DNA of 64,000 nt from Halobacteriovorax sp. JY17. Lineage in GTDB: Bacteria; Bdellovibrionota; Bacteriovoracia; Bacteriovoracales; Bacteriovoracaceae. This document shows positions 1-64,000 of the stretch, in pieces; within the stretch, counting starts at the first letter, position 1; every line of letters starts with the position of its first letter. A model generated the notes under the pieces. It was not told where the DNA came from, made no database searches, and worked only from the letters and a program-made list of their open reading frames with translations. A program made the translations under genes and the position numbers. Where the stretch lies: contig NZ_NJER01000002.1 in NCBI RefSeq assembly GCF_002753895.1, positions 679,990 to 743,989 on the forward strand, given 5' to 3'.

Positions 1-1
1 G

Positions 2-256
2 CTTGGCGTGGGAGTTATTATCTGTGGTCATGTGGCCATTGGTGGAAGTGCCGTTCTCGGAGACTTCTGTGTCATGGGTGGTAAGGCAGCTATGGGAGAC
101 AACTTTACCTTAGGTAAAGGTGTACAAGTTGCTGGAGGCGGAATGGTGAACTGTGATTGGCCAGATGGTGCAATCGTAGGAGGTCACCCTGCTAGACCTG
201 TGAAGGAGTGGATGAAAGGCCTTGCCTTTGTTCGTAAAGAATCTTTAAAAAAGTGA
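2..256 (+). CDS. lpxD: UDP-3-O-acylglucosamine N-acyltransferase, C-terminal part (LpxD)
   Basis: The 84 visible residues are the end of a left-handed beta-helix acyltransferase: hexapeptide repeats (VIICGHVAIGGSAVLGDFCV and following) lead into GGHPARPVKEW and a short helical tail, which matches the LpxD C-terminus. LpxD adds the N-linked hydroxyacyl chain to UDP-acylglucosamine, the third step of lipid A synthesis in the cytoplasm. The frame is open to the window edge, so the N-terminal part lies outside. It is followed 7 nt later by the fabZ-like gene, the normal lpxD-fabZ-lpxA order. Another hexapeptide acyltransferase is possible in isolation, but the neighbours make LpxD much more likely. 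Confidence 0.88.
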   Translation, partial: LGVGVIICGHVAIGGSAVLGDFCVMGGKAAMGDNFTLGKGVQVAGGGMVNCDWPDGAIVGGHPARPVKEWMKGLAFVRKESLKK

Positions 257-263
257 GAGAAGA

Positions 264-749
264 ATGAAAGTATCAAATGAATTAGTATTAAAGTTTTTAC
301 CACACAGAGATCCATTCCTCTTCGTGGACACAGTCCAAGACGTTATTGCTCCTAGAGAGCTGGCCACAGGAGAGTTACTTCCGCTGAAGGAACTTGTGGG
401 GACTAAAGTGATCGCTAACTTTCATATGAGAGAAGATCATCCAATTTTTGCAGGACATTTTCCTGGAAACCCTATTTTCCCTGGTGTTGCACAGGTTGAA
501 ATGATGGCGCAAGCTTCAAGTTTTATCTATGTTCACGCTTATGAAAATCCTTATATTCAAAATATGGATGTTGCTCTGGTATCCATTAGTAACGCTAAGT
601 TTAGAAAGCCAGTTTTTCCTGGGATGGACTTAGTTATAGAAACTGAGTGTGCAAAAGTGAGAGGGCCAATGGTTGAAAGTCATTGCCGACTACTTCACGA
701 TGGGCAGCTCGTATCTGAGTGCACAGTAATGGCCTCGGTGAAAATGTAG
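264..749 (+). CDS. fabZ: 3-hydroxyacyl-[ACP] dehydratase (FabZ-type hot-dog fold)
   Basis: 161 residues with FabZ landmarks: LPHRDPFLFVD near residue 12 and the hot-dog signature HFPGNPIFPGVAQVEMMAQA near residues 64-83, which carries the catalytic His, followed by the helix with Glu. FabZ dehydrates 3-hydroxyacyl-ACP during fatty acid elongation and competes with LpxA/LpxD for the same acyl donors. It sits between lpxD and lpxA. It is slightly longer than typical FabZ (about 145-150 residues), with an insert after the first motif (residues about 23-50). The stop is 8 nt before the lpxA start, so translation is probably coupled. Confidence 0.92.
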   Translation: MKVSNELVLKFLPHRDPFLFVDTVQDVIAPRELATGELLPLKELVGTKVIANFHMREDHPIFAGHFPGNPIFPGVAQVEMMAQASSFIYVHAYENPYIQNMDVALVSISNAKFRKPVFPGMDLVIETECAKVRGPMVESHCRLLHDGQLVSECTVMASVKM

Positions 750-757
750 GAGAAGTT

Positions 758-1549
758 ATGGAAAACTTAATTCATGAAACAGCAATTATTTCATCAAGTG
801 CTAAGATTGGTAAGAATGTTTCTATTGGGGCATATTCTGTAATTGGTGACAATGTAACGATAGGGGATGATACAAAGGTTCATCACCATGTAACGATAGT
901 GGGTCATACAACTATTGGAAAGAATAATCACTTCTTTCAATACTGCTCTATTGGAGAGGCGCCACAAGATCTCTCATATAAAGGAGAGCCTACAAGAGTT
1001 GTTATCGGCGATAATAATGTCTTTAGAGAATTCAACTCAGTCCATAGAGGAACATTAAAAGATAGAGAGGAGACTACAATTGGTAGTGATAACTTCTTTA
1101 TGTCTTATGTTCATTTAGGTCACGATGTAGTTTTTGGAAGTAATTGTATAATTGCAAACTCTACTAACTTTGCTGGTCACGTAAAAGTAGGCAGTAGAGT
1201 AATCATTGGTGGTGGAACAAATATTTCTCAATTCGTCTCCTTGGGACGTGGGGCTTATATTGGTGGAGCTTCCGCAATTGATAGAGATGTTCCAATCTTT
1301 GCAACTGCCTATGGTAATAGATGTAAGTTAAAAGGAATCAATATTATTGGTCTTAGAAGACAGGGCTATGAGAAGAAAGATATTTCAGAACTTGTAGACT
1401 TCTACAGAACGATGGAATCTTCTCCTTTATCACCTAGAGCATTTGTAGATCATCCAGAGCTTATTGAAGAGTTCTCTGGTAATCCACTTATTGATGAAAT
1501 GTGTGATGGGATAAGAAAGAGTGAAATTGGTATAGCACCATTTATTTAA
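758..1549 (+). CDS. lpxA: UDP-GlcNAc (or diamino sugar) O-/N-acyltransferase LpxA
   Basis: 263 residues starting at the ATG at 758, preceded by AGGAGAAG; an upstream in-frame GTG at 719 lies inside fabZ and is rejected. The first 190 residues are hexapeptide repeats and the rest is the helical C-terminal domain, as in E. coli LpxA (262 residues). The active-site segment VHLGHDVVFG (residues 118-127) holds the catalytic His. LpxA transfers a 3-hydroxyacyl chain from ACP to position 3 of the UDP-sugar, the first lipid A step. The adjacent GnnA-like gene raises the possibility that the true acceptor is UDP-GlcNAc3N, giving an amide rather than an ester. Confidence 0.95.
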   Translation: MENLIHETAIISSSAKIGKNVSIGAYSVIGDNVTIGDDTKVHHHVTIVGHTTIGKNNHFFQYCSIGEAPQDLSYKGEPTRVVIGDNNVFREFNSVHRGTLKDREETTIGSDNFFMSYVHLGHDVVFGSNCIIANSTNFAGHVKVGSRVIIGGGTNISQFVSLGRGAYIGGASAIDRDVPIFATAYGNRCKLKGINIIGLRRQGYEKKDISELVDFYRTMESSPLSPRAFVDHPELIEEFSGNPLIDEMCDGIRKSEIGIAPFI

Positions 1550-1559
1550 TGGAGATATT

Positions 1560-2504
1560 TTGAAGAAATTAAAAGTTGCAGTTGTTGGTTTTGGTCACCT
1601 CGGAAGATGGCATGCTGATAAAGTCGAGGCTTTAGAGGCAAGTGAACTAACTTACATTGTAGAGCCTTTTGAGTTTGCCCAAGCCAAGGCCAAGGAAGCT
1701 CACCCTAAGAGTACAGTTACTGGAGAGGTTAGTGATATTCTTGGAAAAGTAGATGCTGCTATTGTTGTAACTCCAACATCTTTTCATTTTGAAGTTGTTA
1801 AAGAATTACTATTAAACGATATACATGTTTTCTGCGAAAAACCTATGACATCGACTACGGAGCAAGCTCTTGAGATAGGTGAAATTCTAAAAGAGAAAAA
1901 ACTTATCTTTCAAGTTGGCCATAGCGAAAGGTGCCATCAGATTTGGGAGAGAAGAGACGAATTCTCTGAGTATTTTGAAAAGGCTCCGACAGCAAGGTTG
2001 AACAGAGTCGCTGCGTTCAAAGGAAGAGCGACCGATGTTGATGTGGTTCAAGACTTGATGATTCACGATATAGATCTCTTGTTATATTTATTTAGAGAGA
2101 AGCCGATTTCTTTAAGCTCAAAAGGCTATAAAGTAAGAACAGATAAATGGGATCATGTTAGTACTGATTTTAAATTTAAAAGTGGACTTAAGGCCAATAT
2201 CACTGTCAGCCGAAATCATGTTAAAGAGATGAGAAATTTAGAAGTGACAAATGAATGTGGAACTCTATTCTTTGACCTCTTTGAGAATAAGCTTCTTGTA
2301 GGATCGGGCAAGGCCACTGAAGAGTTTGTACAAGAAATACCTTATGAGAGAAGGGATCATCTTCTTATAGAGCAAGATAAGTTCTATAGATCTATTTTAA
2401 ATGGAGAAGAAGTATTTGTTAATTATCAGGATGGTTTTAATGCTGTTGAGATAATAGATAAAGTTCTCCTTAGTTTAGATAATGGTGAGGAGATCTCCTT
2501 ATAA
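1560..2504 (+). CDS. gnnA: Gfo/Idh/MocA oxidoreductase, probable GnnA (UDP-GlcNAc 3-dehydrogenase)
   Basis: 314 residues. The N-terminal Rossmann fold begins VAVVGFGHLGRWHADKV, and CEKPMT near residue 98 is the family EKP motif with the catalytic Lys; the C-terminal half is the alpha/beta substrate domain. Start is TTG at 1560 after GGAG. Position between lpxA and lpxB, with one-nucleotide overlap into lpxB, ties it to lipid A. In Acidithiobacillus and Leptospira, GnnA oxidises C-3 of UDP-GlcNAc so that the aminotransferase GnnB can install a 3-amino group. No GnnB-like gene is in this window, so the substrate is inferred. The family call is firm; the gene symbol is tentative. Confidence 0.75.
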   Translation: MKKLKVAVVGFGHLGRWHADKVEALEASELTYIVEPFEFAQAKAKEAHPKSTVTGEVSDILGKVDAAIVVTPTSFHFEVVKELLLNDIHVFCEKPMTSTTEQALEIGEILKEKKLIFQVGHSERCHQIWERRDEFSEYFEKAPTARLNRVAAFKGRATDVDVVQDLMIHDIDLLLYLFREKPISLSSKGYKVRTDKWDHVSTDFKFKSGLKANITVSRNHVKEMRNLEVTNECGTLFFDLFENKLLVGSGKATEEFVQEIPYERRDHLLIEQDKFYRSILNGEEVFVNYQDGFNAVEIIDKVLLSLDNGEEISL

Positions 2505-3640
2505 TGAAAAATTGCCTAATAATTGCAGGAGAAAAATCAGGAGAAGAGCACGCTCTAAGCTTTTTGAAAAGTTTGAAAGATTCTTGTCCTGACTGTAGTT
2601 TTTGGGGAGTCGGCGGAGATGAACTCAAAGCTGAAGGTATGGAATTAATATACCATTTAAGAGATTTCTCCTCTTGGGGAGTGAGCGAAGTGATTGGGAA
2701 AATTCCATTTTACTTTAATGCTCTTAAGAATATTGAATCCCTCGTTGATGAGAGAAATTGCAAAGTTGCCATCTTAATTGACTTTCAAGATTTCAATCTT
2801 CGCCTTGCAAAGAGGCTTAAGAAGAGAGGAGTTAAGGTTCTCTACTATGTTGCCCCACAAGCTTGGGCCTGGAAGGCCTATAGAGCAACAGTTCTAGAAA
2901 AGACAGTTCATTCTCTTTTTACAATTATTCCTTTTGAAAAGAAGTGGTTTGAAGATAGGGGAGTAACTAGAGTAAAAAGCATTAGTCATCCTCTATGGCT
3001 TAATTACGAAAATGAAATTAAAACCCTTGCAGCGCCTAAGAAATTTAGCGAACTGAAAAAAGGTGTTAATATTTTACTCTTACCTGGCAGTAGAAGTTTC
3101 GAAGTGAAGAGTTTACTCCCTGACTTTATAGAGAGTGTGAGGACTTTGAAGAGAACTCACAATATTAATGTTGGTCTCGTTGCCTCTGGAAATATCAATA
3201 GAGATTTTATCAATCCCTATCTATCGGACTTAGATCTTATTTGGGAAAATGAAGAGCTAAGTAAGGCCTTGAAGTGGGCGGACTTTTCTTTAGCCGCTAG
3301 TGGAACTGTGACCTTAGCGACAGCTCTATTTAATATACCTACAATTGTTGCGTATAAGGGTTCTCTTCTAAATGAGTTTATCTTTAAAACATTTCTCTCT
3401 TACGATGGTTTTATATCTCTCGCAAATATCGTTCATGAAGAGGAAGTTTTTCCTGAATTACTTCAAGAGAGAGTTTCTCCTTTTAATCTTGTAAAAGAGC
3501 TTATTAATATTATTGATAATGAAGAAATATATTCTAAGAAAATTTCAACGCTGGAAATGACAGCTCCTCTTATTAGTGGAGGAGAGTTTGATGCCGGAAA
3601 ATATATGGGACAAGTTATAGAGGATTCCTACAGTGAATAG
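2504..3640 (+). CDS. lpxB: Lipid-A-disaccharide synthase
   Basis: 378 residues, a GT19 family glycosyltransferase of the cytoplasmic membrane face that joins 2,3-diacylglucosamine-1-phosphate to its UDP derivative. Recognised motifs: AGEKSGEEHALSFL at the N-terminus, PQAWAWKAYR near residue 120, and LLPGSRSFEVKSLLP near residue 194, all in LpxB order. The ATG overlaps the stop of the oxidoreductase gene (TAATG), and the 3' end overlaps lpxK by 8 nt. Length agrees with the family (about 380). No LpxH, LpxI or LpxG-type pyrophosphatase, needed just before this step, is visible here. Confidence 0.96.
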   Translation: MKNCLIIAGEKSGEEHALSFLKSLKDSCPDCSFWGVGGDELKAEGMELIYHLRDFSSWGVSEVIGKIPFYFNALKNIESLVDERNCKVAILIDFQDFNLRLAKRLKKRGVKVLYYVAPQAWAWKAYRATVLEKTVHSLFTIIPFEKKWFEDRGVTRVKSISHPLWLNYENEIKTLAAPKKFSELKKGVNILLLPGSRSFEVKSLLPDFIESVRTLKRTHNINVGLVASGNINRDFINPYLSDLDLIWENEELSKALKWADFSLAASGTVTLATALFNIPTIVAYKGSLLNEFIFKTFLSYDGFISLANIVHEEEVFPELLQERVSPFNLVKELINIIDNEEIYSKKISTLEMTAPLISGGEFDAGKYMGQVIEDSYSE

Positions 3641-4691
3641 TTTACTTTCGAACTTACTTCAATGGTCGCTCTCTCCACTCACTTTTATTTGGGAGTGGGT
3701 TTATAGAATCAGAAGATTCATGTTTAATTACGGCCTTCTAAAAAAGAATTACTTTCAAGTTCCAATCATCTCTATTGGGAATTTAACTTTTGGAGGAACA
3801 GGGAAAACTCCTTTCACTCTTTGGTTATCGGACTATCTTGGACGAGAAAGACATAAGAGAGTTCTTGTTTTGATGAGAGGGTATAAAGGAAACTTAGAGC
3901 ATGGGAGTGGACTTCTAAAAAGTGGTGCAAGACTGGGCTATAATCCTTTTGAGTATGGTGATGAAGCACTTCTATTGGCCAGAAGACTTCAAAATACTTA
4001 TATCGCGGTCGGGAAAAAGAGAAGCGAGAATCTTGCCCATTACTTCGATGAAGTTTCTCCAGATGTTGTGCTATTAGATGACGGGCATCAACACTTAAAG
4101 TTAGATAGAAATTTAAATATCGTTCTCTTTGATAGTTTAATGTCACTTGATAAGTATAAAGTAGCGCCTCAAGGTTATATGAGAGAAGGTTTTACTGCGC
4201 TGAAAGACGCAGAAATAGTAATTCTAGGAAGGGCCGATCTGGTAACAGAACAAAAGCTATCCTCACTAAAGACGATAGTTTTAAAATATAATCCAAGAAT
4301 CAAGTTTGCTGAAATATGTTATCGGCCAACAGGACTCTTTAATATCTCATGTGAAAAAGTCTTTGATGTAAGTCATCTGGTTGGAAAAAGAGTAATCTGT
4401 ATTGCAGGAATTGCTTCTCCGAGCGCTTTCTTCAAGTATGTTGAAACTCTTGGAATCGAGATTATTCATAAAGTATCTTTTCCAGACCATCACTACTTTA
4501 AAGCAGATGAAATTACTCGGCTAATAGAACTTTCAGAAAGCGAAGATGCCTATATATTAACAACTGAGAAAGATATAGTGAAAATGAGAAGGGTCGTTGA
4601 TACTGATAGACTGCTCTATCTTGAAATAAAAGTAGAGTTTATTAGTGGTGAACAAGAAGTGAAAGATGCCATTAATTCGGCGTTTGATTAA
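3633..4691 (+). CDS. lpxK: Tetraacyldisaccharide 4'-kinase
   Basis: 352 residues. An N-terminal membrane-associated helix (about residues 8-35) is followed by the P-loop IGNLTFGGTGKTPFT (residues 48-62) and the LpxK motif LLDDGHQHLKLDRN. LpxK phosphorylates the 4' position of the lipid A disaccharide at the inner membrane. Start is a GTG that overlaps lpxB by 8 nt, so the two are translationally coupled. If the organism makes Bdellovibrio-like lipid A, in which phosphates are reported to be replaced by mannose, retention of LpxK implies that the phosphate is added and later removed, or that 4'-phosphate is kept. Confidence 0.95.
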   Translation: MNSLLSNLLQWSLSPLTFIWEWVYRIRRFMFNYGLLKKNYFQVPIISIGNLTFGGTGKTPFTLWLSDYLGRERHKRVLVLMRGYKGNLEHGSGLLKSGARLGYNPFEYGDEALLLARRLQNTYIAVGKKRSENLAHYFDEVSPDVVLLDDGHQHLKLDRNLNIVLFDSLMSLDKYKVAPQGYMREGFTALKDAEIVILGRADLVTEQKLSSLKTIVLKYNPRIKFAEICYRPTGLFNISCEKVFDVSHLVGKRVICIAGIASPSAFFKYVETLGIEIIHKVSFPDHHYFKADEITRLIELSESEDAYILTTEKDIVKMRRVVDTDRLLYLEIKVEFISGEQEVKDAINSAFD

Positions 4692-4710
4692 GCTTTCCCT
4701 CTTCCTTTAG

Positions 4711-4775
4711 ATGACCCAAGCGGATAAAATAAAAGCTAAATAATCTTAAAAACTTAGCTCTCTAAATTGGGTCAT
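4711..4775 (+). promoter_or_regulatory. Nested inverted repeats in the leader of the DUF3108 gene
   Basis: Outer arms ATGACCCAA (4711-4719) and TTGGGTCAT (4767-4775) are perfect 9-bp complements. Between them lie inner arms AGCTAA (4734-4739) and TTAGCT (4754-4759). The 3' outer arm ends 4 nt before the ATG at 4780 and contains the only G-rich stretch that could act as ribosome binding site. A transcript could therefore fold to hide the initiation region. There is no U-tract, so it is not a normal terminator for lpxK. Confidence 0.45.
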
Positions 4776-4779
4776 TACT

Positions 4780-5928
4780 ATGAATAAGCAATATATATTT
4801 TTTCTCCTATTTTCGTTAATTCTCTGGAGTTGCTCCTCTACAAAAGATCGAAAGTTTAGAGACCAAGTTTCAACTGAGTTAGTAGAGGCCTTTGACCTAA
4901 AGGATGACCGTTTTGAAAAATTTAAGGTGCATGATGTTTCAGAGAATGATGAAGAAGTTTCACAAATAAAGAAAGATATTGATGAGAAGAAACCATTAAA
5001 AGAAATTTCTAAGAAAGTTGAAAAAAAGAAAGTCGTACCAAAAAAGAAAATTGTAAAAAAGAAAATCGAAGTAAAAGAAAAAGTAAGTAAGGAAGAAACT
5101 CCTGAAGATATTCCCGTTGAAAAAACAAAAGACTATCCAAAGAAATTTAAAGAATACAATAAGAAGTATAAGTATGTCTGGGATAATGTGAAGCCTGTCT
5201 TTTTTCCTAATGAGAAATTTGTCCTTAGAGCAAGTTACTTAGGCATAACTGTCGGTCATGCTAAGTTAGAAACTTTACCCGTTGTAAATGTCGCGGGAAG
5301 AAAAGCATTTCATTTTAAAGGTTCTTTAAAAAGCGCAAGCTTCTACGATTATATTTATGAAGTTGAAGACTGGATTGAGAGTTATGTAGATGCTCGCACA
5401 TTTCTTCCTGTTAAATATACTCTTGTTCAGAGAGAGTCTGGACAAGATGTTGATGACCTTCAATTATTTGATCCTGAAACTCTTAAAACTTATTTTTGGT
5501 ATAAGAGACTGAAGAAGGGAAAGATTAAGAAAATTGAGAAGAATGAATATACACCAAAGTATTTTCAAGATTCATTTTCTGCGCTCTATTTCGTAAGGGG
5601 GCTCGATCTTAAAATTGGTAATAAGTTTGAATTCCCAATTATTACAAGAACAAAAATTTGGTTAATGAAAATGGAAGTCGAAAAGATTGAAGAAATTAAG
5701 ATCATGGGCAAGTGGATCAATGCTTATAAAATAAAAGCTGAAACAAGATTTCCAGGGGTTCTCTCTAAGAGGGGCGATATAAACTTCTGGTTTAGTACTG
5801 ATAAGTTTAGAAAAATTCTTAAGTTTAAAGCAAACGTTAAAATTGGAGCAATAGAGGGAGAACTCGTCGAATACACTCAAGGCGATAAGAGAGTGACGAT
5901 GAGTGATATATTTCCCGGAGAATACTAG
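4780..5928 (+). CDS. DUF3108 family lipoprotein
   Basis: 382 residues. A hydrophobic signal ends in a lipobox (ILWSC, Cys18), predicting lipidation. Residues about 65-125 are extremely Lys/Glu-rich (repeated KK, VKKK, KEK blocks), looking like a charged spacer that may cross the periplasm or contact peptidoglycan. The remainder, from FVLRASYLGITVGHAKLE, matches the DUF3108 beta-rich domain found in envelope proteins of Gram-negative bacteria. Function of DUF3108 is not established. It follows the lipid A genes and overlaps the next glycosyltransferase gene by one base, suggesting an envelope role. Confidence 0.75.
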   Translation: MNKQYIFFLLFSLILWSCSSTKDRKFRDQVSTELVEAFDLKDDRFEKFKVHDVSENDEEVSQIKKDIDEKKPLKEISKKVEKKKVVPKKKIVKKKIEVKEKVSKEETPEDIPVEKTKDYPKKFKEYNKKYKYVWDNVKPVFFPNEKFVLRASYLGITVGHAKLETLPVVNVAGRKAFHFKGSLKSASFYDYIYEVEDWIESYVDARTFLPVKYTLVQRESGQDVDDLQLFDPETLKTYFWYKRLKKGKIKKIEKNEYTPKYFQDSFSALYFVRGLDLKIGNKFEFPIITRTKIWLMKMEVEKIEEIKIMGKWINAYKIKAETRFPGVLSKRGDINFWFSTDKFRKILKFKANVKIGAIEGELVEYTQGDKRVTMSDIFPGEY

Positions 5929-7097
5929 TGGCAAATATATTTCGAGATCAACAAAATATTCTCTATGTATGCCTTGGTTCAAAATGGGGAACAAGAGAAA
6001 GAATGGCGCTTAAAGATTGCTTGATTGCAAGAGAGACTGGTCACAACGTTTTTCTCTACTGCCTTAGAGATTCAATTGTGAACTTAAAGGCGAAAGCGTT
6101 GGGGATTGATTGCCTTTACCATGTTGGAAGTATTTCTTTAAACTTTCTAAAATGGCATAGACTAAATGCTTTTGTTCAGTACTTAACAAAATTTAATATA
6201 TCCCTTGTTCACTGTTATGATCTGTCGTTTCTTTGGCCGGCCAGTTTTTACCTAAAAAGAAAGACCAAGATATCTCTAGTTTTTACTTTTAATCATGAAA
6301 TTAAAAAGTTTTATAAGAAATTCTGGCATCGGAACTTGATTAGAAGAATTGATCAAGTCTTCCTTCCTATTAAAGAAATGGCCGATGGTGTGCACGGGCA
6401 TTTAGAAGTTCCAATTAGAAAATTTGAATACACCGGTCTTGGAGTTGGGAGAGATATAAGAATTTCTACTTCTGATAAAAGCACTGGCGCCTGGTTTGTT
6501 GGATGCGCTGTCGGAGGGCATGAAAAAGATATTGATTTTCTAAGACCTGCAATAAACGCGATTAGTTCCCTGAATACTAAGGCGAGCTTATCAAAGAAAG
6601 TTAAGCTTCTTATTTACTCTGAAATATCTTGGGATAAGTTTCTTCTTCAAGATAGCGTGAGAGAGTTGATTTCTGATATAGGGGCCAATGATCATATCTT
6701 TTTAGAATTTACAGATGATCTTACCGAGGCCTGTTTAAAGGTCGATGCTTGGATTGGTTTAGATGCTAAAGTTCCTATTGAGGATTTATTAGTAAATTCT
6801 CTATTAAATAATATTCCTTCTCTTGCTCCTAGAACATATGCGACGAAAGAGCTGTTTAGGAAAAGAGGAAGACTAGGCGAGACCTATAAGTCTGGTGATG
6901 CGAGAGAAATTCGAGAGAAGTTAGAGAAAATATTTAATACCTATGCCGGCTATATCGATCGCTTAGAAAGTGGGAGAGATGAGTTAGTCTCTGATTTTGG
7001 TATTGAATTTTATAAAAATCAGCTACTTATGGGGTACGAGAAAATTCTCACCAAGCGTGAGCGTCTCATTCGACATAAGAGACCTAAAGGCCTGTAA
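5928..7097 (+). CDS. Glycosyltransferase, GT-B fold (GT4-like)
   Basis: 389 residues. The N-terminal half has a GT-B pattern (NILYVCLGSKWGTRERMA, then HCYDLSFLWPASF and a region resembling the acceptor domain); the C-terminal half ends with a donor-like segment (DAWIGLDAKVPIEDLLVNSL) and a helix-rich tail. The usual E-x7-E donor motif is not clean, so the sugar cannot be told. Start is GTG overlapping the lipoprotein stop (TAGTG). Being last in the lipid A run, it probably decorates an envelope glycan, but this is only inferred from position. Confidence 0.65.
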   Translation: MANIFRDQQNILYVCLGSKWGTRERMALKDCLIARETGHNVFLYCLRDSIVNLKAKALGIDCLYHVGSISLNFLKWHRLNAFVQYLTKFNISLVHCYDLSFLWPASFYLKRKTKISLVFTFNHEIKKFYKKFWHRNLIRRIDQVFLPIKEMADGVHGHLEVPIRKFEYTGLGVGRDIRISTSDKSTGAWFVGCAVGGHEKDIDFLRPAINAISSLNTKASLSKKVKLLIYSEISWDKFLLQDSVRELISDIGANDHIFLEFTDDLTEACLKVDAWIGLDAKVPIEDLLVNSLLNNIPSLAPRTYATKELFRKRGRLGETYKSGDAREIREKLEKIFNTYAGYIDRLESGRDELVSDFGIEFYKNQLLMGYEKILTKRERLIRHKRPKGL

Positions 7098-7279
7098 ACT
7101 CACAAGAATATCTAAGAATTAACTGTACATTAGACGGTGCATCAGTTATCTTCTGGCAAACTAAATTTCTCTCATGTCGCAGTAGCGAATACAGGGACGC
7201 GGGCATTGCCAGCGCTATCAAAAATTATGGTAAAGAATTGGGAGTATCCAAGCCTTTTTCTGAACCTAGGGAGGTCAAT

Positions 7280-9016
7280 ATGACTACTCAAGAATTAAAA
7301 CAAAAATGGATGACAGATTTTGAGGTTGTTTACGGTGAAGACGTAGAAGTTGTTGAAGCAACAGAATTCTCAAAATTACTAGACACAACTACTACTAAGA
7401 ACTTCGAAGAAGGTGAAGTTTTTATGGGGAACGTTGTTTCTATTGGACCAGACTACGTTATGATCGATATCGGTTATAAGCAAGAAGGTCTAGTTTCAGT
7501 TAGAGAATTCCAAAACTATGATGGTTCTCTAAAGATTAAAGAAGGTGACGATATTGAAGTTTATTTAGATAAGCTTGAGTCATCTATGGGTAACCTTGTT
7601 CTTTCTAAAGACAAAGCCGAAATCCTTAAAGCTTGGGATAAAATTTCTGAAGCTTGTGAAAAAGGTACTCCTCTTGAGGGGACTGTTATCGCTAAGGTTA
7701 AAGGTGGACTTTCTGTAGATATCGGCGTTAAGGCGTTCTTACCAGGTTCTCAAATTGATCTTAGACCAACTAGATACCTTGATAAGTACATCGGTAAGAA
7801 GATGGAATTCAAAGTAATCAAGTTCAATAAGAAAAGAGGAAACATTGTTCTTTCTAGAAGAGCTATTCTTCAAGAAGAACGTGGAAAAATGAGACAAGAA
7901 ATTCTTGATCAAATTCAAGAAGGAATGATTGTTAAAGGTATCGTTAAAAACATCACTGATTACGGTGCATTCATCGATCTTGGTGGTATTGACGGTCTTC
8001 TACACATTACTGATATGTCTTGGGGAAGAGTTAAGCATCCTTCTAACCTACTTAATATGGGTGACGAAATTGATGTTAAAATTCTTAAGTTTGATTCTGA
8101 TAAAGAAAGAGTTTCTCTTGGACTTAAGCAAGTTCAGCCAAACCCTTGGGAAAAAGCTAAAGAAACTTACACTGCAGGAACTAAAGTTGGTGGAGAAGTT
8201 GTATCTGTTAAAGATTACGGTGTATTCATTGAACTTGACGATGGGATCGAAGGTCTTATCCACGTTTCTGAAATGTCTTGGACTGGAAAAATTAAAAACC
8301 CAGCGAAGCATTTCAATGTTGGTGAAAGAATCGAAGCTCAAGTACTTGACGTTGATGTTGAGAACAAGAGAATTTCTCTTGGACTTAAGCAACTTCAAGA
8401 CAATCCATGGGAAGCAATTGAAGCTAAGTACCCTGTAGGGACTAAAGTAACTGGTAAAGTTAAGTCAATTGTTGAATTTGGAATGTTTATTGATCTTGGA
8501 GAAGAAGTTGATGCTTTAATCCACGTATCAGATCTTTCTTGGACTAAGAAGAATGTAAATATCAACGAAGAATACAAAGAAGAATCTGAGCTTGAAGCTG
8601 TAGTTCTTTCTGTAGACAAAGAGAACTCTAAGTTCTGTCTTGGTATTAAGCAACTTCACGAAGATCCTTGGAAGAAAATCGAAACTAGATTTCCTGTTGG
8701 AACTGTAGTTGAAGCAGAAGTAGTTAGAGTTACTGACTTTGGTGCTTTCGTTGAGCTAGAGACTGGAATTGAAGGTCTAGTACATATTTCTGAACTTTCT
8801 GAAGAGAGAGTTGATAAGCCTGAAGACGTTATCAAAAAAGGTGACGTTGCAAAAGCAATGGTAATTTCAATTGATAAAGATGCGAAGAAGATCGCTCTTT
8901 CAATTAAAGCTGCCGCTTCTGCTGCTGCAAACGGTTCTTACTCAGCTGCAACTGTTAAAGCTGCAACGCTTGCTGATAAGTTCAAAGGTTTCTCAATCGA
9001 TAAAGACGAAGAATAA
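7280..9016 (+). CDS. rpsA: 30S ribosomal protein S1
   Basis: 578 residues with six S1 (OB-fold) domains; the four C-terminal ones show the repeating pattern G.V..I.DYGAFIDLG.IDGLLHITDMSW and end NPWE or DPWK. S1 binds mRNA leaders on the 30S subunit. Start chosen at ATG 7280 because GGGAGGTC lies just upstream; an in-frame TTG at 7238 gives a 14-residue extension without family support. Codons and composition are more regular than in neighbours, as expected for high expression. S1 commonly represses its own mRNA, and the 180-nt leader could serve this. A strong terminator follows. Confidence 0.97.
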   Translation: MTTQELKQKWMTDFEVVYGEDVEVVEATEFSKLLDTTTTKNFEEGEVFMGNVVSIGPDYVMIDIGYKQEGLVSVREFQNYDGSLKIKEGDDIEVYLDKLESSMGNLVLSKDKAEILKAWDKISEACEKGTPLEGTVIAKVKGGLSVDIGVKAFLPGSQIDLRPTRYLDKYIGKKMEFKVIKFNKKRGNIVLSRRAILQEERGKMRQEILDQIQEGMIVKGIVKNITDYGAFIDLGGIDGLLHITDMSWGRVKHPSNLLNMGDEIDVKILKFDSDKERVSLGLKQVQPNPWEKAKETYTAGTKVGGEVVSVKDYGVFIELDDGIEGLIHVSEMSWTGKIKNPAKHFNVGERIEAQVLDVDVENKRISLGLKQLQDNPWEAIEAKYPVGTKVTGKVKSIVEFGMFIDLGEEVDALIHVSDLSWTKKNVNINEEYKEESELEAVVLSVDKENSKFCLGIKQLHEDPWKKIETRFPVGTVVEAEVVRVTDFGAFVELETGIEGLVHISELSEERVDKPEDVIKKGDVAKAMVISIDKDAKKIALSIKAAASAAANGSYSAATVKAATLADKFKGFSIDKDEE

Positions 9017-9040
9017 AATAAAATTTAAAATTTGTTTTTA

Positions 9041-9075
9041 TACGAGGGCCCGCATTAACTGCGGGCCTTTTTTTT
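9041..9075 (+). terminator. Rho-independent terminator of rpsA
   Basis: Stem GGCCCGCA / TGCGGGCC closes a TTAAC loop and is followed directly by eight T residues; this is a textbook intrinsic terminator 30 nt after the rpsA stop. Confidence 0.95.
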
Positions 9076-9076
9076 G

Positions 9077-9310
9077 GAGGCGTCATATGCCAGGAAGGCA
9101 TATGACGCCGAACAACCCAGGCGAGCACAGGAGGTGCGAGATCGGGGGCCGGCTTTGAAGCGCGAAGCTATTAAACGCCGAACAACGCGTAGGTGAGCAG
9201 GATGCGAACCGAAGAGGTGGATAATCTTTGATTTTCTTGCAAGTAAGTTAGAGCACAGGAAGTGCGAGATCGGGTGAATATGCCAGGAAAATATATAGCA
9301 ACGCGTTAGT
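9077..9310 (+). repeat. GC-rich array of AGGA-loop hairpins downstream of rpsA
   Basis: Within about 230 nt there are five AGGA-centred elements: a perfect 13-bp hairpin with loop AGGAA (9079-9109); GCAC-AGGAG-GTGC (9125-9137); GC-AGGAT-GC (9197-9205); GCAC-AGGAA-GTGC (9253-9265); and ATGCCAGGAAAATAT (9280-9293). The 24-nt stretches 9123-9146 and 9251-9274 differ at one base. ACGCCGAACAAC occurs at 9105-9116 and 9175-9186, and CAACGCGT recurs at 9183 and 9299. GC content is clearly above the surroundings. No protein frame is convincing. It may be a dispersed repeat, or an RNA with CsrA-type GGA loops; no promoter of its own is obvious. Confidence 0.7.
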
Positions 9311-9572
9311 TTTGAATAATATCGAATTCTCCTTTTATGTACGAATTTTCAGTACGTTATCTCCATGATTGCTCTCGCAGATTGCCTAATTACTCTAGTT
9401 TCTTACACTGGCTAAAGTGGGACCCTGCTCTTTAATTAGCTGGTTTTACGTAAGGATTTGACAGTCCTGACATATTCTTACATTTGCATGTAGGAATTAC
9501 AGAGTGTCTGGGTTCTTTCTGACATGCTGTTTTAGCGGTGTTAGTTTTCAGTATCGAAAAAAGGGGAAAAGA
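9311..9572. other. Intergenic stretch before the trypsin-like gene
   Basis: No gene is convincing here. It holds a perfect TTGACA at 9458-9463 and a short palindrome TACAT-TTGC-ATGTA at 9479-9492. A -10 box is poor (TACATT at 9479-9484 gives a 15-nt spacer), so promoter assignment for the downstream protease is weak. The rest is AT-rich with no repeat that I can see. Confidence 0.35.
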
Positions 9573-10631
9573 ATGAAGACAGTATTAGCATTAGCAGTTC
9601 TATGTGTAAGCGCCAACGTAGCAGCAGCTCAACCAAAAGTGGCCTACGGTGAAGATAATAGAATTGATATAGTAGATAGTAGAAATAGCATGAGAAAGAA
9701 TCTTGCTTCATCTACAGCAACTCAAGTTAAAAACGGAAACCTTACTTTGTCTGAAGATAAGGCATCATACGCTTTAAAGAATGAAACATTAGAAGATTTC
9801 ATGCTGAAAATTTCTAGAACATGGTGGGACCCACAAGGTAAGCCACTTTGTAAGGGTGAGAAATTTGCAAAGCAACTTTCAATCGGAAATTGTTCAGGAT
9901 TCTTGGTTGGTAATAAGTATTTAGTAACAGCTGGTCACTGTATGACTTCTGAGAGTGATTGTTCAGGTGCTAAGTGGGTATTTGATTTCAAAAAAGGTGA
10001 AGTAGAAGATCTAAGCCTAGAAGCTGACAAAGTTTATTCTTGTAAAACAATTGTTAGTCAAAAGCTATCAAATAGTGATCAGATGGATTATGCACTAATC
10101 GAACTTGATAGAGTTGTTGAGGGAAGAGAGCCATTACAGTTTAGAAAAGAAGGTAAGATTGGTTTAGGTGAAGGTGTATTTGTTATTGGTTCACCGTCAG
10201 GTCTTCCTTTAAAAATATCTGGAGACTCAACTGTTCAAGCAAATGGGAACTCTGTTTACTTCGATGCTGATTTAGATACATTTGGTGGAAACTCTGGTTC
10301 AGCAGTATTTAATGCAAGAAGTGGAGAAGTTGAAGGAATCTTAGTTCGTGGAGCAAAAGATTATACAACTTACACAAGAAAAGACGAAGATGGAAATAGC
10401 TATGAGTGCCAAGGTGTTAACTTCTGTGAAGAAGGTGTTACTGGTGGAGCATGTGGTGGAGAAGCCGTTACTCGTATAACAAATGTAGAAATCGAAAAGA
10501 AAATTGCTGAATTTGAAGCACAGACGGAGAGCGAAGTAGATAATACTGTTGAAAATGTTCTAAGTGATAGTGAAGTTGATCAAGCAATTAGTGAAGCTTT
10601 AGCAGCATTAGATGCAGCAGAGCTTCAGTAA
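9573..10631 (+). CDS. Secreted trypsin-like serine protease (S1/V8 type)
   Basis: 352 residues from ATG 9573, which follows AAGGGG; an earlier in-frame GTG at 9504 is rejected because the signal peptide begins at 9573. The signal MKTVLALAVLCVSANVAAA predicts export. The chymotrypsin-fold triad is visible: His in VTAGHCM, Asp in DYALIEL, Ser in GGNSGSAVF. Several Cys residues around the His and Ser loops could pair. The last 50 residues are acidic (repeated SEVD, EAQTE). The enzyme may degrade prey or extracellular proteins, which is inference. Start and end are flanked by intergenic DNA, so it is monocistronic. Confidence 0.9.
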   Translation: MKTVLALAVLCVSANVAAAQPKVAYGEDNRIDIVDSRNSMRKNLASSTATQVKNGNLTLSEDKASYALKNETLEDFMLKISRTWWDPQGKPLCKGEKFAKQLSIGNCSGFLVGNKYLVTAGHCMTSESDCSGAKWVFDFKKGEVEDLSLEADKVYSCKTIVSQKLSNSDQMDYALIELDRVVEGREPLQFRKEGKIGLGEGVFVIGSPSGLPLKISGDSTVQANGNSVYFDADLDTFGGNSGSAVFNARSGEVEGILVRGAKDYTTYTRKDEDGNSYECQGVNFCEEGVTGGACGGEAVTRITNVEIEKKIAEFEAQTESEVDNTVENVLSDSEVDQAISEALAALDAAELQ

Positions 10632-10694
10632 AAAAAAAGAGAGTTATCAGGTGAAGCGAACTTTCGTAAATGTGTCGTGACCTTTTAATTATAT

Positions 10695-10725
10695 AAGGCC
10701 TATCTTTTGATAGGCCTTTATTATT
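10695..10725 (+). terminator. Rho-independent terminator after the trypsin-like gene
   Basis: Stem AAGGCCTATC / GATAGGCCTT with TTTT loop, followed by a T-rich tract (TATTATT). It lies 64 nt beyond the stop. Confidence 0.88.
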
Positions 10726-10734
10726 GGGAATGAA

Positions 10735-11463
10735 ATGAAGGTATACTTAATTTTAATATTCTTAATAACATCTAGCGAAGCCTTCTCTAAAGGGCGAAAT
10801 TGTTTTTCTACACACATTAAAGATGCCATTGAAGAAAACAAGTATAGAAAACCTCTTTACGCTAAGCTTACGAATGGAAGAACAAAGATCCTAAGTAATC
10901 TCTTAATTAATTCTGAAAGAATTACTTTTCTATTAGCAAAAGCTTATGATCAAAGAGCTAAGAAGTATCAACAGAAAAATTTACCAATACTTTGTTTAGA
11001 TTATATTGATATGAATCTCACACCAGCATTCTCATCATATCTTGACTATCCTGATCTGAGATATAGAGAAGTTCCAAAAATAAATATTAAAGAAGTAAAA
11101 AAAGAATTAAAGAAGTCGTTAAAGAGAAACTATGAAGAAGTTTTAGTGACAAGTGAGAGACTCATAGAGGAGTATAAGAACTCAGGACACTATAATTGTA
11201 TGGTTGTTCATGTTCTAGAGTCGATTAGGAGAGCAGCATTTCTAGCTCCTCACTATATTCTTTCTGCAAAAATGAAAGAGCTAAATTCACCTAAAAGAAT
11301 AATTTCAAGTAATATAAAACTTCAAATTAATTCTCTTGGGGTTTGGTACTACTTAGATCGAAAGGCGTCTGAGTTTCAAGAAGAAGGGGTGAGAATTCTT
11401 TGTCAGGATATCCCAAAAATTGACTTACCAACAAGTATGGAAGTGGACTCTATTTATAACTAG
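10735..11463 (+). CDS. Hypothetical exported protein
   Basis: 242 residues, not recognised. An N-terminal hydrophobic stretch (MKVYLILIFLITSSEAFS) looks like a signal peptide, then a Cys at about residue 23. The rest is helical and Lys/Glu/Tyr-rich, with a second Cys (YNCMVVHV) and a third (ILCQDIP), so disulfide pairing in the periplasm is possible. The sequence shows a weak internal duplication: both halves contain an ILCxDI/ILCLDY segment after a run of basic residues (residues about 83 and 220). It is followed 8 nt later by another unknown gene. Confidence 0.6.
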   Translation: MKVYLILIFLITSSEAFSKGRNCFSTHIKDAIEENKYRKPLYAKLTNGRTKILSNLLINSERITFLLAKAYDQRAKKYQQKNLPILCLDYIDMNLTPAFSSYLDYPDLRYREVPKINIKEVKKELKKSLKRNYEEVLVTSERLIEEYKNSGHYNCMVVHVLESIRRAAFLAPHYILSAKMKELNSPKRIISSNIKLQINSLGVWYYLDRKASEFQEEGVRILCQDIPKIDLPTSMEVDSIYN

Positions 11464-11471
11464 GTTAGAAG

Positions 11472-12014
11472 ATGAATTATTTTTATCACTTACTTCCTGA
11501 GCCATTTATAGGAAGTAAATTAATTCCATTAAATGAAATGAATCCTGAAGGCGAACTCTACAAGTCTCACAATAGAAAATATCTTGGTCGAGAAGAGCTG
11601 ACGGAAGAAATTATTCCAATATTAAATTGCAAATGGAATGATGTGGTTCAATTCTCAGCTCTTAATCCACAACTTATAATTAATGAACTACGAAAAATTC
11701 AGTCTGATTTTCAGCTCTTTAGAACGAAGTGCTTTAAAGTTTCTGTAGTAGAAGTTGAAGAGCTCTATGAAGGAGTAATATTCAATAGGAATATAAATCA
11801 GAAAAAAGGAGACTTTTCTATTTCAGACGAAGAGGTTATGGCCCTTAACTCAAAGAATTATACTGAGCTAAAATCAGTTCCACCTGAAACAATGAATTAT
11901 TGGAATAGTGTTAAAAGAGATGGTGGAAAATTTCTTTGGTTTCCTTATATCACTCATATTTTCTTAAAAGGTGCTATAGATACGACTAATTTTGAAGTGA
12001 TTAATTTAAAATAA
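11472..12014 (+). CDS. Hypothetical protein
   Basis: 180 residues, not recognised; no signal peptide or membrane segment. It begins YHLLPEPFIGSKLIPLNEM, with a long central helical segment and an aromatic C-terminal region (KFLWFPYITHIFLKG). Probably cytosolic and co-transcribed with the exported protein upstream (8-nt gap). The stop is separated by a single base from the stop of the convergent gene on the other strand. Confidence 0.6.
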   Translation: MNYFYHLLPEPFIGSKLIPLNEMNPEGELYKSHNRKYLGREELTEEIIPILNCKWNDVVQFSALNPQLIINELRKIQSDFQLFRTKCFKVSVVEVEELYEGVIFNRNINQKKGDFSISDEEVMALNSKNYTELKSVPPETMNYWNSVKRDGGKFLWFPYITHIFLKGAIDTTNFEVINLK

Positions 12015-12015
12015 A

Positions 12016-12315
12016 TTATTGCTTTGGAAGATTTGGGTCTTCAGGCATACAAACTACACATCCGTGTTCATCATTTTGGATGTGACTTGCAATTTCTTCA
12101 TCAACTTCATTTCTAAGAGTAGAGAGGTCAGCTTCGTCGGCTCCAAGACTGACGGCGAGGGTTTCAGAGAGTGAAGGCGCGTGAACCTTTATTTCAATAC
12201 CCATTTCTTCCATTCTTCTGGCATAGTCAAAAGCTTTCTCATGATCTTCAAAGTCACACTCAAATAGAACTTCTAGTGAATTGGCCTCAATGACTTTGAT
12301 TTTACTTTTTGACAT
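12016..12315 (-). CDS. Small acidic protein of unknown function
   Basis: 99 residues. It opens with a beta-strand-like segment (KIKVIEANSLEVLFECDF), then a helix with alternating charges and EIKVHAPSLSETLAVSLG, consistent with a small ferredoxin-like or ACT-like alpha/beta fold; the C-terminus has CVVCMPEDP. A CxxC-like pair is present but I do not assign metal binding. The ATG is preceded by AGGGAAAG. Family not recognised. Confidence 0.6.
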   Translation of the reverse strand: MSKSKIKVIEANSLEVLFECDFEDHEKAFDYARRMEEMGIEIKVHAPSLSETLAVSLGADEADLSTLRNEVDEEIASHIQNDEHGCVVCMPEDPNLPKQ

Positions 12316-12390
12316 ATTTTTCTTTCCCTCTAGAATTTGGTTTGTTAAAAACCATCTAGATTACTCTAACATGTCGGGGATTTCATAGAA

Positions 12391-12732
12391 ATGAAAAAGC
12401 TATATTATATCGAAGAAGAGGCCTTTCTTAGGGATTTGCTTGAAGCTCTGTGTCGGGCCGAAGAAAATTTTGAGGCCAATACGACTGCCGATGGAAGGGA
12501 TAACCTATACTTCTTTAACGATCTAAACCCAGACTTTATTCTAGTTGATTGGGCGACTATTGAAAGCTACCAAGAGAAACTCTTAGAGGACTTAGTTCAA
12601 GTGTCGCAGATTCCTGTGGGTGTTACCAAGCTAAAAGAGCAACAATTGCCAGAAGCGTGGCTAAATAGAGCAAGTCTTGTTTTGGATAAACCACTTGAGG
12701 CGAAATCTCTACTTAGAAATATCTTTTCCTAA
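12391..12732 (+). CDS. Stand-alone receiver-like (CheY-fold) protein
   Basis: 113 residues matching a response regulator receiver without an output domain: an acidic cluster IEEEAF at residues 7-12 in place of the usual DD pair, FILVDWA at the phospho-acceptor Asp (about residue 51), VGVTK at the Thr switch and VLDKPLE with the conserved Lys-Pro. All key positions can be mapped, although acidic pair and flanks are unusual, so phosphorylation is plausible but not certain. No histidine kinase is adjacent. A hairpin with arms AAATCTATT/AATAGATTT (12731-12758) directly follows. Confidence 0.6.
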   Translation: MKKLYYIEEEAFLRDLLEALCRAEENFEANTTADGRDNLYFFNDLNPDFILVDWATIESYQEKLLEDLVQVSQIPVGVTKLKEQQLPEAWLNRASLVLDKPLEAKSLLRNIFS

Positions 12733-12758
12733 ATCTATTCTTCGTTAATAATAGATTT

Positions 12759-12851
12759 ATGGATAAAGAATTAATTACTATCATTGGCTCACTTATTATT
12801 ATCGTGCTCATCGTTGTTTTAACCATCTACTACCGCAGCGGTCTCTTTTAG
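12759..12851 (+). CDS. 30-residue single-pass membrane peptide
   Basis: A short frame encoding 30 residues: charged start (MDKEL), then an almost uninterrupted hydrophobic segment (ITIIGSLIIIVLIVVLTIYY) and a basic end (RSGLF). This is typical of small membrane proteins. It lies 26 nt after the receiver gene. Only a weak ribosome site is seen, and its start sits at the edge of a 9-bp inverted repeat. Nothing else in the gap explains the bias towards Ile/Val/Leu codons. Moderately supported. Confidence 0.45.
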   Translation: MDKELITIIGSLIIIVLIVVLTIYYRSGLF

Positions 12852-12921
12852 GTCTACCTAATACACTACTTTAATTTCAACACTTTGATGCGTCTCGTAT
12901 TCAAGGCTCGTTTATTTGTCC

Positions 12922-12927
12922 TATAAT
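12922..12927 (+). promoter_or_regulatory. Probable -10 box of the URC operon
   Basis: A perfect TATAAT sits 38 nt before the first start codon of the operon. The matching -35 is poor (TTCAAG at 12900-12905, 16-nt spacer), so activator dependence is possible. Confidence 0.5.
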
Positions 12928-12965
12928 GGACGGCTATTTAATTTATTTATAATTATGGAGTCATA

Positions 12966-14444
12966 ATGAGTGTTATTGAAATACCAAAAGAGGTAATGGA
13001 CGCCCCAAATTTTATCGGTGGTGAGTGGGTTGTTGGAGATGGTGAAGTCATCGATATTTATTCTCCTTACTCAGGTTCAATTGTCGGAAGAACTAATATA
13101 GCAACAAGCAAGCAAATTGATGTTGCAATTGCAAAAGCTAAAGAAGCTCAGGTTGTGTGGGGGCAAACTCCGATTAAAGATAGAACCAAAGTTATGTTTA
13201 ACTTTAGAGAAATTCTTTTAAGAGATATAGATAAGATCGCTCAAGTTGTTTCTCTAGAGAATGGAAAAATTCTTTCTGAATCTAAAGCAGGAATCATGAA
13301 AGGAATAGAAGTTCTAGAGTACGCTATCAGTCTTCAAAATTTAGATGCTGGTGCAAAGATGGAAGTTTCTAGAGGCGTGTTCTGCGAGTATAGAAGAGAG
13401 GCCCTAGGAGTTGTCGCTTCAATCACTCCATTTAATTTTCCAGCAATGGTTCCAATGTGGACAATTCCAATTGCTATTACTCTTGGAAATTCTTATGTAT
13501 GGAAGCCATCGGAGAAAACACCTCTTACTGCAACTCTTCTGGGGAAAGCATTGGCAGAAGCAGGTCTTCCAGCTGGTGTTCTAACAATTCTAAACGGAAC
13601 AGCAGACTGCGTGAATTCAATCATTGATAATGCAGATATTAAAGCAGTAGGTTTTGTAGGATCATCAAAGATTGCAAAACTTGTCTACGCAAGAGCAACT
13701 GCCCTTGGTAAGAGAGCTCTATGTCTAGGTGGAGCAAAGAATCACATCATTTTATTACCAGATGCTGACCCTGAAATGGCAGGAGTGGGAATTGCTGATT
13801 CTTTCACTGGTTGTGCTGGACAGAGATGTATGGCCGCTTCGGTTCTTCTTGCTGTTGGAGAAGTAGACAAGCAAATTGAAAGTATTATCGAAAGAGCAAA
13901 GAGCACAAGTCTTGGCGACAAGATGGGAGCAATCATTACAAAGGAGCAAGTTGAGTTCCTAAATGGTGCAATTAAAAAAGCTGAAAAAGATGGAGCGAAA
14001 ATTCTTCTTGATGGAAGAAAAGCAACGAAACCAGAAGGACTTGGAGAAGGTTTCTGGCTTGGACCAACAATATTAGATGGTGTTAAGGAAGATTCGGAAG
14101 CATCTAAGTTAGAATTATTTGGACCAATTATGAGTATCATTAGGTGTTCAAATATTTCGGAAGCTCTAAAAATTGAAAATGCAAATGACTATGGAAATGC
14201 GGCAAGTGTGTTTACAAGCAGTGGAGCACTAGCTGAAGTTGTTGCCAAGAATGCAAGTGCAGGTATGGTCGGTATTAATATCGGTGTACCAGTACCAAGA
14301 GAGCCGTTTAGCTTTGGTGGAATCAACGATTCAAAATTTGGACACGGAGATATCACTGGAGAAAATAGTTTAAATTTCTGGTCACATAATAAGAAAGTCA
14401 CAACTAAGTGGCAGATGCAAAATGATCATAACTGGATGAGCTAA
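12966..14444 (+). CDS. CoA-acylating semialdehyde dehydrogenase, MmsA family
   Basis: 492 residues, aldehyde dehydrogenase superfamily. Landmarks: ASITPFNFPAMVPMWTIP (NAD site and MmsA-typical PMW), LGGAKNHIILLPDAD, and the catalytic Cys in CAGQRCMA. MmsA enzymes convert methylmalonate or malonate semialdehyde with CoA and NAD to propionyl- or acetyl-CoA and CO2. It is first in an operon with URC1, URC4, upp and udk, so here it may use malonate semialdehyde from uracil breakdown (inference) rather than serve valine degradation. GGAG precedes the ATG. The next gene starts 22 nt downstream. Confidence 0.88.
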   Translation: MSVIEIPKEVMDAPNFIGGEWVVGDGEVIDIYSPYSGSIVGRTNIATSKQIDVAIAKAKEAQVVWGQTPIKDRTKVMFNFREILLRDIDKIAQVVSLENGKILSESKAGIMKGIEVLEYAISLQNLDAGAKMEVSRGVFCEYRREALGVVASITPFNFPAMVPMWTIPIAITLGNSYVWKPSEKTPLTATLLGKALAEAGLPAGVLTILNGTADCVNSIIDNADIKAVGFVGSSKIAKLVYARATALGKRALCLGGAKNHIILLPDADPEMAGVGIADSFTGCAGQRCMAASVLLAVGEVDKQIESIIERAKSTSLGDKMGAIITKEQVEFLNGAIKKAEKDGAKILLDGRKATKPEGLGEGFWLGPTILDGVKEDSEASKLELFGPIMSIIRCSNISEALKIENANDYGNAASVFTSSGALAEVVAKNASAGMVGINIGVPVPREPFSFGGINDSKFGHGDITGENSLNFWSHNKKVTTKWQMQNDHNWMS

Positions 14445-14466
14445 GGCCCATTCACAGGAGAAATAT

Positions 14467-15729
14467 ATGAGTAAGGATAAATTTGAGAGACCAAGTCATG
14501 TGGTATTAACTTCTCACAGTAATCAAATTTTTAAGAAGTCCCTTCCTGTAAATTGGGGAGCAGATAATCCTAAAGAGAGAGGGCCAATCATTGCGACTAT
14601 CTCTGAAAAAGAAAATAGAAATGCTATTGGAACTCATAGTGGTTCATATACGGTTTATAGAGCGCTATCTATTGCAAATGGGGACTATCCTCGTGAGCAT
14701 AGACCGGAGCTAGAGAATACTTTCTCTCCTGTTACTATTAAGCCTCAGGATTCTTGGTTTGATCCTGAAAAGATTGTTTCAATCGATCCTTGGGGTGGAC
14801 ACATTCAAGAACTTTACGGTGATTATATTAGAGAAGGTTATAATATCAAACCTACTATTGCCGTGACTCAAGCAAGACTTCATATTCCTGAAATATTCGA
14901 AGCAATTGATAAAGGCAGACTTGAAATTGATGGTGATATCATCGCAAAAGATAAGTCTGTTAAAGTAACAAAAATTGCATTTGAACCAGTTTGGTACTTA
15001 CCTGGAATTGCTAAGCGTCTTGGAATTGATGAAGGTGAACTTAGAAAAATTCTCTTCAATGAGACAGGGGGAATGTTCCCAGAACTAGTAACAAGACCTG
15101 ATTTAAAAGTTTTACTTCCTCCAATTGGTTCAACAACGGCCTATGTATTTGGAGATGTTGATAAGCTTTCAAACCCAGAAGTAGAACTAAGTTGTAGAGT
15201 TCATGATGAGTGTAATGGATCAGATGTCTTTGGCTCAGATATTTGTACTTGTAGACCTTACCTTACTTACGGAATCGAGCACGCAACCAAAACTGCTCAA
15301 AGAGGTGGTGTAGGCTTAATTGTTTACTATAGAAAAGAAGGACGTGCTCTCGGTGAAGTTACGAAGTTCTTAGTTTATAACGCGAGAAAGAGACAAGAAG
15401 GCGGAGATTCAGCAAAGAATTATTTCAAGAGAACTGAGTGTGTTGCAGGTGTTGAAGATGCGAGATTTCAAGAATTCATGCCCGATGTTCTTCAGTACTT
15501 CGGAGTAAAGAGAATTCATAATCTTCACTCAATGAGTAATATGAAATACGACGCCATTGCAAAAAGTGGAATTGAAGTGATTAATAGAATTTCTATTCCT
15601 GATGACTTAATTCCAGCAGACGCGCAAGTTGAAATGGAAGCGAAAAAAGCGGCAGGTTACTTCACTGAAGGTGAAATCAAAGGTGAAGATGACCTTGGTA
15701 AAGTTGTCGGTAGAAATTTAGAAGAATAA
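14467..15729 (+). CDS. urc1: URC1-type uracil catabolism protein (GTP cyclohydrolase II homologue)
   Basis: 420 residues. The C-terminal half resembles GTP cyclohydrolase II: RVHDECNGSDVFGSDICTC holds the three zinc Cys (C, CxC), and VGLIVYYRKEGRALGEVTK matches the YHRQEGRNIGL catalytic segment. A long N-terminal region (about 230 residues) and the C-terminal HSMSNMKYDAIAKSGI are features of URC1 rather than RibA. URC1 is needed for the URC route of uracil degradation described in the yeast Lachancea kluyveri, with homologues in bacteria. The neighbours URC4, upp and udk fit this and argue against riboflavin synthesis. GGAG ribosome site. Confidence 0.88.
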   Translation: MSKDKFERPSHVVLTSHSNQIFKKSLPVNWGADNPKERGPIIATISEKENRNAIGTHSGSYTVYRALSIANGDYPREHRPELENTFSPVTIKPQDSWFDPEKIVSIDPWGGHIQELYGDYIREGYNIKPTIAVTQARLHIPEIFEAIDKGRLEIDGDIIAKDKSVKVTKIAFEPVWYLPGIAKRLGIDEGELRKILFNETGGMFPELVTRPDLKVLLPPIGSTTAYVFGDVDKLSNPEVELSCRVHDECNGSDVFGSDICTCRPYLTYGIEHATKTAQRGGVGLIVYYRKEGRALGEVTKFLVYNARKRQEGGDSAKNYFKRTECVAGVEDARFQEFMPDVLQYFGVKRIHNLHSMSNMKYDAIAKSGIEVINRISIPDDLIPADAQVEMEAKKAAGYFTEGEIKGEDDLGKVVGRNLEE

Positions 15730-15742
15730 TAAAGGTAGAAAA

Positions 15743-16942
15743 ATGAACAAAGAAATAGATTATATATTAAGTGCTGAAGCAGTTAGAGAGAGAACATCGA
15801 AGTTATTTGATCTAACTGTCGCCGGTAAAACTAACTTTGAATACCACGAAGAGAAGTTACAAGAGGTTTCTAATTTCGTTCTTGAAGTGATTAAAGATAA
15901 TTATCCAGACCTTAAAATTCCTTTCCATTCTAGGTGGGGACATTTTCAGGTTGGAGGAATCGATAGAAATTCAAAGTTTGATTCAGAGCTTGCATCACTT
16001 GATCCTAAGGAAAAGGGAAGAACAAAACTAGACCTAGTGATTACCTCAGTTCTTCTTGATGCTGGAGCAGGGCCAACTTGGAGCTTTGATGAAGATGGGA
16101 AATCGTTTAATAGAAGTGAAGGTCTTGGTGTCGCTAGCTGGCATATGTTCATGGATGGAGCATTCTCAAAGAATGGTTCAAAAATAGCTGATGCTTCAAA
16201 ACTAGTTGAAATCAGTGGAGCTGATATTGAGAAGGCCTTTCAAGTTTCAGAAAGCAATCCTCTAGTGGGAGTTTCTGGGAGAGCGGGACTTTTAGCAAGT
16301 CTAGGAAAGTGTATTCAGTCAAAGCCTGAGGTCTTTGTAGATGGACGACCTGGAAATATTTTAGATTATATGGAAAGTAAGCACGGTAGTGAATTTGCTG
16401 CAACAGATCTACTTAAAGCTGTTCTTACTCATTTTGGAGATATCTGGCCATCTCGAATTGTTGTCGATGGTATTTCTCTAGGCGATGTATGGAATCATCC
16501 ATCTCTTGGAGAGAAGAGTGATTTAAATTCTCTAGTGGCCTTTCATAAACTTTCTCAGTGGTTAACTTATTCATTGATAGAGCCTTTTATGGAAGCTGGT
16601 TTCAACGTTCACTCGGTGAATAAAATGACTGGTCTCGCTGAATATAGAAATGGTGGACTACTTATAGATTCGGGACTTATTACTCTTAGAGACCCTAAGA
16701 TGATGGAAGTCTCTCATAAGCCAGATAGTGAAATTATTATTGAATGGAGAGCTCTTACGGTAAACCTACTTGATAAAATTGCTGACATTGTAAGAAAAGA
16801 GTTAGGTTTTTCTGACGAAGAATTTCCACTAGCAAAAGTTTTAGAAGGTGGAACTTGGTGGGCAGGAAGAAGAATTGCCAAAGAGAAGAGAGAGGACTCG
16901 TCACCGCCTCTTAAATTAGATAGTGATGGAACAGTTTTTTAA
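15743..16942 (+). CDS. urc4: URC4/DUF1688 protein of pyrimidine catabolism
   Basis: 399 residues, DUF1688 family. Characteristic are LSAEAVRERTSKLF at the start, IPFHSRWGHFQVGG near residue 60 and GTWWAGRRIAKEKR at the end. In L. kluyveri, loss of URC4 blocks uracil use and leads to accumulation of a ribosylurea-type intermediate, so the protein probably acts on the ring-opened product of URC1; its exact reaction is not established to my knowledge. AAGG precedes the ATG and spacing to URC1 is 13 nt. Length equals the family norm. Confidence 0.9.
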   Translation: MNKEIDYILSAEAVRERTSKLFDLTVAGKTNFEYHEEKLQEVSNFVLEVIKDNYPDLKIPFHSRWGHFQVGGIDRNSKFDSELASLDPKEKGRTKLDLVITSVLLDAGAGPTWSFDEDGKSFNRSEGLGVASWHMFMDGAFSKNGSKIADASKLVEISGADIEKAFQVSESNPLVGVSGRAGLLASLGKCIQSKPEVFVDGRPGNILDYMESKHGSEFAATDLLKAVLTHFGDIWPSRIVVDGISLGDVWNHPSLGEKSDLNSLVAFHKLSQWLTYSLIEPFMEAGFNVHSVNKMTGLAEYRNGGLLIDSGLITLRDPKMMEVSHKPDSEIIIEWRALTVNLLDKIADIVRKELGFSDEEFPLAKVLEGGTWWAGRRIAKEKREDSSPPLKLDSDGTVF

Positions 16943-16953
16943 TTGGAGTAGAA

Positions 16954-17583
16954 ATGACAAATAATTTACATGAAATAAATCATCCGGTACTAGATCATAA
17001 GCTTTCTCTCTTAAGAGATAAGAACACGAACTCTAGGGCCTTTAGAGATATTATGAATGAAATCGGAAGATTTCTAGCTTATGAAGCAACAAGAAACTTA
17101 AAGGCAGCCAAAGTCGAAATTGAAACTCCAATTATGGGAGCAACAGTTCCAGTTGTTGAAAATTACCCAATGGTCGTATCTGTTCTAAGGGCTGGAAATG
17201 GTCTACTAGATGGAGTTCTAGACACGCTACCATTTTCTGCCGTTGGTTTTGTGGGAATGTACCGAGATAAATTTATCAATAATACAGTTGAGTACTATTT
17301 CAAACTTCCTGATAAGTGTGAGGGGAGAGATGTTCTTCTTTTAGATCCAATGCTCGCAACAGGCGATACTGCGATCTCAGCTCTTGATAGATTGAAGCAA
17401 TATAAAGTTGGAAAAATTACAATGCTTACTGTTTTAATTAGTCCTGAAGGATTAGAAAGAGTTAATCACTTCCATCCTGATGTTGAAATCTATACTGTAA
17501 GTAAAGAGGAAGGATTAAACGAAAAAGGGTATCTACTTCCAGGTCTTGGTGACGCTGGAGACAGACTTTACAATACAAAATAG
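16954..17583 (+). CDS. upp: Uracil phosphoribosyltransferase
   Basis: 209 residues. The PRPP loop is LLLDPMLATGDTAISAL, and the uracil-binding C-terminus LLPGLGDAGDRLYNTK matches Upp exactly in position. The enzyme makes UMP from uracil and PRPP. In the URC pathway, a phosphoribosyltransferase is needed before ring opening, so in this operon Upp may feed catabolism as well as salvage. Start ATG follows GGAG, 11 nt after urc4. Confidence 0.96.
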   Translation: MTNNLHEINHPVLDHKLSLLRDKNTNSRAFRDIMNEIGRFLAYEATRNLKAAKVEIETPIMGATVPVVENYPMVVSVLRAGNGLLDGVLDTLPFSAVGFVGMYRDKFINNTVEYYFKLPDKCEGRDVLLLDPMLATGDTAISALDRLKQYKVGKITMLTVLISPEGLERVNHFHPDVEIYTVSKEEGLNEKGYLLPGLGDAGDRLYNTK

Positions 17584-17591
17584 GAAGTATC

Positions 17592-18200
17592 ATGGAAGTA
17601 ATTATTGTCGGAGTGGCCGGAGGAAGTGGTTCTGGTAAGACAACATTCGCGAGAAGACTAAGAGAAAAGCTTGGCGAGAGTGAGTGTTGTGTTCTTGGAC
17701 AAGATAGTTACTACTTTGATCAATCTAATAAGTTTGATCATGACGGGGGATCAGTTAATTTTGATCACCCGGAATCTCTCGATTTTGATCTTCTGGCTAA
17801 ACATCTCTCTGAACTTAAAAAAGGGCACTCAATTGATGTGCCAGTGTATGATTTTGCGACTCACTCTAGAAGTTCAGAACCTGAACGAATGGAGCCGAGA
17901 AAGTATATCTTTGTTGATGGAATCCTTATTTTTTCTCAGCCTCAAGTTGTTAAAGAGTTAGACTATAAAATCTTTATTGATTGCCCCGAGGACTTAAGGT
18001 TCGAAAGACGTCTTCATCGAGATATTCATGAAAGAGGAAGAACAAAAGAAGGGGTGAGAAATCAGTTTTACAAACAAGTTAAGCCAATGCATGACTTATT
18101 TGTAGAGCCTTCTAAGACTGAAGCCTGTGATATTATAAATGTCGAAAATTTTGTAGAGAAGGTCGATAAATGGGGTGAGAAGCTAGTCTCTACCCCTTAG
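17592..18200 (+). CDS. udk: Uridine kinase
   Basis: 202 residues, P-loop NTPase. Walker A is GVAGGSGSGKTTFARRL (residues 7-23); QDSYYFDQ, NFDHPESLDFD and RRLHRDIHERGRT are uridine kinase signatures. It phosphorylates uridine and cytidine to the monophosphates. Placed 8 nt after upp, it lets the operon take in nucleosides as well as free base, which would suit an organism living on prey RNA. No terminator follows; the convergent gene ends 6 nt away. Confidence 0.94.
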   Translation: MEVIIVGVAGGSGSGKTTFARRLREKLGESECCVLGQDSYYFDQSNKFDHDGGSVNFDHPESLDFDLLAKHLSELKKGHSIDVPVYDFATHSRSSEPERMEPRKYIFVDGILIFSQPQVVKELDYKIFIDCPEDLRFERRLHRDIHERGRTKEGVRNQFYKQVKPMHDLFVEPSKTEACDIINVENFVEKVDKWGEKLVSTP

Positions 18201-18206
18201 ATATTT

Positions 18207-18566
18207 CTAGTAAGTGCAAATTATTTTAAACTCTTGGTCATCAATTGTTACGATACCTTTTTGAGTATCACGTAAGAAAGTTCTCTTGGCCTCAAGTTTT
18301 ACTCTTGGAAGATTAAAGTTATCATCAAGAATAAGCATCTTTAGAGAATCTGCATCACTCCAATAATTAACTAATTGTTCTTTATTTAAGATTATTGATT
18401 CACCTTTTAAAGTAATATAAATATCACCGATTACTGGGTTACCATACATTCTTGCTACTGATGCTTCGATGGTGAACTCGGCATTTTTTGATTCACAATA
18501 AACTGAACCTGTTGCAAATGTTTGAAAAGAAACAAGTGATACAATTAGAACTGCTAAAGCTTTCAT
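18207..18566 (-). CDS. Small exported hypothetical protein
   Basis: 119 residues. Signal peptide MKALAVLIVSLVSFQTFA, then a predominantly beta-strand body with two Cys (VYCES near the start of the mature chain and IICTY at the end) that could form a single disulfide joining the termini. No family recognised. GGAG precedes the ATG. Probably periplasmic or secreted. Confidence 0.65.
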   Translation of the reverse strand: MKALAVLIVSLVSFQTFATGSVYCESKNAEFTIEASVARMYGNPVIGDIYITLKGESIILNKEQLVNYWSDADSLKMLILDDNFNLPRVKLEAKRTFLRDTQKGIVTIDDQEFKIICTY

Positions 18567-18653
18567 AAATTCTCCGTAGAAATGATTTCTTCGCTTATAG
18601 CAATTTCTAGAGAGGAACTTGAGAGAATTGTAAAATTTATCTAGGTGAGATTC

Positions 18654-19142
18654 TTATTTCTTAATATATTTCCACATCGATTCTTCCTTCTTTGGAAGGA
18701 GTTTGGTGGCATATGCTCTTTCTTCTTCTGTTACTTTTAGATAACCACGATCATAATTCCATCCGAATCCCCAGCGGTAGTCAGTCTTATAATCAGGAAT
18801 GCCTCCAACGGCGACACCTAGGTACATGAGAATTCCCATTGAAGCTGAAAAGTGTTCTTTAACACACATTCGAAGCTTATCATCGGCCTCGAATTTCTCT
18901 TCTTTGGTACCGCCAAGCCAGTAGGCCTTATCATGATTAAAACAGCAGATAAGCCAAATATTTGGTTTATCTTTTGTGCCATCTGGCCACTTGGAGCATC
19001 CATCAGAAAAGAAGGGATTGAGTTGCTTAGTGATAGGCTTTTTTAGCTGCTCTTGAATATCCTCTCTAGAGGTTGGAAGAATTGCGCATGCGGAAAGTAG
19101 AAAAAGAAGAGTCGAAATTTTAATTCTTGTAAGGATCTTCAT
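18654..19142 (-). CDS. Lipoprotein with phospholipase A2-like CCxxHD motif
   Basis: 162 residues. The signal ends LFLLSAC, a lipobox at Cys19. The core SDGCSKWPDGT, then CCFNHDKAYWLGG, resembles the phospholipase A2 active-site helix CCxxHDxxY with the His-Asp dyad, preceded by a short loop where PLA2 binds calcium; further Cys (RMCVKE) could pair. Proteins of this kind occur in many proteobacteria, mostly uncharacterised. Lipid hydrolysis in the outer membrane or on prey is inferred. The start lies 5 nt after the hflX stop, so it is probably in the same transcript. Confidence 0.65.
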   Translation of the reverse strand: MKILTRIKISTLLFLLSACAILPTSREDIQEQLKKPITKQLNPFFSDGCSKWPDGTKDKPNIWLICCFNHDKAYWLGGTKEEKFEADDKLRMCVKEHFSASMGILMYLGVAVGGIPDYKTDYRWGFGWNYDRGYLKVTEEERAYATKLLPKKEESMWKYIKK

Positions 19143-19147
19143 TCTAT

Positions 19148-20476
19148 CTACTCTACAAGGAACTCTTCATTAAGAGGATCTTCTGGAGCAAGAATAAACT
19201 TACTCAAGTCTAGTGGATTAAATATGAACTTAGGAGCTCTCACTCTATAGAAAATTCCGCGCTCATGAGTGTGAGTCGCCAAGACATTAGTCTTAGAGAC
19301 AACTTTTGAATGAGCTTCCCCTGCTTCATAAGGAACAAAGAGGTCATAGTGGTCTTGCTTATCTAAGAAGTAGTTGATGATACTTGATTTTAGATTAACC
19401 ATGTCTTCTTTATTGTAAGTCGAAACTAAATGACTATTAGGAGTCGCTCTGACAATCAACTTTTGCCCCATTGGGTCAGGGTGAAGATCTTTCTTGTTAA
19501 AGACAATCATTTGTTCTTTATTATGAACTCCCAGTTCTCCAAGAACTTGTTGAGTCACTTCAAGATGCTTCTTGTAGTGAGGGTCAGAAATATCACAAAC
19601 AATTATCAAAAGGTCTGCTTCGATTGCCGATTCTAGTGTCGTTTTAAACCCATCAATAAGTGTGTTCGGTAAATTTGAAATAAACCCAACAGTATCAATA
19701 AGAATCATATTTGGTTTTGTATCAGGGTTTAACATTCTATAAGTTGAATCAAGAGTCGCGAAGAGCTTATTTTCTTCAAGAACTTCAACTCCGCAGAGTC
19801 TATTCATAACTGAAGACTTCCCTGCATTTGTATAGCCAACGAGGGCAGCAGTTACTGCTTTATTTTGTCTTTTCTTCTTTTGTTGTTCTCTAGACTTTCT
19901 AACTTCTTCTAATTCTTTTTTAAAGAACTCAATTCTCTCTCTAACGATTCTTCTATCTAGTTCGATCTGTTGTTCACCTTCACCACCTCGGACACCAATA
20001 CCACCTTTTTGTCTTGAAAGGTGAGTCCAAAAACCTGAGAGTCTTGGAAGTAAGTATTGAAGTCTGGAGATTTCAATTTGGATCTGAGCTTCTCTTGTTC
20101 TTGCGTGTTGAGAGAAGATTTCCAAAATAACGTGACATCTATCTACAACAGAGAGCCCTGTTAGAGTTTTGATATTTCTAATTTGAGATGAAGTGAGTTC
20201 ACAGTCAAAAACAAGAAGAGAAGAACCTTCTTCCTTCGCTGCTTCAGCAATCTCTTTAATCTTTCCTGAACCTAGGATTGTTGCAGGATCTACGGACTTT
20301 CTATTTTGAACATAAGATTCACCATTTTCAATACCAAGTGTATTTAAAAGCTCACGAAGTTCGTTAAGGGATCTCTCTGTATCTTTCTCGGTACTGTGTT
20401 CTTGAAATTTAGGGCACACAAGTGAGACAAGAGAAGCTCTGGCATCTTTTGAAATATGGAATTCATTATCTAGCAT
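19148..20476 (-). CDS. hflX: GTPase HflX
   Basis: 442 residues. N-terminal HflX domain (SVVDRCHVILEIFSQHARTR, ARTREAQIQIEISRLQYLLP), glycine-rich GGIGVRGGEGEQQIELDRR linker, then the G domain with G1 GYTNAGKSS, G3 DTVGFI and G4 NKKD. HflX is a ribosome-binding GTPase that splits stalled 70S particles under stress. Its start overlaps the end of panC by 11 nt, and no strong ribosome site is seen, so coupling to panC is likely. The pairing with CoA synthesis genes is unlikely to be functional. Confidence 0.95.
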   Translation of the reverse strand: MLDNEFHISKDARASLVSLVCPKFQEHSTEKDTERSLNELRELLNTLGIENGESYVQNRKSVDPATILGSGKIKEIAEAAKEEGSSLLVFDCELTSSQIRNIKTLTGLSVVDRCHVILEIFSQHARTREAQIQIEISRLQYLLPRLSGFWTHLSRQKGGIGVRGGEGEQQIELDRRIVRERIEFFKKELEEVRKSREQQKKKRQNKAVTAALVGYTNAGKSSVMNRLCGVEVLEENKLFATLDSTYRMLNPDTKPNMILIDTVGFISNLPNTLIDGFKTTLESAIEADLLIIVCDISDPHYKKHLEVTQQVLGELGVHNKEQMIVFNKKDLHPDPMGQKLIVRATPNSHLVSTYNKEDMVNLKSSIINYFLDKQDHYDLFVPYEAGEAHSKVVSKTNVLATHTHERGIFYRVRAPKFIFNPLDLSKFILAPEDPLNEEFLVE

Positions 20477-21329
20477 ATTGTATCTTTATTACTTGGTTAT
20501 CAATTAGTCTTGTTTCACCTATTTTAAGTGCACCTAAGATAACTGCTGAGTCTGTTGTAGGAGTTATTTCCTGTAAACTATCACTATCTAAAATTTCTAA
20601 ATATTCCCATCTCTGATCTCTTATTTTATTTTCAAGAACTTCATTGAGACTAATACTTGCATCTAGATAGCTTTGGTTTGTTAATATATCAGAAATTTTA
20701 GTTAATGTTGTATTTAATTCTAGGGCCTGCTCTCTTTCTTCGTTACTCAAGTATTGATTACGGCTAGATTTTGCAAGACCAGACTCTTCTCTAATAATAG
20801 GCATTGTTTTTATTTGGACAGTTAAGCCTAGATCACGAGTCATCTTCTTAATAACAAGTTGCTGTTGAAAATCTTTCTGCCCAAAGTAAGCAATAGTAGG
20901 AGAGGAAATTTTGAATAATCTATAGACAACTGTAGTTACCCCATCGAAGTGGCCTGGCCTTGAAGCGCCACATAGGTTTTCAGTTAGGCCAGTTATTGAA
21001 ATTGTTGTACTAAAGTTCTCGGGATAAATTTCTGCTGAGCTACTAGGCGCGAGAATCAAAATGTCTTTCTCAATCGAAAGAGTTTCAATTCGCTGAATAT
21101 CTTGCTCTAAAGTTCTTGGGTACTTTTCAAAATCTTCATTTGGTCCAAATTGAAGTGGGTTTACAAAGATAGTGACAACTGTAAGATCATTCTCTTTAGA
21201 TGATTCACTAATTAAGCTTAAGTGACCTTCATGTAGATTTCCCATTGTAGGTACTAAACCAATACTTTTATTTTGCAGGCCTTCTCTAAATGATATGAAT
21301 TCATCTACTTTAGTGAATAACTTAATCAT
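20466..21329 (-). CDS. panC: Pantothenate synthetase
   Basis: 287 residues. Class I aminoacyl-tRNA synthetase-like fold with VPTMGNLHEGHLSLI (HIGH-like ATP motif), FVNPLQFGPNEDFEKYPR and YFGQKDFQQ. It joins pantoate to beta-alanine using ATP. The start overlaps the coaBC stop (ATGA) and is preceded by AGGA. With coaBC upstream and coaX/panB in the neighbouring cluster, nearly the full path to 4'-phosphopantetheine is present; panD is not in the window. Confidence 0.96.
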   Translation of the reverse strand: MIKLFTKVDEFISFREGLQNKSIGLVPTMGNLHEGHLSLISESSKENDLTVVTIFVNPLQFGPNEDFEKYPRTLEQDIQRIETLSIEKDILILAPSSSAEIYPENFSTTISITGLTENLCGASRPGHFDGVTTVVYRLFKISSPTIAYFGQKDFQQQLVIKKMTRDLGLTVQIKTMPIIREESGLAKSSRNQYLSNEEREQALELNTTLTKISDILTNQSYLDASISLNEVLENKIRDQRWEYLEILDSDSLQEITPTTDSAVILGALKIGETRLIDNQVIKIQYAR

Positions 21330-22558
21330 ATTAATTCCTGAAGAACTCTTTGTGAGAGTTCTCTCTTTGTGAGTTCGCCGTTAAAGAAGATCTGTCCGTC
21401 TCTAAGCAGGCTATAATTTGCTTGATCGGCCTCAAAACCTTTCACTTCTTTATCGCTATTTGTTAATCCACTTGAAACATGAGTTCCAATAAGAAGGTCT
21501 ACTTTCTTTCTATTCCACTTCTCTAGGAGAACTTCTTCTGTGAGGTTTGTCTCAGCAGCAAAGCCTATGACTTTTAAGTTTGGGTTTCTATTCTCTAGAA
21601 TACTCTTTAAAACATCGGGTGCAGTAGATATTTTTAAGGAGTCACTTAATTGATTCTTTTTAAGCTTTGAATCGCCTTGAATGAATTCAATATCAGAAAT
21701 AGCTGCTGCAGATATATAGGTACAAGCATCTTTCACTGACTCAAGCGCTACTGCAAGTAAGTCTCTTGTTGAGACAACTCTTATGAGTTTAAAGTTTGGA
21801 TGTGCTATGAGTAAGTCTAATTTTGGCGTTGCATTCTTTCCTGCAATTACTTCAACAGAGAAACCGCTCTTAAGTAGCTCCTTGGCCATCTCATAACCAG
21901 TCTTACCACTTGAAGCATTTGTTAAATATCTCACAGGATCGATACTCGAAATAGTTGCTCCTGTTGTAATAACAACCTTCTGATTACGTGAGTTAAAATT
22001 AATCGTTTCAATTAACTCGCTAATGACTTCAATAGGAGCGAGTTTCCCCGCACCGATATCACCACATGCAAGTTCCCCGCTAAGTGTTGGAGCAATAAAA
22101 ACCTGAGGTAGAGTTTTAATTTTTTCTACTAGTTCAAAGTTCTCTTTAACAAATGGATGTGTGAGCATATTTGTATTCATGGCAGGAAAGAGAAGTATCT
22201 GCTTACTCTGATCGATGGCCAAGAAAATTGATGAGAGCAGATCGTTAGCTGCGCCATGAGCAAGTTTTGAAAGAGTATTGGCCGAGAGTGGAGCAATGAC
22301 AAATTTATCTGCCCACTTTGCTAATTCAATGTGAAGAACCGTTGAGGCTCTCTGTTTTTCATGAGGATACTTGAAATCATCCATTGAACTGAAGACTTCT
22401 TGAACGCCAAGATATTTATAGACTTGTGGGCGCACAAATTCCTCAGCTCCTTTAGTTAGAACTACCTTAACTTCATGACCGTTATTAACTAAAAGCCTTG
22501 CTAAATCAAATGTCTTATAAGCAGCAATAGAGCCGCAAACACCCAATAATACTTTCAT
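21326..22558 (-). CDS. coaBC: Bifunctional phosphopantothenoylcysteine decarboxylase/synthetase
   Basis: 410 residues. CoaC flavoprotein domain first (LLGVCGSIAAYKTFDLARLL; FPAMNTNML, near residue 125; active-site region LACGDIGAGKLAP with the catalytic Cys), then the CoaB domain (VVITTGATISSIDPVRYLTN, ASSGKTGYEMAKEL). It converts 4'-phosphopantothenate plus cysteine to 4'-phosphopantetheine. Start ATG follows GGAGAAAT. First gene of the coaBC-panC-hflX-lipoprotein run on the minus strand. Confidence 0.96.
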   Translation of the reverse strand: MKVLLGVCGSIAAYKTFDLARLLVNNGHEVKVVLTKGAEEFVRPQVYKYLGVQEVFSSMDDFKYPHEKQRASTVLHIELAKWADKFVIAPLSANTLSKLAHGAANDLLSSIFLAIDQSKQILLFPAMNTNMLTHPFVKENFELVEKIKTLPQVFIAPTLSGELACGDIGAGKLAPIEVISELIETINFNSRNQKVVITTGATISSIDPVRYLTNASSGKTGYEMAKELLKSGFSVEVIAGKNATPKLDLLIAHPNFKLIRVVSTRDLLAVALESVKDACTYISAAAISDIEFIQGDSKLKKNQLSDSLKISTAPDVLKSILENRNPNLKVIGFAAETNLTEEVLLEKWNRKKVDLLIGTHVSSGLTNSDKEVKGFEADQANYSLLRDGQIFFNGELTKRELSQRVLQELI

Positions 22559-22654
22559 ATTTCTCCAGTAGGGGGGTTATAGGCCTAGTGAGTTAAATTG
22601 AATAGACGCCTGATGTTAAAGTTATGTAATTTTGATAGGTTAGATTGAATGAAT

Positions 22655-22683
22655 CTGACAAAATTCTGGTGAAATGTTATAAT
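22655..22683 (+). promoter_or_regulatory. Sigma-70 type promoter for the small gene at 22708
   Basis: CTGACA (22655-22660) and TATAAT (22678-22683) with a 17-bp spacer, nearly consensus, 24 nt before the ATG. Confidence 0.75.
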
Positions 22684-22707
22684 GGCTCCAAGTACTAGGA
22701 GTATTAT

Positions 22708-22932
22708 ATGAACTTTGGAAAATTTACAGTTGTAAGTGATAGAAACGTACAAGCTCTTGAGGAAACTCATGAAGAGATGATCTTTAATTTAGATCATATT
22801 GTATCGGTTAAACCTATTAAAATTCCTATGGCAGAGAAAGTTATTGATGGCTTTTGGATTAGAACAACTAACGGGAAGAAGTACCGAGCAATCTCGGCAC
22901 CAGATGTAATTAAAGACTTACTTCATAATTAG
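22708..22932 (+). CDS. Small conserved-looking protein of unknown function
   Basis: 74 residues, with a near-consensus promoter and AGGAG ribosome site, so clearly expressed. The sequence looks like a small beta-barrel or SH3-like fold (NFGKFTVVSD, HIVSVKPIKIP, FWIRTTNGKKYRAISAP) ending in a helix (DVIKDLLHN). The family is not recognised. It sits alone on the plus strand between two minus-strand metabolic clusters and stops 8 nt from the convergent methyltransferase. Confidence 0.72.
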   Translation: MNFGKFTVVSDRNVQALEETHEEMIFNLDHIVSVKPIKIPMAEKVIDGFWIRTTNGKKYRAISAPDVIKDLLHN

Positions 22933-22940
22933 CAAAAGTC

Positions 22941-23765
22941 TTAATAGACTTTTGCTTTTGCTTGAATGAATGAGTAGTAGAAAACAGCATTTGGATCACT
23001 GGCAACTTGTCTCATTTCTTTCTTCATTTCTTCTACTACTTCTTTTGTTACTCGCTCCGCTTTGATTAATTGCTCAGAAGCTGAAAGTAGAAGTTCATGC
23101 CAGAAGTCGATATATTCTTTTCTCTGTTTTGGTCTTCTATTATCTAAGTGCCACGTCACAGTTTCTACATGAATATCTTTAAAGCCTTGTTGAAGAAGTA
23201 AATTTCCTAGTTTCGCTCCAACGAATGGATCGCCATTCATATCATATTGATAATCGTTAAAGGCCATCCAATACTTCCATACGTTTGGTGAATATGGATC
23301 TAGTAGAAATGAAGAGTTTAGAACTTCTGTAATATAGACTGGAGAGCCAGGTCTTAAAACTCTTCTTACTTCACTTAATACTTTCGCTGGGTTTGGAATA
23401 TGCTCAAGAACCCAACAGAGAAATCCACCATCAAATTTTTCGCCTTCGAAGTCCATGTCGGTAGCATCCATTTCTTGGTACTCATAACGTCCTTCAAACC
23501 CTCCAAGAGACTTAAGATAATTAGACGCGGTTTCTAACTGTTTGTCAGATCTATCAATTCCTGTAACTTTAAGCTCAGGGAATCTTCTAAGAAGAATTTC
23601 TGTTTGAGCACCAACACCGCTTCCAACTTCTAATATATTCTTCTGCTCAGAGAAGTTAATGTCTTTATAAACAGTGTACTCAGAAAACTTCGCTTGCTTT
23701 GCTAGTCTTAGTTGTTCAGTATTGCTAAAACCGTGAAGGTATGGAAAGTCAGTTTTTTCATTCAT
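22941..23765 (-). CDS. SAM-dependent methyltransferase (class I)
   Basis: 274 residues. Motif I is ILEVGSGVGAQTEILLRRFP, motif II TGIDRSDKQL, followed by GGFLCWVLEHIPNPAKVLSEVRRVLRPG, a Methyltransf_11 pattern. The C-terminal 100 residues carry substrate specificity and are not recognised. Its ATG overlaps the coaX stop (ATGA), so it belongs to the reductoisomerase-panB-coaX transcript; a link to CoA metabolism is not evident. Substrate unknown. Confidence 0.85.
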   Translation of the reverse strand: MNEKTDFPYLHGFSNTEQLRLAKQAKFSEYTVYKDINFSEQKNILEVGSGVGAQTEILLRRFPELKVTGIDRSDKQLETASNYLKSLGGFEGRYEYQEMDATDMDFEGEKFDGGFLCWVLEHIPNPAKVLSEVRRVLRPGSPVYITEVLNSSFLLDPYSPNVWKYWMAFNDYQYDMNGDPFVGAKLGNLLLQQGFKDIHVETVTWHLDNRRPKQRKEYIDFWHELLLSASEQLIKAERVTKEVVEEMKKEMRQVASDPNAVFYYSFIQAKAKVY

Positions 23766-24475
23766 AGGGATTCCTTTAAGTTGTTCTCTATTAGATATAA
23801 GTATATTTCATATAGAGCGTAGTGAATGAGATTTTTTTCAAAAATAATATTCCCTTCAAATGAACTCTCTAAGACCTCATTAAATAAGGAACTATTTCCA
23901 CCACTTAAGTATATTTGATTTACCTTATGCTCTTTTAAAAGTTTTTCGAGCCAGGCAATCTGAGAATATTTCATGGCATTTTCAATGGCAGATTTCGTAG
24001 AGCCTGGTATCGCAAGATCAGGAATAATGGAGTTCGTATCTTGAATCAGAGGAAGCTTATCTCCACTTGAATAAGACTTTAAGAAAGTTTGAATTCCAGG
24101 AAAAATATAACCACCTTTCATCCCGTCATCTTCAATGAAATCGACTGTCGTAAATGTTCCAGCATCGATTAAGAGAGTGAGACCTTGAGATTTCTTTTTG
24201 TAGACATAGAAGCCTTGGTGTAGGCGATCTTCTCCCAGAGTCATTTCATAATTTACGGGCATATCAAGAAAAGAATTTTCTTTTCTAAATTTACTGAGAG
24301 AAATATATCTTAATCCACTTAAGTTCTTTGAGGGACCCACGCTTGATGCGATAGATTCAATTTCATTATTGAATTGGAAGTCTCTTAGTGGGCTAACAAA
24401 GGCTAGCTCTCCGTTTTTGAAGACTCCAACATGAGGGTGGCTATTGCCATTATCAATGGACTGAAGGTTGTACAT
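23762..24475 (-). CDS. coaX: Type III pantothenate kinase
   Basis: 237 residues, ASKHA-fold kinase. The phosphate motif is SIDNGNSHPHVGVF near the start, with TLGEDR, LLIDAGTFTTVDFI and GGYIFPG following, all CoaX signatures. Type III enzymes phosphorylate pantothenate and are not feedback-inhibited by CoA. The start overlaps the end of panB by 23 nt; the DNGN motif at residue 8 requires this start. It supplies the step between PanC and CoaBC. Confidence 0.9.
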   Translation of the reverse strand: MYNLQSIDNGNSHPHVGVFKNGELAFVSPLRDFQFNNEIESIASSVGPSKNLSGLRYISLSKFRKENSFLDMPVNYEMTLGEDRLHQGFYVYKKKSQGLTLLIDAGTFTTVDFIEDDGMKGGYIFPGIQTFLKSYSSGDKLPLIQDTNSIIPDLAIPGSTKSAIENAMKYSQIAWLEKLLKEHKVNQIYLSGGNSSLFNEVLESSFEGNIIFEKNLIHYALYEIYLYLIENNLKESL

Positions 24476-25259
24476 TATTCTTTGCTGTCTCTTGATTTTT
24501 TAAGAGATAAGTTGAAATTAATTCTTTCTTTGTTTCAAAGAGATTTGCAATTGGAGTACAAAACTTAGGAGGTTTATTCGGCCCCATTTGTAACAGGTCA
24601 TTTAGTACGAGTACTTGTCCATCGGTTTTATGACCAGCTCCAATTCCAATTGTTGGAATGGATAATTTATTTGTAATAAGAGTTGCGATATCTTCTTTTA
24701 CACACTCAAGAACAACGGCAAAAACACCTGCGTTTTGAAGGTCTAGGGCCGCCTTTAATAATTTATTGGCAGACTCTTCGTCTTTTCCATGAACATAGTA
24801 TCCACCAAGCTCATGAACTGATTGAGGAGTGAGACCAATATGTCCCATTACAGGAATTCCAATTTGAGTAAGTCTTTCAATCAATTCTAGTTGGTAAGGA
24901 AAAGCACCTTCTAATTTGATTGATTCAACATTTGAATATTGGAAGAGTTCTGTTGCGCTTTGAATTCCTTGCTCAATTGTTGAGTAAGAACCAAATGGAA
25001 GATCTGCAACGATAAATTTATTTGGAGCACCTCTTTTTACAGCGGCAGAGAAAACTTTCATTTCATCAAGCTTAACAGGAACTGTTGTCTCGTATCCAAG
25101 CATCACATTTCCAAGGCTGTCACCAACAAGAAGGAAGTCTACTTCTGTTTCATTTAACATTTGCGCAGATTGAAAATCATAGCAAGTTAACATTTGCAGA
25201 GACTTCTTACTTCTTTGAAGTTTATGATTTTTAATTGTTAAAGTCGTTAGCTTCTTCAA
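24453..25259 (-). CDS. panB: 3-methyl-2-oxobutanoate hydroxymethyltransferase
   Basis: 268 residues, TIM barrel. MLTCYDFQSAQMLNE, FLLVGDSLGNVMLGYETTVPV and PVMGHIGLTPQSVHELGGY are PanB signatures; metal ligands Asp are within them. It makes ketopantoate from ketoisovalerate and methylene-tetrahydrofolate. The start appears to be TTG (TTGAAGAAG) with AGG upstream. Directly preceded by the ketol-acid reductoisomerase homologue, 8 nt away. Confidence 0.95.
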   Translation of the reverse strand: MKKLTTLTIKNHKLQRSKKSLQMLTCYDFQSAQMLNETEVDFLLVGDSLGNVMLGYETTVPVKLDEMKVFSAAVKRGAPNKFIVADLPFGSYSTIEQGIQSATELFQYSNVESIKLEGAFPYQLELIERLTQIGIPVMGHIGLTPQSVHELGGYYVHGKDEESANKLLKAALDLQNAGVFAVVLECVKEDIATLITNKLSIPTIGIGAGHKTDGQVLVLNDLLQMGPNKPPKFCTPIANLFETKKELISTYLLKNQETAKNNVQPSVH

Positions 25260-25267
25260 AATAAGAC

Positions 25268-26209
25268 CTACTTGTTTATAAGTTCAGGTGCAAGTTCTCT
25301 GTGAGTTTGAGTGAGCTCTTCATTTGCCCACCTCTCTAATACACTAGAACGTAATTTATTGAAATCAAGACCTTTACACTCTGTAAAAAAATCTTGATTC
25401 CAAATATCACTCAGTAGAGAATCTAATTTCTTATGGTAGCCTTCGTCAAATAGAAGCTTCTGGGCCTTTTCACCGCCTAGTAGAGCGTTTGGGCTTATAA
25501 GCTTGAAGAACTCCTCAGGACCCATCTTCACCATTGCGTCAGCGATGAGCTTTACTTCTAACCAGCACTCTAAGTACGCGATTTCACGTTTAACACCTTT
25601 TTGTCTCAATTTATTGTAGGAATGTAGGGCTCCGTAGGGCAGGAGAGAGCAAAGTAGTGATTGTTCGCTAAAGAGGTCTGCATTTGTTTCTTCTAGAAAA
25701 GTCGTTTCATAAGGGCCGGCAGTAATTCCGATATCTCTTGCCACCGCCATGAGAAGTTCTTTGGCCTCTGCTGATTCTTCTGCCGAAATATCTTCAAGAG
25801 AATAAGCGGCTCCAAGTTTTCCTTTATTTTCATATTGAAAGCGAAGCTCACTTGCAATGGCCTTAGGAGCGAGAAGTAGATGATTTAATTTTGGGAAGTT
25901 CTCTTTAAAATTAAAAGCAGTATAGCTATATCCGTGAGCATAAATAATATTTGTGCCGACTTCGAGTTTAGAGGCTATCTCTGTAAGGGTTTCAAGATGT
26001 GTGTGGTCTGGAGTGAGAAGGATTAAAATAGGTTTACTAAGTTTACCAATATTTAAAAGAGAGATTAATTCAAATCCTTTCTCATTAACGATGGGAATAG
26101 ACTCTGAGTTATCTCTTAGAGCGATGGTAACTCTTCGACCGGAGTCTCTAAAATTATGTGCCCAGGCCTTAGCCTGAGAACCGTATCCGATGATTACAAT
26201 GTCATTCAT
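25268..26209 (-). CDS. Ketol-acid reductoisomerase-family protein, candidate ketopantoate reductase
   Basis: 313 residues from ATG 26209, preceded by AAGGGAAG; an earlier in-frame ATG at 26245 lacks a site. IlvC-like: NADPH loop IGYGSQAKAWAHNFRDSG with ALRDNSES, AHG with the catalytic His, APK with the conserved Lys, DLFSE and ECWLE with the acidic metal ligands, and ISPN with the Ser. KARI normally has GPGH after APK; here it is AIAS. It is somewhat shorter than class I KARI (about 330). It leads panB and coaX, and no PanE is present, so reduction of ketopantoate to pantoate is inferred; branched-chain synthesis remains possible. Confidence 0.8.
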   Translation of the reverse strand: MNDIVIIGYGSQAKAWAHNFRDSGRRVTIALRDNSESIPIVNEKGFELISLLNIGKLSKPILILLTPDHTHLETLTEIASKLEVGTNIIYAHGYSYTAFNFKENFPKLNHLLLAPKAIASELRFQYENKGKLGAAYSLEDISAEESAEAKELLMAVARDIGITAGPYETTFLEETNADLFSEQSLLCSLLPYGALHSYNKLRQKGVKREIAYLECWLEVKLIADAMVKMGPEEFFKLISPNALLGGEKAQKLLFDEGYHKKLDSLLSDIWNQDFFTECKGLDFNKLRSSVLERWANEELTQTHRELAPELINK

Positions 26210-26279
26210 TTGCAACTTCCCTTTGTGTAGCCAAATAGTTATCATTGGTATGTCGTTTTATCAATTAAGGTCTGTACTT

Positions 26280-27092
26280 GTGAAAGCTATTATCTACAAT
26301 AATCACCAATTATTTGCAGCTGGAGAGTGGGAGAAGATGAGTCTCAATAGAGGACTATTCTTTGGTGAGTCTCCCTTTACGACTTTAAAGTTAAGTGACG
26401 GTGTTTTCGAAGCTCTAGAATTTCATCTTAGGCGATTATCGCGCTCAATTTACTTTCTATGGAATGTCGACTTTAAAGATTTTGAAGAGAGTTTGTTAAA
26501 AGGATTAAAAGAGCTCTACGAAGAAAGTGGCGATTTTTATTTCAGAATAACTTTTGTAAAAACACTAAATGAAGAAGTTGATTTCTTTATTTATAAACTT
26601 CCTTTTGAAAATAAAGAAGGAGATCTTAATTTAGAGATCTCTAAAGTTATTCGTGGAAGAACGAATATTCCAAATTATTTAAAAGTTGGAAATTACCTTG
26701 AATACTCCTTGGAACTTCGAGAGAAGAAGTGCTCTGAGCTCGTTTACTTTAATTTTGAAAACGAACTACTCGAATGTGGTACAAGTAATATATTTCTAGT
26801 AAAAGATGAAAAAGTTTTAACACCTGCTCTCATTCCTGGAATACTTGACGGAGTAACACGCCATCTTCTTTTAGATTTTCTAAGGGCTGAGAATCTTTCA
26901 GTTAGAGAGTGTAGCCTTAGTCTTGAAGATTTAAAAAATAGTGATGAGATTTGGCTAACAAATGGGCTTAGAGGTATAAGGGCTGCAAGCTCTTTATCTG
27001 GTGAAGATTTGTCGAATAAATTATTATTAAAAATTAATGAGAAGTTTAAAAAATTTGTGAGAAATTATGGTGAAGCAACAGCTAGAGGTTAA
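26280..27092 (+). CDS. Class IV aminotransferase, probable aminodeoxychorismate lyase
   Basis: 270 residues from GTG 26280. Fold type IV PLP pattern: LNRGLFFGESPFTTLKLSDG at the N-terminus, KVGNYLEYSLELREK with the likely PLP Lys, and CGTSNIFLVKDEKVLTPALI with GILDGVTRHLL. The GEGLFET-like opening and overall length favour PabC (4-aminobenzoate formation) over branched-chain aminotransferase, but sequence alone does not settle it. The gene is divergent from the panB cluster with a 70-nt shared upstream region. An upstream ATG at 26250 is an alternative start. It overlaps yacG at its 3' end. Confidence 0.72.
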   Translation: MKAIIYNNHQLFAAGEWEKMSLNRGLFFGESPFTTLKLSDGVFEALEFHLRRLSRSIYFLWNVDFKDFEESLLKGLKELYEESGDFYFRITFVKTLNEEVDFFIYKLPFENKEGDLNLEISKVIRGRTNIPNYLKVGNYLEYSLELREKKCSELVYFNFENELLECGTSNIFLVKDEKVLTPALIPGILDGVTRHLLLDFLRAENLSVRECSLSLEDLKNSDEIWLTNGLRGIRAASSLSGEDLSNKLLLKINEKFKKFVRNYGEATARG

Positions 27093-27309
27093 GTGCCCAA
27101 ATTGTAAAAAGAAGTTTAACTACTACGATAGTGAGCATCGTCCATTTTGTACAGAACGTTGCAAAATGATCGATATGGGGCATTGGTGGAATGAGAGTTA
27201 TACTGTTCCTGTAAAAGGTAATCCAGATTCAGAAATGGTTATTGATGAATTTGAAATAGATGAGAGCGATCAAGGATTTGGTAATTTCTACGATGATGAA
27301 GAACAATAA
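27067..27309 (+). CDS. yacG: YacG-like zinc-ribbon protein (DNA gyrase inhibitor type)
   Basis: 80 residues. KCPNCKKKFNYYDSEHRPFC then TERCKMIDMGHWWNESY is the YacG zinc ribbon (CxxC...CxxxC) and the DLG.W motif. In E. coli, YacG binds GyrB and inhibits gyrase. The C-terminal 30 residues are acidic. Overlaps the aminotransferase gene by 26 nt and the phosphatase gene by 17 nt, so the three genes form one coupled unit. Confidence 0.88.
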   Translation: MVKQQLEVKCPNCKKKFNYYDSEHRPFCTERCKMIDMGHWWNESYTVPVKGNPDSEMVIDEFEIDESDQGFGNFYDDEEQ

Positions 27310-28150
27310 GAAAAATATTTTAGATGCCCTAAATTTTGCATTAGACCTGTCTTATAGCGCAGGGAAGATACTTTTGAAGTATCAGACAAAGTTGAGCTCT
27401 CTTGAGATCACAAGTAAACAGGCCCAAGGGGTTGCTTCAACTGCAGACCTTGCTTCTGAAAAATTTATCATGAAGCAAATCTCTAAGAAGTATCCTAATC
27501 ACGATATTCTTGCTGAAGAAAGTGCCTATGCTCAATTTGGCGATGCTAAAGAAGCTTATCAAGTATTTAAAGAACGTGAATGGACTTGGGTTATTGATCC
27601 ACTTGATGGAACAAATAATTTCTTAAATGGATTAGATTACTATGCTATTTGTATTTCTCTTCTTCATTTTGGTAAACCAGTTCTCGGTGTTGTTTATAGA
27701 CCTTCCAACGGAGACTGCTATTACGCTAGCTCTTTTGGAGAAAGTCGTTTCTCTAATTTAACAAAGTCTCCAAAATCTAAAAAACTCTTTTCAAAATCAA
27801 ATAAGAAGAAATTAAGTGAGGCCATGCTCAGCACTGGCTTTGTTACCGAAAAAGGAAAGTGCTTCGACACAGAATTTGACCAATTTGTTCAGATAATGAA
27901 GAAATCTCGTGGAATTAGAAGAATGGGAAGTGCTGCCCTTGATCTCTGTCTTGTTGCTAGTGGAGTGTTTGACGGTTTCTGGGAAAGTGGACTTGCGCCG
28001 TGGGATATGGCCGCTGCAGGAATTATTTGTGAGCAAAGTGGAGTGAAAGTAACAGACTTTGAAGGTCGGCCATTTCAGCCTTTTACCGCCTCAATTTTAG
28101 CGGCGAGACCCCCTTTTTATAAAGAGCTTAAGTCTCAGTTTAAACGCTAA
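27293..28150 (+). CDS. suhB: Inositol monophosphatase family protein
   Basis: 285 residues from ATG 27293. Lithium-sensitive phosphatase motifs: LAEESAYA (metal Glu), WVIDPLDGTNNFLNG, and GSAALDLCLVASGVFDGFWE with APWDMAAAG. SuhB-type enzymes hydrolyse inositol-1-phosphate and in E. coli bind RNA polymerase antitermination complexes; IMPA relatives such as 3'-phosphoadenosine phosphatase share the motifs. SuhB is the best guess. Promoter of the next gene lies directly behind its stop. Confidence 0.82.
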   Translation: MMKNNKKNILDALNFALDLSYSAGKILLKYQTKLSSLEITSKQAQGVASTADLASEKFIMKQISKKYPNHDILAEESAYAQFGDAKEAYQVFKEREWTWVIDPLDGTNNFLNGLDYYAICISLLHFGKPVLGVVYRPSNGDCYYASSFGESRFSNLTKSPKSKKLFSKSNKKKLSEAMLSTGFVTEKGKCFDTEFDQFVQIMKKSRGIRRMGSAALDLCLVASGVFDGFWESGLAPWDMAAAGIICEQSGVKVTDFEGRPFQPFTASILAARPPFYKELKSQFKR

Positions 28151-28167
28151 GAATTAATGTTCACCTG

Positions 28168-28195
28168 TTGACAAAAATTCGCAGCACTCTATAAT
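28168..28195 (+). promoter_or_regulatory. Consensus sigma-70 promoter
   Basis: Perfect TTGACA (28168-28173) and perfect TATAAT (28190-28195) with a 16-bp spacer, 41 nt upstream of the coiled-coil protein start. Confidence 0.88.
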
Positions 28196-28236
28196 TTTAA
28201 GTAGATATAACCTATAAGTATTCCAAGGATGGAAGC

Positions 28237-29214
28237 GTGACAGAGACGATGAAAAGGTTCGTAAGAGAAGTAGCTCAATTTAGTGATGAGACTCTTATTA
28301 TTACCTTGTCTATTTTAGTTTTAGTATTAGTGATTCTTGTGGCCTATTGGCACTATAACAAGAAGAAGTTTCACCAATTATCTCACCAGATACCAGCAAG
28401 TGTTTTAAAGACTTATTTGGATTCAATTATTCAAAATTCTACTTCTCTTAAGTCATCTCTTTTTAGAGGTGGGGGATTAGATATCGGTGAAGGAATTCCT
28501 TCGGTTGTTCCTGTTAGAGATTTACCTCCAGGAAATGTATCTGTTAGTGGTGATAGCTCAGAAGAGCTAAATCAAAAAGTTGCAGAGATAGCCTCTCTTA
28601 CTCAAAGGCTTTCTGATAAAGACAGACAAATTACTGAACTCGACAATAAGTTGAGAGACGCTCAAGCAGCATCTTTAAATGCTGGGGGAGATTCATCAGA
28701 AGAAATTAAAATTCTTCAAGATGAGATTGAATCTCTAAGAGCTCAGTTGGCAGCTGCAGGAACAAATTCAGGAGCAGGGGATAATGATGGTCTTGCTGCA
28801 GAACTTTCTGCTGTTACGAAAGAGAGAGATGAATTAAAAGAAAGACTCATGGAATATGAAATCATTGAAGAAGATCTTGCAAATTTAAAAAGACTTCAAC
28901 AAGAGAATGATCAATTGAAGAAAACAATTGCGGATCTTCAAGCAGACGGTCCTGCTGCTCCGGTTGAAGAGCCGGTTGAAGAGGCAGAGCCTACTCCTGA
29001 GCCTGTTGCGGAAGAGATTCCTGAAAGTGCCCCAGAGGAAGAAGACGATGAGGATTTAGAGGCACAAATGGCTGCCGCTATTACTGAATCAATGCCTGAG
29101 GAGGCTCCTGCACCAGCTGCTGCGGAAGCCGCCGTTGACGATGTTCCTGTTAATGATGGTGAGCAAAAATCTGCTGAAGAATTACTTTCTGAATTTGAAA
29201 AGATGTTAGGTTAA
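28237..29214 (+). CDS. Membrane-anchored coiled-coil protein
   Basis: 325 residues from GTG 28237. One transmembrane helix (about residues 19-42, LIITLSILVLVLVILVAYWHY), then a predicted heptad-repeat coiled coil (about 110-230, with a Gly/Ser break near 150-175) and a Pro/Ala/Glu-rich acidic tail ending SAEELLSEFEKMLG. A large, probably cytoplasmic scaffold. Function unknown. A consensus promoter suggests strong, constitutive expression. The next gene starts 17 nt downstream. Confidence 0.75.
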   Translation: MTETMKRFVREVAQFSDETLIITLSILVLVLVILVAYWHYNKKKFHQLSHQIPASVLKTYLDSIIQNSTSLKSSLFRGGGLDIGEGIPSVVPVRDLPPGNVSVSGDSSEELNQKVAEIASLTQRLSDKDRQITELDNKLRDAQAASLNAGGDSSEEIKILQDEIESLRAQLAAAGTNSGAGDNDGLAAELSAVTKERDELKERLMEYEIIEEDLANLKRLQQENDQLKKTIADLQADGPAAPVEEPVEEAEPTPEPVAEEIPESAPEEEDDEDLEAQMAAAITESMPEEAPAPAAAEAAVDDVPVNDGEQKSAEELLSEFEKMLG

Positions 29215-29231
29215 TAAATTTAAGGATGAAT

Positions 29232-30008
29232 ATGAAAAAAATAATTTTACTAGTTCTATTATCTTCTTCACTTTCATCCTTTGCGAGCGTTGATGCAAAA
29301 GCAACTGATAAAGTAATTACAGAGTCTTTATTAAATAAATTTTCAAAGAAATCTAATAAGAAAGATCTCATCGCATTAAAAAAAGAAGTCATGTCCCATA
29401 GTGGAAAATCTGTACCAGCCTTAGTTCAAGTTATGAAAAATGGAAAGTATCCTGAAAAGAATAGATGGGTAGCAACATTTATGCTTGGAAAAATTATGGG
29501 AAAGAAATCAGCCCCATTTATTTCAAAATTTCTAACACATCCAAGCTGGGTCATGAGAATGGCCTCTCTTAAAACTCTCTTGGCCTTAAAAGGAGTAGAG
29601 TATAAGAGAAGCTTTAGTAATGCTTTAAAAGATAATTCATTCATCGTTAGATCTCAGGCTCTGGATAATATCTCTAAACTTGGCCTACGTAGCGAAGCCC
29701 CTTTTGTTTGGCAAATGCTCTATGACAAGAGAAACTACTATGCACCTAAGAAGGGAAGTTCTAAGAAAGAAGGAAACCTTAAGAGGACGAATCTTATTAA
29801 GAAAGCAATCCTTACAGTTGGTGATTTAAAATTTGAAAAAGCAAAAGTACCACTTCTGTCTATGATTCAAAAAGATAAGTATAAAGATATTTTTTCTGAA
29901 GTTAATACTTCTTTAGAGAAGATAACTGGTAAGAAATCTCCAGAAGGAAATAAGCAAGTAAAGCTTCGTTTTTGGAAGAAAATCGAAGTAGCAAGTAAGA
30001 CAATTTAG
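29232..30008 (+). CDS. Exported HEAT-repeat-like protein
   Basis: 258 residues; start set at ATG 29232 because AAGG (29222-29225) is well spaced for it, not for the ATG at 29226. Signal peptide MKKIILLVLLSSSLSSFA. Paired helices with HEAT-like spacing appear at GKSVPALVQVMKNGKY, RWVATFMLGKIMGKKSAPFI, WVMRMASLKTLLALKG and FIVRSQALDNISKLG, suggesting a periplasmic protein-interaction solenoid. Strongly basic. Its stop codon overlaps the convergent lipoprotein stop. Confidence 0.72.
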   Translation: MKKIILLVLLSSSLSSFASVDAKATDKVITESLLNKFSKKSNKKDLIALKKEVMSHSGKSVPALVQVMKNGKYPEKNRWVATFMLGKIMGKKSAPFISKFLTHPSWVMRMASLKTLLALKGVEYKRSFSNALKDNSFIVRSQALDNISKLGLRSEAPFVWQMLYDKRNYYAPKKGSSKKEGNLKRTNLIKKAILTVGDLKFEKAKVPLLSMIQKDKYKDIFSEVNTSLEKITGKKSPEGNKQVKLRFWKKIEVASKTI

Positions 30009-30571
30009 AAGGCTTCTTCAAGTTCTTTAGATTTCTTTTCTTCAATCTTTTTAAGTTTATTATCAATTGAAATGACTCTATCTATTCTATAGAGAAGAGA
30101 GTTCTCTAGGATTCCATCTGTCCTAACAACTTTCCAACCTTGAAGAAAATCTTGTTCAACCATCTGTCTCTTAAAAACTGTAACCTTTGCGACTTCTCTC
30201 GTTCCGCTAAAACCTTTAACAACGTTTACAATTAGTTTAAACTTTGCAGCCTTTACAGCATCTCTACTTCCAAACGAGTCAGCGAAATTCAATTGTAGTG
30301 TGTTATCAATCCACCTTGTCTTAATAACTCCAGCTTCTTGATTTTGAAGGGCCAAGTCATATTTTTGCATGATCTGTAGTACAGCTTGCCAAGTTTGATT
30401 ATAAGTAGATTTAAATAACTTTGAAGGAATTTCAAACTCTTCAGCAATCTCTTGAAATTGTTGGTAGCTGGAACATCCGCTAAAATTAAGAGGTAATACT
30501 AATAAAAGAAGAAAACTTCCTCTTTTTAATAGATTTTTGATAAGAATAAGATAATAAAATTGTTTTAACAT
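30005..30571 (-). CDS. Lipoprotein, possibly BamC-like
   Basis: 188 residues. A long N-terminal basic/hydrophobic leader ends LNFSGC, a lipobox at about residue 33. The body TYNQTWQAVLQIMQKYDLAL then GVIKTRW resembles the helix-grip repeat of BamC/NlpB and the related DUF families, but similarity is short. If so, it may act in outer-membrane protein assembly. No good ribosome site at the ATG. Divergent from kdsD with 54 nt between. Confidence 0.6.
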   Translation of the reverse strand: MLKQFYYLILIKNLLKRGSFLLLLVLPLNFSGCSSYQQFQEIAEEFEIPSKLFKSTYNQTWQAVLQIMQKYDLALQNQEAGVIKTRWIDNTLQLNFADSFGSRDAVKAAKFKLIVNVVKGFSGTREVAKVTVFKRQMVEQDFLQGWKVVRTDGILENSLLYRIDRVISIDNKLKKIEEKKSKELEEAF

Positions 30572-30625
30572 TGTTATAATTTTAACTCAGATAATTTATA
30601 GACCCAAGAGAATATTGAGAAAGTT

Positions 30626-31609
30626 ATGAGTAAAATAGAAATATTAAGAGATGTCCTCAATTTAGAAGCAAAATCTATCGAATTAGCTGCAAAACGCTTG
30701 AATGAAGAGATGATTTTAAAAATGGAGAGCATTTTTGAAGAATTAATTCAAACTGGTGGCGATATTGTCTTCTGCGGAGTGGGGAAGTCAGGACTTATTG
30801 GAGCAAAACTTGCTTCCACATTCACTTCTCTTGGACTTAGATCCTTTCTCTTACATCCTACAGAAGCTCTTCATGGAGATTTAGGAAGAGTTAGAGAGAA
30901 TGATGTCATCGTCTTCTTATCAAAATCTGGAACAACAGAAGAGATTTTAAAAATTCTTCCTTTTCTAAAGTCTAAGAAGTCAAACTCGGTTGGCTTTCTT
31001 GGAGCTGTAAATTCACCAATTGGAAATGAATGCGCTGTCGTATTTGATTGTAGTGTTGAAAAAGAGGCCTGTATTAATAATCAAGCTCCAACCACAAGCT
31101 CAACTGTTGCACTAGCAATGGGAGATGCTCTTGCTGTCTTCTTTGAACATATGGTTAATCTTTCAAAAGAAGGCTTTGCCCAGAATCACCCTGGGGGATT
31201 TCTAGGAAAGAGTCTTCGTATGAAAGTAGATGATTTAATGTGGAAAAGTAGTGAGTGTGCAATTGTAGAATCTAGTGCGACTCTAAAAGATGTTATTCTT
31301 GAAATGACAAATAAACCTCTCGGCGCTTGTGCGGTCATAGATAAGGACAAATTTATCGGTCTTATTGTTGAGGGTGATATTAGACGTTGTCTTTCAACAG
31401 GCACAGGAGAGCTCTCTATTTCAGTGAGAGACTTCCTAAATAAAAGTCCAACAACTGTAACAAGAAGTACCCTAGCTTTTGATGCTCTAAAAGTAATGGA
31501 AGAAAGAACAAGTCCTATTGCTGTGGTTCCAGTATTAGAAGAGAAAGAGTTCTTTGGATTTATAAGACTACATGACCTACTAAAAGCAGGCCTTAGTCCA
31601 AATTCCTAG
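30626..31609 (+). CDS. kdsD: D-arabinose-5-phosphate isomerase (KdsD/KpsF type)
   Basis: 327 residues: SIS domain (GVGKSGLIGAKLASTF, LHGDLGRV, LSKSGTTEEI) followed by two CBS domains from about residue 200. It makes arabinose-5-phosphate for Kdo synthesis, so Kdo is probably part of the lipopolysaccharide core. Length agrees with E. coli KdsD (328). The 3' end overlaps the convergent lnt gene by 17 nt. Confidence 0.93.
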   Translation: MSKIEILRDVLNLEAKSIELAAKRLNEEMILKMESIFEELIQTGGDIVFCGVGKSGLIGAKLASTFTSLGLRSFLLHPTEALHGDLGRVRENDVIVFLSKSGTTEEILKILPFLKSKKSNSVGFLGAVNSPIGNECAVVFDCSVEKEACINNQAPTTSSTVALAMGDALAVFFEHMVNLSKEGFAQNHPGGFLGKSLRMKVDDLMWKSSECAIVESSATLKDVILEMTNKPLGACAVIDKDKFIGLIVEGDIRRCLSTGTGELSISVRDFLNKSPTTVTRSTLAFDALKVMEERTSPIAVVPVLEEKEFFGFIRLHDLLKAGLSPNS

Positions 31610-33218
31610 TTCTTCTATTTAGAATTAGAGAAATAATAATCAGAGTCATTACGATGAAGAGAGTCGGAAATAATCCATATTCTTGATAGAGAGTCTTTCC
31701 TCTCTCTTTAGTTTTTAATTTTACGTCTTGAATAACTTCTTTAAAGAGAGGACTTCTCTCTGTTTCACTTCCGTCTTGATAGATAATCGAAGTTATTCCT
31801 GTATTAGTCATTCTCACTATTGGTATATCAAATTCGAGGGCCCTCCACTTTGAAAGGAAGAGGTGTTGTTCTGGTTCAGCAGTTTCTCCGTACCAGCTAT
31901 CGTTGGTGAGATTGATTAGAAAGTCGGGCTGAGTGTCGAGAGAGTTTAAGTTATCTTTTATAAATGATGAAAAAAGTATTTCGTAGCAAATTGCTGCACT
32001 AAATGGTGTTCCCTTATTTGTTTTAAAAAGAGTGTAATGATCTCCACTGGCAAAGAAAGAAATATTTTGTAGATACTGTGAGAGGTACTGGTTGAAAGGT
32101 CCAAACGGTAAGCCCTCTCCAAAAGGTATTAATTTCATTTTATGAAAGCGCTTCTTTAGAGTTCCATCAATTCCAAAGTGAAATGCAGTGTTGTACTCTG
32201 TTTGAAAATAGTCACTATTTTCACTAGAAGATTTATCGTAGCCACCTGTGAAAACTTCAGCATTGGTTATCCTTGCGACCTCTTTAATTAATTTAGGAGT
32301 ATATCTCGCATCATTTTCCATTTTCATGGAATTCAAGAGCCTTGGATATGCAGTCTCTGGCCAAATGATTAGGTCAATTGGTTCAGTGCTTGTTACTGTA
32401 CTTAGTCTTAGGTATCTCTCGTAAACTTCATCAAAGGCAAAAGGTTTCCCACTTTCAGAATTCACTTTTACAAAGTTACCTATATTGGCCTGAACGAGTC
32501 TTAGATTGTGGGAGACAGAATCTGTCTCATCTGTTTTCTTTAATGGGAGAGCGAAGTTTGCAATGAGGAAAATGAGAGAGGAGAAAATCGCTAATTTATC
32601 GAGCCTTGCATATTTAAGTCTATGAGCAATAGTAAGGGCTAACCAGAAATTTATGAAAGAAAAGAGTGGAGCACCAAAGAGAGGAGCTAGCCCTAGATAA
32701 GGAGCAAAGCTTAGCCAACTATGTCCCATGTGAGCAGGAAATTGCTGAGGAGTAAACCTCTCTACCAGTGTAAGCGCGATAGCGTAAATTATATGTCTAC
32801 TTGATATGGAAGAAACAAGTGAGGACGACTTCACAGAGAACTTCTTGTAAAGTCTGTGTCCTAGAGTGAATAGGATTAAATGCGGACAAATTATTAAAGA
32901 AAAGAAAACTCCAAGCATCCAATTAATAGGAAAAGGTATTTCCCCAAAAACTTTTAGGGTTTCAGGAATCCAGTAGTAGCCAAGCGTATTGTATCCAATT
33001 GAGAATGAAAGAACACTTAGAATATCTAACCATATAGAGCGCTCCATCATTTCTTTCTTTGTAAAAGCAAGTGAATAAAGAAGAAGAGACATTCCTATAA
33101 TTGTTCCAAGTGGGAATGAAGGAGCAAAAGTCATAGGGAATGCTGTTGCATAAATTATTCCTCCAATGAGGGGAATAAAAATTGTGACGGTCCATTTACT
33201 AGAAAACGGAGAACTCAT
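31593..33218 (-). CDS. lnt: Apolipoprotein N-acyltransferase
   Basis: 541 residues. About six to eight hydrophobic helices fill the first 220 residues, then a nitrilase-like periplasmic domain with the catalytic Glu in IIWPETAYP, Lys in HKMKLIPFGE and Cys in AAICYEILF, then a last membrane helix. Lnt adds the third acyl chain to lipoproteins; the many lipoproteins in this window are its substrates. Start ATG follows AGAG. Confidence 0.93.
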   Translation of the reverse strand: MSSPFSSKWTVTIFIPLIGGIIYATAFPMTFAPSFPLGTIIGMSLLLYSLAFTKKEMMERSIWLDILSVLSFSIGYNTLGYYWIPETLKVFGEIPFPINWMLGVFFSLIICPHLILFTLGHRLYKKFSVKSSSLVSSISSRHIIYAIALTLVERFTPQQFPAHMGHSWLSFAPYLGLAPLFGAPLFSFINFWLALTIAHRLKYARLDKLAIFSSLIFLIANFALPLKKTDETDSVSHNLRLVQANIGNFVKVNSESGKPFAFDEVYERYLRLSTVTSTEPIDLIIWPETAYPRLLNSMKMENDARYTPKLIKEVARITNAEVFTGGYDKSSSENSDYFQTEYNTAFHFGIDGTLKKRFHKMKLIPFGEGLPFGPFNQYLSQYLQNISFFASGDHYTLFKTNKGTPFSAAICYEILFSSFIKDNLNSLDTQPDFLINLTNDSWYGETAEPEQHLFLSKWRALEFDIPIVRMTNTGITSIIYQDGSETERSPLFKEVIQDVKLKTKERGKTLYQEYGLFPTLFIVMTLIIISLILNRRTRNLD

Positions 33219-33308
33219 ATTTATCTCTTTTTTAAGTTTAGTTTTTTAAAATGATACTGTTCAAACAAGAAATTGCCAATTTTGAATATTTAATAGTACA
33301 ATTTTATT

Positions 33309-33965
33309 ATGGAAGTACAAATCGACCCAAGGAAGGGTAATTCAAATTTCTTACATACACCAATAAAAGAGATACAGCGCTGTCACCAATGTGATTCTGT
33401 ATTTATAGATAACGGTGAATGCGAAACTTGTGGTTATCAATTAAATTTTGATTTTCTAGGCGACCCTCTCGGAGAGAAGAGTTTCTATTCCATTAGGGAG
33501 AGCTATTGGGAGAACCTAGGACCCCTAACAAGACTTCATGGTGACTTAGAACATTTCGATCCCCTTAACTTTAGTAGATATAAGAGAAAAATGTTTATGA
33601 GGTATAATATCCTCTTAGATTATTTCTATAATAGAAGTGAATATAGGGTTGAGGATAGAAATTTATATCTTCAAGAATTCACAGACTTGATCATAGAACT
33701 TATAAAGTATGGAGTCAGTGAAGATGAGCTATGGAAGAATGTTGATGAATCCTCTAAGCTTCATTCAATCTATGCAAAGATTCATGAGTCAATTGAATGT
33801 GCCAAACTAGAAAAAGAGAACTCACCGTCTCTTGTCTTAAGTCTTCTCGATTATAGGGTGTTTGGTCTGATGAGGGTTGGTGTGATAGCTATTACGTTCT
33901 TTGGGGGACTAGGTCTCGTTGCAGCTGCGCTATCATTCTACCGGTATATGTTATTTAATTATTAA
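33309..33965 (+). CDS. Zinc-ribbon protein with C-terminal membrane helix
   Basis: 218 residues, not recognised as a family. Near the N-terminus CHQCDSVFIDNGECETCGY is a two-CxxC zinc ribbon. A helical mid-region (about residues 70-175) follows, and the end is a single membrane anchor (VGVIAITFFGGLGLVAAALS). Tail-anchored in the inner membrane with the zinc ribbon in the cytosol is likely. No clear ribosome site. Its stop overlaps that of the convergent protease gene. Confidence 0.65.
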   Translation: MEVQIDPRKGNSNFLHTPIKEIQRCHQCDSVFIDNGECETCGYQLNFDFLGDPLGEKSFYSIRESYWENLGPLTRLHGDLEHFDPLNFSRYKRKMFMRYNILLDYFYNRSEYRVEDRNLYLQEFTDLIIELIKYGVSEDELWKNVDESSKLHSIYAKIHESIECAKLEKENSPSLVLSLLDYRVFGLMRVGVIAITFFGGLGLVAAALSFYRYMLFNY

Positions 33966-35194
33966 TTTGCTCTTCTTAAAAAGATTTTTCCTTCTTCAGT
34001 CTTCTCATTAAACTTTTGAGCGACTTCTCTTTTTACTTTTGAATCAGCAGCAATATTTGTTGGCTGATTTGATTCTCTTGTAAATTCTGCTGCCATCTGG
34101 TGAGCTTTTGAAGCATCTAGTCTTCCACCTGAAGCGCATTTTGTTGTAAGAGTAATTTCTTGTTTTGCTGATTTCTTGATAATCATTTTTAAATCTTCTG
34201 CAGACAGTTGTGGGTAGTGAGACTTTATTAGTGCCGCTACTCCTGAAACAAATGCTGTTGCCTGACTTGTTCCTGTTAAATATCCAGATCGGCTATGTGG
34301 AAGAGCTGATTTAATTCTATACCCTGGTGCCGAGATATCAACAGTTCTCTTTCCGTAGTTCGAAGAAGAGAGTATTTGCTTGCTTTGGTTGTGTGCAGTT
34401 ACAGTAATAATATTCTTTAGACCATAACTTGCTGGATAGTAAGCATTGTCTTTATTATCAATATTTGATTCTTCATTTCCTGCTGCCGCAACAACTAGGA
34501 TTCCTTTTTCTTCGGCTTTCTTTAAGATTTCTAGTTCTCTTCTATCTGGCTCTGGTCCACCACCTGAGTAGTTTATAACATCAACACCCATATTTACGGC
34601 GTAATCAAGGGCCTCAATTGTAGAGTTTAAGTTGTCTTGTCCATTAGCGTTTCTATTGTAATATTTTAAAGTAAGGATTTGTACTTTTGGGAATACACTT
34701 TTTACTATACCCGCTACGTGAGTTCCGTGACCGTGGTCATCGTTAGGCTTATTTACTGCAGTTCTTCCTTTGGAGAAATCGATTCCATAATTAAGAAGGC
34801 TCTCGTGTCCTTGAAGGACATGAATATTCTTCTTTAAGAATGGATGTTCAGGATCAATTCCTGTATCTATTACAGCAACAACAATATCTTTCTTCTTCTT
34901 GAAATTTCTCCAAGCTTCTATCAAGTTAATAGATGATGTTTTATTGTCAGGATCAATTCCCCAGCTGGCATAAGTAGATTTAAGTAAATTGAGGTCTAGT
35001 GATTCGGCATCTCTAACAACAGCTTCGCTCGCCTTGAAATACTTCTTCTTTGTAACCTTCTTTAACATTTCTTGGCTTAGACTAGATTTTCTAGACTTTC
35101 CAGCATCTGCCAAAGCAGAATGAGAAATGAGGCTTAGTGATAGGCCTAGGCTTAGAAGAACTGTAACGAGTTTTGGTCTAAGTTGTTGTGACAT
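33962..35194 (-). CDS. Subtilisin-like serine protease (S8)
   Basis: 410 residues from ATG 35194, chosen because GGAG lies 9 nt upstream; longer frames to 35293 lack a site. Signal region LVTVLLSLGLSLSLISHSALA is followed by a propeptide-like stretch. Triad: Asp in VVAVIDTGID, His in DDHGHGTHVAG, Ser in LTGTSQATAFVSGVAALI; the oxyanion Asn is in VVAAAGNEE. Secreted or periplasmic protease. A 30-residue basic tail follows the catalytic domain. A predator would use such an enzyme on prey proteins, but this is inferred. Confidence 0.93.
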   Translation of the reverse strand: MSQQLRPKLVTVLLSLGLSLSLISHSALADAGKSRKSSLSQEMLKKVTKKKYFKASEAVVRDAESLDLNLLKSTYASWGIDPDNKTSSINLIEAWRNFKKKKDIVVAVIDTGIDPEHPFLKKNIHVLQGHESLLNYGIDFSKGRTAVNKPNDDHGHGTHVAGIVKSVFPKVQILTLKYYNRNANGQDNLNSTIEALDYAVNMGVDVINYSGGGPEPDRRELEILKKAEEKGILVVAAAGNEESNIDNKDNAYYPASYGLKNIITVTAHNQSKQILSSSNYGKRTVDISAPGYRIKSALPHSRSGYLTGTSQATAFVSGVAALIKSHYPQLSAEDLKMIIKKSAKQEITLTTKCASGGRLDASKAHQMAAEFTRESNQPTNIAADSKVKREVAQKFNEKTEEGKIFLRRAN

Positions 35195-35568
35195 TAGATG
35201 AATCTCCATCGCAATAATAATCAATTTTTTTAGAAATGTCTCGGTTGAGAACACTTCAATAGTCTCTTTTAATATAAGCAAGGATTGGGCCAAGCTTTAG
35301 CCTATATAAACAGAGGGTTAGGGTAGGGAAAAAGGGAGTCTATTGTCTAAGCTTATGAGAGGTGTATAAAAACTAGTCACTTTAGGGGGAAGGGTGTTTA
35401 AAAGTTAACAGGTCATTTTGATGACAATATGGATGTGCGAATTGACCCTAGTTTCACTATGAGTCATCTAAAGTGCTAGAATTATATAACTAAAATTGGC
35501 ATCTCACTTGCTTCATTAATAGGTGTGATCACGGATGGATCACGCTAAATAAGAACAAGGATGTAGAA
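35195..35568. other. Divergent intergenic region between the subtilase and the small lipoprotein gene
   Basis: 374 nt with no gene seen. It contains a short inverted repeat GTCAT-TTTG-ATGAC (35412-35425), the promoter listed below, and an imperfect hairpin around GTGATC / GATCAC (35523-35543) just ahead of the lipoprotein ribosome site. Confidence 0.5.
35453..35482 (+). promoter_or_regulatory. Probable extended -10 promoter of the small lipoprotein
   Basis: TGC TAGAAT (TG at 35474-35475, -10 at 35477-35482) with TTCACT at 35453-35458 as -35, 18-bp spacer. Confidence 0.5.
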
Positions 35569-35787
35569 ATGAAATCAGTATTACTATCACTATCATTTAT
35601 TTGTTCAATGCTCTTTTCAATGGTCTCATGTCAGAGCCAGGGAACTCGCTCACTTCCAACACATGAAGAAATTAGTAATAAGATTATTTTTAGAAATGAT
35701 GCTCGAATTGAACAAGAACTTTCTCGGATGTTGCAAACAGCAGCAAAAACTCAAGGAGCTAAGTTTGTTCAGGCCCAGTTTAATTAA
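35569..35787 (+). CDS. Small lipoprotein
   Basis: 72 residues. Signal peptide ends FSMVSC (lipobox Cys at about residue 21). The mature part is about 50 residues, with a polar helix (IEQELSRMLQTAAKTQGAKF). No family recognised. AAGGA ribosome site and an upstream extended -10 promoter support expression. Its stop overlaps that of the convergent hemolysin-III gene. Confidence 0.72.
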   Translation: MKSVLLSLSFICSMLFSMVSCQSQGTRSLPTHEEISNKIIFRNDARIEQELSRMLQTAAKTQGAKFVQAQFN

Positions 35788-36422
35788 GCCACTTTAATTG
35801 AGAAGTAGTGAGCAAAGCTACCCGCTAGAACAAAGAGATGCCAAATGGCATGGGTGTAAGGGATTTTCTTTAAGGAATAAAAGATTACTCCTATGGAATA
35901 AAAAGCTCCGCCTATTCCCAACCATTTTATACTTTCACTTGAGAGTGAAGTACTAACCTTTGGCCAAAAGAGAATAACAATCCAACCCATTAAGAGGTAA
36001 GTTGAGGTAGAAATGAGTTTATTACTCTTTTTTACCTTCAGCTTATATATTGTTCCAAGAAGGGCAATTGACCAAACGATAGCTGTTACAAGCGTTCCCG
36101 TTTGTCCCCCCACTTTAATTAACATAAGTGGAGTATAGGAACCTGCAATTAAATAATAAATACAAATATGATCAAATTTCTTAAAAAGCTTTTTCTTATC
36201 TTCGCTCTTTGCCAAATGATAGAGTGAAGAAGAAGTGTAGAGAGCAATAAGAGAAAGTCCGTAGATGAGGTAGCTTATAATCATCGTAGGGTTGTCTGAA
36301 TTCAAGCCTTGAACTAGTAGTGATACTAGTACGTAAATTGAAAGAACTACTCCGAGAATGTGTGTTAGGGAATTAGCAATTTCTTCGTTAGCTGTATAGC
36401 CACTTATATTTCTAGTATTCAT
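35784..36422 (-). CDS. Hemolysin III family (PAQR-like) membrane protein
   Basis: 212 residues with seven hydrophobic helices. Family motifs: NSLTHILGVVLS, SSSLYHL, HICIYYLIAGSYTP and AIWHLFVLAGSFAHY carry the conserved Ser/His/Asp metal site. Members are called HlyIII or YqfA but are distant relatives of adiponectin receptors and probably metal-dependent hydrolases of membrane lipids. No ribosome site of note. Confidence 0.88.
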   Translation of the reverse strand: MNTRNISGYTANEEIANSLTHILGVVLSIYVLVSLLVQGLNSDNPTMIISYLIYGLSLIALYTSSSLYHLAKSEDKKKLFKKFDHICIYYLIAGSYTPLMLIKVGGQTGTLVTAIVWSIALLGTIYKLKVKKSNKLISTSTYLLMGWIVILFWPKVSTSLSSESIKWLGIGGAFYSIGVIFYSLKKIPYTHAIWHLFVLAGSFAHYFSIKVA

Positions 36423-36493
36423 AGAGTTACTATAAACTATTTCTTAAAGATAGGCAGGGGAGAGAGCTGGTATTACATTTATTTTACTTAAAA

Positions 36494-36520
36494 AAAAGGA
36501 GCAATTAAATTGCTCCTTTT
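36494..36520 (-). terminator. Rho-independent terminator of the dksA-like gene
   Basis: AAAAGGAGCAA / TTGCTCCTTTT stem with TTAAA loop; read on the minus strand it is followed by a run of Ts. It lies 25 nt past the stop. Confidence 0.88.
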
Positions 36521-36544
36521 ATGCTTATTCTTTAATTTTAGAAA

Positions 36545-36916
36545 TTACCCAATTCGTCCAAATCTACTTTGCTCACGCTCTTGTTCTTCAGCGTGAGTAA
36601 TACAAAGAGTTGTCCATGGTTGATTTTCAAGTCTTTTACTTCCGATAGGATCATCACAATCTTCACAGAAACCATATGTTCCATCTTCTACACGTTCTAA
36701 AGCGGCTTCAATGGCCCTAAGTTTTCCGAGCTCTCTTTGGCGCATATTGAAAGTAACTTGTTGATTTATTACACTTTGAGCTAGATCAGCCTCATCAGCT
36801 AGATCATCGCTAGAAATTTGTAGGTCTTCAGTAGACTTTAATAGCCCACCATTAAGAATATCCTGACGTTTCTTTAGTAGAATTTGTTTAAAGTGTTCGA
36901 GATTGACCTTTCCCAT
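36545..36916 (-). CDS. DksA/TraR family zinc-finger protein
   Basis: 123 residues. N-terminal coiled-coil hairpin (about residues 5-75), then the zinc finger YGFCEDCDDPIG and RLENQPWTTLCITHAEE. The fourth ligand is His (CITH) rather than the usual Cys. The helix lacks the DxxDxA tip motif of true DksA; it has DDLADEAD instead, so direct ppGpp-dependent RNA polymerase control is uncertain. AGGAGG ribosome site. Transcribed from the promoter at 36983-37011. Confidence 0.85.
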   Translation of the reverse strand: MGKVNLEHFKQILLKKRQDILNGGLLKSTEDLQISSDDLADEADLAQSVINQQVTFNMRQRELGKLRAIEAALERVEDGTYGFCEDCDDPIGSKRLENQPWTTLCITHAEEQEREQSRFGRIG

Positions 36917-36982
36917 ACTATTCCTCCTTGAATACTTGGCAACAACAAATGGTTAATGTTGAGCATGGTTGGCCCACACAAT

Positions 36983-37011
36983 ATTTTAAACATTGCTTGT
37001 ATACAATACAA
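36983..37011 (-). promoter_or_regulatory. Promoter of the dksA-like gene
   Basis: Reading the minus strand: TTGTAT at 37006-37011, 17-bp spacer, TAAAAT at 36983-36988. The palindrome at 36995-37013 overlaps the -35 and spacer. Confidence 0.6.
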
Positions 37012-37013
37012 GC
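36995..37013. promoter_or_regulatory. Operator-like palindrome between dksA-like and flavin reductase genes
   Basis: GCTTGTAT-ACA-ATACAAGC is a perfect 8-bp inverted repeat containing the 10-bp palindrome TTGTATACAA, a shape used by GntR-family regulators. It lies in the shared upstream region of two divergent genes and overlaps the minus-strand -35 box. No GntR gene is in the window. Confidence 0.55.
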
Positions 37014-37085
37014 TAAAAATTATGCAGGGTGAAATAGGAGTTGTATTTAGAATAGGTGATCAAAATACTCGGTAAGGAGGTTTCT

Positions 37086-37562
37086 ATGAATAAGAAAGAA
37101 GCGGCAAAGGCCATAGGTCATATTCCCTCTGGTCTCTTTATTGTGGCCACAAATGATGGAGGACGAAAGGATGGGTATCTAGCAAGTTGGGTACAGCAGG
37201 TAAGCTTTGAGCCTCTTTTAATTTCTATCGCTATTAATAAGGGAAGACCTGGTTACGAAGCGATTATGTCTGGAAAAACTTTTACAGTAAATGTTGTAGG
37301 TGAGCATGAGATGGGTTACTTGAAATATTTCTGGAGCGGCTATGATCCAAGTGATTCACCATTTGATAAAATAGATTGTAGTTTGAGTGAGTCAGGTGGA
37401 GTAATACTAAAAGACGCTAAGTCAGTGCTTGAGTGTCGTTTGAAAAGCACAGTGAATCCAGGCGATCATGAAATTATTATTGCAGAGGTGACGGCGAGTT
37501 ATACATTGAGTGAGGGCGCGCCTATAAAAGTGCACACCCGAACAACTGGGTTAGATTATTAA
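37086..37562 (+). CDS. Flavin reductase-like FMN-binding protein
   Basis: 158 residues from ATG 37086, behind the strong site AAGGAGGT; an upstream in-frame start at 37056 would be an extension without support. The split-barrel FMN fold shows IPSGLFIVAT, GYLASWVQQVSFEPLLISIAI and FTVNVVGEHE. Members reduce flavins with NAD(P)H or serve as flavin donors to oxygenases. Partner enzyme not visible. Divergent from the dksA-like gene, with a palindromic operator between. Confidence 0.85.
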   Translation: MNKKEAAKAIGHIPSGLFIVATNDGGRKDGYLASWVQQVSFEPLLISIAINKGRPGYEAIMSGKTFTVNVVGEHEMGYLKYFWSGYDPSDSPFDKIDCSLSESGGVILKDAKSVLECRLKSTVNPGDHEIIIAEVTASYTLSEGAPIKVHTRTTGLDY

Positions 37563-37576
37563 GGTCGTGGAGGGAT

Positions 37577-38611
37577 CTACTTTTGTTTTAGATCTCTCCA
37601 AGACTTTCCTTGTCTATTCTTTGAATTCTTTTGAAATTCATAGACTGCATTTCTATGCTGCTTATAAGTTTCAGAGAAAATATGAGTTCCATCATTCTTG
37701 CTGACGAAGTAGAGATAGTTGTGTTTCTCTGGATTTAAAACTGCCTTGATAGACTCTATTCCTGGATTTGAAATAGGACCAATAGGGAGGGCAGGTATTT
37801 TATAAGTATTATATTCAGTTCTTTCTAAGAGATGTTTCTTTCTGAGGTTACCGTTGTAGTTTTCCCAGATTCCGTAAATTGTTGTTGGGTCTGACTGAAG
37901 CCTCATTTTCTTCTTGAGTCTATTGGTAAAAACTCCTGCAATTTGTGGTCTCTCAAAGCTTGCACCAGTTTCTTTTTCTACAACTGAAGCGAGAATAATT
38001 ACTGAGTGCTTAGAGAGTTTTGACTTAGAGAAGTCAACTGCTGAGGTCTTATCATTAAATGTATTAACCATTGTTCTAATGACTGTGGACGCTGGAGTAT
38101 TCTTAGCAAAGTGATAAGTCTCTGGGTAGAGGTAACCTTCAACTCGTGAAGCAGGAATACCTAAAGTTGAAACAAAGTCAGGATTCTTAGAAAGTTTAAT
38201 AAAGTCTTCTTTATTTGTGATCTTATCGCTTTCTAAAATGTCTGCAATTTGAAAAAGGTTCTTTCCTTCTGGAATTGTCACAGAAATCGTTTGTCCCTTC
38301 CCCGTTGTGAGTAGGTCAATTACTCCAAGCATATTAATACCGGGCTTAATAATATAATTTCCGGCCTTGAAGCTATTTAAGCGATTGTAGATCTTATTGT
38401 ATCTATAAAATAGTTTAGAACTACTTATGATATCTTCAGTTGCTAGGTGATGATTAATCTTTGAAAAGCCTTCTCCTGGCTTTATTACAAAGGTTTTCTC
38501 TGGCCCATCATACTTCCATACGGCGATAGAATAATAAATCTGCACTGCTACAGCACTACAGGCAAGAAGAGGAACTAAAACTAAAAATATAAATAGGTGT
38601 TTTTTTGTCAT
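37577..38611 (-). CDS. mltG: Endolytic murein transglycosylase MltG
   Basis: 344 residues from ATG 38611 (a GTG at 38620 is also in frame; neither has a good ribosome site). A single N-terminal membrane helix, then a LysM-like domain (FVIKPGEGFSKINHHLA, SFKAGNYIIKPG, VTIPEGKN) and the catalytic YceG domain with Glu in LASVVEKETG and RLQSDPTTIYGI. MltG cleaves nascent glycan strands to set their length. It follows ruvX, as in many genomes. Confidence 0.93.
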   Translation of the reverse strand: MTKKHLFIFLVLVPLLACSAVAVQIYYSIAVWKYDGPEKTFVIKPGEGFSKINHHLATEDIISSSKLFYRYNKIYNRLNSFKAGNYIIKPGINMLGVIDLLTTGKGQTISVTIPEGKNLFQIADILESDKITNKEDFIKLSKNPDFVSTLGIPASRVEGYLYPETYHFAKNTPASTVIRTMVNTFNDKTSAVDFSKSKLSKHSVIILASVVEKETGASFERPQIAGVFTNRLKKKMRLQSDPTTIYGIWENYNGNLRKKHLLERTEYNTYKIPALPIGPISNPGIESIKAVLNPEKHNYLYFVSKNDGTHIFSETYKQHRNAVYEFQKNSKNRQGKSWRDLKQK

Positions 38612-38660
38612 AATATTCACAGGATAAAGGGCAATTGCATTCTCGACAAGTGCAAAGAAT

Positions 38661-39122
38661 TTAATTCCTCATAAAGTCTTCAAGAATTATCGTGGCCGCT
38701 ACTTCGTCAATTCTCTTTGGGTCTATCTTAAAGTTAAATTGAGGAGAGTTCATCATTCTCTCTTCAGCTGCAGTTGAGCTTAGTGTTTCATCTTGTTCAA
38801 AAACTTGGATTTCTTTAAAGCGCTCCATTAGCTTCTCTTTAAAAAGCTTTATTCTAGTAGTCATCTCTGACTCATTACCGTCTAAATAGTAGGGAATTCC
38901 TAGAACGATTACTTCTACAAAGTCTTCCTCTATAATGATGGTTAGCTCATTTAAAAGTTGTTCATCACTTTGATAAATCACTCTTCCCCTTGCTTGCGGA
39001 AAGGGCTCTCTACCAGGACAATAGCAGGCAAGGCCAGTGACTTTGGTTCCGTAATCTATAGAAAGTATATTCAAGCCTTTGAATTTGCTGAAATTTTGAT
39101 AGTTTTCGAATTCATTCTTCAT
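38661..39122 (-). CDS. ruvX: RuvX/YqgF pre-16S rRNA nuclease (RNase H fold)
   Basis: 153 residues. First catalytic Asp in LSIDYGTKVTGLA, second site FEQDETLSSTAAEE, and the last Asp in IDEVAATIILEDF. YqgF proteins process the 5' end of 16S rRNA. The N-terminal 15 residues are an extension not typical of the family. 50 nt upstream of mltG in the same orientation. Confidence 0.9.
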   Translation of the reverse strand: MKNEFENYQNFSKFKGLNILSIDYGTKVTGLACYCPGREPFPQARGRVIYQSDEQLLNELTIIIEEDFVEVIVLGIPYYLDGNESEMTTRIKLFKEKLMERFKEIQVFEQDETLSSTAAEERMMNSPQFNFKIDPKRIDEVAATIILEDFMRN

Positions 39123-39170
39123 AGGACTATTTTCTAACGAAGATTCTGCTCTGTGGCAAGTAATATCACC

Positions 39171-39200
39171 TTGACATATTTACAGGCCATCAAGGATAAT
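39171..39200 (+). promoter_or_regulatory. Promoter of rho
   Basis: TTGACA (39171-39176), 18-bp spacer, GATAAT (39195-39200). It leaves a 5' leader of about 108 nt before the rho start, which could serve autoregulation known for Rho. Confidence 0.65.
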
Positions 39201-39314
39201 GAAGTTACTAAATCAGATATAACTTCCCTCGAAATTTAATACCTAATAAAGCCTCGGGGCGTGTAAACCACAAAATTATAATCCAAAATTAAAAATTATC
39301 AGGAGACAGGATTA

Positions 39315-40562
39315 ATGCACCTTAATGACCTAAGAGAAAAGGAAATTAAAGAACTCATTACGATGGGTGAAACTTTAAAAGTAGAAAATGCTTCGGGAAT
39401 GAAAACTCACGAACTCATCTTCGCTCTTTTAAAAACATCAGCTAAGAACAAAGAAGATATCTTTGGTTCTGGTGTTCTTGAAATCTTACCAGATGGTTTT
39501 GGATTTCTAAGATCTCCTGGATATAACTACCTACCAGGTGCCGATGATATTTACGTATCACCAAGTCAGATTAGAAGATTTGGTCTTAGAAAAGGTGATT
39601 CTTTAGAAGGTCAAATTAGGCCGCCAAAAGATAATGAGAGATACTTTGCTCTTCTGAAAGTTCAGACAATTAACGGTCAAACTCCAGAAGGTCATAAGAA
39701 AACAGTACTCTTTGATAACTTAACTCCTCTTTATCCTGAAAAACAAATCAACCTCGAATCAAAGCCAACTAATTACTCTACAAGAATGATTAATTTATTC
39801 GTACCTCAAGGTTTTGGGCAGAGATGTCTAATCGTAGCACCTCCTAAAGCTGGTAAGACGATGCTTCTTCAAGAGATTGCAAACTCAATTACTGATAATC
39901 ATCCAAAAGCCAAATTAATAGTTCTTCTGATTGATGAAAGACCGGAAGAAGTAACAGATATGAAGAGAAATGTTCAGGCAGAAGTTGTATCATCTACGTT
40001 TGATGAGCCAGCTAACCGTCACGTTCAAGTTGCAGAAATGGTTCTTGAAAAAGCAAAGAGACTTACTGAAGCAGGGGACGATGTTGTTATCCTTCTAGAC
40101 TCAATTACTCGTCTTGCTCGTGCTTATAACACTGTTGTTCCACCATCTGGGAAAATCTTATCTGGTGGTGTTGATTCAAATGCACTACATAGACCGAAGA
40201 GATTCTTTGGTGCCGCTAGAAATATTGAAAATGGTGGATCTCTAACAATTATTGCAACAGCTCTAGTTGATACAGGTTCAAGAATGGATGAGGTTATCTT
40301 TGAGGAATTCAAAGGAACTGGTAACTCTGAAATTCAACTTGATAGAAAGTTACTAGAGAAGAGAATTTTCCCTGCTCTAGATATTAATAAGTCATCAACT
40401 CGTAAAGAAGACCTTCTTATGGATCCTCTCGATCTTCAAAGAACGTATGTTCTAAGAAAAGTTCTTCACCCAATGTCTACGATTGATGCAATGGAGTTTA
40501 TGCTCCAAAGAGTTACAAAGACTAAGACAAATGCTGAGTTCTTAGAATCAATGAACTCTTAA
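39315..40562 (+). CDS. rho: Transcription termination factor Rho
   Basis: 415 residues. RNA-binding N-terminal domain ([28 protein letters not shown]), Walker [14 protein letters not shown], Walker [18 protein letters not shown], and R-loop/Q-loop [20 protein letters not shown]. Ring ATPase that ends unprotected transcripts. Compact, like E. coli Rho (419), without inserted N-terminal domain. Rho is likely important here because many convergent genes lack intrinsic terminators. AGGAGACAGG ribosome site. Confidence 0.98.
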
Positions 40563-40584
40563 AGAAAAACTTTTTATGAAATGA

Positions 40585-40617
40585 GCGCCCTTCCAATGTG
40601 AAGGGCGTATTTATTTG
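40585..40617 (+). terminator. Rho-independent terminator of rho
   Basis: CGCCCTTC / GAAGGGCG stem with CAATGT loop, then T-rich TATTTATTTG; 24 nt past the stop. Confidence 0.85.
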
Positions 40618-40644
40618 TAGGCCGCAAAATATTAGGAAGTATGT

Positions 40645-41718
40645 ATGTCCATGTTTGATAAGCTTGATGCCGTAGTTGAAAGATTCGAGTCTCTAACTGA
40701 AAAATTAGCTGACCCTACAATTTACGATAGGCAAGATGAGTTTAAGAAAATTTCAAGTGAAAGGTCAAATCTTGAAGAAGTCGTTATCGCCTATAGAGAA
40801 TATCGTCAAATTAAAGAAGATATTGATGAAGCGAAAGACATTTTAAAAAATGAAAAAGATGAAGACATGAAAGAGATGGCCAAGGAAGTTCTTGCAGAGA
40901 ATGAGCCTTTAGTTACTCCAATGGAAGAAAAATTAACAGTTCTTCTTCTTCCTAAAGATCCTCTTGATGATAGAAATGTGATGATGGAAATTAGAGCAGG
41001 AGCTGGTGGTGATGAGGCTTCAATTTTTGTTGGTGACGTGTATAGAATGTACTCAAATTACTTTAGAGATCTTGGTTTTAAGTTAGAGCAAGTTTCTGTA
41101 TCAGAAGGTGATGAGGGGATTAAGGAAATAATTTTCTCTGTTTCTGGTGAGAAAGTGTACTCAAAACTTAAATATGAATCAGGTGTGCACAGAGTTCAAC
41201 GTGTTCCTAAGACAGAGTCTCAAGGAAGGGTTCACACATCTACAATTACAGTTGCTGTTATGCCTGAAACTGATGATGTTGAATTTGAGCTAGACTTAAA
41301 TGACGTGCGTATCGATGTTTACCGCTCGGGTGGAGCTGGTGGACAGTCTGTAAACACGACTGACTCTGCGGTTAGAGTAACTCACATTCCTACAGGAACT
41401 GTTGTTGCTAACCAGGATCAAAAGTCGCAGTTAAAGAATAAGGAAAAAGCTCTAAGAATTTTAAAAAATAGAATCTTCGATAAAATGCTTCAGGAACAAA
41501 ATGCAATTGAAGCTGCGGAGAGAAAAGGGCTTGTCGGAACAGGGGATAGATCTGAGAGGATTAGAACTTATAATTTTCCACAAGGAAGACTGACTGATCA
41601 TAGAATCGGATTAACTCTCTATTCTTTAGATAAAATTATCGAAGGGGATATGGCCCCCGTGACTGATGCTCTAATTGCTCACAATCAAGCAGAGCTGCTA
41701 AAAGGTCAAGAAGAGTAA
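40645..41718 (+). CDS. prfA: Peptide chain release factor 1
   Basis: 357 residues. GGQ peptidyl-release loop in YRSGGAGGQSVNTTDSAVR (near residue 235), and the anticodon-like motif region near residues 180-190. It recognises UAA and UAG. Followed, with one-base overlap, by its methyltransferase prmC. AGGAAG ribosome site at 40632. Confidence 0.97.
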   Translation: MSMFDKLDAVVERFESLTEKLADPTIYDRQDEFKKISSERSNLEEVVIAYREYRQIKEDIDEAKDILKNEKDEDMKEMAKEVLAENEPLVTPMEEKLTVLLLPKDPLDDRNVMMEIRAGAGGDEASIFVGDVYRMYSNYFRDLGFKLEQVSVSEGDEGIKEIIFSVSGEKVYSKLKYESGVHRVQRVPKTESQGRVHTSTITVAVMPETDDVEFELDLNDVRIDVYRSGGAGGQSVNTTDSAVRVTHIPTGTVVANQDQKSQLKNKEKALRILKNRIFDKMLQEQNAIEAAERKGLVGTGDRSERIRTYNFPQGRLTDHRIGLTLYSLDKIIEGDMAPVTDALIAHNQAELLKGQEE

Positions 41719-42617
41719 TGACTCCAATTAACCTGGGTACATATTTAGAGAAGTTCTTCTCTGAGAGAGAGATCAGACTTTCTGAACTCTACCCAGGACT
41801 GTCAATCAATCGCTTAAAAGATGAGCTCAAGCAATATGCTAGACAAAGGAAAGTGAATGTTGATGACCTTTTTTCTCTTAGATATATTCCAAGTAACACT
41901 AATCCGATAACTTACTTCTTTGATAGTTTAATTAAGGGATATCCTCTTGAGTACATTAGAGGTAGGGCCCACTTCTATAAGTCTGAATTTGATGTTTCTG
42001 AAACAGTACTCATTCCTAGAAGTGAAACTGAAATCCTTGTTGAAACTGCAGCTTCATTTCTAAGAGATTGGATGAAGATGTCAGATGAAAGACTTAAGGT
42101 TCTAGATATTGGAACTGGAAGTGGAGCGATTATAATTTCACTTCTTCAAGAGATGCCTCGTCCTCTTGAAGCTTACGCAACAGATATTTCAAAAGATGCG
42201 CTTGAAGTTACGAGACGAAATTATTTCAATTTGCGCTATACTATTCCTAGAGAGTCTTCACTTAGACTTGTTCATACGGATAGAATGAGTGATTTAAGTG
42301 AAGAAAACTTTCATCTCATAGTAAGTAATCCTCCCTATATAAAAAAGAGGGAGGACAGAGACTTCGTTCACAATCAGGTGGATACTTACGAGCCTCATTT
42401 GGCATTGTATCTAGAAGATGATGAATACGATGAATGGTTTAGAACCCTCTTTAAGCAAGTATTACACTCTCTCTATGAAGAGGGGATTTTTATAATGGAA
42501 GGTCACGAAGACCACTTAGAAGAATTGGCAAATGTATGTAGTATGATTGGATTTTCATCTGTGAAAGTTCTTAAAGATTATACAAATAGAAACCGTTTTA
42601 TCTTTGCAAAGAAATAA
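41718..42617 (+). CDS. prmC: Release factor glutamine methyltransferase
   Basis: 299 residues. SAM motif I VLDIGTGSGAIIISLL, catalytic NPPY in IVSNPPYIKKRED, and N-terminal helical domain with PLEYIRGRAHFYKSEF. Methylates Gln of the GGQ motif of RF1/RF2. Start overlaps the prfA stop (TAATG), the widespread prfA-prmC pair. Confidence 0.95.
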   Translation: MTPINLGTYLEKFFSEREIRLSELYPGLSINRLKDELKQYARQRKVNVDDLFSLRYIPSNTNPITYFFDSLIKGYPLEYIRGRAHFYKSEFDVSETVLIPRSETEILVETAASFLRDWMKMSDERLKVLDIGTGSGAIIISLLQEMPRPLEAYATDISKDALEVTRRNYFNLRYTIPRESSLRLVHTDRMSDLSEENFHLIVSNPPYIKKREDRDFVHNQVDTYEPHLALYLEDDEYDEWFRTLFKQVLHSLYEEGIFIMEGHEDHLEELANVCSMIGFSSVKVLKDYTNRNRFIFAKK

Positions 42618-42637
42618 TACTTAAATAGGAAATAGAG

Positions 42638-43894
42638 ATGGACAAAATTATTGTAGATGGACCATGTAAATTAGAGGGAAGTGTTAAAATTTCTAAAGCT
42701 AAGAATGCTTATCTTCCAATCCTCTCGGGAGTTCTTTTAAGTGATAAGAAAATTACTTTAAATGAAATTCCAAATCTTCGAGATATTAATACTATGTTAA
42801 CCCTCTTAGGTAACTTAGGTGTTGGTATCGAAAGAAATGGGGATTCTGTTGTTTTAGATCCTTCAACTCTAAATTCTCATGAGGCAACTTATGATCTTGT
42901 AAAGACAATGAGGGCTTCAATTTTTACTTTAGGACCAATACTTACAAGATTACATAAAGCAAAAGTTTCACTTCCTGGTGGGTGTGCGATTGGAACAAGA
43001 CCTATTGATCTTCACTTATCAAACCTTGAGAAGATGGGAGCGAAGATCACTCTAGAAGGTGGATACGTTTACGCTGAAACTGATGGACCATTGAAAGGGG
43101 CTCACCTTGTTCTGGCTTTTCCATCTGTTGGAGCAACTGAGAACTTGATGATGGCCGCTGTATTTGCAGAAGGAATTACAACTATTGAAAATGCTGCTCT
43201 TGAACCTGAGATTGATGACCTTGCTAACTTCCTGAATGCGATGGGAGCAAAGGTTACTGGAATTGGAACAAAGAAAATTCAAATTGAAGGCGTAAAAGAA
43301 CTTCATGAAGTAAATTACACTGCAATTGGAGACCGTATTGAAGCGGCAACTTATATAATGGCGGCGCTTGCAACAAAGTCTAATGTTAAAGTGACAGATT
43401 TTAATCCAAGTCACCTTGAATTTGTTCTTGATGAGCTTAAGACAATGGGAGCAAAACTAAATATTGGAGATAACTTTGTTGAGGTTCTTCCAAGTGATCT
43501 AAAAGCTTGTAAGGTCGATACAGCTCCATTTCCTGGTTTTCCAACTGACGTACAGGCTCAAATGATGGCACTTGTGACTCAGGTAAAGGGAAGCTCGATT
43601 ATCACTGAGCATATTTTTGAAAATAGATTTATGCATGTTCCTGAGTTAAATAGACTTGGTGCTCATATAGAGCTTAAAGGGAACACTGCCTTTGTTGAAG
43701 GTGAAAGTAAATTAAAGGGCGCACCTGTTATGTGTACTGACCTAAGAGCTTCTGCGGCACTGATTATTGCAGCACTTGCCTCTGAAGGAAAGACTGAGAT
43801 TTCTAGGGTCTATCACTTAGATAGAGGGTACGACAATCTTGCAAGTAAATTACAAGATCTTGGAGCTAAGATCACTAGGTCCGCGGAGTCGTAA
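42638..43894 (+). CDS. murA: UDP-N-acetylglucosamine 1-carboxyvinyltransferase
   Basis: 418 residues. KAKNAYLPILSGVLL holds the Lys-Asn pair; the PEP-reactive Cys is in LPGGCAIGTRPIDLHL (near residue 112), so the enzyme should be sensitive to fosfomycin-type inhibition. It starts peptidoglycan synthesis. One-base overlap with the HIT gene downstream. Length standard. Confidence 0.97.
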   Translation: MDKIIVDGPCKLEGSVKISKAKNAYLPILSGVLLSDKKITLNEIPNLRDINTMLTLLGNLGVGIERNGDSVVLDPSTLNSHEATYDLVKTMRASIFTLGPILTRLHKAKVSLPGGCAIGTRPIDLHLSNLEKMGAKITLEGGYVYAETDGPLKGAHLVLAFPSVGATENLMMAAVFAEGITTIENAALEPEIDDLANFLNAMGAKVTGIGTKKIQIEGVKELHEVNYTAIGDRIEAATYIMAALATKSNVKVTDFNPSHLEFVLDELKTMGAKLNIGDNFVEVLPSDLKACKVDTAPFPGFPTDVQAQMMALVTQVKGSSIITEHIFENRFMHVPELNRLGAHIELKGNTAFVEGESKLKGAPVMCTDLRASAALIIAALASEGKTEISRVYHLDRGYDNLASKLQDLGAKITRSAES

Positions 43895-44238
43895 TGAGTG
43901 ATTGTATCTTTTGTAAAATAGTAAAAGAAGAAATTCCTTCGACCAGAGTTTATGAAGATGAATTTGTTATAGGATTTAGAGATCTAAATCCTCTTGCAAA
44001 AGAACACTTGCTATTTATTCATAGAGATCACTCTAAAGATATAAACGATCTTTCTGATGCTAATCCTGCTCAATTAAGTGATGTCTTTAAAGCGATCTCC
44101 TCTTATTCTAAAAGCTCTGGACTTGCTTCAAGTGGGTTTAGAGTTGTGACAAATTTAGGAAGTGATGGTTGTCAGACTGTATTTCATACACATTTTCACG
44201 TTCTTGGTGGAGAGAAATTAGGTGGCTTTGGTTCATAA
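43894..44238 (+). CDS. hinT: HIT-family nucleotide hydrolase (HinT type)
   Basis: 114 residues. CIFCKIVKEEIPSTRVYED at the start and the histidine triad TVFHTHFHVLGG near the end. HinT hydrolyses purine nucleoside phosphoramidates. Start codon overlaps the murA stop (TAATG). The usual two N-terminal Cys are present. Confidence 0.92.
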   Translation: MSDCIFCKIVKEEIPSTRVYEDEFVIGFRDLNPLAKEHLLFIHRDHSKDINDLSDANPAQLSDVFKAISSYSKSSGLASSGFRVVTNLGSDGCQTVFHTHFHVLGGEKLGGFGS

Positions 44239-44320
44239 GTGAATTAATTTCTCTGACCATCTTTTAAATCAAGTCATTTTGCAGCCCTTCTCTCATATTG
44301 CTCCTAACCAAGGAGCTATT

Positions 44321-45856
44321 ATGAAATTTACGCTACCATTACTTATTACCCTATCTCTTATCTCTTGTAGTAGAAAGAGTGATTTAAAGCCTGTTATTCC
44401 ATTTGATGATTCTTCTAAGGTTGCGTCTACAGAGAAAATAGAAGCCGCATCTATTTCCAAACATAGTTCTTTCTATGGTTTTCCAATTCTAAAATTGCAC
44501 GGAGTTGAATCGGAGTTTTCTATTTTAGGATCTAATGGAGAAGTTGTTAGGAAGGTTCCAGTAAAAATAGAAGAAAGATCATTTATTAGAAAGAAGTTAT
44601 TAGATATTCTAGAAAATCCTTACTCTCAAAAATTAAGCATTGAAGACCTTGTTACGCATGAGTACTTCGTGTCTCCCAGCGAAGTTTTAAAGGTGATAAA
44701 TCACCACAGTTTTGGAGAACTTAGTAATTTAAGACTTCAGACAAATTCAAAGCTTCTACTTGAGTCTTCTAAAGAGGGAATGATTGAATCCTTGGATTAT
44801 GAAGCTGAAATCTCTGAGGTCGAAAGCAATCGGGTTCCATTTACTCTTAGAAACTCAAGTGAGCAGACAGATGGTTTTGAATTTGGAGTAAAGCCTAAAG
44901 AAAGTTATAGCTTCTTAACAGGTGAAGCATCGGTGGAAGAGACTTTAAAGAAAGTTCTTTCAGGAAGTGGAATACGTTATCATCTTTCAAATTTTGAACT
45001 AGAGGAGCGTAGCCTTGAAGATTGGAAGAGTAGTGTTCTCTCGGAGGGAAGCGTTCTTATAATCTCTAGAGAGGAAGGGGAAGAGTACAGCTTTATTCAA
45101 AGAGGTGAAAGCGTTGAAGAGGCGCTCGTGAGAGAGGGAAAGACCTTTGATTTAAATAGTGACTTTAGGATGATCAACTTTCTTAAAATGAATGAAGAAG
45201 TAAGTGAAGGTCAAATCCTCGCTCTCTTTGTAATGGGAGGTGATAAGAATAAGGTAAAAGGTCAAATTTCAGAGTCTAAAAATATTAAAGAATTTAGTTT
45301 TACTAAAAAGAAAAATAAAGATGTTCACTTCTTTATTCAGCTAAGTGGAAGAAGTCATACCATTAAGCATTGGTATGAATCACAAGTCGTAATATTCACG
45401 GAAACTGGGGCGTATGGAACTTTTAGAAGTTCTAGAAGTTGTAATGTGAGCAGAAGAAAAGTTGTAAGCTCTGCTACGACTTTAGATATAGCTAAAGAAA
45501 AGTGGTCATACACTCTCTTCTATGGAGGAAGGAGTATTTCTCTAGAATCTTTAGTTAAAGAAAAGAAAGCAAAAGTGGAGGGGCTAGGACGAACTCAGAA
45601 GATCACTCTCTTTGATCTTCCTGGAAGTGGTGATTTTGCAGATGTTCGTTTTGTTTTAAATTCAGAAATGAAGGAAGTTGATATTGTTCAGGATAAAGGC
45701 CAATGTGTTCTGCTCTATAGTCGTAGTCAAATGCACGGAGGGGAAGATCCTGATTGGATTCGTATTAGGGAGGAAAAGTTTCAAAACTTTCAAGAATCTA
45801 GTTATAAGGACTTTATTGGTACTGAAAAAATGATGGATTTAATAATTGTAAACTAA
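44321..45856 (+). CDS. Large lipoprotein of unknown function
   Basis: 511 residues from ATG 44321 (AGGAG site 9 nt upstream; an earlier frame start at 44279 is rejected). Signal MKFTLPLLITLSLISC has a lipobox at Cys16. The mature chain contains a middle section with LysM- or SH3-like segments (GQILALFVMGGDKNKVKGQI) and a C-terminal beta-rich section with a few Cys (SRSCNVS, KGQCVLLYS). No family recognised. Terminated by the hairpin at 45866-45887. Confidence 0.7.
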   Translation: MKFTLPLLITLSLISCSRKSDLKPVIPFDDSSKVASTEKIEAASISKHSSFYGFPILKLHGVESEFSILGSNGEVVRKVPVKIEERSFIRKKLLDILENPYSQKLSIEDLVTHEYFVSPSEVLKVINHHSFGELSNLRLQTNSKLLLESSKEGMIESLDYEAEISEVESNRVPFTLRNSSEQTDGFEFGVKPKESYSFLTGEASVEETLKKVLSGSGIRYHLSNFELEERSLEDWKSSVLSEGSVLIISREEGEEYSFIQRGESVEEALVREGKTFDLNSDFRMINFLKMNEEVSEGQILALFVMGGDKNKVKGQISESKNIKEFSFTKKKNKDVHFFIQLSGRSHTIKHWYESQVVIFTETGAYGTFRSSRSCNVSRRKVVSSATTLDIAKEKWSYTLFYGGRSISLESLVKEKKAKVEGLGRTQKITLFDLPGSGDFADVRFVLNSEMKEVDIVQDKGQCVLLYSRSQMHGGEDPDWIRIREEKFQNFQESSYKDFIGTEKMMDLIIVN

Positions 45857-45865
45857 GAAAAATGA

Positions 45866-45887
45866 AAAAGGGCCTAAAGGCCCTTTT
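45866..45887 (+). terminator. Bidirectional intrinsic terminator
   Basis: AAAAGGGCC-TAAA-GGCCCTTTT between the convergent lipoprotein and unknown genes; A and T runs flank it so it can act in both directions. Confidence 0.85.
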
Positions 45888-45888
45888 C

Positions 45889-46650
45889 TTATTGAATATT
45901 TTCAGAGAGTCCAGTGAATAGAGTTCCAAGAATTGCTTTTTGCATTCTGCTCATTTCATAAACTTCGGCCATAATGACCACAGGACTCTTTTTTATTGTA
46001 GCAGTAATAACAAGTTGCCCTTTTTCTTTAGAGTACTCCGCTATATCAAAACCACTATTAAAGTCTTTATCGTAATTTGACATTATTTTTGCTTCAAGTT
46101 CTCCACCCTCTGTTGGATTTGGAACTCTTTCCCCTTCAATCTTAACTTGAATCAATTTATTCTTCTCGTTTTCTTTTTTGGCAATTTGAATATCATTGAA
46201 AATAATACGAATTGATTTTGCTCCAAGGTTTGCTTTTAGGATGAACCAAAGTTCTTCAAAGAAAGTGGTTCTATCATTAGGCCATAGACCATTTAGATGG
46301 TTGATTACTTTAAAAAGTTCTTCAAGAAGAGTGACGTTATTTTGAAGAAGCCAATTATCATGTACTTTTGAAAAAATACTTCTAACTTCTTCAAGAGGCA
46401 TACTTTGAAACGAGTCATAATCAGAGTTAATTTCTTTCAGAGACCTAATTGGAAAATACTTGCTGTCTTCTAGAAGAGCTGCTTTAAGATCTTCATTTTC
46501 CAATTGCTCTTCATCATAGAAAAGAGCTTGAAGGTTTGAGTTTTTTAATTCACTTAGATCTAGTATCTTCCCATTATCATCACTTTCATTATTAAATGAT
46601 TTTAATAAAAATTGATTTTCAGATTTAATTAAACCTAGATTGAATTCCAT
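45889..46650 (-). CDS. Hypothetical cytosolic protein
   Basis: 253 residues, not recognised. No signal or membrane segment. Acidic N-terminal third, then helical middle (LLEELFKVINHLNGLWPNDRT, FFEELWFILKANLGAKS), then a beta-rich end (LVITATIKKSPVVIMAEVYEM). The helix-rich core suggests an adaptor or regulator, but nothing in the neighbourhood indicates its role. AGGAAG ribosome site. Confidence 0.65.
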   Translation of the reverse strand: MEFNLGLIKSENQFLLKSFNNESDDNGKILDLSELKNSNLQALFYDEEQLENEDLKAALLEDSKYFPIRSLKEINSDYDSFQSMPLEEVRSIFSKVHDNWLLQNNVTLLEELFKVINHLNGLWPNDRTTFFEELWFILKANLGAKSIRIIFNDIQIAKKENEKNKLIQVKIEGERVPNPTEGGELEAKIMSNYDKDFNSGFDIAEYSKEKGQLVITATIKKSPVVIMAEVYEMSRMQKAILGTLFTGLSENIQ

Positions 46651-46797
46651 TTTCTCTTCCTGTCTTTGACTTTATAAAGTTGATCAAAATTCTATCCTAT
46701 AGTCCTGAAATTGTGAATTAATGATTCAAAAATAGCTGTAATAGAGGAGGATTTTGCACGGGGCGTTGACTCTCTAGAGCTATGTTAGAATATATTA

Positions 46798-47430
46798 ATG
46801 AGATTTTTACTACTTACGCTTTCAATTCTCACTATTTTTAGTGCTTACTCCCAGGATGAGAGGAGCTTTCGCGAGCTCTTTAGTGCGGAACTTGATAAAG
46901 AAGTGAGGGATGAAGTTGCTGAGGATGCTAAATATGTAGTGACAACACCACTTTACAAAATAGATTTAGATGGAGACTTTCGAAAGGAGTCGATTTTCTA
47001 TGAATTCAAAGACGGAAAGTCATGGATACATTTCCTAAATTACGACGAGACAAGGCTCAAATCTTTCAAGTTAGAAGTTAATGGCTATGGAGCCAAGGTC
47101 TATAAAGTAAGGGTCAGAAACCTGTCTAAAGATACCCTTGGACTTGTCTTCTTCTTCTATGAGGGCTTAACAAAGTATACGGAGATAAATTCAACGGTCA
47201 GGCTCTACTTTGTGACAATTGATAATAAAGACCTTTCTAAAATATATATGGAAAAAGGCCCAATTTTTTGGGAAGAAAAGAGAACTCACCAAGGCCATTA
47301 CTTTCAAAGACCTAATGAATTGAGTTTTGTGGATTTTAATAAAAATGGGACTAAAGAAATTTTGGTAAAGCAGGGCAATACTGCGAATGTATTTATGTAT
47401 CTCAAAAGAGGTAAGTGGCTGAAATTCTAG
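46798..47430 (+). CDS. Exported hypothetical protein
   Basis: 210 residues. Signal MRFLLLTLSILTIFSAYS; mature chain begins with Gln or Asp and is beta-rich. Two Asp-rich loops (KIDLDGDFRKES near residue 60 and FVDFNKNGTKEIL near residue 180) resemble calcium-binding FG-GAP-type loops. No Shine-Dalgarno is visible and TTGACT/TAGAAT boxes lie very close to the ATG, so the mRNA may be nearly leaderless. Function unknown. Confidence 0.65.
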   Translation: MRFLLLTLSILTIFSAYSQDERSFRELFSAELDKEVRDEVAEDAKYVVTTPLYKIDLDGDFRKESIFYEFKDGKSWIHFLNYDETRLKSFKLEVNGYGAKVYKVRVRNLSKDTLGLVFFFYEGLTKYTEINSTVRLYFVTIDNKDLSKIYMEKGPIFWEEKRTHQGHYFQRPNELSFVDFNKNGTKEILVKQGNTANVFMYLKRGKWLKF

Positions 47431-47517
47431 ATAAATTATCCTCTGGTTCTCCTCAAGAATTTTATGTAATTCACCGATAAGATTAATAGTTTATTATTCT
47501 TAAGAAGTGGAAAATTC

Positions 47518-49413
47518 ATGGATTTAAAAAAGCTGCTATTCTTTCTATTTTTAATCACAGTTGTTTCGTGTTCATCGACATCTAAAATTAATAGAGGCGT
47601 AGCCTCGTTAGATGAAGTAAAGCCTTCTACCAAGGGAAGCTGTGCTCAAATAATGAAGAGCTTTATTAGCGGTAGGAAAATTGTTAAAAAGAATGGCCTT
47701 GGAAGCCTCTTTCCTAGCCCTAAGAAGTACACGCCTGCTGAAATGGCACAAGTTCAAAAGGTAAGCGACCGTATTGGTAATCGCTCAATTGCAAGAATTC
47801 CTCAGGATAGAATTGAGAGAGACTTTCAAACATTCGCTTATTCGAAAATGGTTCAGGATAATTTAAAAGAAATAGATCCAGTTGAATACAACACGTGGTT
47901 TAGACTCAATGTTGATTCTGTGGTTTCAAACTTTGATCGCTCAAAAAGCGTTAGTGATAATTTTGATTCAACACTAGATACTTTCAAAGAGTGGAAAAGA
48001 GATAACGGTTTTTCTTTTAAAAATTTAGTAAAATTAAAAAAATCATCTACTCAAAGTAAACAAGTGATGAAGAACTTACAAGAATCTGCTATGGCCGATT
48101 ACAATGGTATTATTTCAAAGAAAATAACAAGCTATAGTAATTATCAAGAATTTTTAGATGACAGTGTTGCGGCTATTTCTAATTTCCACACTTTTGAAGA
48201 AAACTTTCAGGGCCCAGAGTATTTAAGGTGGTTGTCTGACAATGAACTTCTTTCCGAGAGCGTTTTCTTAAAATTAAAAAATAGTGCTGATGATGGGCAG
48301 TCCTTAGGGGACCTTTTATCAAATAACTATGTAGAATTTATTCCGTTTTCTAAAAAACCTAAGATGCCAAAGAAGTCGATTAAAGAAAAAATAAGTAATT
48401 ATATTATCGATATGTTTACCAAAAAGAAAAAAGATATTGATGATTGTGGTGGAGATACTGACTGTGCTCTTGAAGAAACAAAATCTATTTTTCAAAGAAT
48501 GATAGGGGCGGATAAGTTTAAAAAGAATTTCAGCTGTCTTAGACAATTTCCTCAAGCGCGTAATGCGATGTATGCCGACTTTGTTGTAACTTGGTCAATG
48601 CTTGGTTACCTTTACAAGAATAATAGTGAAGACTTTCAAAGATTCCCTTGGGAAGTTGTCGCAAATGGATTGATTTTTACTCCAATAATGTCTGAAATTA
48701 ATTGCCAGTCTTCTTTTCAAACAAGAAACGCTTTTGGTGGGGCAGTTAATATTGCAAAACAACCATCTAAGACGAAGGCCTTCCTTAGAAACTGGAGGCG
48801 CGTTGCAGGAGTAGGTGTAGCATCAGGAGTTGGATTAGTTGGACTGGGCATTGGATTTAATGAACTCTATGCAGCTCTAGGGAGTCCTGTTGAAAATTCG
48901 GAGTCGTTAAAAGAGCAAATGAGAATGCTACCATTTATGTTTATGTGGTCTGGAGTCCTAGGAGGATTAAAGAATGTCGCTATTTTAAATCCTTTAAAGC
49001 ATAAAGTTATTCCAAAGCTTGCAGGCTTAATACAGTCAAAAACTGGAGTTGCGGCAGGTTCAATTATTTCTCTGAGTGCTCTCAATGTAACTCTATCTAG
49101 TGCTAACGAGTACTATAGTAGTTATAGTTTTAATGAGATCTGGAGATATCATGTATTGCCAAAGTATTTAGAAATTATCGGTTACGATTCTCCTGGTGAC
49201 CAAGACCTAAACGGTGAAACAACCGTTGAGGCCTTTGATGAAAATACTGATGTCTACGTTACTGAGTATGAAGAAGGAATCAAGACCTCTGTCACGGTAG
49301 AGAAGTCTTACGACGAAGATGGAAAGGAATATATTAAAGTTGAAGATATAGAGATTGAAATTCCAGATTATATAATAGAAGAATCTGTAAATGAGATACC
49401 TAAGGCCGAGTAG
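47518..49413 (+). CDS. Large lipoprotein with hydrophobic C-terminal helices
   Basis: 631 residues. Lipobox at FLITVVSC (Cys19). Long helical, basic mature region; paired Cys in DDCGGDTDCAL near residue 310 and at NFSCLRQFP near 340. Three hydrophobic segments follow: a glycine-zipper VAGVGVASGVGLVGLGIGF near 430, MLPFMFMWSGVLGG near 470 and AAGSIISLSALNVTLSS near 515. The tail is acidic. Such helices in an exported protein suggest membrane insertion or oligomerisation, possibly in another membrane. No family recognised. Confidence 0.7.
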   Translation: MDLKKLLFFLFLITVVSCSSTSKINRGVASLDEVKPSTKGSCAQIMKSFISGRKIVKKNGLGSLFPSPKKYTPAEMAQVQKVSDRIGNRSIARIPQDRIERDFQTFAYSKMVQDNLKEIDPVEYNTWFRLNVDSVVSNFDRSKSVSDNFDSTLDTFKEWKRDNGFSFKNLVKLKKSSTQSKQVMKNLQESAMADYNGIISKKITSYSNYQEFLDDSVAAISNFHTFEENFQGPEYLRWLSDNELLSESVFLKLKNSADDGQSLGDLLSNNYVEFIPFSKKPKMPKKSIKEKISNYIIDMFTKKKKDIDDCGGDTDCALEETKSIFQRMIGADKFKKNFSCLRQFPQARNAMYADFVVTWSMLGYLYKNNSEDFQRFPWEVVANGLIFTPIMSEINCQSSFQTRNAFGGAVNIAKQPSKTKAFLRNWRRVAGVGVASGVGLVGLGIGFNELYAALGSPVENSESLKEQMRMLPFMFMWSGVLGGLKNVAILNPLKHKVIPKLAGLIQSKTGVAAGSIISLSALNVTLSSANEYYSSYSFNEIWRYHVLPKYLEIIGYDSPGDQDLNGETTVEAFDENTDVYVTEYEEGIKTSVTVEKSYDEDGKEYIKVEDIEIEIPDYIIEESVNEIPKAE

Positions 49414-49414
49414 C

Positions 49415-49840
49415 TTAAGAGGCCTTAGGGAAATTCATATCATCATCGTTATCACTTTCTCTCTTAGAATCAAGATCAACTACATTAGAAGGCACTTCTT
49501 CTTCAAGATCTTTCACCCCTTTCATTAGGCCAAGCCATACCGCTATTGGTAGTAAACAAATCATAAGAATAACAATTGTCTTATTTGTTGTAGATTTACT
49601 ATCATCCATCATTTCTACATTCGTTTCTTTGACGGGACTTTTTCTAACAGGGGCTAAAGACTTTGATTTCTCATTTTGAGTAAAGTCAAAAGGTGTCGCT
49701 TTAGATGGAGCAACGTCGTCGTATTGATCAATCGAAATTCCCGAAACTGGTTCTACCGCTGGCTTTCTCGCAAAAGTCATCGAGCTCGTTATGAGGGCCA
49801 GAAAGAGAAATAAAATGAGCTGTCTATTAAATTGTTTCAT
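49415..49840 (-). CDS. Exported membrane protein of unknown function
   Basis: 141 residues. N-terminal signal or first membrane helix (LILFLFLALITSSMTFA), polar Pro/Lys-rich middle, then a second helix (TIVILMICLLPIAVWLGL) and an acidic cytoplasmic tail. Two-pass inner-membrane topology is likely. Not recognised. Stop is one base from that of the convergent large lipoprotein, so the two have no space for a terminator. Confidence 0.65.
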   Translation of the reverse strand: MKQFNRQLILFLFLALITSSMTFARKPAVEPVSGISIDQYDDVAPSKATPFDFTQNEKSKSLAPVRKSPVKETNVEMMDDSKSTTNKTIVILMICLLPIAVWLGLMKGVKDLEEEVPSNVVDLDSKRESDNDDDMNFPKAS

Positions 49841-49978
49841 ATGTAACCACTTGAAAATAGGTTCGGTGCCTCTTTGGAAACCCTAAATATTTTTCACGAA
49901 TACTTAGGAGGGCTCTTCTATATGATACATGGCAATGTGATGTAATTTTAGTGAGAAAATTTCACCCTAGGGAAAGCT

Positions 49979-51139
49979 ATGAATACTGTGATTGAGAAAG
50001 CTAAATTAAGTGATGTCAGTGAATTATTATCACTTTATCTTTCAGTGTATGGGGAAGATTATCCATTAGATATCGGAACGAAACGCTCGGTTATGGAAGA
50101 AGGATTAAATAATCCAGATAAGAATCATTGGTATGTCATGAGATGTACGAATACTAATCAAATTATTGTTTCTGGAATTATTCAGATTGAAGAAGAAAAT
50201 AAAATTGGAAAACTCTCAGGCGTTGCTGTTCATGATGAGTTTAGAAAGCATGGTCTAGCAACAGGATTTATTGGCCATGCAGTGAATGAAGTTCTAAGAG
50301 AGAAGAAGCTTGTTAACTCAATCTATGCAACTGCAAGAACGATATCTCACTCTTCACAGACGATGCTTATGAAGAATGGTTTCATTCCTCTTGGTTTCTT
50401 TCCAAATTGTAGACGTATTAAAACGTATGAGACTTTAGCTCTACTTGCCATTTTTGCAGATGGTGTTTTAGAAAAGAGAAAAGTTCCAAAAGTTGTTCCA
50501 GAGTCTGTAGAGCCCTTTTATTCCTTAGTTGAAAAAGAAGTCACTGGACTTGAAAGTAATTTTGATAGAACTCCTTGTTTAATTAAGAAAGATCATCAAT
50601 TTCATGATCTCACTTCGAAAGAAGGAGAATTTGAATTTATCTTTGCAAAAAACTTCGTAGAGAAGAGATTCTTTGAAACTTTTAAAGATGATGAAGAATC
50701 TGTATTTTATCCATTTCATAAACCAAATCTCCTAATATCAAATATGGAAGAGGGAATTGAAATCTTTGCTTCTTTTAGCAAGAAAGATCATTACTGTGTG
50801 ATTATTACAGCTAATAAAAGTATTATAAGCCTTGGGCAAAAAATTAATAAAATGCTCTTTGCAATGAAAGAAATTGGAATTTACTACGTTGAGACAATGG
50901 TTCGCTCTGATAGAAGAGAGCCAATTTGTTTTTTAACGGAGAATAACTTCCTTCCTTCTGCAGTTTATCCAGCGATGAGAGTTGAAGAAGGATTTGCACA
51001 AGATTATATACTACTGGCCAGAACAATGGTTCCTCTCGACTTTAGTGAATTAGCTATACATAAATCCTTTAAGCCTTACCTTGATCAATATGCAAAACAG
51101 TGGATTGATATGCACTTAAATATTTTGAGGATAGAGTAA
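49979..51139 (+). CDS. Tandem GNAT-type acyltransferase
   Basis: 386 residues. First GNAT domain about residues 1-150: SGVAVHDEFRKHGLATGFIG is a recognisable acetyl-CoA motif A, and MLMKNGFIPLGF is motif B. The C-terminal half ends with IGIYYVETMVRSDRREP and FLTENNFLPSAVYPA, resembling a second, degenerate GNAT fold. Start follows AGGGA. The stop overlaps the luxE-like start (TAATG), so it is the first gene of the aldehyde-type operon and may acylate its product or a carrier; this is inference. Confidence 0.75.
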   Translation: MNTVIEKAKLSDVSELLSLYLSVYGEDYPLDIGTKRSVMEEGLNNPDKNHWYVMRCTNTNQIIVSGIIQIEEENKIGKLSGVAVHDEFRKHGLATGFIGHAVNEVLREKKLVNSIYATARTISHSSQTMLMKNGFIPLGFFPNCRRIKTYETLALLAIFADGVLEKRKVPKVVPESVEPFYSLVEKEVTGLESNFDRTPCLIKKDHQFHDLTSKEGEFEFIFAKNFVEKRFFETFKDDEESVFYPFHKPNLLISNMEEGIEIFASFSKKDHYCVIITANKSIISLGQKINKMLFAMKEIGIYYVETMVRSDRREPICFLTENNFLPSAVYPAMRVEEGFAQDYILLARTMVPLDFSELAIHKSFKPYLDQYAKQWIDMHLNILRIE

Positions 51140-52293
51140 TGTCTAATCCTCAAGTTCCAGATGAAAAAGAACTAAGAGCAATAAGTGAACTTTGCTTAAA
51201 GGAAAATCCTTATCAAAACTTTCATGAAACGGATGAATTATTTCTAACTGCCATGAAAGAGAATATTTCGTGGCATTATAAAAGAAATGAGTTTTATAAG
51301 AGGTTAATTGATTCTGAGAGATTCGAGGGTGAGGCTTTGAAGTCAGCAGAAGACTTAGAAAGAGTTCCTCATATTCTTTCTAACTTCTTTAAGTATCATG
51401 AAGTAAAATCAATTACAGATGAAAATGTTTACTTGCATTTAACATCATCTGGAACAACTGGACAAAAATCACAAATATTCTTTGACGAATGGACTATCAA
51501 ATCTGCACAGAAGATGGTCGATAGTATCTTTCATTCTTATAATTGGAATAGTGAAGAAAGAACAAATTATCTCTTGTTTACTTACGAGCCTGAAGAAGGA
51601 AGCAAACTAGGAACTGCTTATACAGATAATTTCCTTTGTAAGTACGCTCCAGTAAATGAAGTGCACTATGGGATTCGCTATCTTGGTAAAGAGGAAGGGC
51701 ATAAATTTGATGTCTTTGGTTGCATAGAGGCATTGAAGAAATTTGAACGTGATGGAATTCCTGTGAGAGTTTTTGGGTTTCCCTCTTTCTTCTTCTTTAC
51801 ACTTTCTAAAATGAAAGAACTAGGAATAGAGCCACTAAAGCTTTCTAAGAACTCTCTTGTATTTCTTGGGGGAGGATGGAAGGGCCATCAAGATAAGGCC
51901 ATCTCTAAGAGTGAATTCTATTCTCTTTGTGAAGAGATGTTAGGAATACCTAATGAGAGACTGAGAGATGGGTTCGGGTCAGTGGAGCACTGTATTCCTT
52001 ATATAGAATGTGAGAAGCATAATTTTCATATTCCAGTGTGGTCTAGGGTCTTAATTCGAGATGTAGAATCTCTAAAGGTTTTACCTGATGGAGAGATTGG
52101 CTATTTAAACCTTATCTCTCCCTATATTACTTCAGCTCCAGCAAATAGTATCTTAATGGGAGATCTTGCAGTCAAGAGAAGCGATTGTGATTGTAGCTTA
52201 AATACCCCTTGGTTTGAAATTTTAGGTAGAGCAGGAATTTCAAAGAATAAGAGTTGTGCAGTTGCGGCCAGCGAATTGATTGGAAAGGTGTAG
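51139..52293 (+). CDS. LuxE-family acyl-protein synthetase
   Basis: 384 residues, PF04443-like. ATP loop LTSSGTTGQKS (residues 101-111) and a C-terminal Cys373 in KNKSCAVAASELIG, matching the position of the acyl-accepting Cys of LuxE (Cys364 in vibrios). In luminous bacteria LuxE activates fatty acid as AMP ester and passes it, on this Cys, to LuxC for reduction to aldehyde. Here the partner LuxC lies 2 nt downstream. No luciferase genes are in the window, so the aldehyde would serve another purpose. Confidence 0.85.
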   Translation: MSNPQVPDEKELRAISELCLKENPYQNFHETDELFLTAMKENISWHYKRNEFYKRLIDSERFEGEALKSAEDLERVPHILSNFFKYHEVKSITDENVYLHLTSSGTTGQKSQIFFDEWTIKSAQKMVDSIFHSYNWNSEERTNYLLFTYEPEEGSKLGTAYTDNFLCKYAPVNEVHYGIRYLGKEEGHKFDVFGCIEALKKFERDGIPVRVFGFPSFFFFTLSKMKELGIEPLKLSKNSLVFLGGGWKGHQDKAISKSEFYSLCEEMLGIPNERLRDGFGSVEHCIPYIECEKHNFHIPVWSRVLIRDVESLKVLPDGEIGYLNLISPYITSAPANSILMGDLAVKRSDCDCSLNTPWFEILGRAGISKNKSCAVAASELIGKV

Positions 52294-52295
52294 AT

Positions 52296-54692
52296 ATGAA
52301 AGTATTTGCAAAAGGAAAAAATTTAGAAACCCTAAATTATGATGAATTAAAGTTGATCGTTAGAGATTCAGCCTGTCGCTCTTTAGAAATTGAAAACGTT
52401 GTAAGGGCACTCGACCTATTTTCTAAAAAAGTTCTCACTCTTGATTTAGATCAGGGGCTTGCTCGTGAAATTTCAACTTTTTGTTCTCAAAAAGGAATAG
52501 AAGGAAAACTAAAAAGTGAGTTAGGTTCAATTAACCCGTTTGATATTAAGCGAAGAGATTTCAAGACTACCGAAATGGAGTCTTACTATCCTCTTGGAAC
52601 TTTACTTCATATCACCTCTTCTAACTCAGAAGGTTTAGCCTTTCTTGCCTTAGTCGAAGGTTTAATAAGCGGTAATATTAATATTGTAAAGTTGAGTAGA
52701 AGAGATAGTGATATTTGCTTCAAGCTCGTTGAGATACTTCTCTCTTTCGATAAATCAAACTTCTTGAAAGACAGAATTGTCTTACTGCAAGATGCAAGTA
52801 TTGGTTTAGAAGAGTTAATTGACTTGAGTGATGGGGTTTCTTGCTGGGGAGGAGATAGTGCTCTAAATTCTATAAGAGCATTAGTTCCAAGTTCTAAGAG
52901 GTTTATTACTTGGGGGCATAAAATATCATTTGCTCTAATTGATATGGACGGCGACCTTAAAACTAAGGCCGATAAATTGGTCTTAGAGATACTTAAGTAT
53001 AATCAACAGGCGTGTTCTGCTCCACAGGTATGTTATGTATTAGATGCAAGTTTTTCTGAAATAAGAGACTTTTCTAAATTACTAGATGAGGCTTTTTCTG
53101 AGTCTTTAGATATAACTTCCCTAGAACTTGATATTCAAGAAAAAGCAGAGCTTACAAATTATAATCAACTCTTAAAGTTAGAGTCTCTTGTCGAGGATAA
53201 GGGCGTTATCGTTGGAAGGGATCATCAATGGAGAATTTACACCGAAAATAATTCTGATTTTAAACCATCTCCGCTCAATCGTACAATTTGGATAAAACCT
53301 CTCAAGAGAGAAGATATTATTAAGACGTTTGTGAGTCATAGAGATTACCTTCAGACGGTGGGAGTATCTCTTTCTGAAAAGAAAATTGAATTTGTAAGAG
53401 ATTTACTGAGTGCCGGAGTGACGAGAGTTCGTGAGCTTGGAAGAATGCAAGAGTCTTATAGTGGAGAGCCTCATGACGGAGAATATGCCTTAAGACGATT
53501 TGTGAAGAAAGTAAGTATTGACCTAGACATGCTTTCTCAAAATTTCCGATTAGATGAGAGAATCTTTAAAAAGCAAAGTATTAATAAAAATCTAAAGGTT
53601 ATGAGTAAGGAAGACTTCCAGAATATGGATGTAAATGAATCTTTAAATCATTTATTCTTTAGAAGTGGAGGAAGTTCTGGAAAAACTGCAATTTCTCCTT
53701 TTTCATATAATTCTTATCATGTTCAGATGAAGGCCGCAGCGGAAGGATTACTTGCTTCTGGACTTAATCCTAGTACTGATCGCTGTGGTAACCTCTTCTT
53801 TGGAGGGGGGCTTTACGGTGGGTTTATAAGCTTCTTCACGATCTTAGAAATGATGGAGGCCATTCAATTTCCTATTGCTGCTTACGAAGACAAAGAGTTT
53901 GTTGCAAAGGTGATTTTAGACAATAGAGTTGATACTCTTCTAGGAATGCCATCATATATTATTGATCTTTTTAAAGAGCAAGCTGCAGTCTTAAGAAAAT
54001 CTTCTGTGAAGAAAATTTTCTTTGGAGGGGAGCACTTTCCTGATGGACAAAAACACTGGTTAAAAGAAGAGTTTGGAGTTGAGATTATAAGGTCTGCCAG
54101 CTATGGCTCTGTTGACGCTGGACCTCTTGGGTTTCAATGCGAGTGCTGTGAGGGTTCTGAGCATCACTTAAATGAAACTATTCAGCAATTAGAAATATTG
54201 AAAATAGAGAGTGATGAAGAAGTCTTGGAAGGAGAAGTCGGAAGGCTCGTATTTACATCAAAAGCAAGAGATTCAGTGAGCATCAATAGATATGATCTTG
54301 GAGATCTTGGCCGAATGATTTCGAAGGAATGTGATTGTGGAAGAAAGAATTTAAAGTTTGAGCTTCTTGGAAGGCATGGAGATATTTTTAGGGCCGGAGG
54401 GACTTTCTTTAACTTTACAAAGATTCAAAGAGTCTTAGAAGAATATTTTTCGTATGGAGGTAGTCTACAAGTCATTATAGATAATTCAACGGGAAAAGAT
54501 TCGATAGAGGTTGTTTTAGATAATAAAGAATTTTCAGAGGAGGAATTTATGGAGAAATATAAAGATCTTTATGAAGCTGTTCAAATGGAGCAGACGGTTT
54601 TATTTTCAATGAAAAATACTTCTCCAAAAGACTTTCTTCACTCTAAGAATAGTGGGAAGCTCTTAAGAGTAATTGATAAGAGGATATTTTGA
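52296..54692 (+). CDS. Fusion of LuxC-type acyl reductase and PaaK-like adenylating domain
   Basis: 798 residues from ATG 52296. Residues 1-410 are LuxC (acyl-CoA reductase, NADPH-dependent): YPLGTLLHITSSNSEGLA, catalytic Cys240 in NQQACSAPQ, and SYSGEPHDGEYALRRFV. Residues 430-798 are a second, phenylacetate-CoA-ligase-like adenylating domain: FRSGGSSGKTAISPF (P-loop), SASYGSVDAGPLG, RYDLGDLGRM and LLGRHGDIFRAGG. A Cys-rich insert (CECCEGSEHH) follows the first ligase motif. Such a fusion puts activation and reduction on one chain. The substrate is unknown; a fatty or aryl acid is likely. Confidence 0.85.
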   Translation: MKVFAKGKNLETLNYDELKLIVRDSACRSLEIENVVRALDLFSKKVLTLDLDQGLAREISTFCSQKGIEGKLKSELGSINPFDIKRRDFKTTEMESYYPLGTLLHITSSNSEGLAFLALVEGLISGNINIVKLSRRDSDICFKLVEILLSFDKSNFLKDRIVLLQDASIGLEELIDLSDGVSCWGGDSALNSIRALVPSSKRFITWGHKISFALIDMDGDLKTKADKLVLEILKYNQQACSAPQVCYVLDASFSEIRDFSKLLDEAFSESLDITSLELDIQEKAELTNYNQLLKLESLVEDKGVIVGRDHQWRIYTENNSDFKPSPLNRTIWIKPLKREDIIKTFVSHRDYLQTVGVSLSEKKIEFVRDLLSAGVTRVRELGRMQESYSGEPHDGEYALRRFVKKVSIDLDMLSQNFRLDERIFKKQSINKNLKVMSKEDFQNMDVNESLNHLFFRSGGSSGKTAISPFSYNSYHVQMKAAAEGLLASGLNPSTDRCGNLFFGGGLYGGFISFFTILEMMEAIQFPIAAYEDKEFVAKVILDNRVDTLLGMPSYIIDLFKEQAAVLRKSSVKKIFFGGEHFPDGQKHWLKEEFGVEIIRSASYGSVDAGPLGFQCECCEGSEHHLNETIQQLEILKIESDEEVLEGEVGRLVFTSKARDSVSINRYDLGDLGRMISKECDCGRKNLKFELLGRHGDIFRAGGTFFNFTKIQRVLEEYFSYGGSLQVIIDNSTGKDSIEVVLDNKEFSEEEFMEKYKDLYEAVQMEQTVLFSMKNTSPKDFLHSKNSGKLLRVIDKRIF

Positions 54693-55933
54693 ATAATAGA
54701 CTAAGAGAACATATTTTATTTGTTAGAGAGAAATCAGAATTTTATAGAAACCTCTATCAAGATGTTAATCAGACGACTTTTTCTCTATCTGATTTACCAA
54801 TTCTTAATCAGGAAAGTTTTTGGGGGAGTAATGGTTTCGATAATAATACTGTCTTAACGTCTACTCAGCCAAATGGTGTTGTTTTTAAAAGTGGAGGAAC
54901 GACAGGCACTCCGAAGTCGAGTTATTTTACTCAGGAGGAATGGGAAGTCTTCACAAGTGATTTTGCTTTTGGCATGGATCAACTTAATTTGAAAGAGGGA
55001 GATCGTTGTGCAAACCTCTTCTATTCAGGTGATTTATATGCTTCTTTCTTATTTATTAATAAGAGTGTTGAAAAACTAAAGAGCAAAGTTGTTCAGTATC
55101 CAATTACTGGACAAACGAGTCTAGAAGAAACAAGGAAGATTATTGAAAACTTTAAAATCAATACTCTATTTGGAGTTCCTACTTCTTTGTTAAATCTAGC
55201 AAATCAATTTAAAGAGAAAAATTCTCAAATTGAACATATATACTATGGCGGAGAACCACTCTTTGAAGACCAGAAAGAGAAGCTCTTGGAGAAGTTTCCA
55301 TGTGCCCATATATCATCAATTGGATATGCTAGTGTAGATGGTGGACAACTTGGTTATGTGAATTCTACTTGTCTTGCTGGTGAACATATTGTTTTCGAAA
55401 ATACGATTATGGAAATCGTAGATATTGAAACAAATAAAGTAATTTCGGAAACTAATAAAGTCGGAAAATTAGTTTATACAAATCTCTCTAGAAGATTAAT
55501 GCCAATCATTCGCTATCCTGTTGGAGATATGGCCACTTGGGTAGAAGTGGGGACTAAGTTTAAGCTGTTGGGTCGTTCTGATGAAGGAGCTCGAGTTGGT
55601 CCAGTTACTATTTCACGAGATGATATTCTCTCGGCACTAAAGAGAAGTAGCTTAGGTGAATATGTTCAGAATATTCAATTGGTAATAAAGAGAGATAATG
55701 GCAGAGATTATTTGCATGTCTACTTAGGAGTTGAAAGTAAAGTTAGTCTTAATATTTCAGAGTCCTTAAGGAACTTTAAAGAGCACTTTGCCTTAGAAAG
55801 ACCTATGTACCAGAAGGAGAAGAACGCTGATAATATTGGAGAATTAGAAGCTTCAATAGTATTAGTTGATGACCTCCAGAAGAACCCAAGAACAGGTAAA
55901 TTAAGGTTAGTTATAGACGAAAGATTCTCCTGA
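54689..55933 (+). CDS. PaaK-like adenylate-forming enzyme
   Basis: 414 residues, homologous to the C-terminal half of the preceding protein: FKSGGTTGTPKSSYF (residues 67-80), YASVDGGQLGY, RYPVGDMATW and KLLGRSDEGARVG. Adenylate-forming (phenylacetate-CoA ligase or coenzyme F390 synthetase-like) family. Start is a TTG overlapping the preceding TGA (TTGA). Having two PaaK-like domains in one operon may reflect gene duplication, with one copy fused to LuxC. Substrate unknown; last gene of the operon. Confidence 0.83.
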   Translation: MNNRLREHILFVREKSEFYRNLYQDVNQTTFSLSDLPILNQESFWGSNGFDNNTVLTSTQPNGVVFKSGGTTGTPKSSYFTQEEWEVFTSDFAFGMDQLNLKEGDRCANLFYSGDLYASFLFINKSVEKLKSKVVQYPITGQTSLEETRKIIENFKINTLFGVPTSLLNLANQFKEKNSQIEHIYYGGEPLFEDQKEKLLEKFPCAHISSIGYASVDGGQLGYVNSTCLAGEHIVFENTIMEIVDIETNKVISETNKVGKLVYTNLSRRLMPIIRYPVGDMATWVEVGTKFKLLGRSDEGARVGPVTISRDDILSALKRSSLGEYVQNIQLVIKRDNGRDYLHVYLGVESKVSLNISESLRNFKEHFALERPMYQKEKNADNIGELEASIVLVDDLQKNPRTGKLRLVIDERFS

Positions 55934-55995
55934 GAGATAAGAAATCTTTATTTTCGTGATATTATTTAAGTAATTAAATACACGAGGATAAAAGC

Positions 55996-57357
55996 TTGAA
56001 AATCCTATTAGCACAAAGTAATCATAAAATTAAAGATCGTCTAAATCTCTATTTAGATAATCTTCCAACAGTCGTTGAAGTATTCGAAGTCTCTTCTTTC
56101 TCAGAGCTTAAAGACAAACTAATAGATGATCCTTCAATTGATATAACCATTTCCTGTCACATGAGTTCTAAGTTTGAAGGAATGAAAATTTCTGGACTCT
56201 TATTAAATGAACATCAGAGTGATCTCATTGTGAATACAACTGAAAACTTACAAGATTCATTGGAGTTTAAGGCCTTCTCCAAGTTAGATAATAGAGCGCA
56301 AATTATTCAAAACGATATTAACTGCGAGTCCTTTCATCATCTTATTTTAGATATTTTAAAGAAGAGAAGAAACTTAAATTTCAAGTATACAGAAGAAGTT
56401 TACAGAAAAGTTAGGCTTTCATATTTCTTACGTTTTAATAAAGTTCTATGTGATGTTTTTATAAAGTTGAGTGATGATAAATATATCAAAGTATTAAAAC
56501 AGGATGATATTTATACAAGAGATGATCTGCAGAAGTACCGAGAGAAAGATATTAAGTATCTTTATATTCAAGCAGAGGATTACGATGAATTTGGAGCAAG
56601 CCTAGCTACAACACCATTTCTTATTGAAGACAAGAATTTAGAATCAAAGTATCTAGATGATGCTGTAATAAACACTTTAGATATTGTTCATGAGATGGTT
56701 CTTGAATCGGGATTAACAGATGAAGTTATTAATCTCGTTGACTATACGGCCTACCAAATTGAGAGTAACTTAGAGAATGATAGAATTTTAAATCGTCTGC
56801 TCTCAATATTAAAAGACAGGAAGGACTATCTCTTAGATCATAGTTATATGATCGCTTATTTCTCAAATTCTATTTGCTCTTTTATGGAATGGGACTCTGA
56901 AGAAATTAGAAAGAAGTTAAGCTATGCTGCCATTTTGCAAGATGTGTGTTTGAGTGATGCAAAAATGGCCTTGATAATGAATCTTCAAAAACCTGAGATG
57001 ACAAATTATACGCCAGAGCAAATATCTAATTACAAATCTCATCCAGAGCAAATTGCAAATATTGTAAGAGCAAATGATAGTATTCCTCTAAATGTTGATG
57101 AAATTCTTCTTTCTCATCATGAAAGACCAGAAGGGAATGGATATCCAAGAGGATTGAGTCATCACCGAGTATCTCAACTTTCTGCTGTCTTTATTGTTGC
57201 TCATTCATTCGTAGATGAGCTTTATAGAGAAGAGTTTGACCTAAGTCATATTCCTGAAATTCTCAAGAGAATGGAGAAGCGATTCTCTGTGGGAAATTAT
57301 AGAAAGCCTCTAGAGGGGCTTATTAGTGTTTTCAAAAAATCTATTCAAGTTGCATAG
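55996..57357 (+). CDS. Degenerate HD-GYP protein with N-terminal receiver-like domain
   Basis: 453 residues from TTG 55996 (GAGGA site). The first 120 residues resemble a receiver fold lacking the phospho-acceptor Asp. Residues about 275-450 are HD-GYP: LLDHSYMIAYF, then AAILQDVCL where the HD dyad is QD, NYKSHPEQI, and HHERPEGNGYPRGL with GYP intact. HD-GYP enzymes hydrolyse cyclic di-GMP; loss of the metal His suggests an inactive sensor or altered chemistry. Bdellovibrio has a known unconventional HD-GYP (Bd1822). A middle region of about 150 residues is not recognised. Confidence 0.8.
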   Translation: MKILLAQSNHKIKDRLNLYLDNLPTVVEVFEVSSFSELKDKLIDDPSIDITISCHMSSKFEGMKISGLLLNEHQSDLIVNTTENLQDSLEFKAFSKLDNRAQIIQNDINCESFHHLILDILKKRRNLNFKYTEEVYRKVRLSYFLRFNKVLCDVFIKLSDDKYIKVLKQDDIYTRDDLQKYREKDIKYLYIQAEDYDEFGASLATTPFLIEDKNLESKYLDDAVINTLDIVHEMVLESGLTDEVINLVDYTAYQIESNLENDRILNRLLSILKDRKDYLLDHSYMIAYFSNSICSFMEWDSEEIRKKLSYAAILQDVCLSDAKMALIMNLQKPEMTNYTPEQISNYKSHPEQIANIVRANDSIPLNVDEILLSHHERPEGNGYPRGLSHHRVSQLSAVFIVAHSFVDELYREEFDLSHIPEILKRMEKRFSVGNYRKPLEGLISVFKKSIQVA

Positions 57358-57359
57358 GT

Positions 57360-58199
57360 TTAGTAGATGGATAGGTTCATTTCTTGATCGACACCAATCA
57401 TTTGGCCAACTTCCATTGGAATCCAAGTATTGTCGCCGTGAATTGGTTCACTACTAAAAATGAGATGATTTATTTTTCCATTCTGCGTTGGAGCCTCACA
57501 TTCTGGGGAAAAATAAGGACAAGTATCTCTCTCGGAACACTTTACTTTATAAGTAGAGTAGAAGAGTTTCTTTCCACCCTGGTGGGCCATCATGGTTTTT
57601 CCATTTGTAATAATAAAAGTTAGAAAAGTTTCAGTATTGCTACCATCATCACTTTGATAGTAATCACCAATGATATCAGTGAGGCCTTTTATTGCTCTTT
57701 TTATAGCATCTTGAAGGCTTTCAATGTCACAGTGTCTATCCGATAATTCAACCTTTTCACTTAATTTTGTTAGAATGAAGTAAAAAATGATTTCAGAGTC
57801 TGTTGTACCTAAAATAAATCTTCGAAGGTGAGGGGAAATTTTACTAATGATTTCATCTCTATATTTAGCAAAGTCTTTAATATTTCCATTATGAGCAAAT
57901 ATCCAATTCCCATATTGAAACGGGTGAGTATTTAAAATATTAACAGTCCCAAGAGTCGCGTTTCGAAGATGAGCAATAACTGTTTCAGAACTTACAATTC
58001 CTGATACCTTCTTGAATATATTGTCATTTACTGCTGTTTTTTCAGACCTGATAACATGGGGAGCACCCGCTGTGTAGTAGCTCACACCCCAACCATCAGG
58101 GTGCTTATTACTTTGCACTTCGAGAGCATTTTCAGCACTTATAAGGCTGTGGTGAACCTGACTTTGAATAATTGAACGAAAACCAAATAGTCTACACAT
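57360..58199 (-). CDS. Class II glutamine amidotransferase (YafJ type)
   Basis: 279 residues. Ntn-type nucleophile Cys2 in MCRLFGFRS, HPDGWGVSYY, VIAHLRNATLG and FAHNGNIKDF form the glutaminase site, and LGTTDSEIIFYFIL is a family feature. No synthase domain, so the NH3 acceptor is unknown. The start lies 1 nt from a 12-bp inverted repeat with a -10 box in its loop. Confidence 0.88.
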   Translation of the reverse strand: MCRLFGFRSIIQSQVHHSLISAENALEVQSNKHPDGWGVSYYTAGAPHVIRSEKTAVNDNIFKKVSGIVSSETVIAHLRNATLGTVNILNTHPFQYGNWIFAHNGNIKDFAKYRDEIISKISPHLRRFILGTTDSEIIFYFILTKLSEKVELSDRHCDIESLQDAIKRAIKGLTDIIGDYYQSDDGSNTETFLTFIITNGKTMMAHQGGKKLFYSTYKVKCSERDTCPYFSPECEAPTQNGKINHLIFSSEPIHGDNTWIPMEVGQMIGVDQEMNLSIY

Positions 58200-58200
58200 A

Positions 58201-58247
58201 CCTAACCTATGTTTCTTACCAATAGAGGTATTATAACATAGGTTAGG
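58201..58247 (-). promoter_or_regulatory. Inverted repeat flanking the promoter of the amidotransferase gene
   Basis: CCTAACCTATGT (58201-58212) and ACATAGGTTAGG (58236-58247) are perfect 12-bp complements with a 23-nt loop. On the minus strand a TATAAT box (58230-58235) is just inside the upstream arm, and the other arm includes the only ribosome-site-like sequence, 2 nt from the ATG. It may be a repressor operator or an RNA hairpin hiding the start. Confidence 0.55.
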
Positions 58248-58269
58248 GTGTGAACTATAGAGGTGTAAA

Positions 58270-58920
58270 TTATACGTCTATTTTAAAGTCTAAATCCCAC
58301 TCTGAATGAGGGTGAGCTTTTAAAAAATTGATCAAAGAGGCGCAGTGGAGTCGAATATTTCTGACTTGAGTTTTTTTATTTAGATGTTTTATCTTATTGC
58401 ATCTTTCTTTGATCACACTTGAGCTCATTATAATCGCCATATGAGTAATATGCGATATGAGCATAGAAACTACCCAAAATCTTCCATCAAGAGGAGTCTC
58501 TTCTCCAACTTCATCTGTGACTAATTTTAGAAGTATTTCTCCTGCGGGAGGGCCTAGGCTGTCAGAGCAAACACCTTCCGCGTCTGAAAAGTCGATACTT
58601 TCATTTAGTATCAATCTAAAAGTATTTAGAAGAGTGTGGCTATGGTCCATAAAGAAGTTAAACATCTCAACAGAGAAATCTCCAAGGTCCATTCCTTCCT
58701 TGTAGATTTCTTTAAGCTGCTTTTCAACTTCTATACAATTGTTATTAAAGACTTCAAAATAGAGATTTTGCTTATTGGAGAAGTGGTAATTAACAGAGGC
58801 AAGATTTACATCTGCCTCTTTAGCAATATCTCTAACAGAAGTTCCATCATAACCCTTACAACCGAAGAGTTTGAGAGCAACACCAAGAATTTTACACTTT
58901 GTATCGTTTACTTTTGTCAT
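58270..58920 (-). CDS. TetR-family repressor of the efflux operon
   Basis: 216 residues. N-terminal TetR helix-turn-helix: KILGVALKLFGCKGYDGTSVRDIA and VNLASVNYHFSNKQNLY; the C-terminal part is ligand-binding and not assigned. It starts 7 nt after the RND gene, so it is co-transcribed with the pump and likely represses its own operon through the repeats at 63572-63609. AGGAA precedes the ATG. Confidence 0.87.
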   Translation of the reverse strand: MTKVNDTKCKILGVALKLFGCKGYDGTSVRDIAKEADVNLASVNYHFSNKQNLYFEVFNNNCIEVEKQLKEIYKEGMDLGDFSVEMFNFFMDHSHTLLNTFRLILNESIDFSDAEGVCSDSLGPPAGEILLKLVTDEVGEETPLDGRFWVVSMLISHITHMAIIMSSSVIKERCNKIKHLNKKTQVRNIRLHCASLINFLKAHPHSEWDLDFKIDV

Positions 58921-58927
58921 ACTATTC

Positions 58928-61900
58928 CTATGCTAGCTCTTCTGTTACTTCTAAGTCGCCTTCGACATGCTTACTTCTCTTCGTTATTCTATTCATGAAG
59001 TTCACAAAGTCTTCAAGAATAGCGTATGCAGGAGGAATAAAGGAGAGTGTCAGAATTGTTCCCGACACAAGTCCCCAGGCCATCGCAAGAGTCATTGGAA
59101 CTAGAGTTGGGTCAGATCCTCCAACCCCATAGGCCGTAGGAAATAGTCCACTGACAGTCGTTAGAGAGGTTACAAGAACTGCTCTAAGTCTCATCCCGGA
59201 AGCTTTAACTAGAATTTCGTGAAGAGAGAGTTTACCCTCTGCTCTCATTTCATCAATAAAGCTTATTAGAACAATTCCTGAGTTTACGATAATCCCGGCG
59301 AGTCCAATAATACCAATTAAAGCAAGAAAGGAAATTGGACGTGTTCTATCCATATATCCACTAAGAACTGGTGTTGCAAAAGCAATAGAGAAACCTAGTA
59401 GCCCTAGAGGGATCGTCATCATAATAATGAGTGGTCTCAGATACGACTTAAAGAGAAAAACAAGTATTGCGAAGATTCCGATAGCAGCTAGAATACTTGC
59501 TTGAGCTAAACTTTCCATGGACTCTTTTGTAGACTCTGCAACTCCACCAAATACTAGTGATACACTTGGGTAATCTGATCTAAGCTCTTCGTAAGTTTTT
59601 AGAAGAATTTGATTAGCTTCCATTGCTGTAATCTTCTTTTCATTAATTGAACCTGCAAGAGTTTTTGATCTCTTAAAATCAAATCTCTTAATTTGAGGAG
59701 TTCCATCTTTTGTTTCAAACTTAGCAAATGTACCTAGTGGAACAAGATTTCCTCTGGTATCCATAATATTAACGTTTTTCAATTTCGAGATGTCTGTTCT
59801 ATCTTCTTCTTTGAAACTTACTCTGAGGTCTACATCTTTGTTGTTAAGTGTTACCTCTGAAATGATTCTTCCTGAAATAGCACTTCTAACAGTATCTCCA
59901 GCATTGAAAATATTTAATCCAAGTTGATCTGCTTTTTCATAATCGATATTTATAAAAACTTCATCATCACCAATAATGTCATTCACTTTTAGGTCGATTA
60001 CTCCTGGAACTTTGCCAAGTCTTTCTTTCACTTTTCCAATGAGTGTATCTAGCTCTTCTCCGTCATTTGATCTAAAAGTCGCTTCAATATCACTTCCTAC
60101 CGGAGGACCATTTACTTGAGCTTCAAAAGTGAGAGATTTATAACCATCTTTTGATATTCCTGCTCTCAGCTTTTCTAGAACTGTTGTGTAGAAGAGGTTT
60201 AGTTTTGCATCTTCTGTGACATAGATGAAAACAATTCCAACATTATTTCCTTCAGAAGCCTTTGGGTCTGTTAGTTGAACTTTTGATTCTCCTGATCTTC
60301 CTACAAGGTGCTCAACATCTTCTCCAAGGACTTCTTTAATCTTACCTGTTAGTGTTTTTAGCTTATCGTTTGTTTCATCAAGCTTTGTTCCATTTGGTAG
60401 CTCAAATCTTGCTATATAAATTTCTGTCTGATCAGCAGGAAAGAGAATGAATTTATTTCCTGCTGTCATCATAAATAATGCAAAGATAATTAGACCAGAA
60501 AAACCTGCAGCTGCGATATATCTTCTCTTAATAAGAACTTCCATAAATTTTTCAAACTTACTTTCAAATTTATGAAACCAGTCTTTCTTTGAGTTTCCAT
60601 CTTTGTCTTTTTTTACAGATGATCCTGCACTTACTAATCTCATCGGTAGGAAGAAGAAACTTTCGACAAGAGAAAGTAGGAGGGAAATGGTTACGACAAT
60701 AGGAATCCATTTAATGAATTGTCCCATAATCCCTTTTGTAACTAACATTGGGAGAAAAGCTGCAATTGTTGTGAAAGCAGTTGCTGTGATTGGTAGCCAA
60801 AGACTTCTGATCGATTCGAGGGCCGCTTCTTGTGATGTTTTGCCATCTTGTCTGAGTCTTGTGAAGTTCTCAGAAATAACAACTGAGTTATCAACGAGCA
60901 TCCCTAGGGCAATAACTAGAGCAAGCACTGTTATTGTATTTAGATTCATTCCAAAAGCGGGCATGATTCCAAGGGTTCCCATAATTGCGAGAGGAAGAGA
61001 CATTGATGCCATTAGACCAATTCTTCCTGGAAGAAAAATGAAGAGGAAAACAATAACTAGGATTAATCCTGATACTGCGTTATTGGCCAGAACATCTAAT
61101 TTATCCTTAACCTTAATTGACTCATTTAAGAATACTTTGAATTCAGCTTTACCTTTATAAAGTTTCTCATATTCTAATAGCTTCTTATTTACATTCTCTA
61201 CAAGTGCAATTGTATCGGCACCTGCTTTCTTGGCAATTGTTAAGAGAGTTGCATCTTCACCGTTATATCTTGTTTTTACTTTGATATCTTCTTCACCATC
61301 TACGACTTTTGCAACATCTTTTAGATAAATAGATTGGCCTGAGAAATTAGATCGAATAAGAATATTTTCGAGCTCGCTTGTATTTTTAATTTTCCCTTCA
61401 AGCCTTAAAAGCTGTTGAGTCTTATCTTGCTTAAGGTTACCTCCCGGAATGTTTACATTCCTCGCTTGAATCTTAGAGATTAACTCTTGCATGCCAATGT
61501 GATGTTTATTTAAGAGATTATTATCGACTTCAATTTGGAAAGTTCTCTTTGTGTATCCTGCTAGAGTGACACCCTTAACGAGTTTATTATCTTCAATTTC
61601 TTCTTTTAGATGATCTGAGATTATATCTCTTAGCCTACCTTCGTTACTTCCAAGAACTGCAATTTGAAAAACAGGCATTTCTTCAGATTTTATTTCATTG
61701 AACTTCGGTCTATCTATTAAATCTGATGGGAGTTTATTTGTTCTATCAACTGCTTTTTGTATATCACTCATGACATCTTCAACGACAACGCCTGAACCGT
61801 CCATATCAATTCGGATGACAATTGTACTAAGGCCAGATTGACTAGTTGAGTTTACATCTTTAAGTCCACTAACAGTACGAATCTCATCTTCAATAGGTTT

Positions 61901-62095
61901 AGTGATTTTTGTTTCTATATCTTGGGCTGTCGCACCGTCATATCTCGTCGTTACAATTGCAGTCGCAAAACTTACGTTAGGGTAGGACTCAGAGTTCATT
62001 TTCGCTAGACCCATAATTCCATAAATCATCATACCTAGCATGAGGACAATGGAGAGCTTCGAATTTTCAATAAAGAATTTTGAAATTGTTTTCAT
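58928..62095 (-). CDS. RND efflux permease
   Basis: 1055 residues, AcrB/MMPL-like architecture: one N-terminal membrane helix, a large periplasmic loop, six helices (TVLALVIALGMLVDNSVVISEN contains the proton-relay Asp), second loop and last six helices. It has VDN where HAE1 pumps usually have VDD, so one of the two proton-relay Asp is missing, as in some RND subgroups. Substrate not predictable. Directly follows the tolC-like gene with no adaptor gene in between. Confidence 0.9.
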   Translation of the reverse strand: MKTISKFFIENSKLSIVLMLGMMIYGIMGLAKMNSESYPNVSFATAIVTTRYDGATAQDIETKITKPIEDEIRTVSGLKDVNSTSQSGLSTIVIRIDMDGSGVVVEDVMSDIQKAVDRTNKLPSDLIDRPKFNEIKSEEMPVFQIAVLGSNEGRLRDIISDHLKEEIEDNKLVKGVTLAGYTKRTFQIEVDNNLLNKHHIGMQELISKIQARNVNIPGGNLKQDKTQQLLRLEGKIKNTSELENILIRSNFSGQSIYLKDVAKVVDGEEDIKVKTRYNGEDATLLTIAKKAGADTIALVENVNKKLLEYEKLYKGKAEFKVFLNESIKVKDKLDVLANNAVSGLILVIVFLFIFLPGRIGLMASMSLPLAIMGTLGIMPAFGMNLNTITVLALVIALGMLVDNSVVISENFTRLRQDGKTSQEAALESIRSLWLPITATAFTTIAAFLPMLVTKGIMGQFIKWIPIVVTISLLLSLVESFFFLPMRLVSAGSSVKKDKDGNSKKDWFHKFESKFEKFMEVLIKRRYIAAAGFSGLIIFALFMMTAGNKFILFPADQTEIYIARFELPNGTKLDETNDKLKTLTGKIKEVLGEDVEHLVGRSGESKVQLTDPKASEGNNVGIVFIYVTEDAKLNLFYTTVLEKLRAGISKDGYKSLTFEAQVNGPPVGSDIEATFRSNDGEELDTLIGKVKERLGKVPGVIDLKVNDIIGDDEVFINIDYEKADQLGLNIFNAGDTVRSAISGRIISEVTLNNKDVDLRVSFKEEDRTDISKLKNVNIMDTRGNLVPLGTFAKFETKDGTPQIKRFDFKRSKTLAGSINEKKITAMEANQILLKTYEELRSDYPSVSLVFGGVAESTKESMESLAQASILAAIGIFAILVFLFKSYLRPLIIMMTIPLGLLGFSIAFATPVLSGYMDRTRPISFLALIGIIGLAGIIVNSGIVLISFIDEMRAEGKLSLHEILVKASGMRLRAVLVTSLTTVSGLFPTAYGVGGSDPTLVPMTLAMAWGLVSGTILTLSFIPPAYAILEDFVNFMNRITKRSKHVEGDLEVTEELA

Positions 62096-62110
62096 AGTTA
62101 TCTCTCGTTT

Positions 62111-63553
62111 CTAATTATTAATATCACATGGCATTTCAGTATAAACAGTGAAGTAATCTAGTAGAGTCGTAATGATTGATAATTGACTCTGGACTTCTAG
62201 AAGATTACTGCTTAAAAGAGCATCTTGATCTAAGATTAAGTCCCTAAATGAAACTCTCGCCTGGTTATACTTCTTCTTTGTGTGCTTAAGTGTTATTGCT
62301 AGTTTTTCACTATTAATATTTTGTTGTTCAATGACTTTTTGTAGTAGATGAATATTTTTAACGACCTGAGAATGATAGGCATTAACTTTTCCAACAATTT
62401 CTTCTTTTTGAGAAATGAATCTCTTCTTATCTAATAAGTCTTGAAGCTCTTTTGATTTAGTTGAACTTCCTCCTAGAGGAATTCGTAACTCCACGCCTGC
62501 ACTAAATGCTGTTCTTCCGTCATCAGAAAATCTATCCCAAGCTTCACTATATCCTTCTGTTTTTCCAAGTCTTTTAACTTCTGAGACAAATTGAACATTC
62601 GCTCTATTGTATGAGTCAGTTATTTTCCTTTGATGTGTGTATTCAGTTTGAAGTGATTTTAAAATCTCATCATAGCTTGAGTACTGCAAAGGAGCTTCGT
62701 TGAAGTTCGATATCTGAGCAATACAGCTAAAGAGTTGTTTAGATGTTTTAGGTATCGAGTACGTTCCAAGAACAAGCTCTTTGTCAGAAAGTGTAGGAAG
62801 TAGTTCCTTTAATTGTTGAACAAGAACTTCTCTTTGGTATTGAAGGTTTATGATTCTAGAATTTCTATCGGCAATTTGAGATTCTGATCTCGAAACTTCG
62901 CTAATTTCAGCAATTTTATTTTTAAACTTTCTCTTTGAGTCTTTTAATTGCTGTTGGGAAAGGGTTAAGAGCTTTTGAGATATCTTCAATTGCTCATTAT
63001 TTGCTACTAGTGACCAATAAATCTTTCTTAAACTTTGGTAGAAGGCCTTCTTTTGAATATTCTTTTGTAGATCTGCTCTAAGTACACTTTCTTTAAGTAG
63101 CTCTCTTTGTGAGCTTGTTAGTCTACCGAGAAAGTTCTTGTAAAGATCCATGGAAAACTCTAGTCCAAAACCGTTACTAGTTCCTTTGTTAACTACGGAG
63201 CTTGTCATTTGTTCTGAAAAAGTATTAACACCGATCTTCATTCCTGTTCCAAGCCCTTTTTCAACACCAACTTTGTAGGCCTTTATAGGTGAACTGACAG
63301 GGATTTGTGGGGAAAATGAATTTTCACTTGTCTTGTAATAACTTGCAGAGCCCACAAGATTGAAGTCGAAATTTTCCTCGAATGCTTCTCTTTGAAAATC
63401 TACTGATAGAAATGAAGCTTCAATTGCCAAAGTATTTGGAGCTGCATTATTGACTTCTTTTTTAATTAATTCTTCTGTAATTGTGACTCTTTCCTTTGCG
63501 AAAGAGGACGTACTCAATAAGGTTATTATTGATACGAAAATTAACATTTTCAT
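62111..63553 (-). CDS. TolC-family outer-membrane channel
   Basis: 480 residues from ATG 63553 (AAGGAAG site); a 63577 in-frame start is rejected. Signal peptide MKMLIFVSIITLLSTSSFA. Two repeats of long amphipathic helices separated by beta segments, and DLYKNFLGRLTSSQREL and VFLQKVIEQQ-like helix regions typical of outer-membrane factors. First gene of the operon TolC-RND-TetR. It gives the export duct of a pump. Confidence 0.85.
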   Translation of the reverse strand: MKMLIFVSIITLLSTSSFAKERVTITEELIKKEVNNAAPNTLAIEASFLSVDFQREAFEENFDFNLVGSASYYKTSENSFSPQIPVSSPIKAYKVGVEKGLGTGMKIGVNTFSEQMTSSVVNKGTSNGFGLEFSMDLYKNFLGRLTSSQRELLKESVLRADLQKNIQKKAFYQSLRKIYWSLVANNEQLKISQKLLTLSQQQLKDSKRKFKNKIAEISEVSRSESQIADRNSRIINLQYQREVLVQQLKELLPTLSDKELVLGTYSIPKTSKQLFSCIAQISNFNEAPLQYSSYDEILKSLQTEYTHQRKITDSYNRANVQFVSEVKRLGKTEGYSEAWDRFSDDGRTAFSAGVELRIPLGGSSTKSKELQDLLDKKRFISQKEEIVGKVNAYHSQVVKNIHLLQKVIEQQNINSEKLAITLKHTKKKYNQARVSFRDLILDQDALLSSNLLEVQSQLSIITTLLDYFTVYTEMPCDINN

Positions 63554-63571
63554 CTGGTATCTTCCTTTAGT

Positions 63572-63609
63572 ATTCAAACGTTTGTTTGATTTTATACGAA
63601 CGTTTGAAT
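63572..63609. promoter_or_regulatory. Operator repeat upstream of the efflux operon
   Basis: ATTCAAACGTT (63572-63582) and AACGTTTGAAT (63599-63609) are perfect 11-bp inverted arms with a 16-nt gap. A perfect 10-bp palindrome CAAACGTTTG is at 63575-63584. The minus-strand -10 (TATAAA, 63591-63596) lies between the arms, so a bound TetR dimer pair would block RNA polymerase. Confidence 0.7.
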
Positions 63610-63664
63610 TTAAACAAGGGTAGTATGTAAAGAACTTAACTAAAATACTATTTTTCTAATTATT

Positions 63665-64000
63665 TCAAATAGATAAAGAATCAAACTCTTCATAAAGGGC
63701 AAGTAGGCTCGCTTCGAGTCCTTCTTTCTTGCCGCCTAGATTAGCATAGAGTTTACTGGTTTCAGGGTCCATATTGTCGAAATTAAACTTGAGCATAAGC
63801 TCTTCTATAGATGATATTTGAGCTTCAAGATCTTCAATTAATGAAGGAATATCCTCGAGTCTCTTCTTTTGTGAATTTGAAAGCTTCGTAGCTACTGGCT
63901 CAGGAGTTTCAACCACTTCTTTTGGAAGTTCTACTTCAGAATTTTCTTCACTTTCTTGTTCAAGAAGAATATTTTCTAAGGCCAAAGCTTCTAGATAACT
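63665..64000 (-). CDS. C-terminal part of a probable ABC-F ATPase (Uup-like)
   Basis: 111 residues visible, open to the window edge, so the ATPase part is outside. KLSNSQKKRLEDIPSLIEDL and EAQISSIEELMLKF, ending EASLLALYEEFDSL, match the Uup/ABC-F C-terminal coiled coil that contacts the ribosome or branched DNA. An acidic stretch (EQESEENSEVELPKEVVET) precedes it. The annotation rests on the coiled-coil pattern only. Confidence 0.6.
   Translation of the reverse strand, partial: SYLEALALENILLEQESEENSEVELPKEVVETPEPVATKLSNSQKKRLEDIPSLIEDLEAQISSIEELMLKFNFDNMDPETSKLYANLGGKKEGLEASLLALYEEFDSLSI

Follow-up and report, generated by a model that had tools for sequence, protein, structure and literature searches.

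A LuxE and LuxC::PaaK operon in Halobacteriovorax, probably a new member of the leupeptin type of peptide-aldehyde systems

Which product is formed by LuxE and LuxC in a bacterium that has no luciferase? This question is raised by four consecutive genes of Halobacteriovorax sp. JY17, found on the forward strand at 49979–55933 of the 64-kb window, by which we mean the whole stretch of DNA that was analysed. A first-pass annotation had described these genes at the same coordinates as a non-luminescent operon without luxAB, and had suggested a lipid, pigment or signal derived from a fatty aldehyde. The lack of luciferase holds for the entire genome, in which PF00296 gave 0 matches. The features to which we refer are listed below; the leup names denote the genes of the leupeptin cluster discussed at the end.

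49841–49978, forward strand: divergent intergenic stretch of 138 nt, presumed operon start
49979–51139, forward strand: GNAT2, 386 aa, acyltransferase with a proposed role in N-capping and/or aminoacyl transfer; leupA-like
51139–52293, forward strand: LuxE-family acyl-protein synthetase, 384 aa; leupB-like
52255–52257, forward strand: codon of the LuxE acceptor Cys373, invariant in 30 relatives and aligned to the KGC-motif Cys of 7xc6_E
52296–54692, forward strand: LuxC::PaaK fusion, 798 aa from the ATG at 52296; leupC-like
53013–53015, forward strand: codon of the LuxC catalytic Cys240, invariant in the family alignment and aligned to QQAC of 7xc6_A
53631–54683, forward strand: PaaK-like ligase domain of the fusion, with P-loop SGGSSG and Lys788
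54689–55933, forward strand: second PaaK-like adenylating ligase, 414 aa, TTG start; leupD-like

According to the ORF list the spacings between GNAT2, LuxE, the fusion and the second PaaK are −1, +2 and −4 nt, so that two junctions overlap (by 1 and 4 nt), LuxE and the fusion lie 2 nt apart, and the operon totals 5.95 kb. For the fusion, ATG 52296 is the most likely start; the mechanical ORF start, TTG 52254, overlaps LuxE. No promoter-like match was found in the 138-nt gap upstream of GNAT2, and the window contains no recognised RNA families or tRNAs. The four-gene operon itself has no transporter gene, and an RND pump is encoded near it on the opposite strand.

The domain assignments of the earlier annotation were largely borne out. 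The LuxE protein matches Pfam LuxE (PF04443) with 9.4e-38 and the solved 7xc6_E with 5.6e-23, and the acceptor cysteine that had been assigned to it aligns, as Cys373, with the C-terminal KGC motif of the latter. LuxC (PF05893) covers residues 53–404 of the fusion (1.7e-75), and the PaaK-like part at residues 446–796 is recognised as AMP-binding weakly by Pfam and clearly by NCBIfam. In the AlphaFold model of the fusion (pLDDT 90.1), residues 1–417 superimpose on 7xc6_A, the LuxC chain of the P. phosphoreum structure (Z 34.6, rmsd 3.8 over 405 residues), and residues 413–796 on the PaaK-like 4rvo_B (Z 32.0, 362 residues, rmsd 3.3), which confirms a reductase joined to an adenylating domain. 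The fourth protein is, as had been proposed, a second PaaK-like enzyme (Pfam AMP-binding 2e-8; DVU1553/PaaK family 4.9e-32). The reading of GNAT2 as a tandem GNAT held for its N-terminal half only: Acetyltransf_1 gave a modest match at residues 40–135 (1.3e-4) and many GNAT structures matched the model (pLDDT 89.6) over residues 1–150 with Z of ~14–16, whereas the C-terminal half is GNAT-like solely in its AlphaFold secondary structure; the fold search covered mainly residues 1–269 and barely sampled the C-terminal domain. GNAT2 is nevertheless conserved in the family alignment, with a shared N-terminus MxxxIxxA. Carrier or condensation domains were detected in none of the four proteins by Pfam or NCBIfam.

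Loss of catalytic residues had been named beforehand as an observation that would speak against the proposal, and it was not seen. Cys240 of LuxC and the P-loop SGGSSG and Lys788 of the fusion are conserved in the family alignment, the fourth protein keeps P-loop SGGTTG and Lys404, and the catalytic residues of LuxE, LuxC and the fusion align with the LuxC-LuxE complex 7xc6 and with PaaK-like 4r1l. Due to this invariance and the alignment with solved relatives, the active sites can be regarded as intact. An aldehyde-forming, non-luminescent multi-enzyme operon with an unusual LuxC::PaaK fusion is probably the right description.

The fusion, which the first-pass annotation had called unfamiliar, is no singular oddity. 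LuxC (cut-off, E below 1e-20) is present in 79 of the 129 genomes of the family Bacteriovoracaceae and is nearly always fused to PaaK; most LuxC-positive genomes have an ORF of 700–905 aa to which the fusion query aligned across both domains. The domain order was also found elsewhere when it was sought: in 38 of 41 family loci with a readable fusion GNAT2, LuxE and LuxC::PaaK are contiguous, the cassette also resides on plasmids of Streptomyces, and Salmonella plasmids have a close relative of it. Flanking genes vary between the subclades of the family while the core order stays constant, which indicates that GNAT2-LuxE-LuxC::PaaK persists as a unit. The fourth gene, PaaK, follows in 26 loci and is missing in 15, the latter falling into one LuxE/LuxC subclade where sampled. 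Throughout the phylum LuxC occurs in 102/369 genomes and GNAT2 in 104/358; both are found together in 95 (hypergeometric P ~ 1e-66 over ~358 genomes, a value that ignores shared ancestry), and this conserved co-occurrence excludes a chance association of genes. In two genomes (G126 and G127) GNAT2 lies on a different contig from the remaining cassette genes and thus has been retained although unlinked, and in one genus it persists without LuxE/LuxC. Among the papers that were searched, none gave a useful account of LuxE/LuxC/PaaK sets or of a Bacteriovorax acyl-CoA reductase.

Outside the phylum, tblastn against plasmids recovered the full fusion, each time with a matching LuxE, on three Streptomyces-group plasmids, one of them present in duplicate, and on two Salmonella plasmids. 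The annotated order on the Streptomyces plasmid NZ_CP108162 is PaaK-MFS-GNAT-LuxE-LuxC::PaaK, and on NC_017585 and NZ_CP081497 it is PaaK, GNAT, LuxE, LuxC::PaaK. The NZ_CP108162 proteins are 53% (LuxE), 38% (LuxC::PaaK), 38% (PaaK) and 33% (GNAT) identical to those of the window; there PaaK comes first and an MFS gene belongs to the operon, whereas in the window PaaK comes last and MFS is absent. The Salmonella enterica IncF plasmids CP054717 and CP053580 share the order LuxE-LuxC::PaaK-PaaK with the window (49%, 36% and 37% identity, respectively). Unlike the first-position GNAT2 of the window, the GNAT of the Salmonella cassette stands at the end, is short and very divergent, and is annotated in one of the plasmids; the transporter is apparently reduced to a fragment. 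This cassette had no match in the E. coli genome collection, and its LuxE was absent from viral contigs.

On sequence grounds, the LuxE lineage of the cassettes is well separated from that of lux operons. All cassette LuxEs fall into one clade (support 98/95; 40 rows) with the lux-vector LuxE, 22% identical to that of the window, outside, and the Salmonella and Streptomyces proteins are nested in the 22-row subclade of the window (support 98/92). The LuxC tree contains the same type I group as the LuxE tree, with 23 rows (support 99/99), but places the lux-vector LuxC near other cassette groups on a long branch with low support, so that a clean separation of lux and cassette proteins is seen in the LuxE tree only. 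The closest outside LuxE/LuxC pair is encoded on an S. europaeiscabiei plasmid in a locus that lacks PaaK and GNAT; its neighbours are YcaO, MBL-fold and MNIO (PF05114) proteins. Behind it comes an ORF of 53 aa, found in this one record only, whose four (D/N)(E/D)FPFR repeats make it look like a multi-core RiPP precursor with cores that end in Arg. From this gene context, the LuxE/LuxC lineage plausibly reduces a C-terminal peptide Arg to argininal.

Leupeptin is N-acetyl-Leu-Leu-argininal, and its formation needs one N-terminal cap, two amide bonds and one reduction of a carboxyl group to an aldehyde. These are the activities that a GNAT protein, two ligases and a LuxE/LuxC pair would supply. 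We therefore consider it reasonably likely that the operon is a system of the leupeptin type, independent of ribosome and NRPS, whose product is a di- or tripeptide acylated at its N-terminus and ending in an aldehyde at its C-terminus. The two PaaK-like ligases, at the C-terminus of the fusion and in the fourth gene, would adenylate amino acids and form the amide bonds directly or via aminoacyl-CoA. Capping of the N-terminus would fall to GNAT2, which may in addition pass on aminoacyl groups from aminoacyl-CoA. LuxE would then adenylate the C-terminal carboxyl group of the peptide and carry the peptide on Cys373, from which the LuxC domain would accept it on Cys240 and carry out the NAD(P)H-dependent reduction to the aldehyde, which in leupeptin is argininal. 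The three-gene form, having one ligase, is predicted to yield a shorter product. Gene order, domains, intact active sites, conservation, spread and the exporter genes of many related operons are what we observed; the peptide substrates, the order of steps, the argininal and the function of the operon we infer.

The exporters come from related loci. About 19 of them, and likewise the Streptomyces cassette, have an MFS gene of the efflux/EntS type, known from antibiotic and siderophore efflux, inside the operon; it lies upstream of GNAT2 in L067, L069, L099–L102, L104, L105, L119 and L123, and at other places in type II operons. That many cassettes include an MFS exporter points to a secreted metabolite, and the product is probably secreted and either a protease inhibitor or a pyrazinone-type descendant of one. 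One related cassette adjoins genes for a SpoIIE phosphatase and an RsbW-like/GNAT protein.

Another acyl-amino or aryl-amino aldehyde would follow from the same enzyme logic. A dipeptide aldehyde or an acylated amino aldehyde, for instance, might cyclise to a pyrazinone that serves as a signal and has no protease target. Leupeptin-derived pyrazinones are autoinducers in Klebsiella (PMC11480411), PaaK-like ligases accept aryl acids too (2y4n, 9s45), and the SpoIIE and RsbW-like neighbours of the one cassette would suit a signal. Nonetheless, the gene surroundings in Streptomyces and at the FPFR repeats somewhat favour peptidyl argininals, and we regard a product of this other kind as rather unlikely.

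We judge it improbable that a long-chain acid is reduced by LuxE and LuxC and the resulting aldehyde is turned into a lipid, a pigment or a lipid signal by the ligases and GNAT, although the closest characterised LuxE/LuxC structure, 7xc6, is a fatty acid reductase complex. Identity to lux-operon LuxC and LuxE is only 22–24%, compared with 36–53% to the cassette proteins of Streptomyces and Salmonella, and the ligases of the cassette are PaaK-like, not FadD-like. Neither luxD and luxAB nor acyl-carrier, ketosynthase, glycerol or other lipid-synthesis genes recur beside the cassette in the family loci. Together with the separate LuxE clade, the MFS exporters and the occurrence of the nearest outside pair in a RiPP-like, peptide-type cluster, these observations weaken the fatty-aldehyde reading and lend no support to the lipid or pigment of the first-pass annotation. 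That the operon modifies a macromolecule of the cell or a sugar on its surface is very improbable. LuxC/LuxE do work in flagellin or polysaccharide loci elsewhere, and aminotransferase, glycosyltransferase and acyl-ACP genes are found close to further LuxE/LuxC pairs (e.g. in a Rhizobium plasmid locus). The latter pairs, however, belong to a clade of their own, the family loci show no recurrent glycosyltransferase, flagellar or LPS genes beside the cassette, and the MFS in the operons is of the antibiotic/siderophore-efflux type.

Returning to the leupeptin-type reading, the operon of the window probably adds a new member to a known type, one that is unusually widespread in Bdellovibrionota. 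More tentatively, we speculate that the phylum possesses a near-core, NRPS-free assembly line for peptide aldehydes, in which a four-gene form with two ligases would be of the tripeptide type and a three-gene form with one ligase of the dipeptide type, both perhaps making new argininal-type inhibitors or signals for the bacteria's own use, and that the same LuxE/LuxC lineage has also been recruited to ribosomal peptides. To our knowledge, no product of any Bdellovibrionota cassette has been described. If the proposal is true, most sampled genomes of the family, kin of predatory bacteria, carry genes for a leupeptin-like protease inhibitor, and it becomes a testable question whether a small molecule tunes proteolysis in predation or serves in the competition over prey proteins. 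One LuxE/LuxC lineage would then consist of terminal peptide reductases outside fatty-aldehyde chemistry, and the combination of LuxE, LuxC::PaaK and GNAT would be a search handle for peptide aldehydes missed by NRPS-based genome mining.

The leupeptin cluster, discovered by Li et al. 2020, reportedly consists of discretely expressed ligases and accessory enzymes. In K. michiganensis CAV1374 (CP011636.1, 315353–321183), the four genes leupABCD span 5.8 kb and have a transporter gene next to them (PMC8283571; the cluster is also described in PMC11480411), and the window has four genes in 5.95 kb without a transporter in the operon. The transporter is a feature of the Klebsiella locus that is not known to be a defining one. 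Our comparison of the two covers the primer peptides and, as published, the number of genes, the length and the transporter. The leupA primer peptide MKIAIHN, absent from viral contigs, is compatible with the GNAT2 start MxxxIxxA as far as a primer peptide can be compared. The leupB primer peptide EQLKDHA bears a weak resemblance to residues 24–30 of the Salmonella LuxE (EQLFHNA), with K at the site where F is found in most cassette LuxEs; because the length of leupA is not fixed and other offsets are possible, this is a weak hint only. A known pathway of the same gene order had been named in advance as speaking against novelty, and leupABCD probably is such a pathway as far as gene number, length and transporter allow; we infer the homology. 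The lux-operon LuxC and LuxE (7xc6; lux vector L140) have folds and catalytic Cys residues in common with the window, but differ in their low identity, their separate LuxE clade and the lack of a fused PaaK, while the window lacks luxAB and luxD. Streptomyces species are documented leupeptin producers, in which leupeptin is attributed to NRPS; the gammaproteobacterial leupABCD route has been contrasted with such NRPS-mediated routes (PMC10548850). Livipeptin and other NRPS-type peptide aldehydes of Streptomyces would share with the window an N-acyl peptide aldehyde as product, a reductive step and an N-acyltransferase, but their clusters use an NRPS-like A-PCP-R protein and, for livipeptin, also an L/F-transferase (PMC10548850), whereas the window encodes discrete ligases together with LuxE/LuxC.

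The window operon has the following neighbours:
49415-49840, minus strand: conserved 141-aa protein
58270-62095, minus strand, downstream of the operon: TetR-like regulator and RND-type efflux pump

Synteny of the regulator and pump region is kept in several relatives, and in operons that lack the MFS exporter gene the RND-type pump might carry the product out of the cell. The 141-aa protein carries an apparent signal peptide and a transmembrane helix and gave no Pfam match; in about 20 relatives its gene likewise lies next to the operon and is transcribed away from it.

Type II cassettes (L103, L107, L109, L114, L115 and L121) encode PaaK, a protein of ~486 aa, LuxE, LuxC::PaaK, often MFS, and GNAT2, the acyltransferase of the cassette, and their LuxE forms its own clade (support 100/100). 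The ~486-aa protein had no Pfam match in L103 and resembles GNAT2, at a weak score, in L109. GNAT2 occurs without LuxE and LuxC::PaaK at L142 (genome G305), L143 (G313) and L146 (G310), whereas all three stand together at L116 of sister genome G309. The genes flanking GNAT2 in L143 agree with those of L116 in size and strand, which points either to loss of the other cassette genes or to a separate role for GNAT2.

At L118 (G336), a cassette relative (11548-15284) adjoins genes for a dCache-HAMP-SpoIIE phosphatase and for a fusion protein made of an RsbW-like ATPase and GNAT. Further relatives lie on Salmonella enterica IncF plasmids (L130, 10800-16558; L131, 10800-15677), which are conjugative. 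LuxE, LuxC::PaaK and PaaK are present in both, with a short GNAT in L130, and upstream lies an apparent remnant of a truncated transporter gene.

A RiPP-like cluster spans 4043-12743 of L135, a Streptomyces europaeiscabiei plasmid locus (NZ_CP109155.1, 1202-22296, reverse complement). It encodes a YcaO/nitroreductase protein, MBL-fold and MNIO proteins, LuxE, LuxC and a 53-aa ORF with four (D/N)(E/D)FPFR repeats, and is possibly a pathway to a ribosomal peptide-aldehyde.
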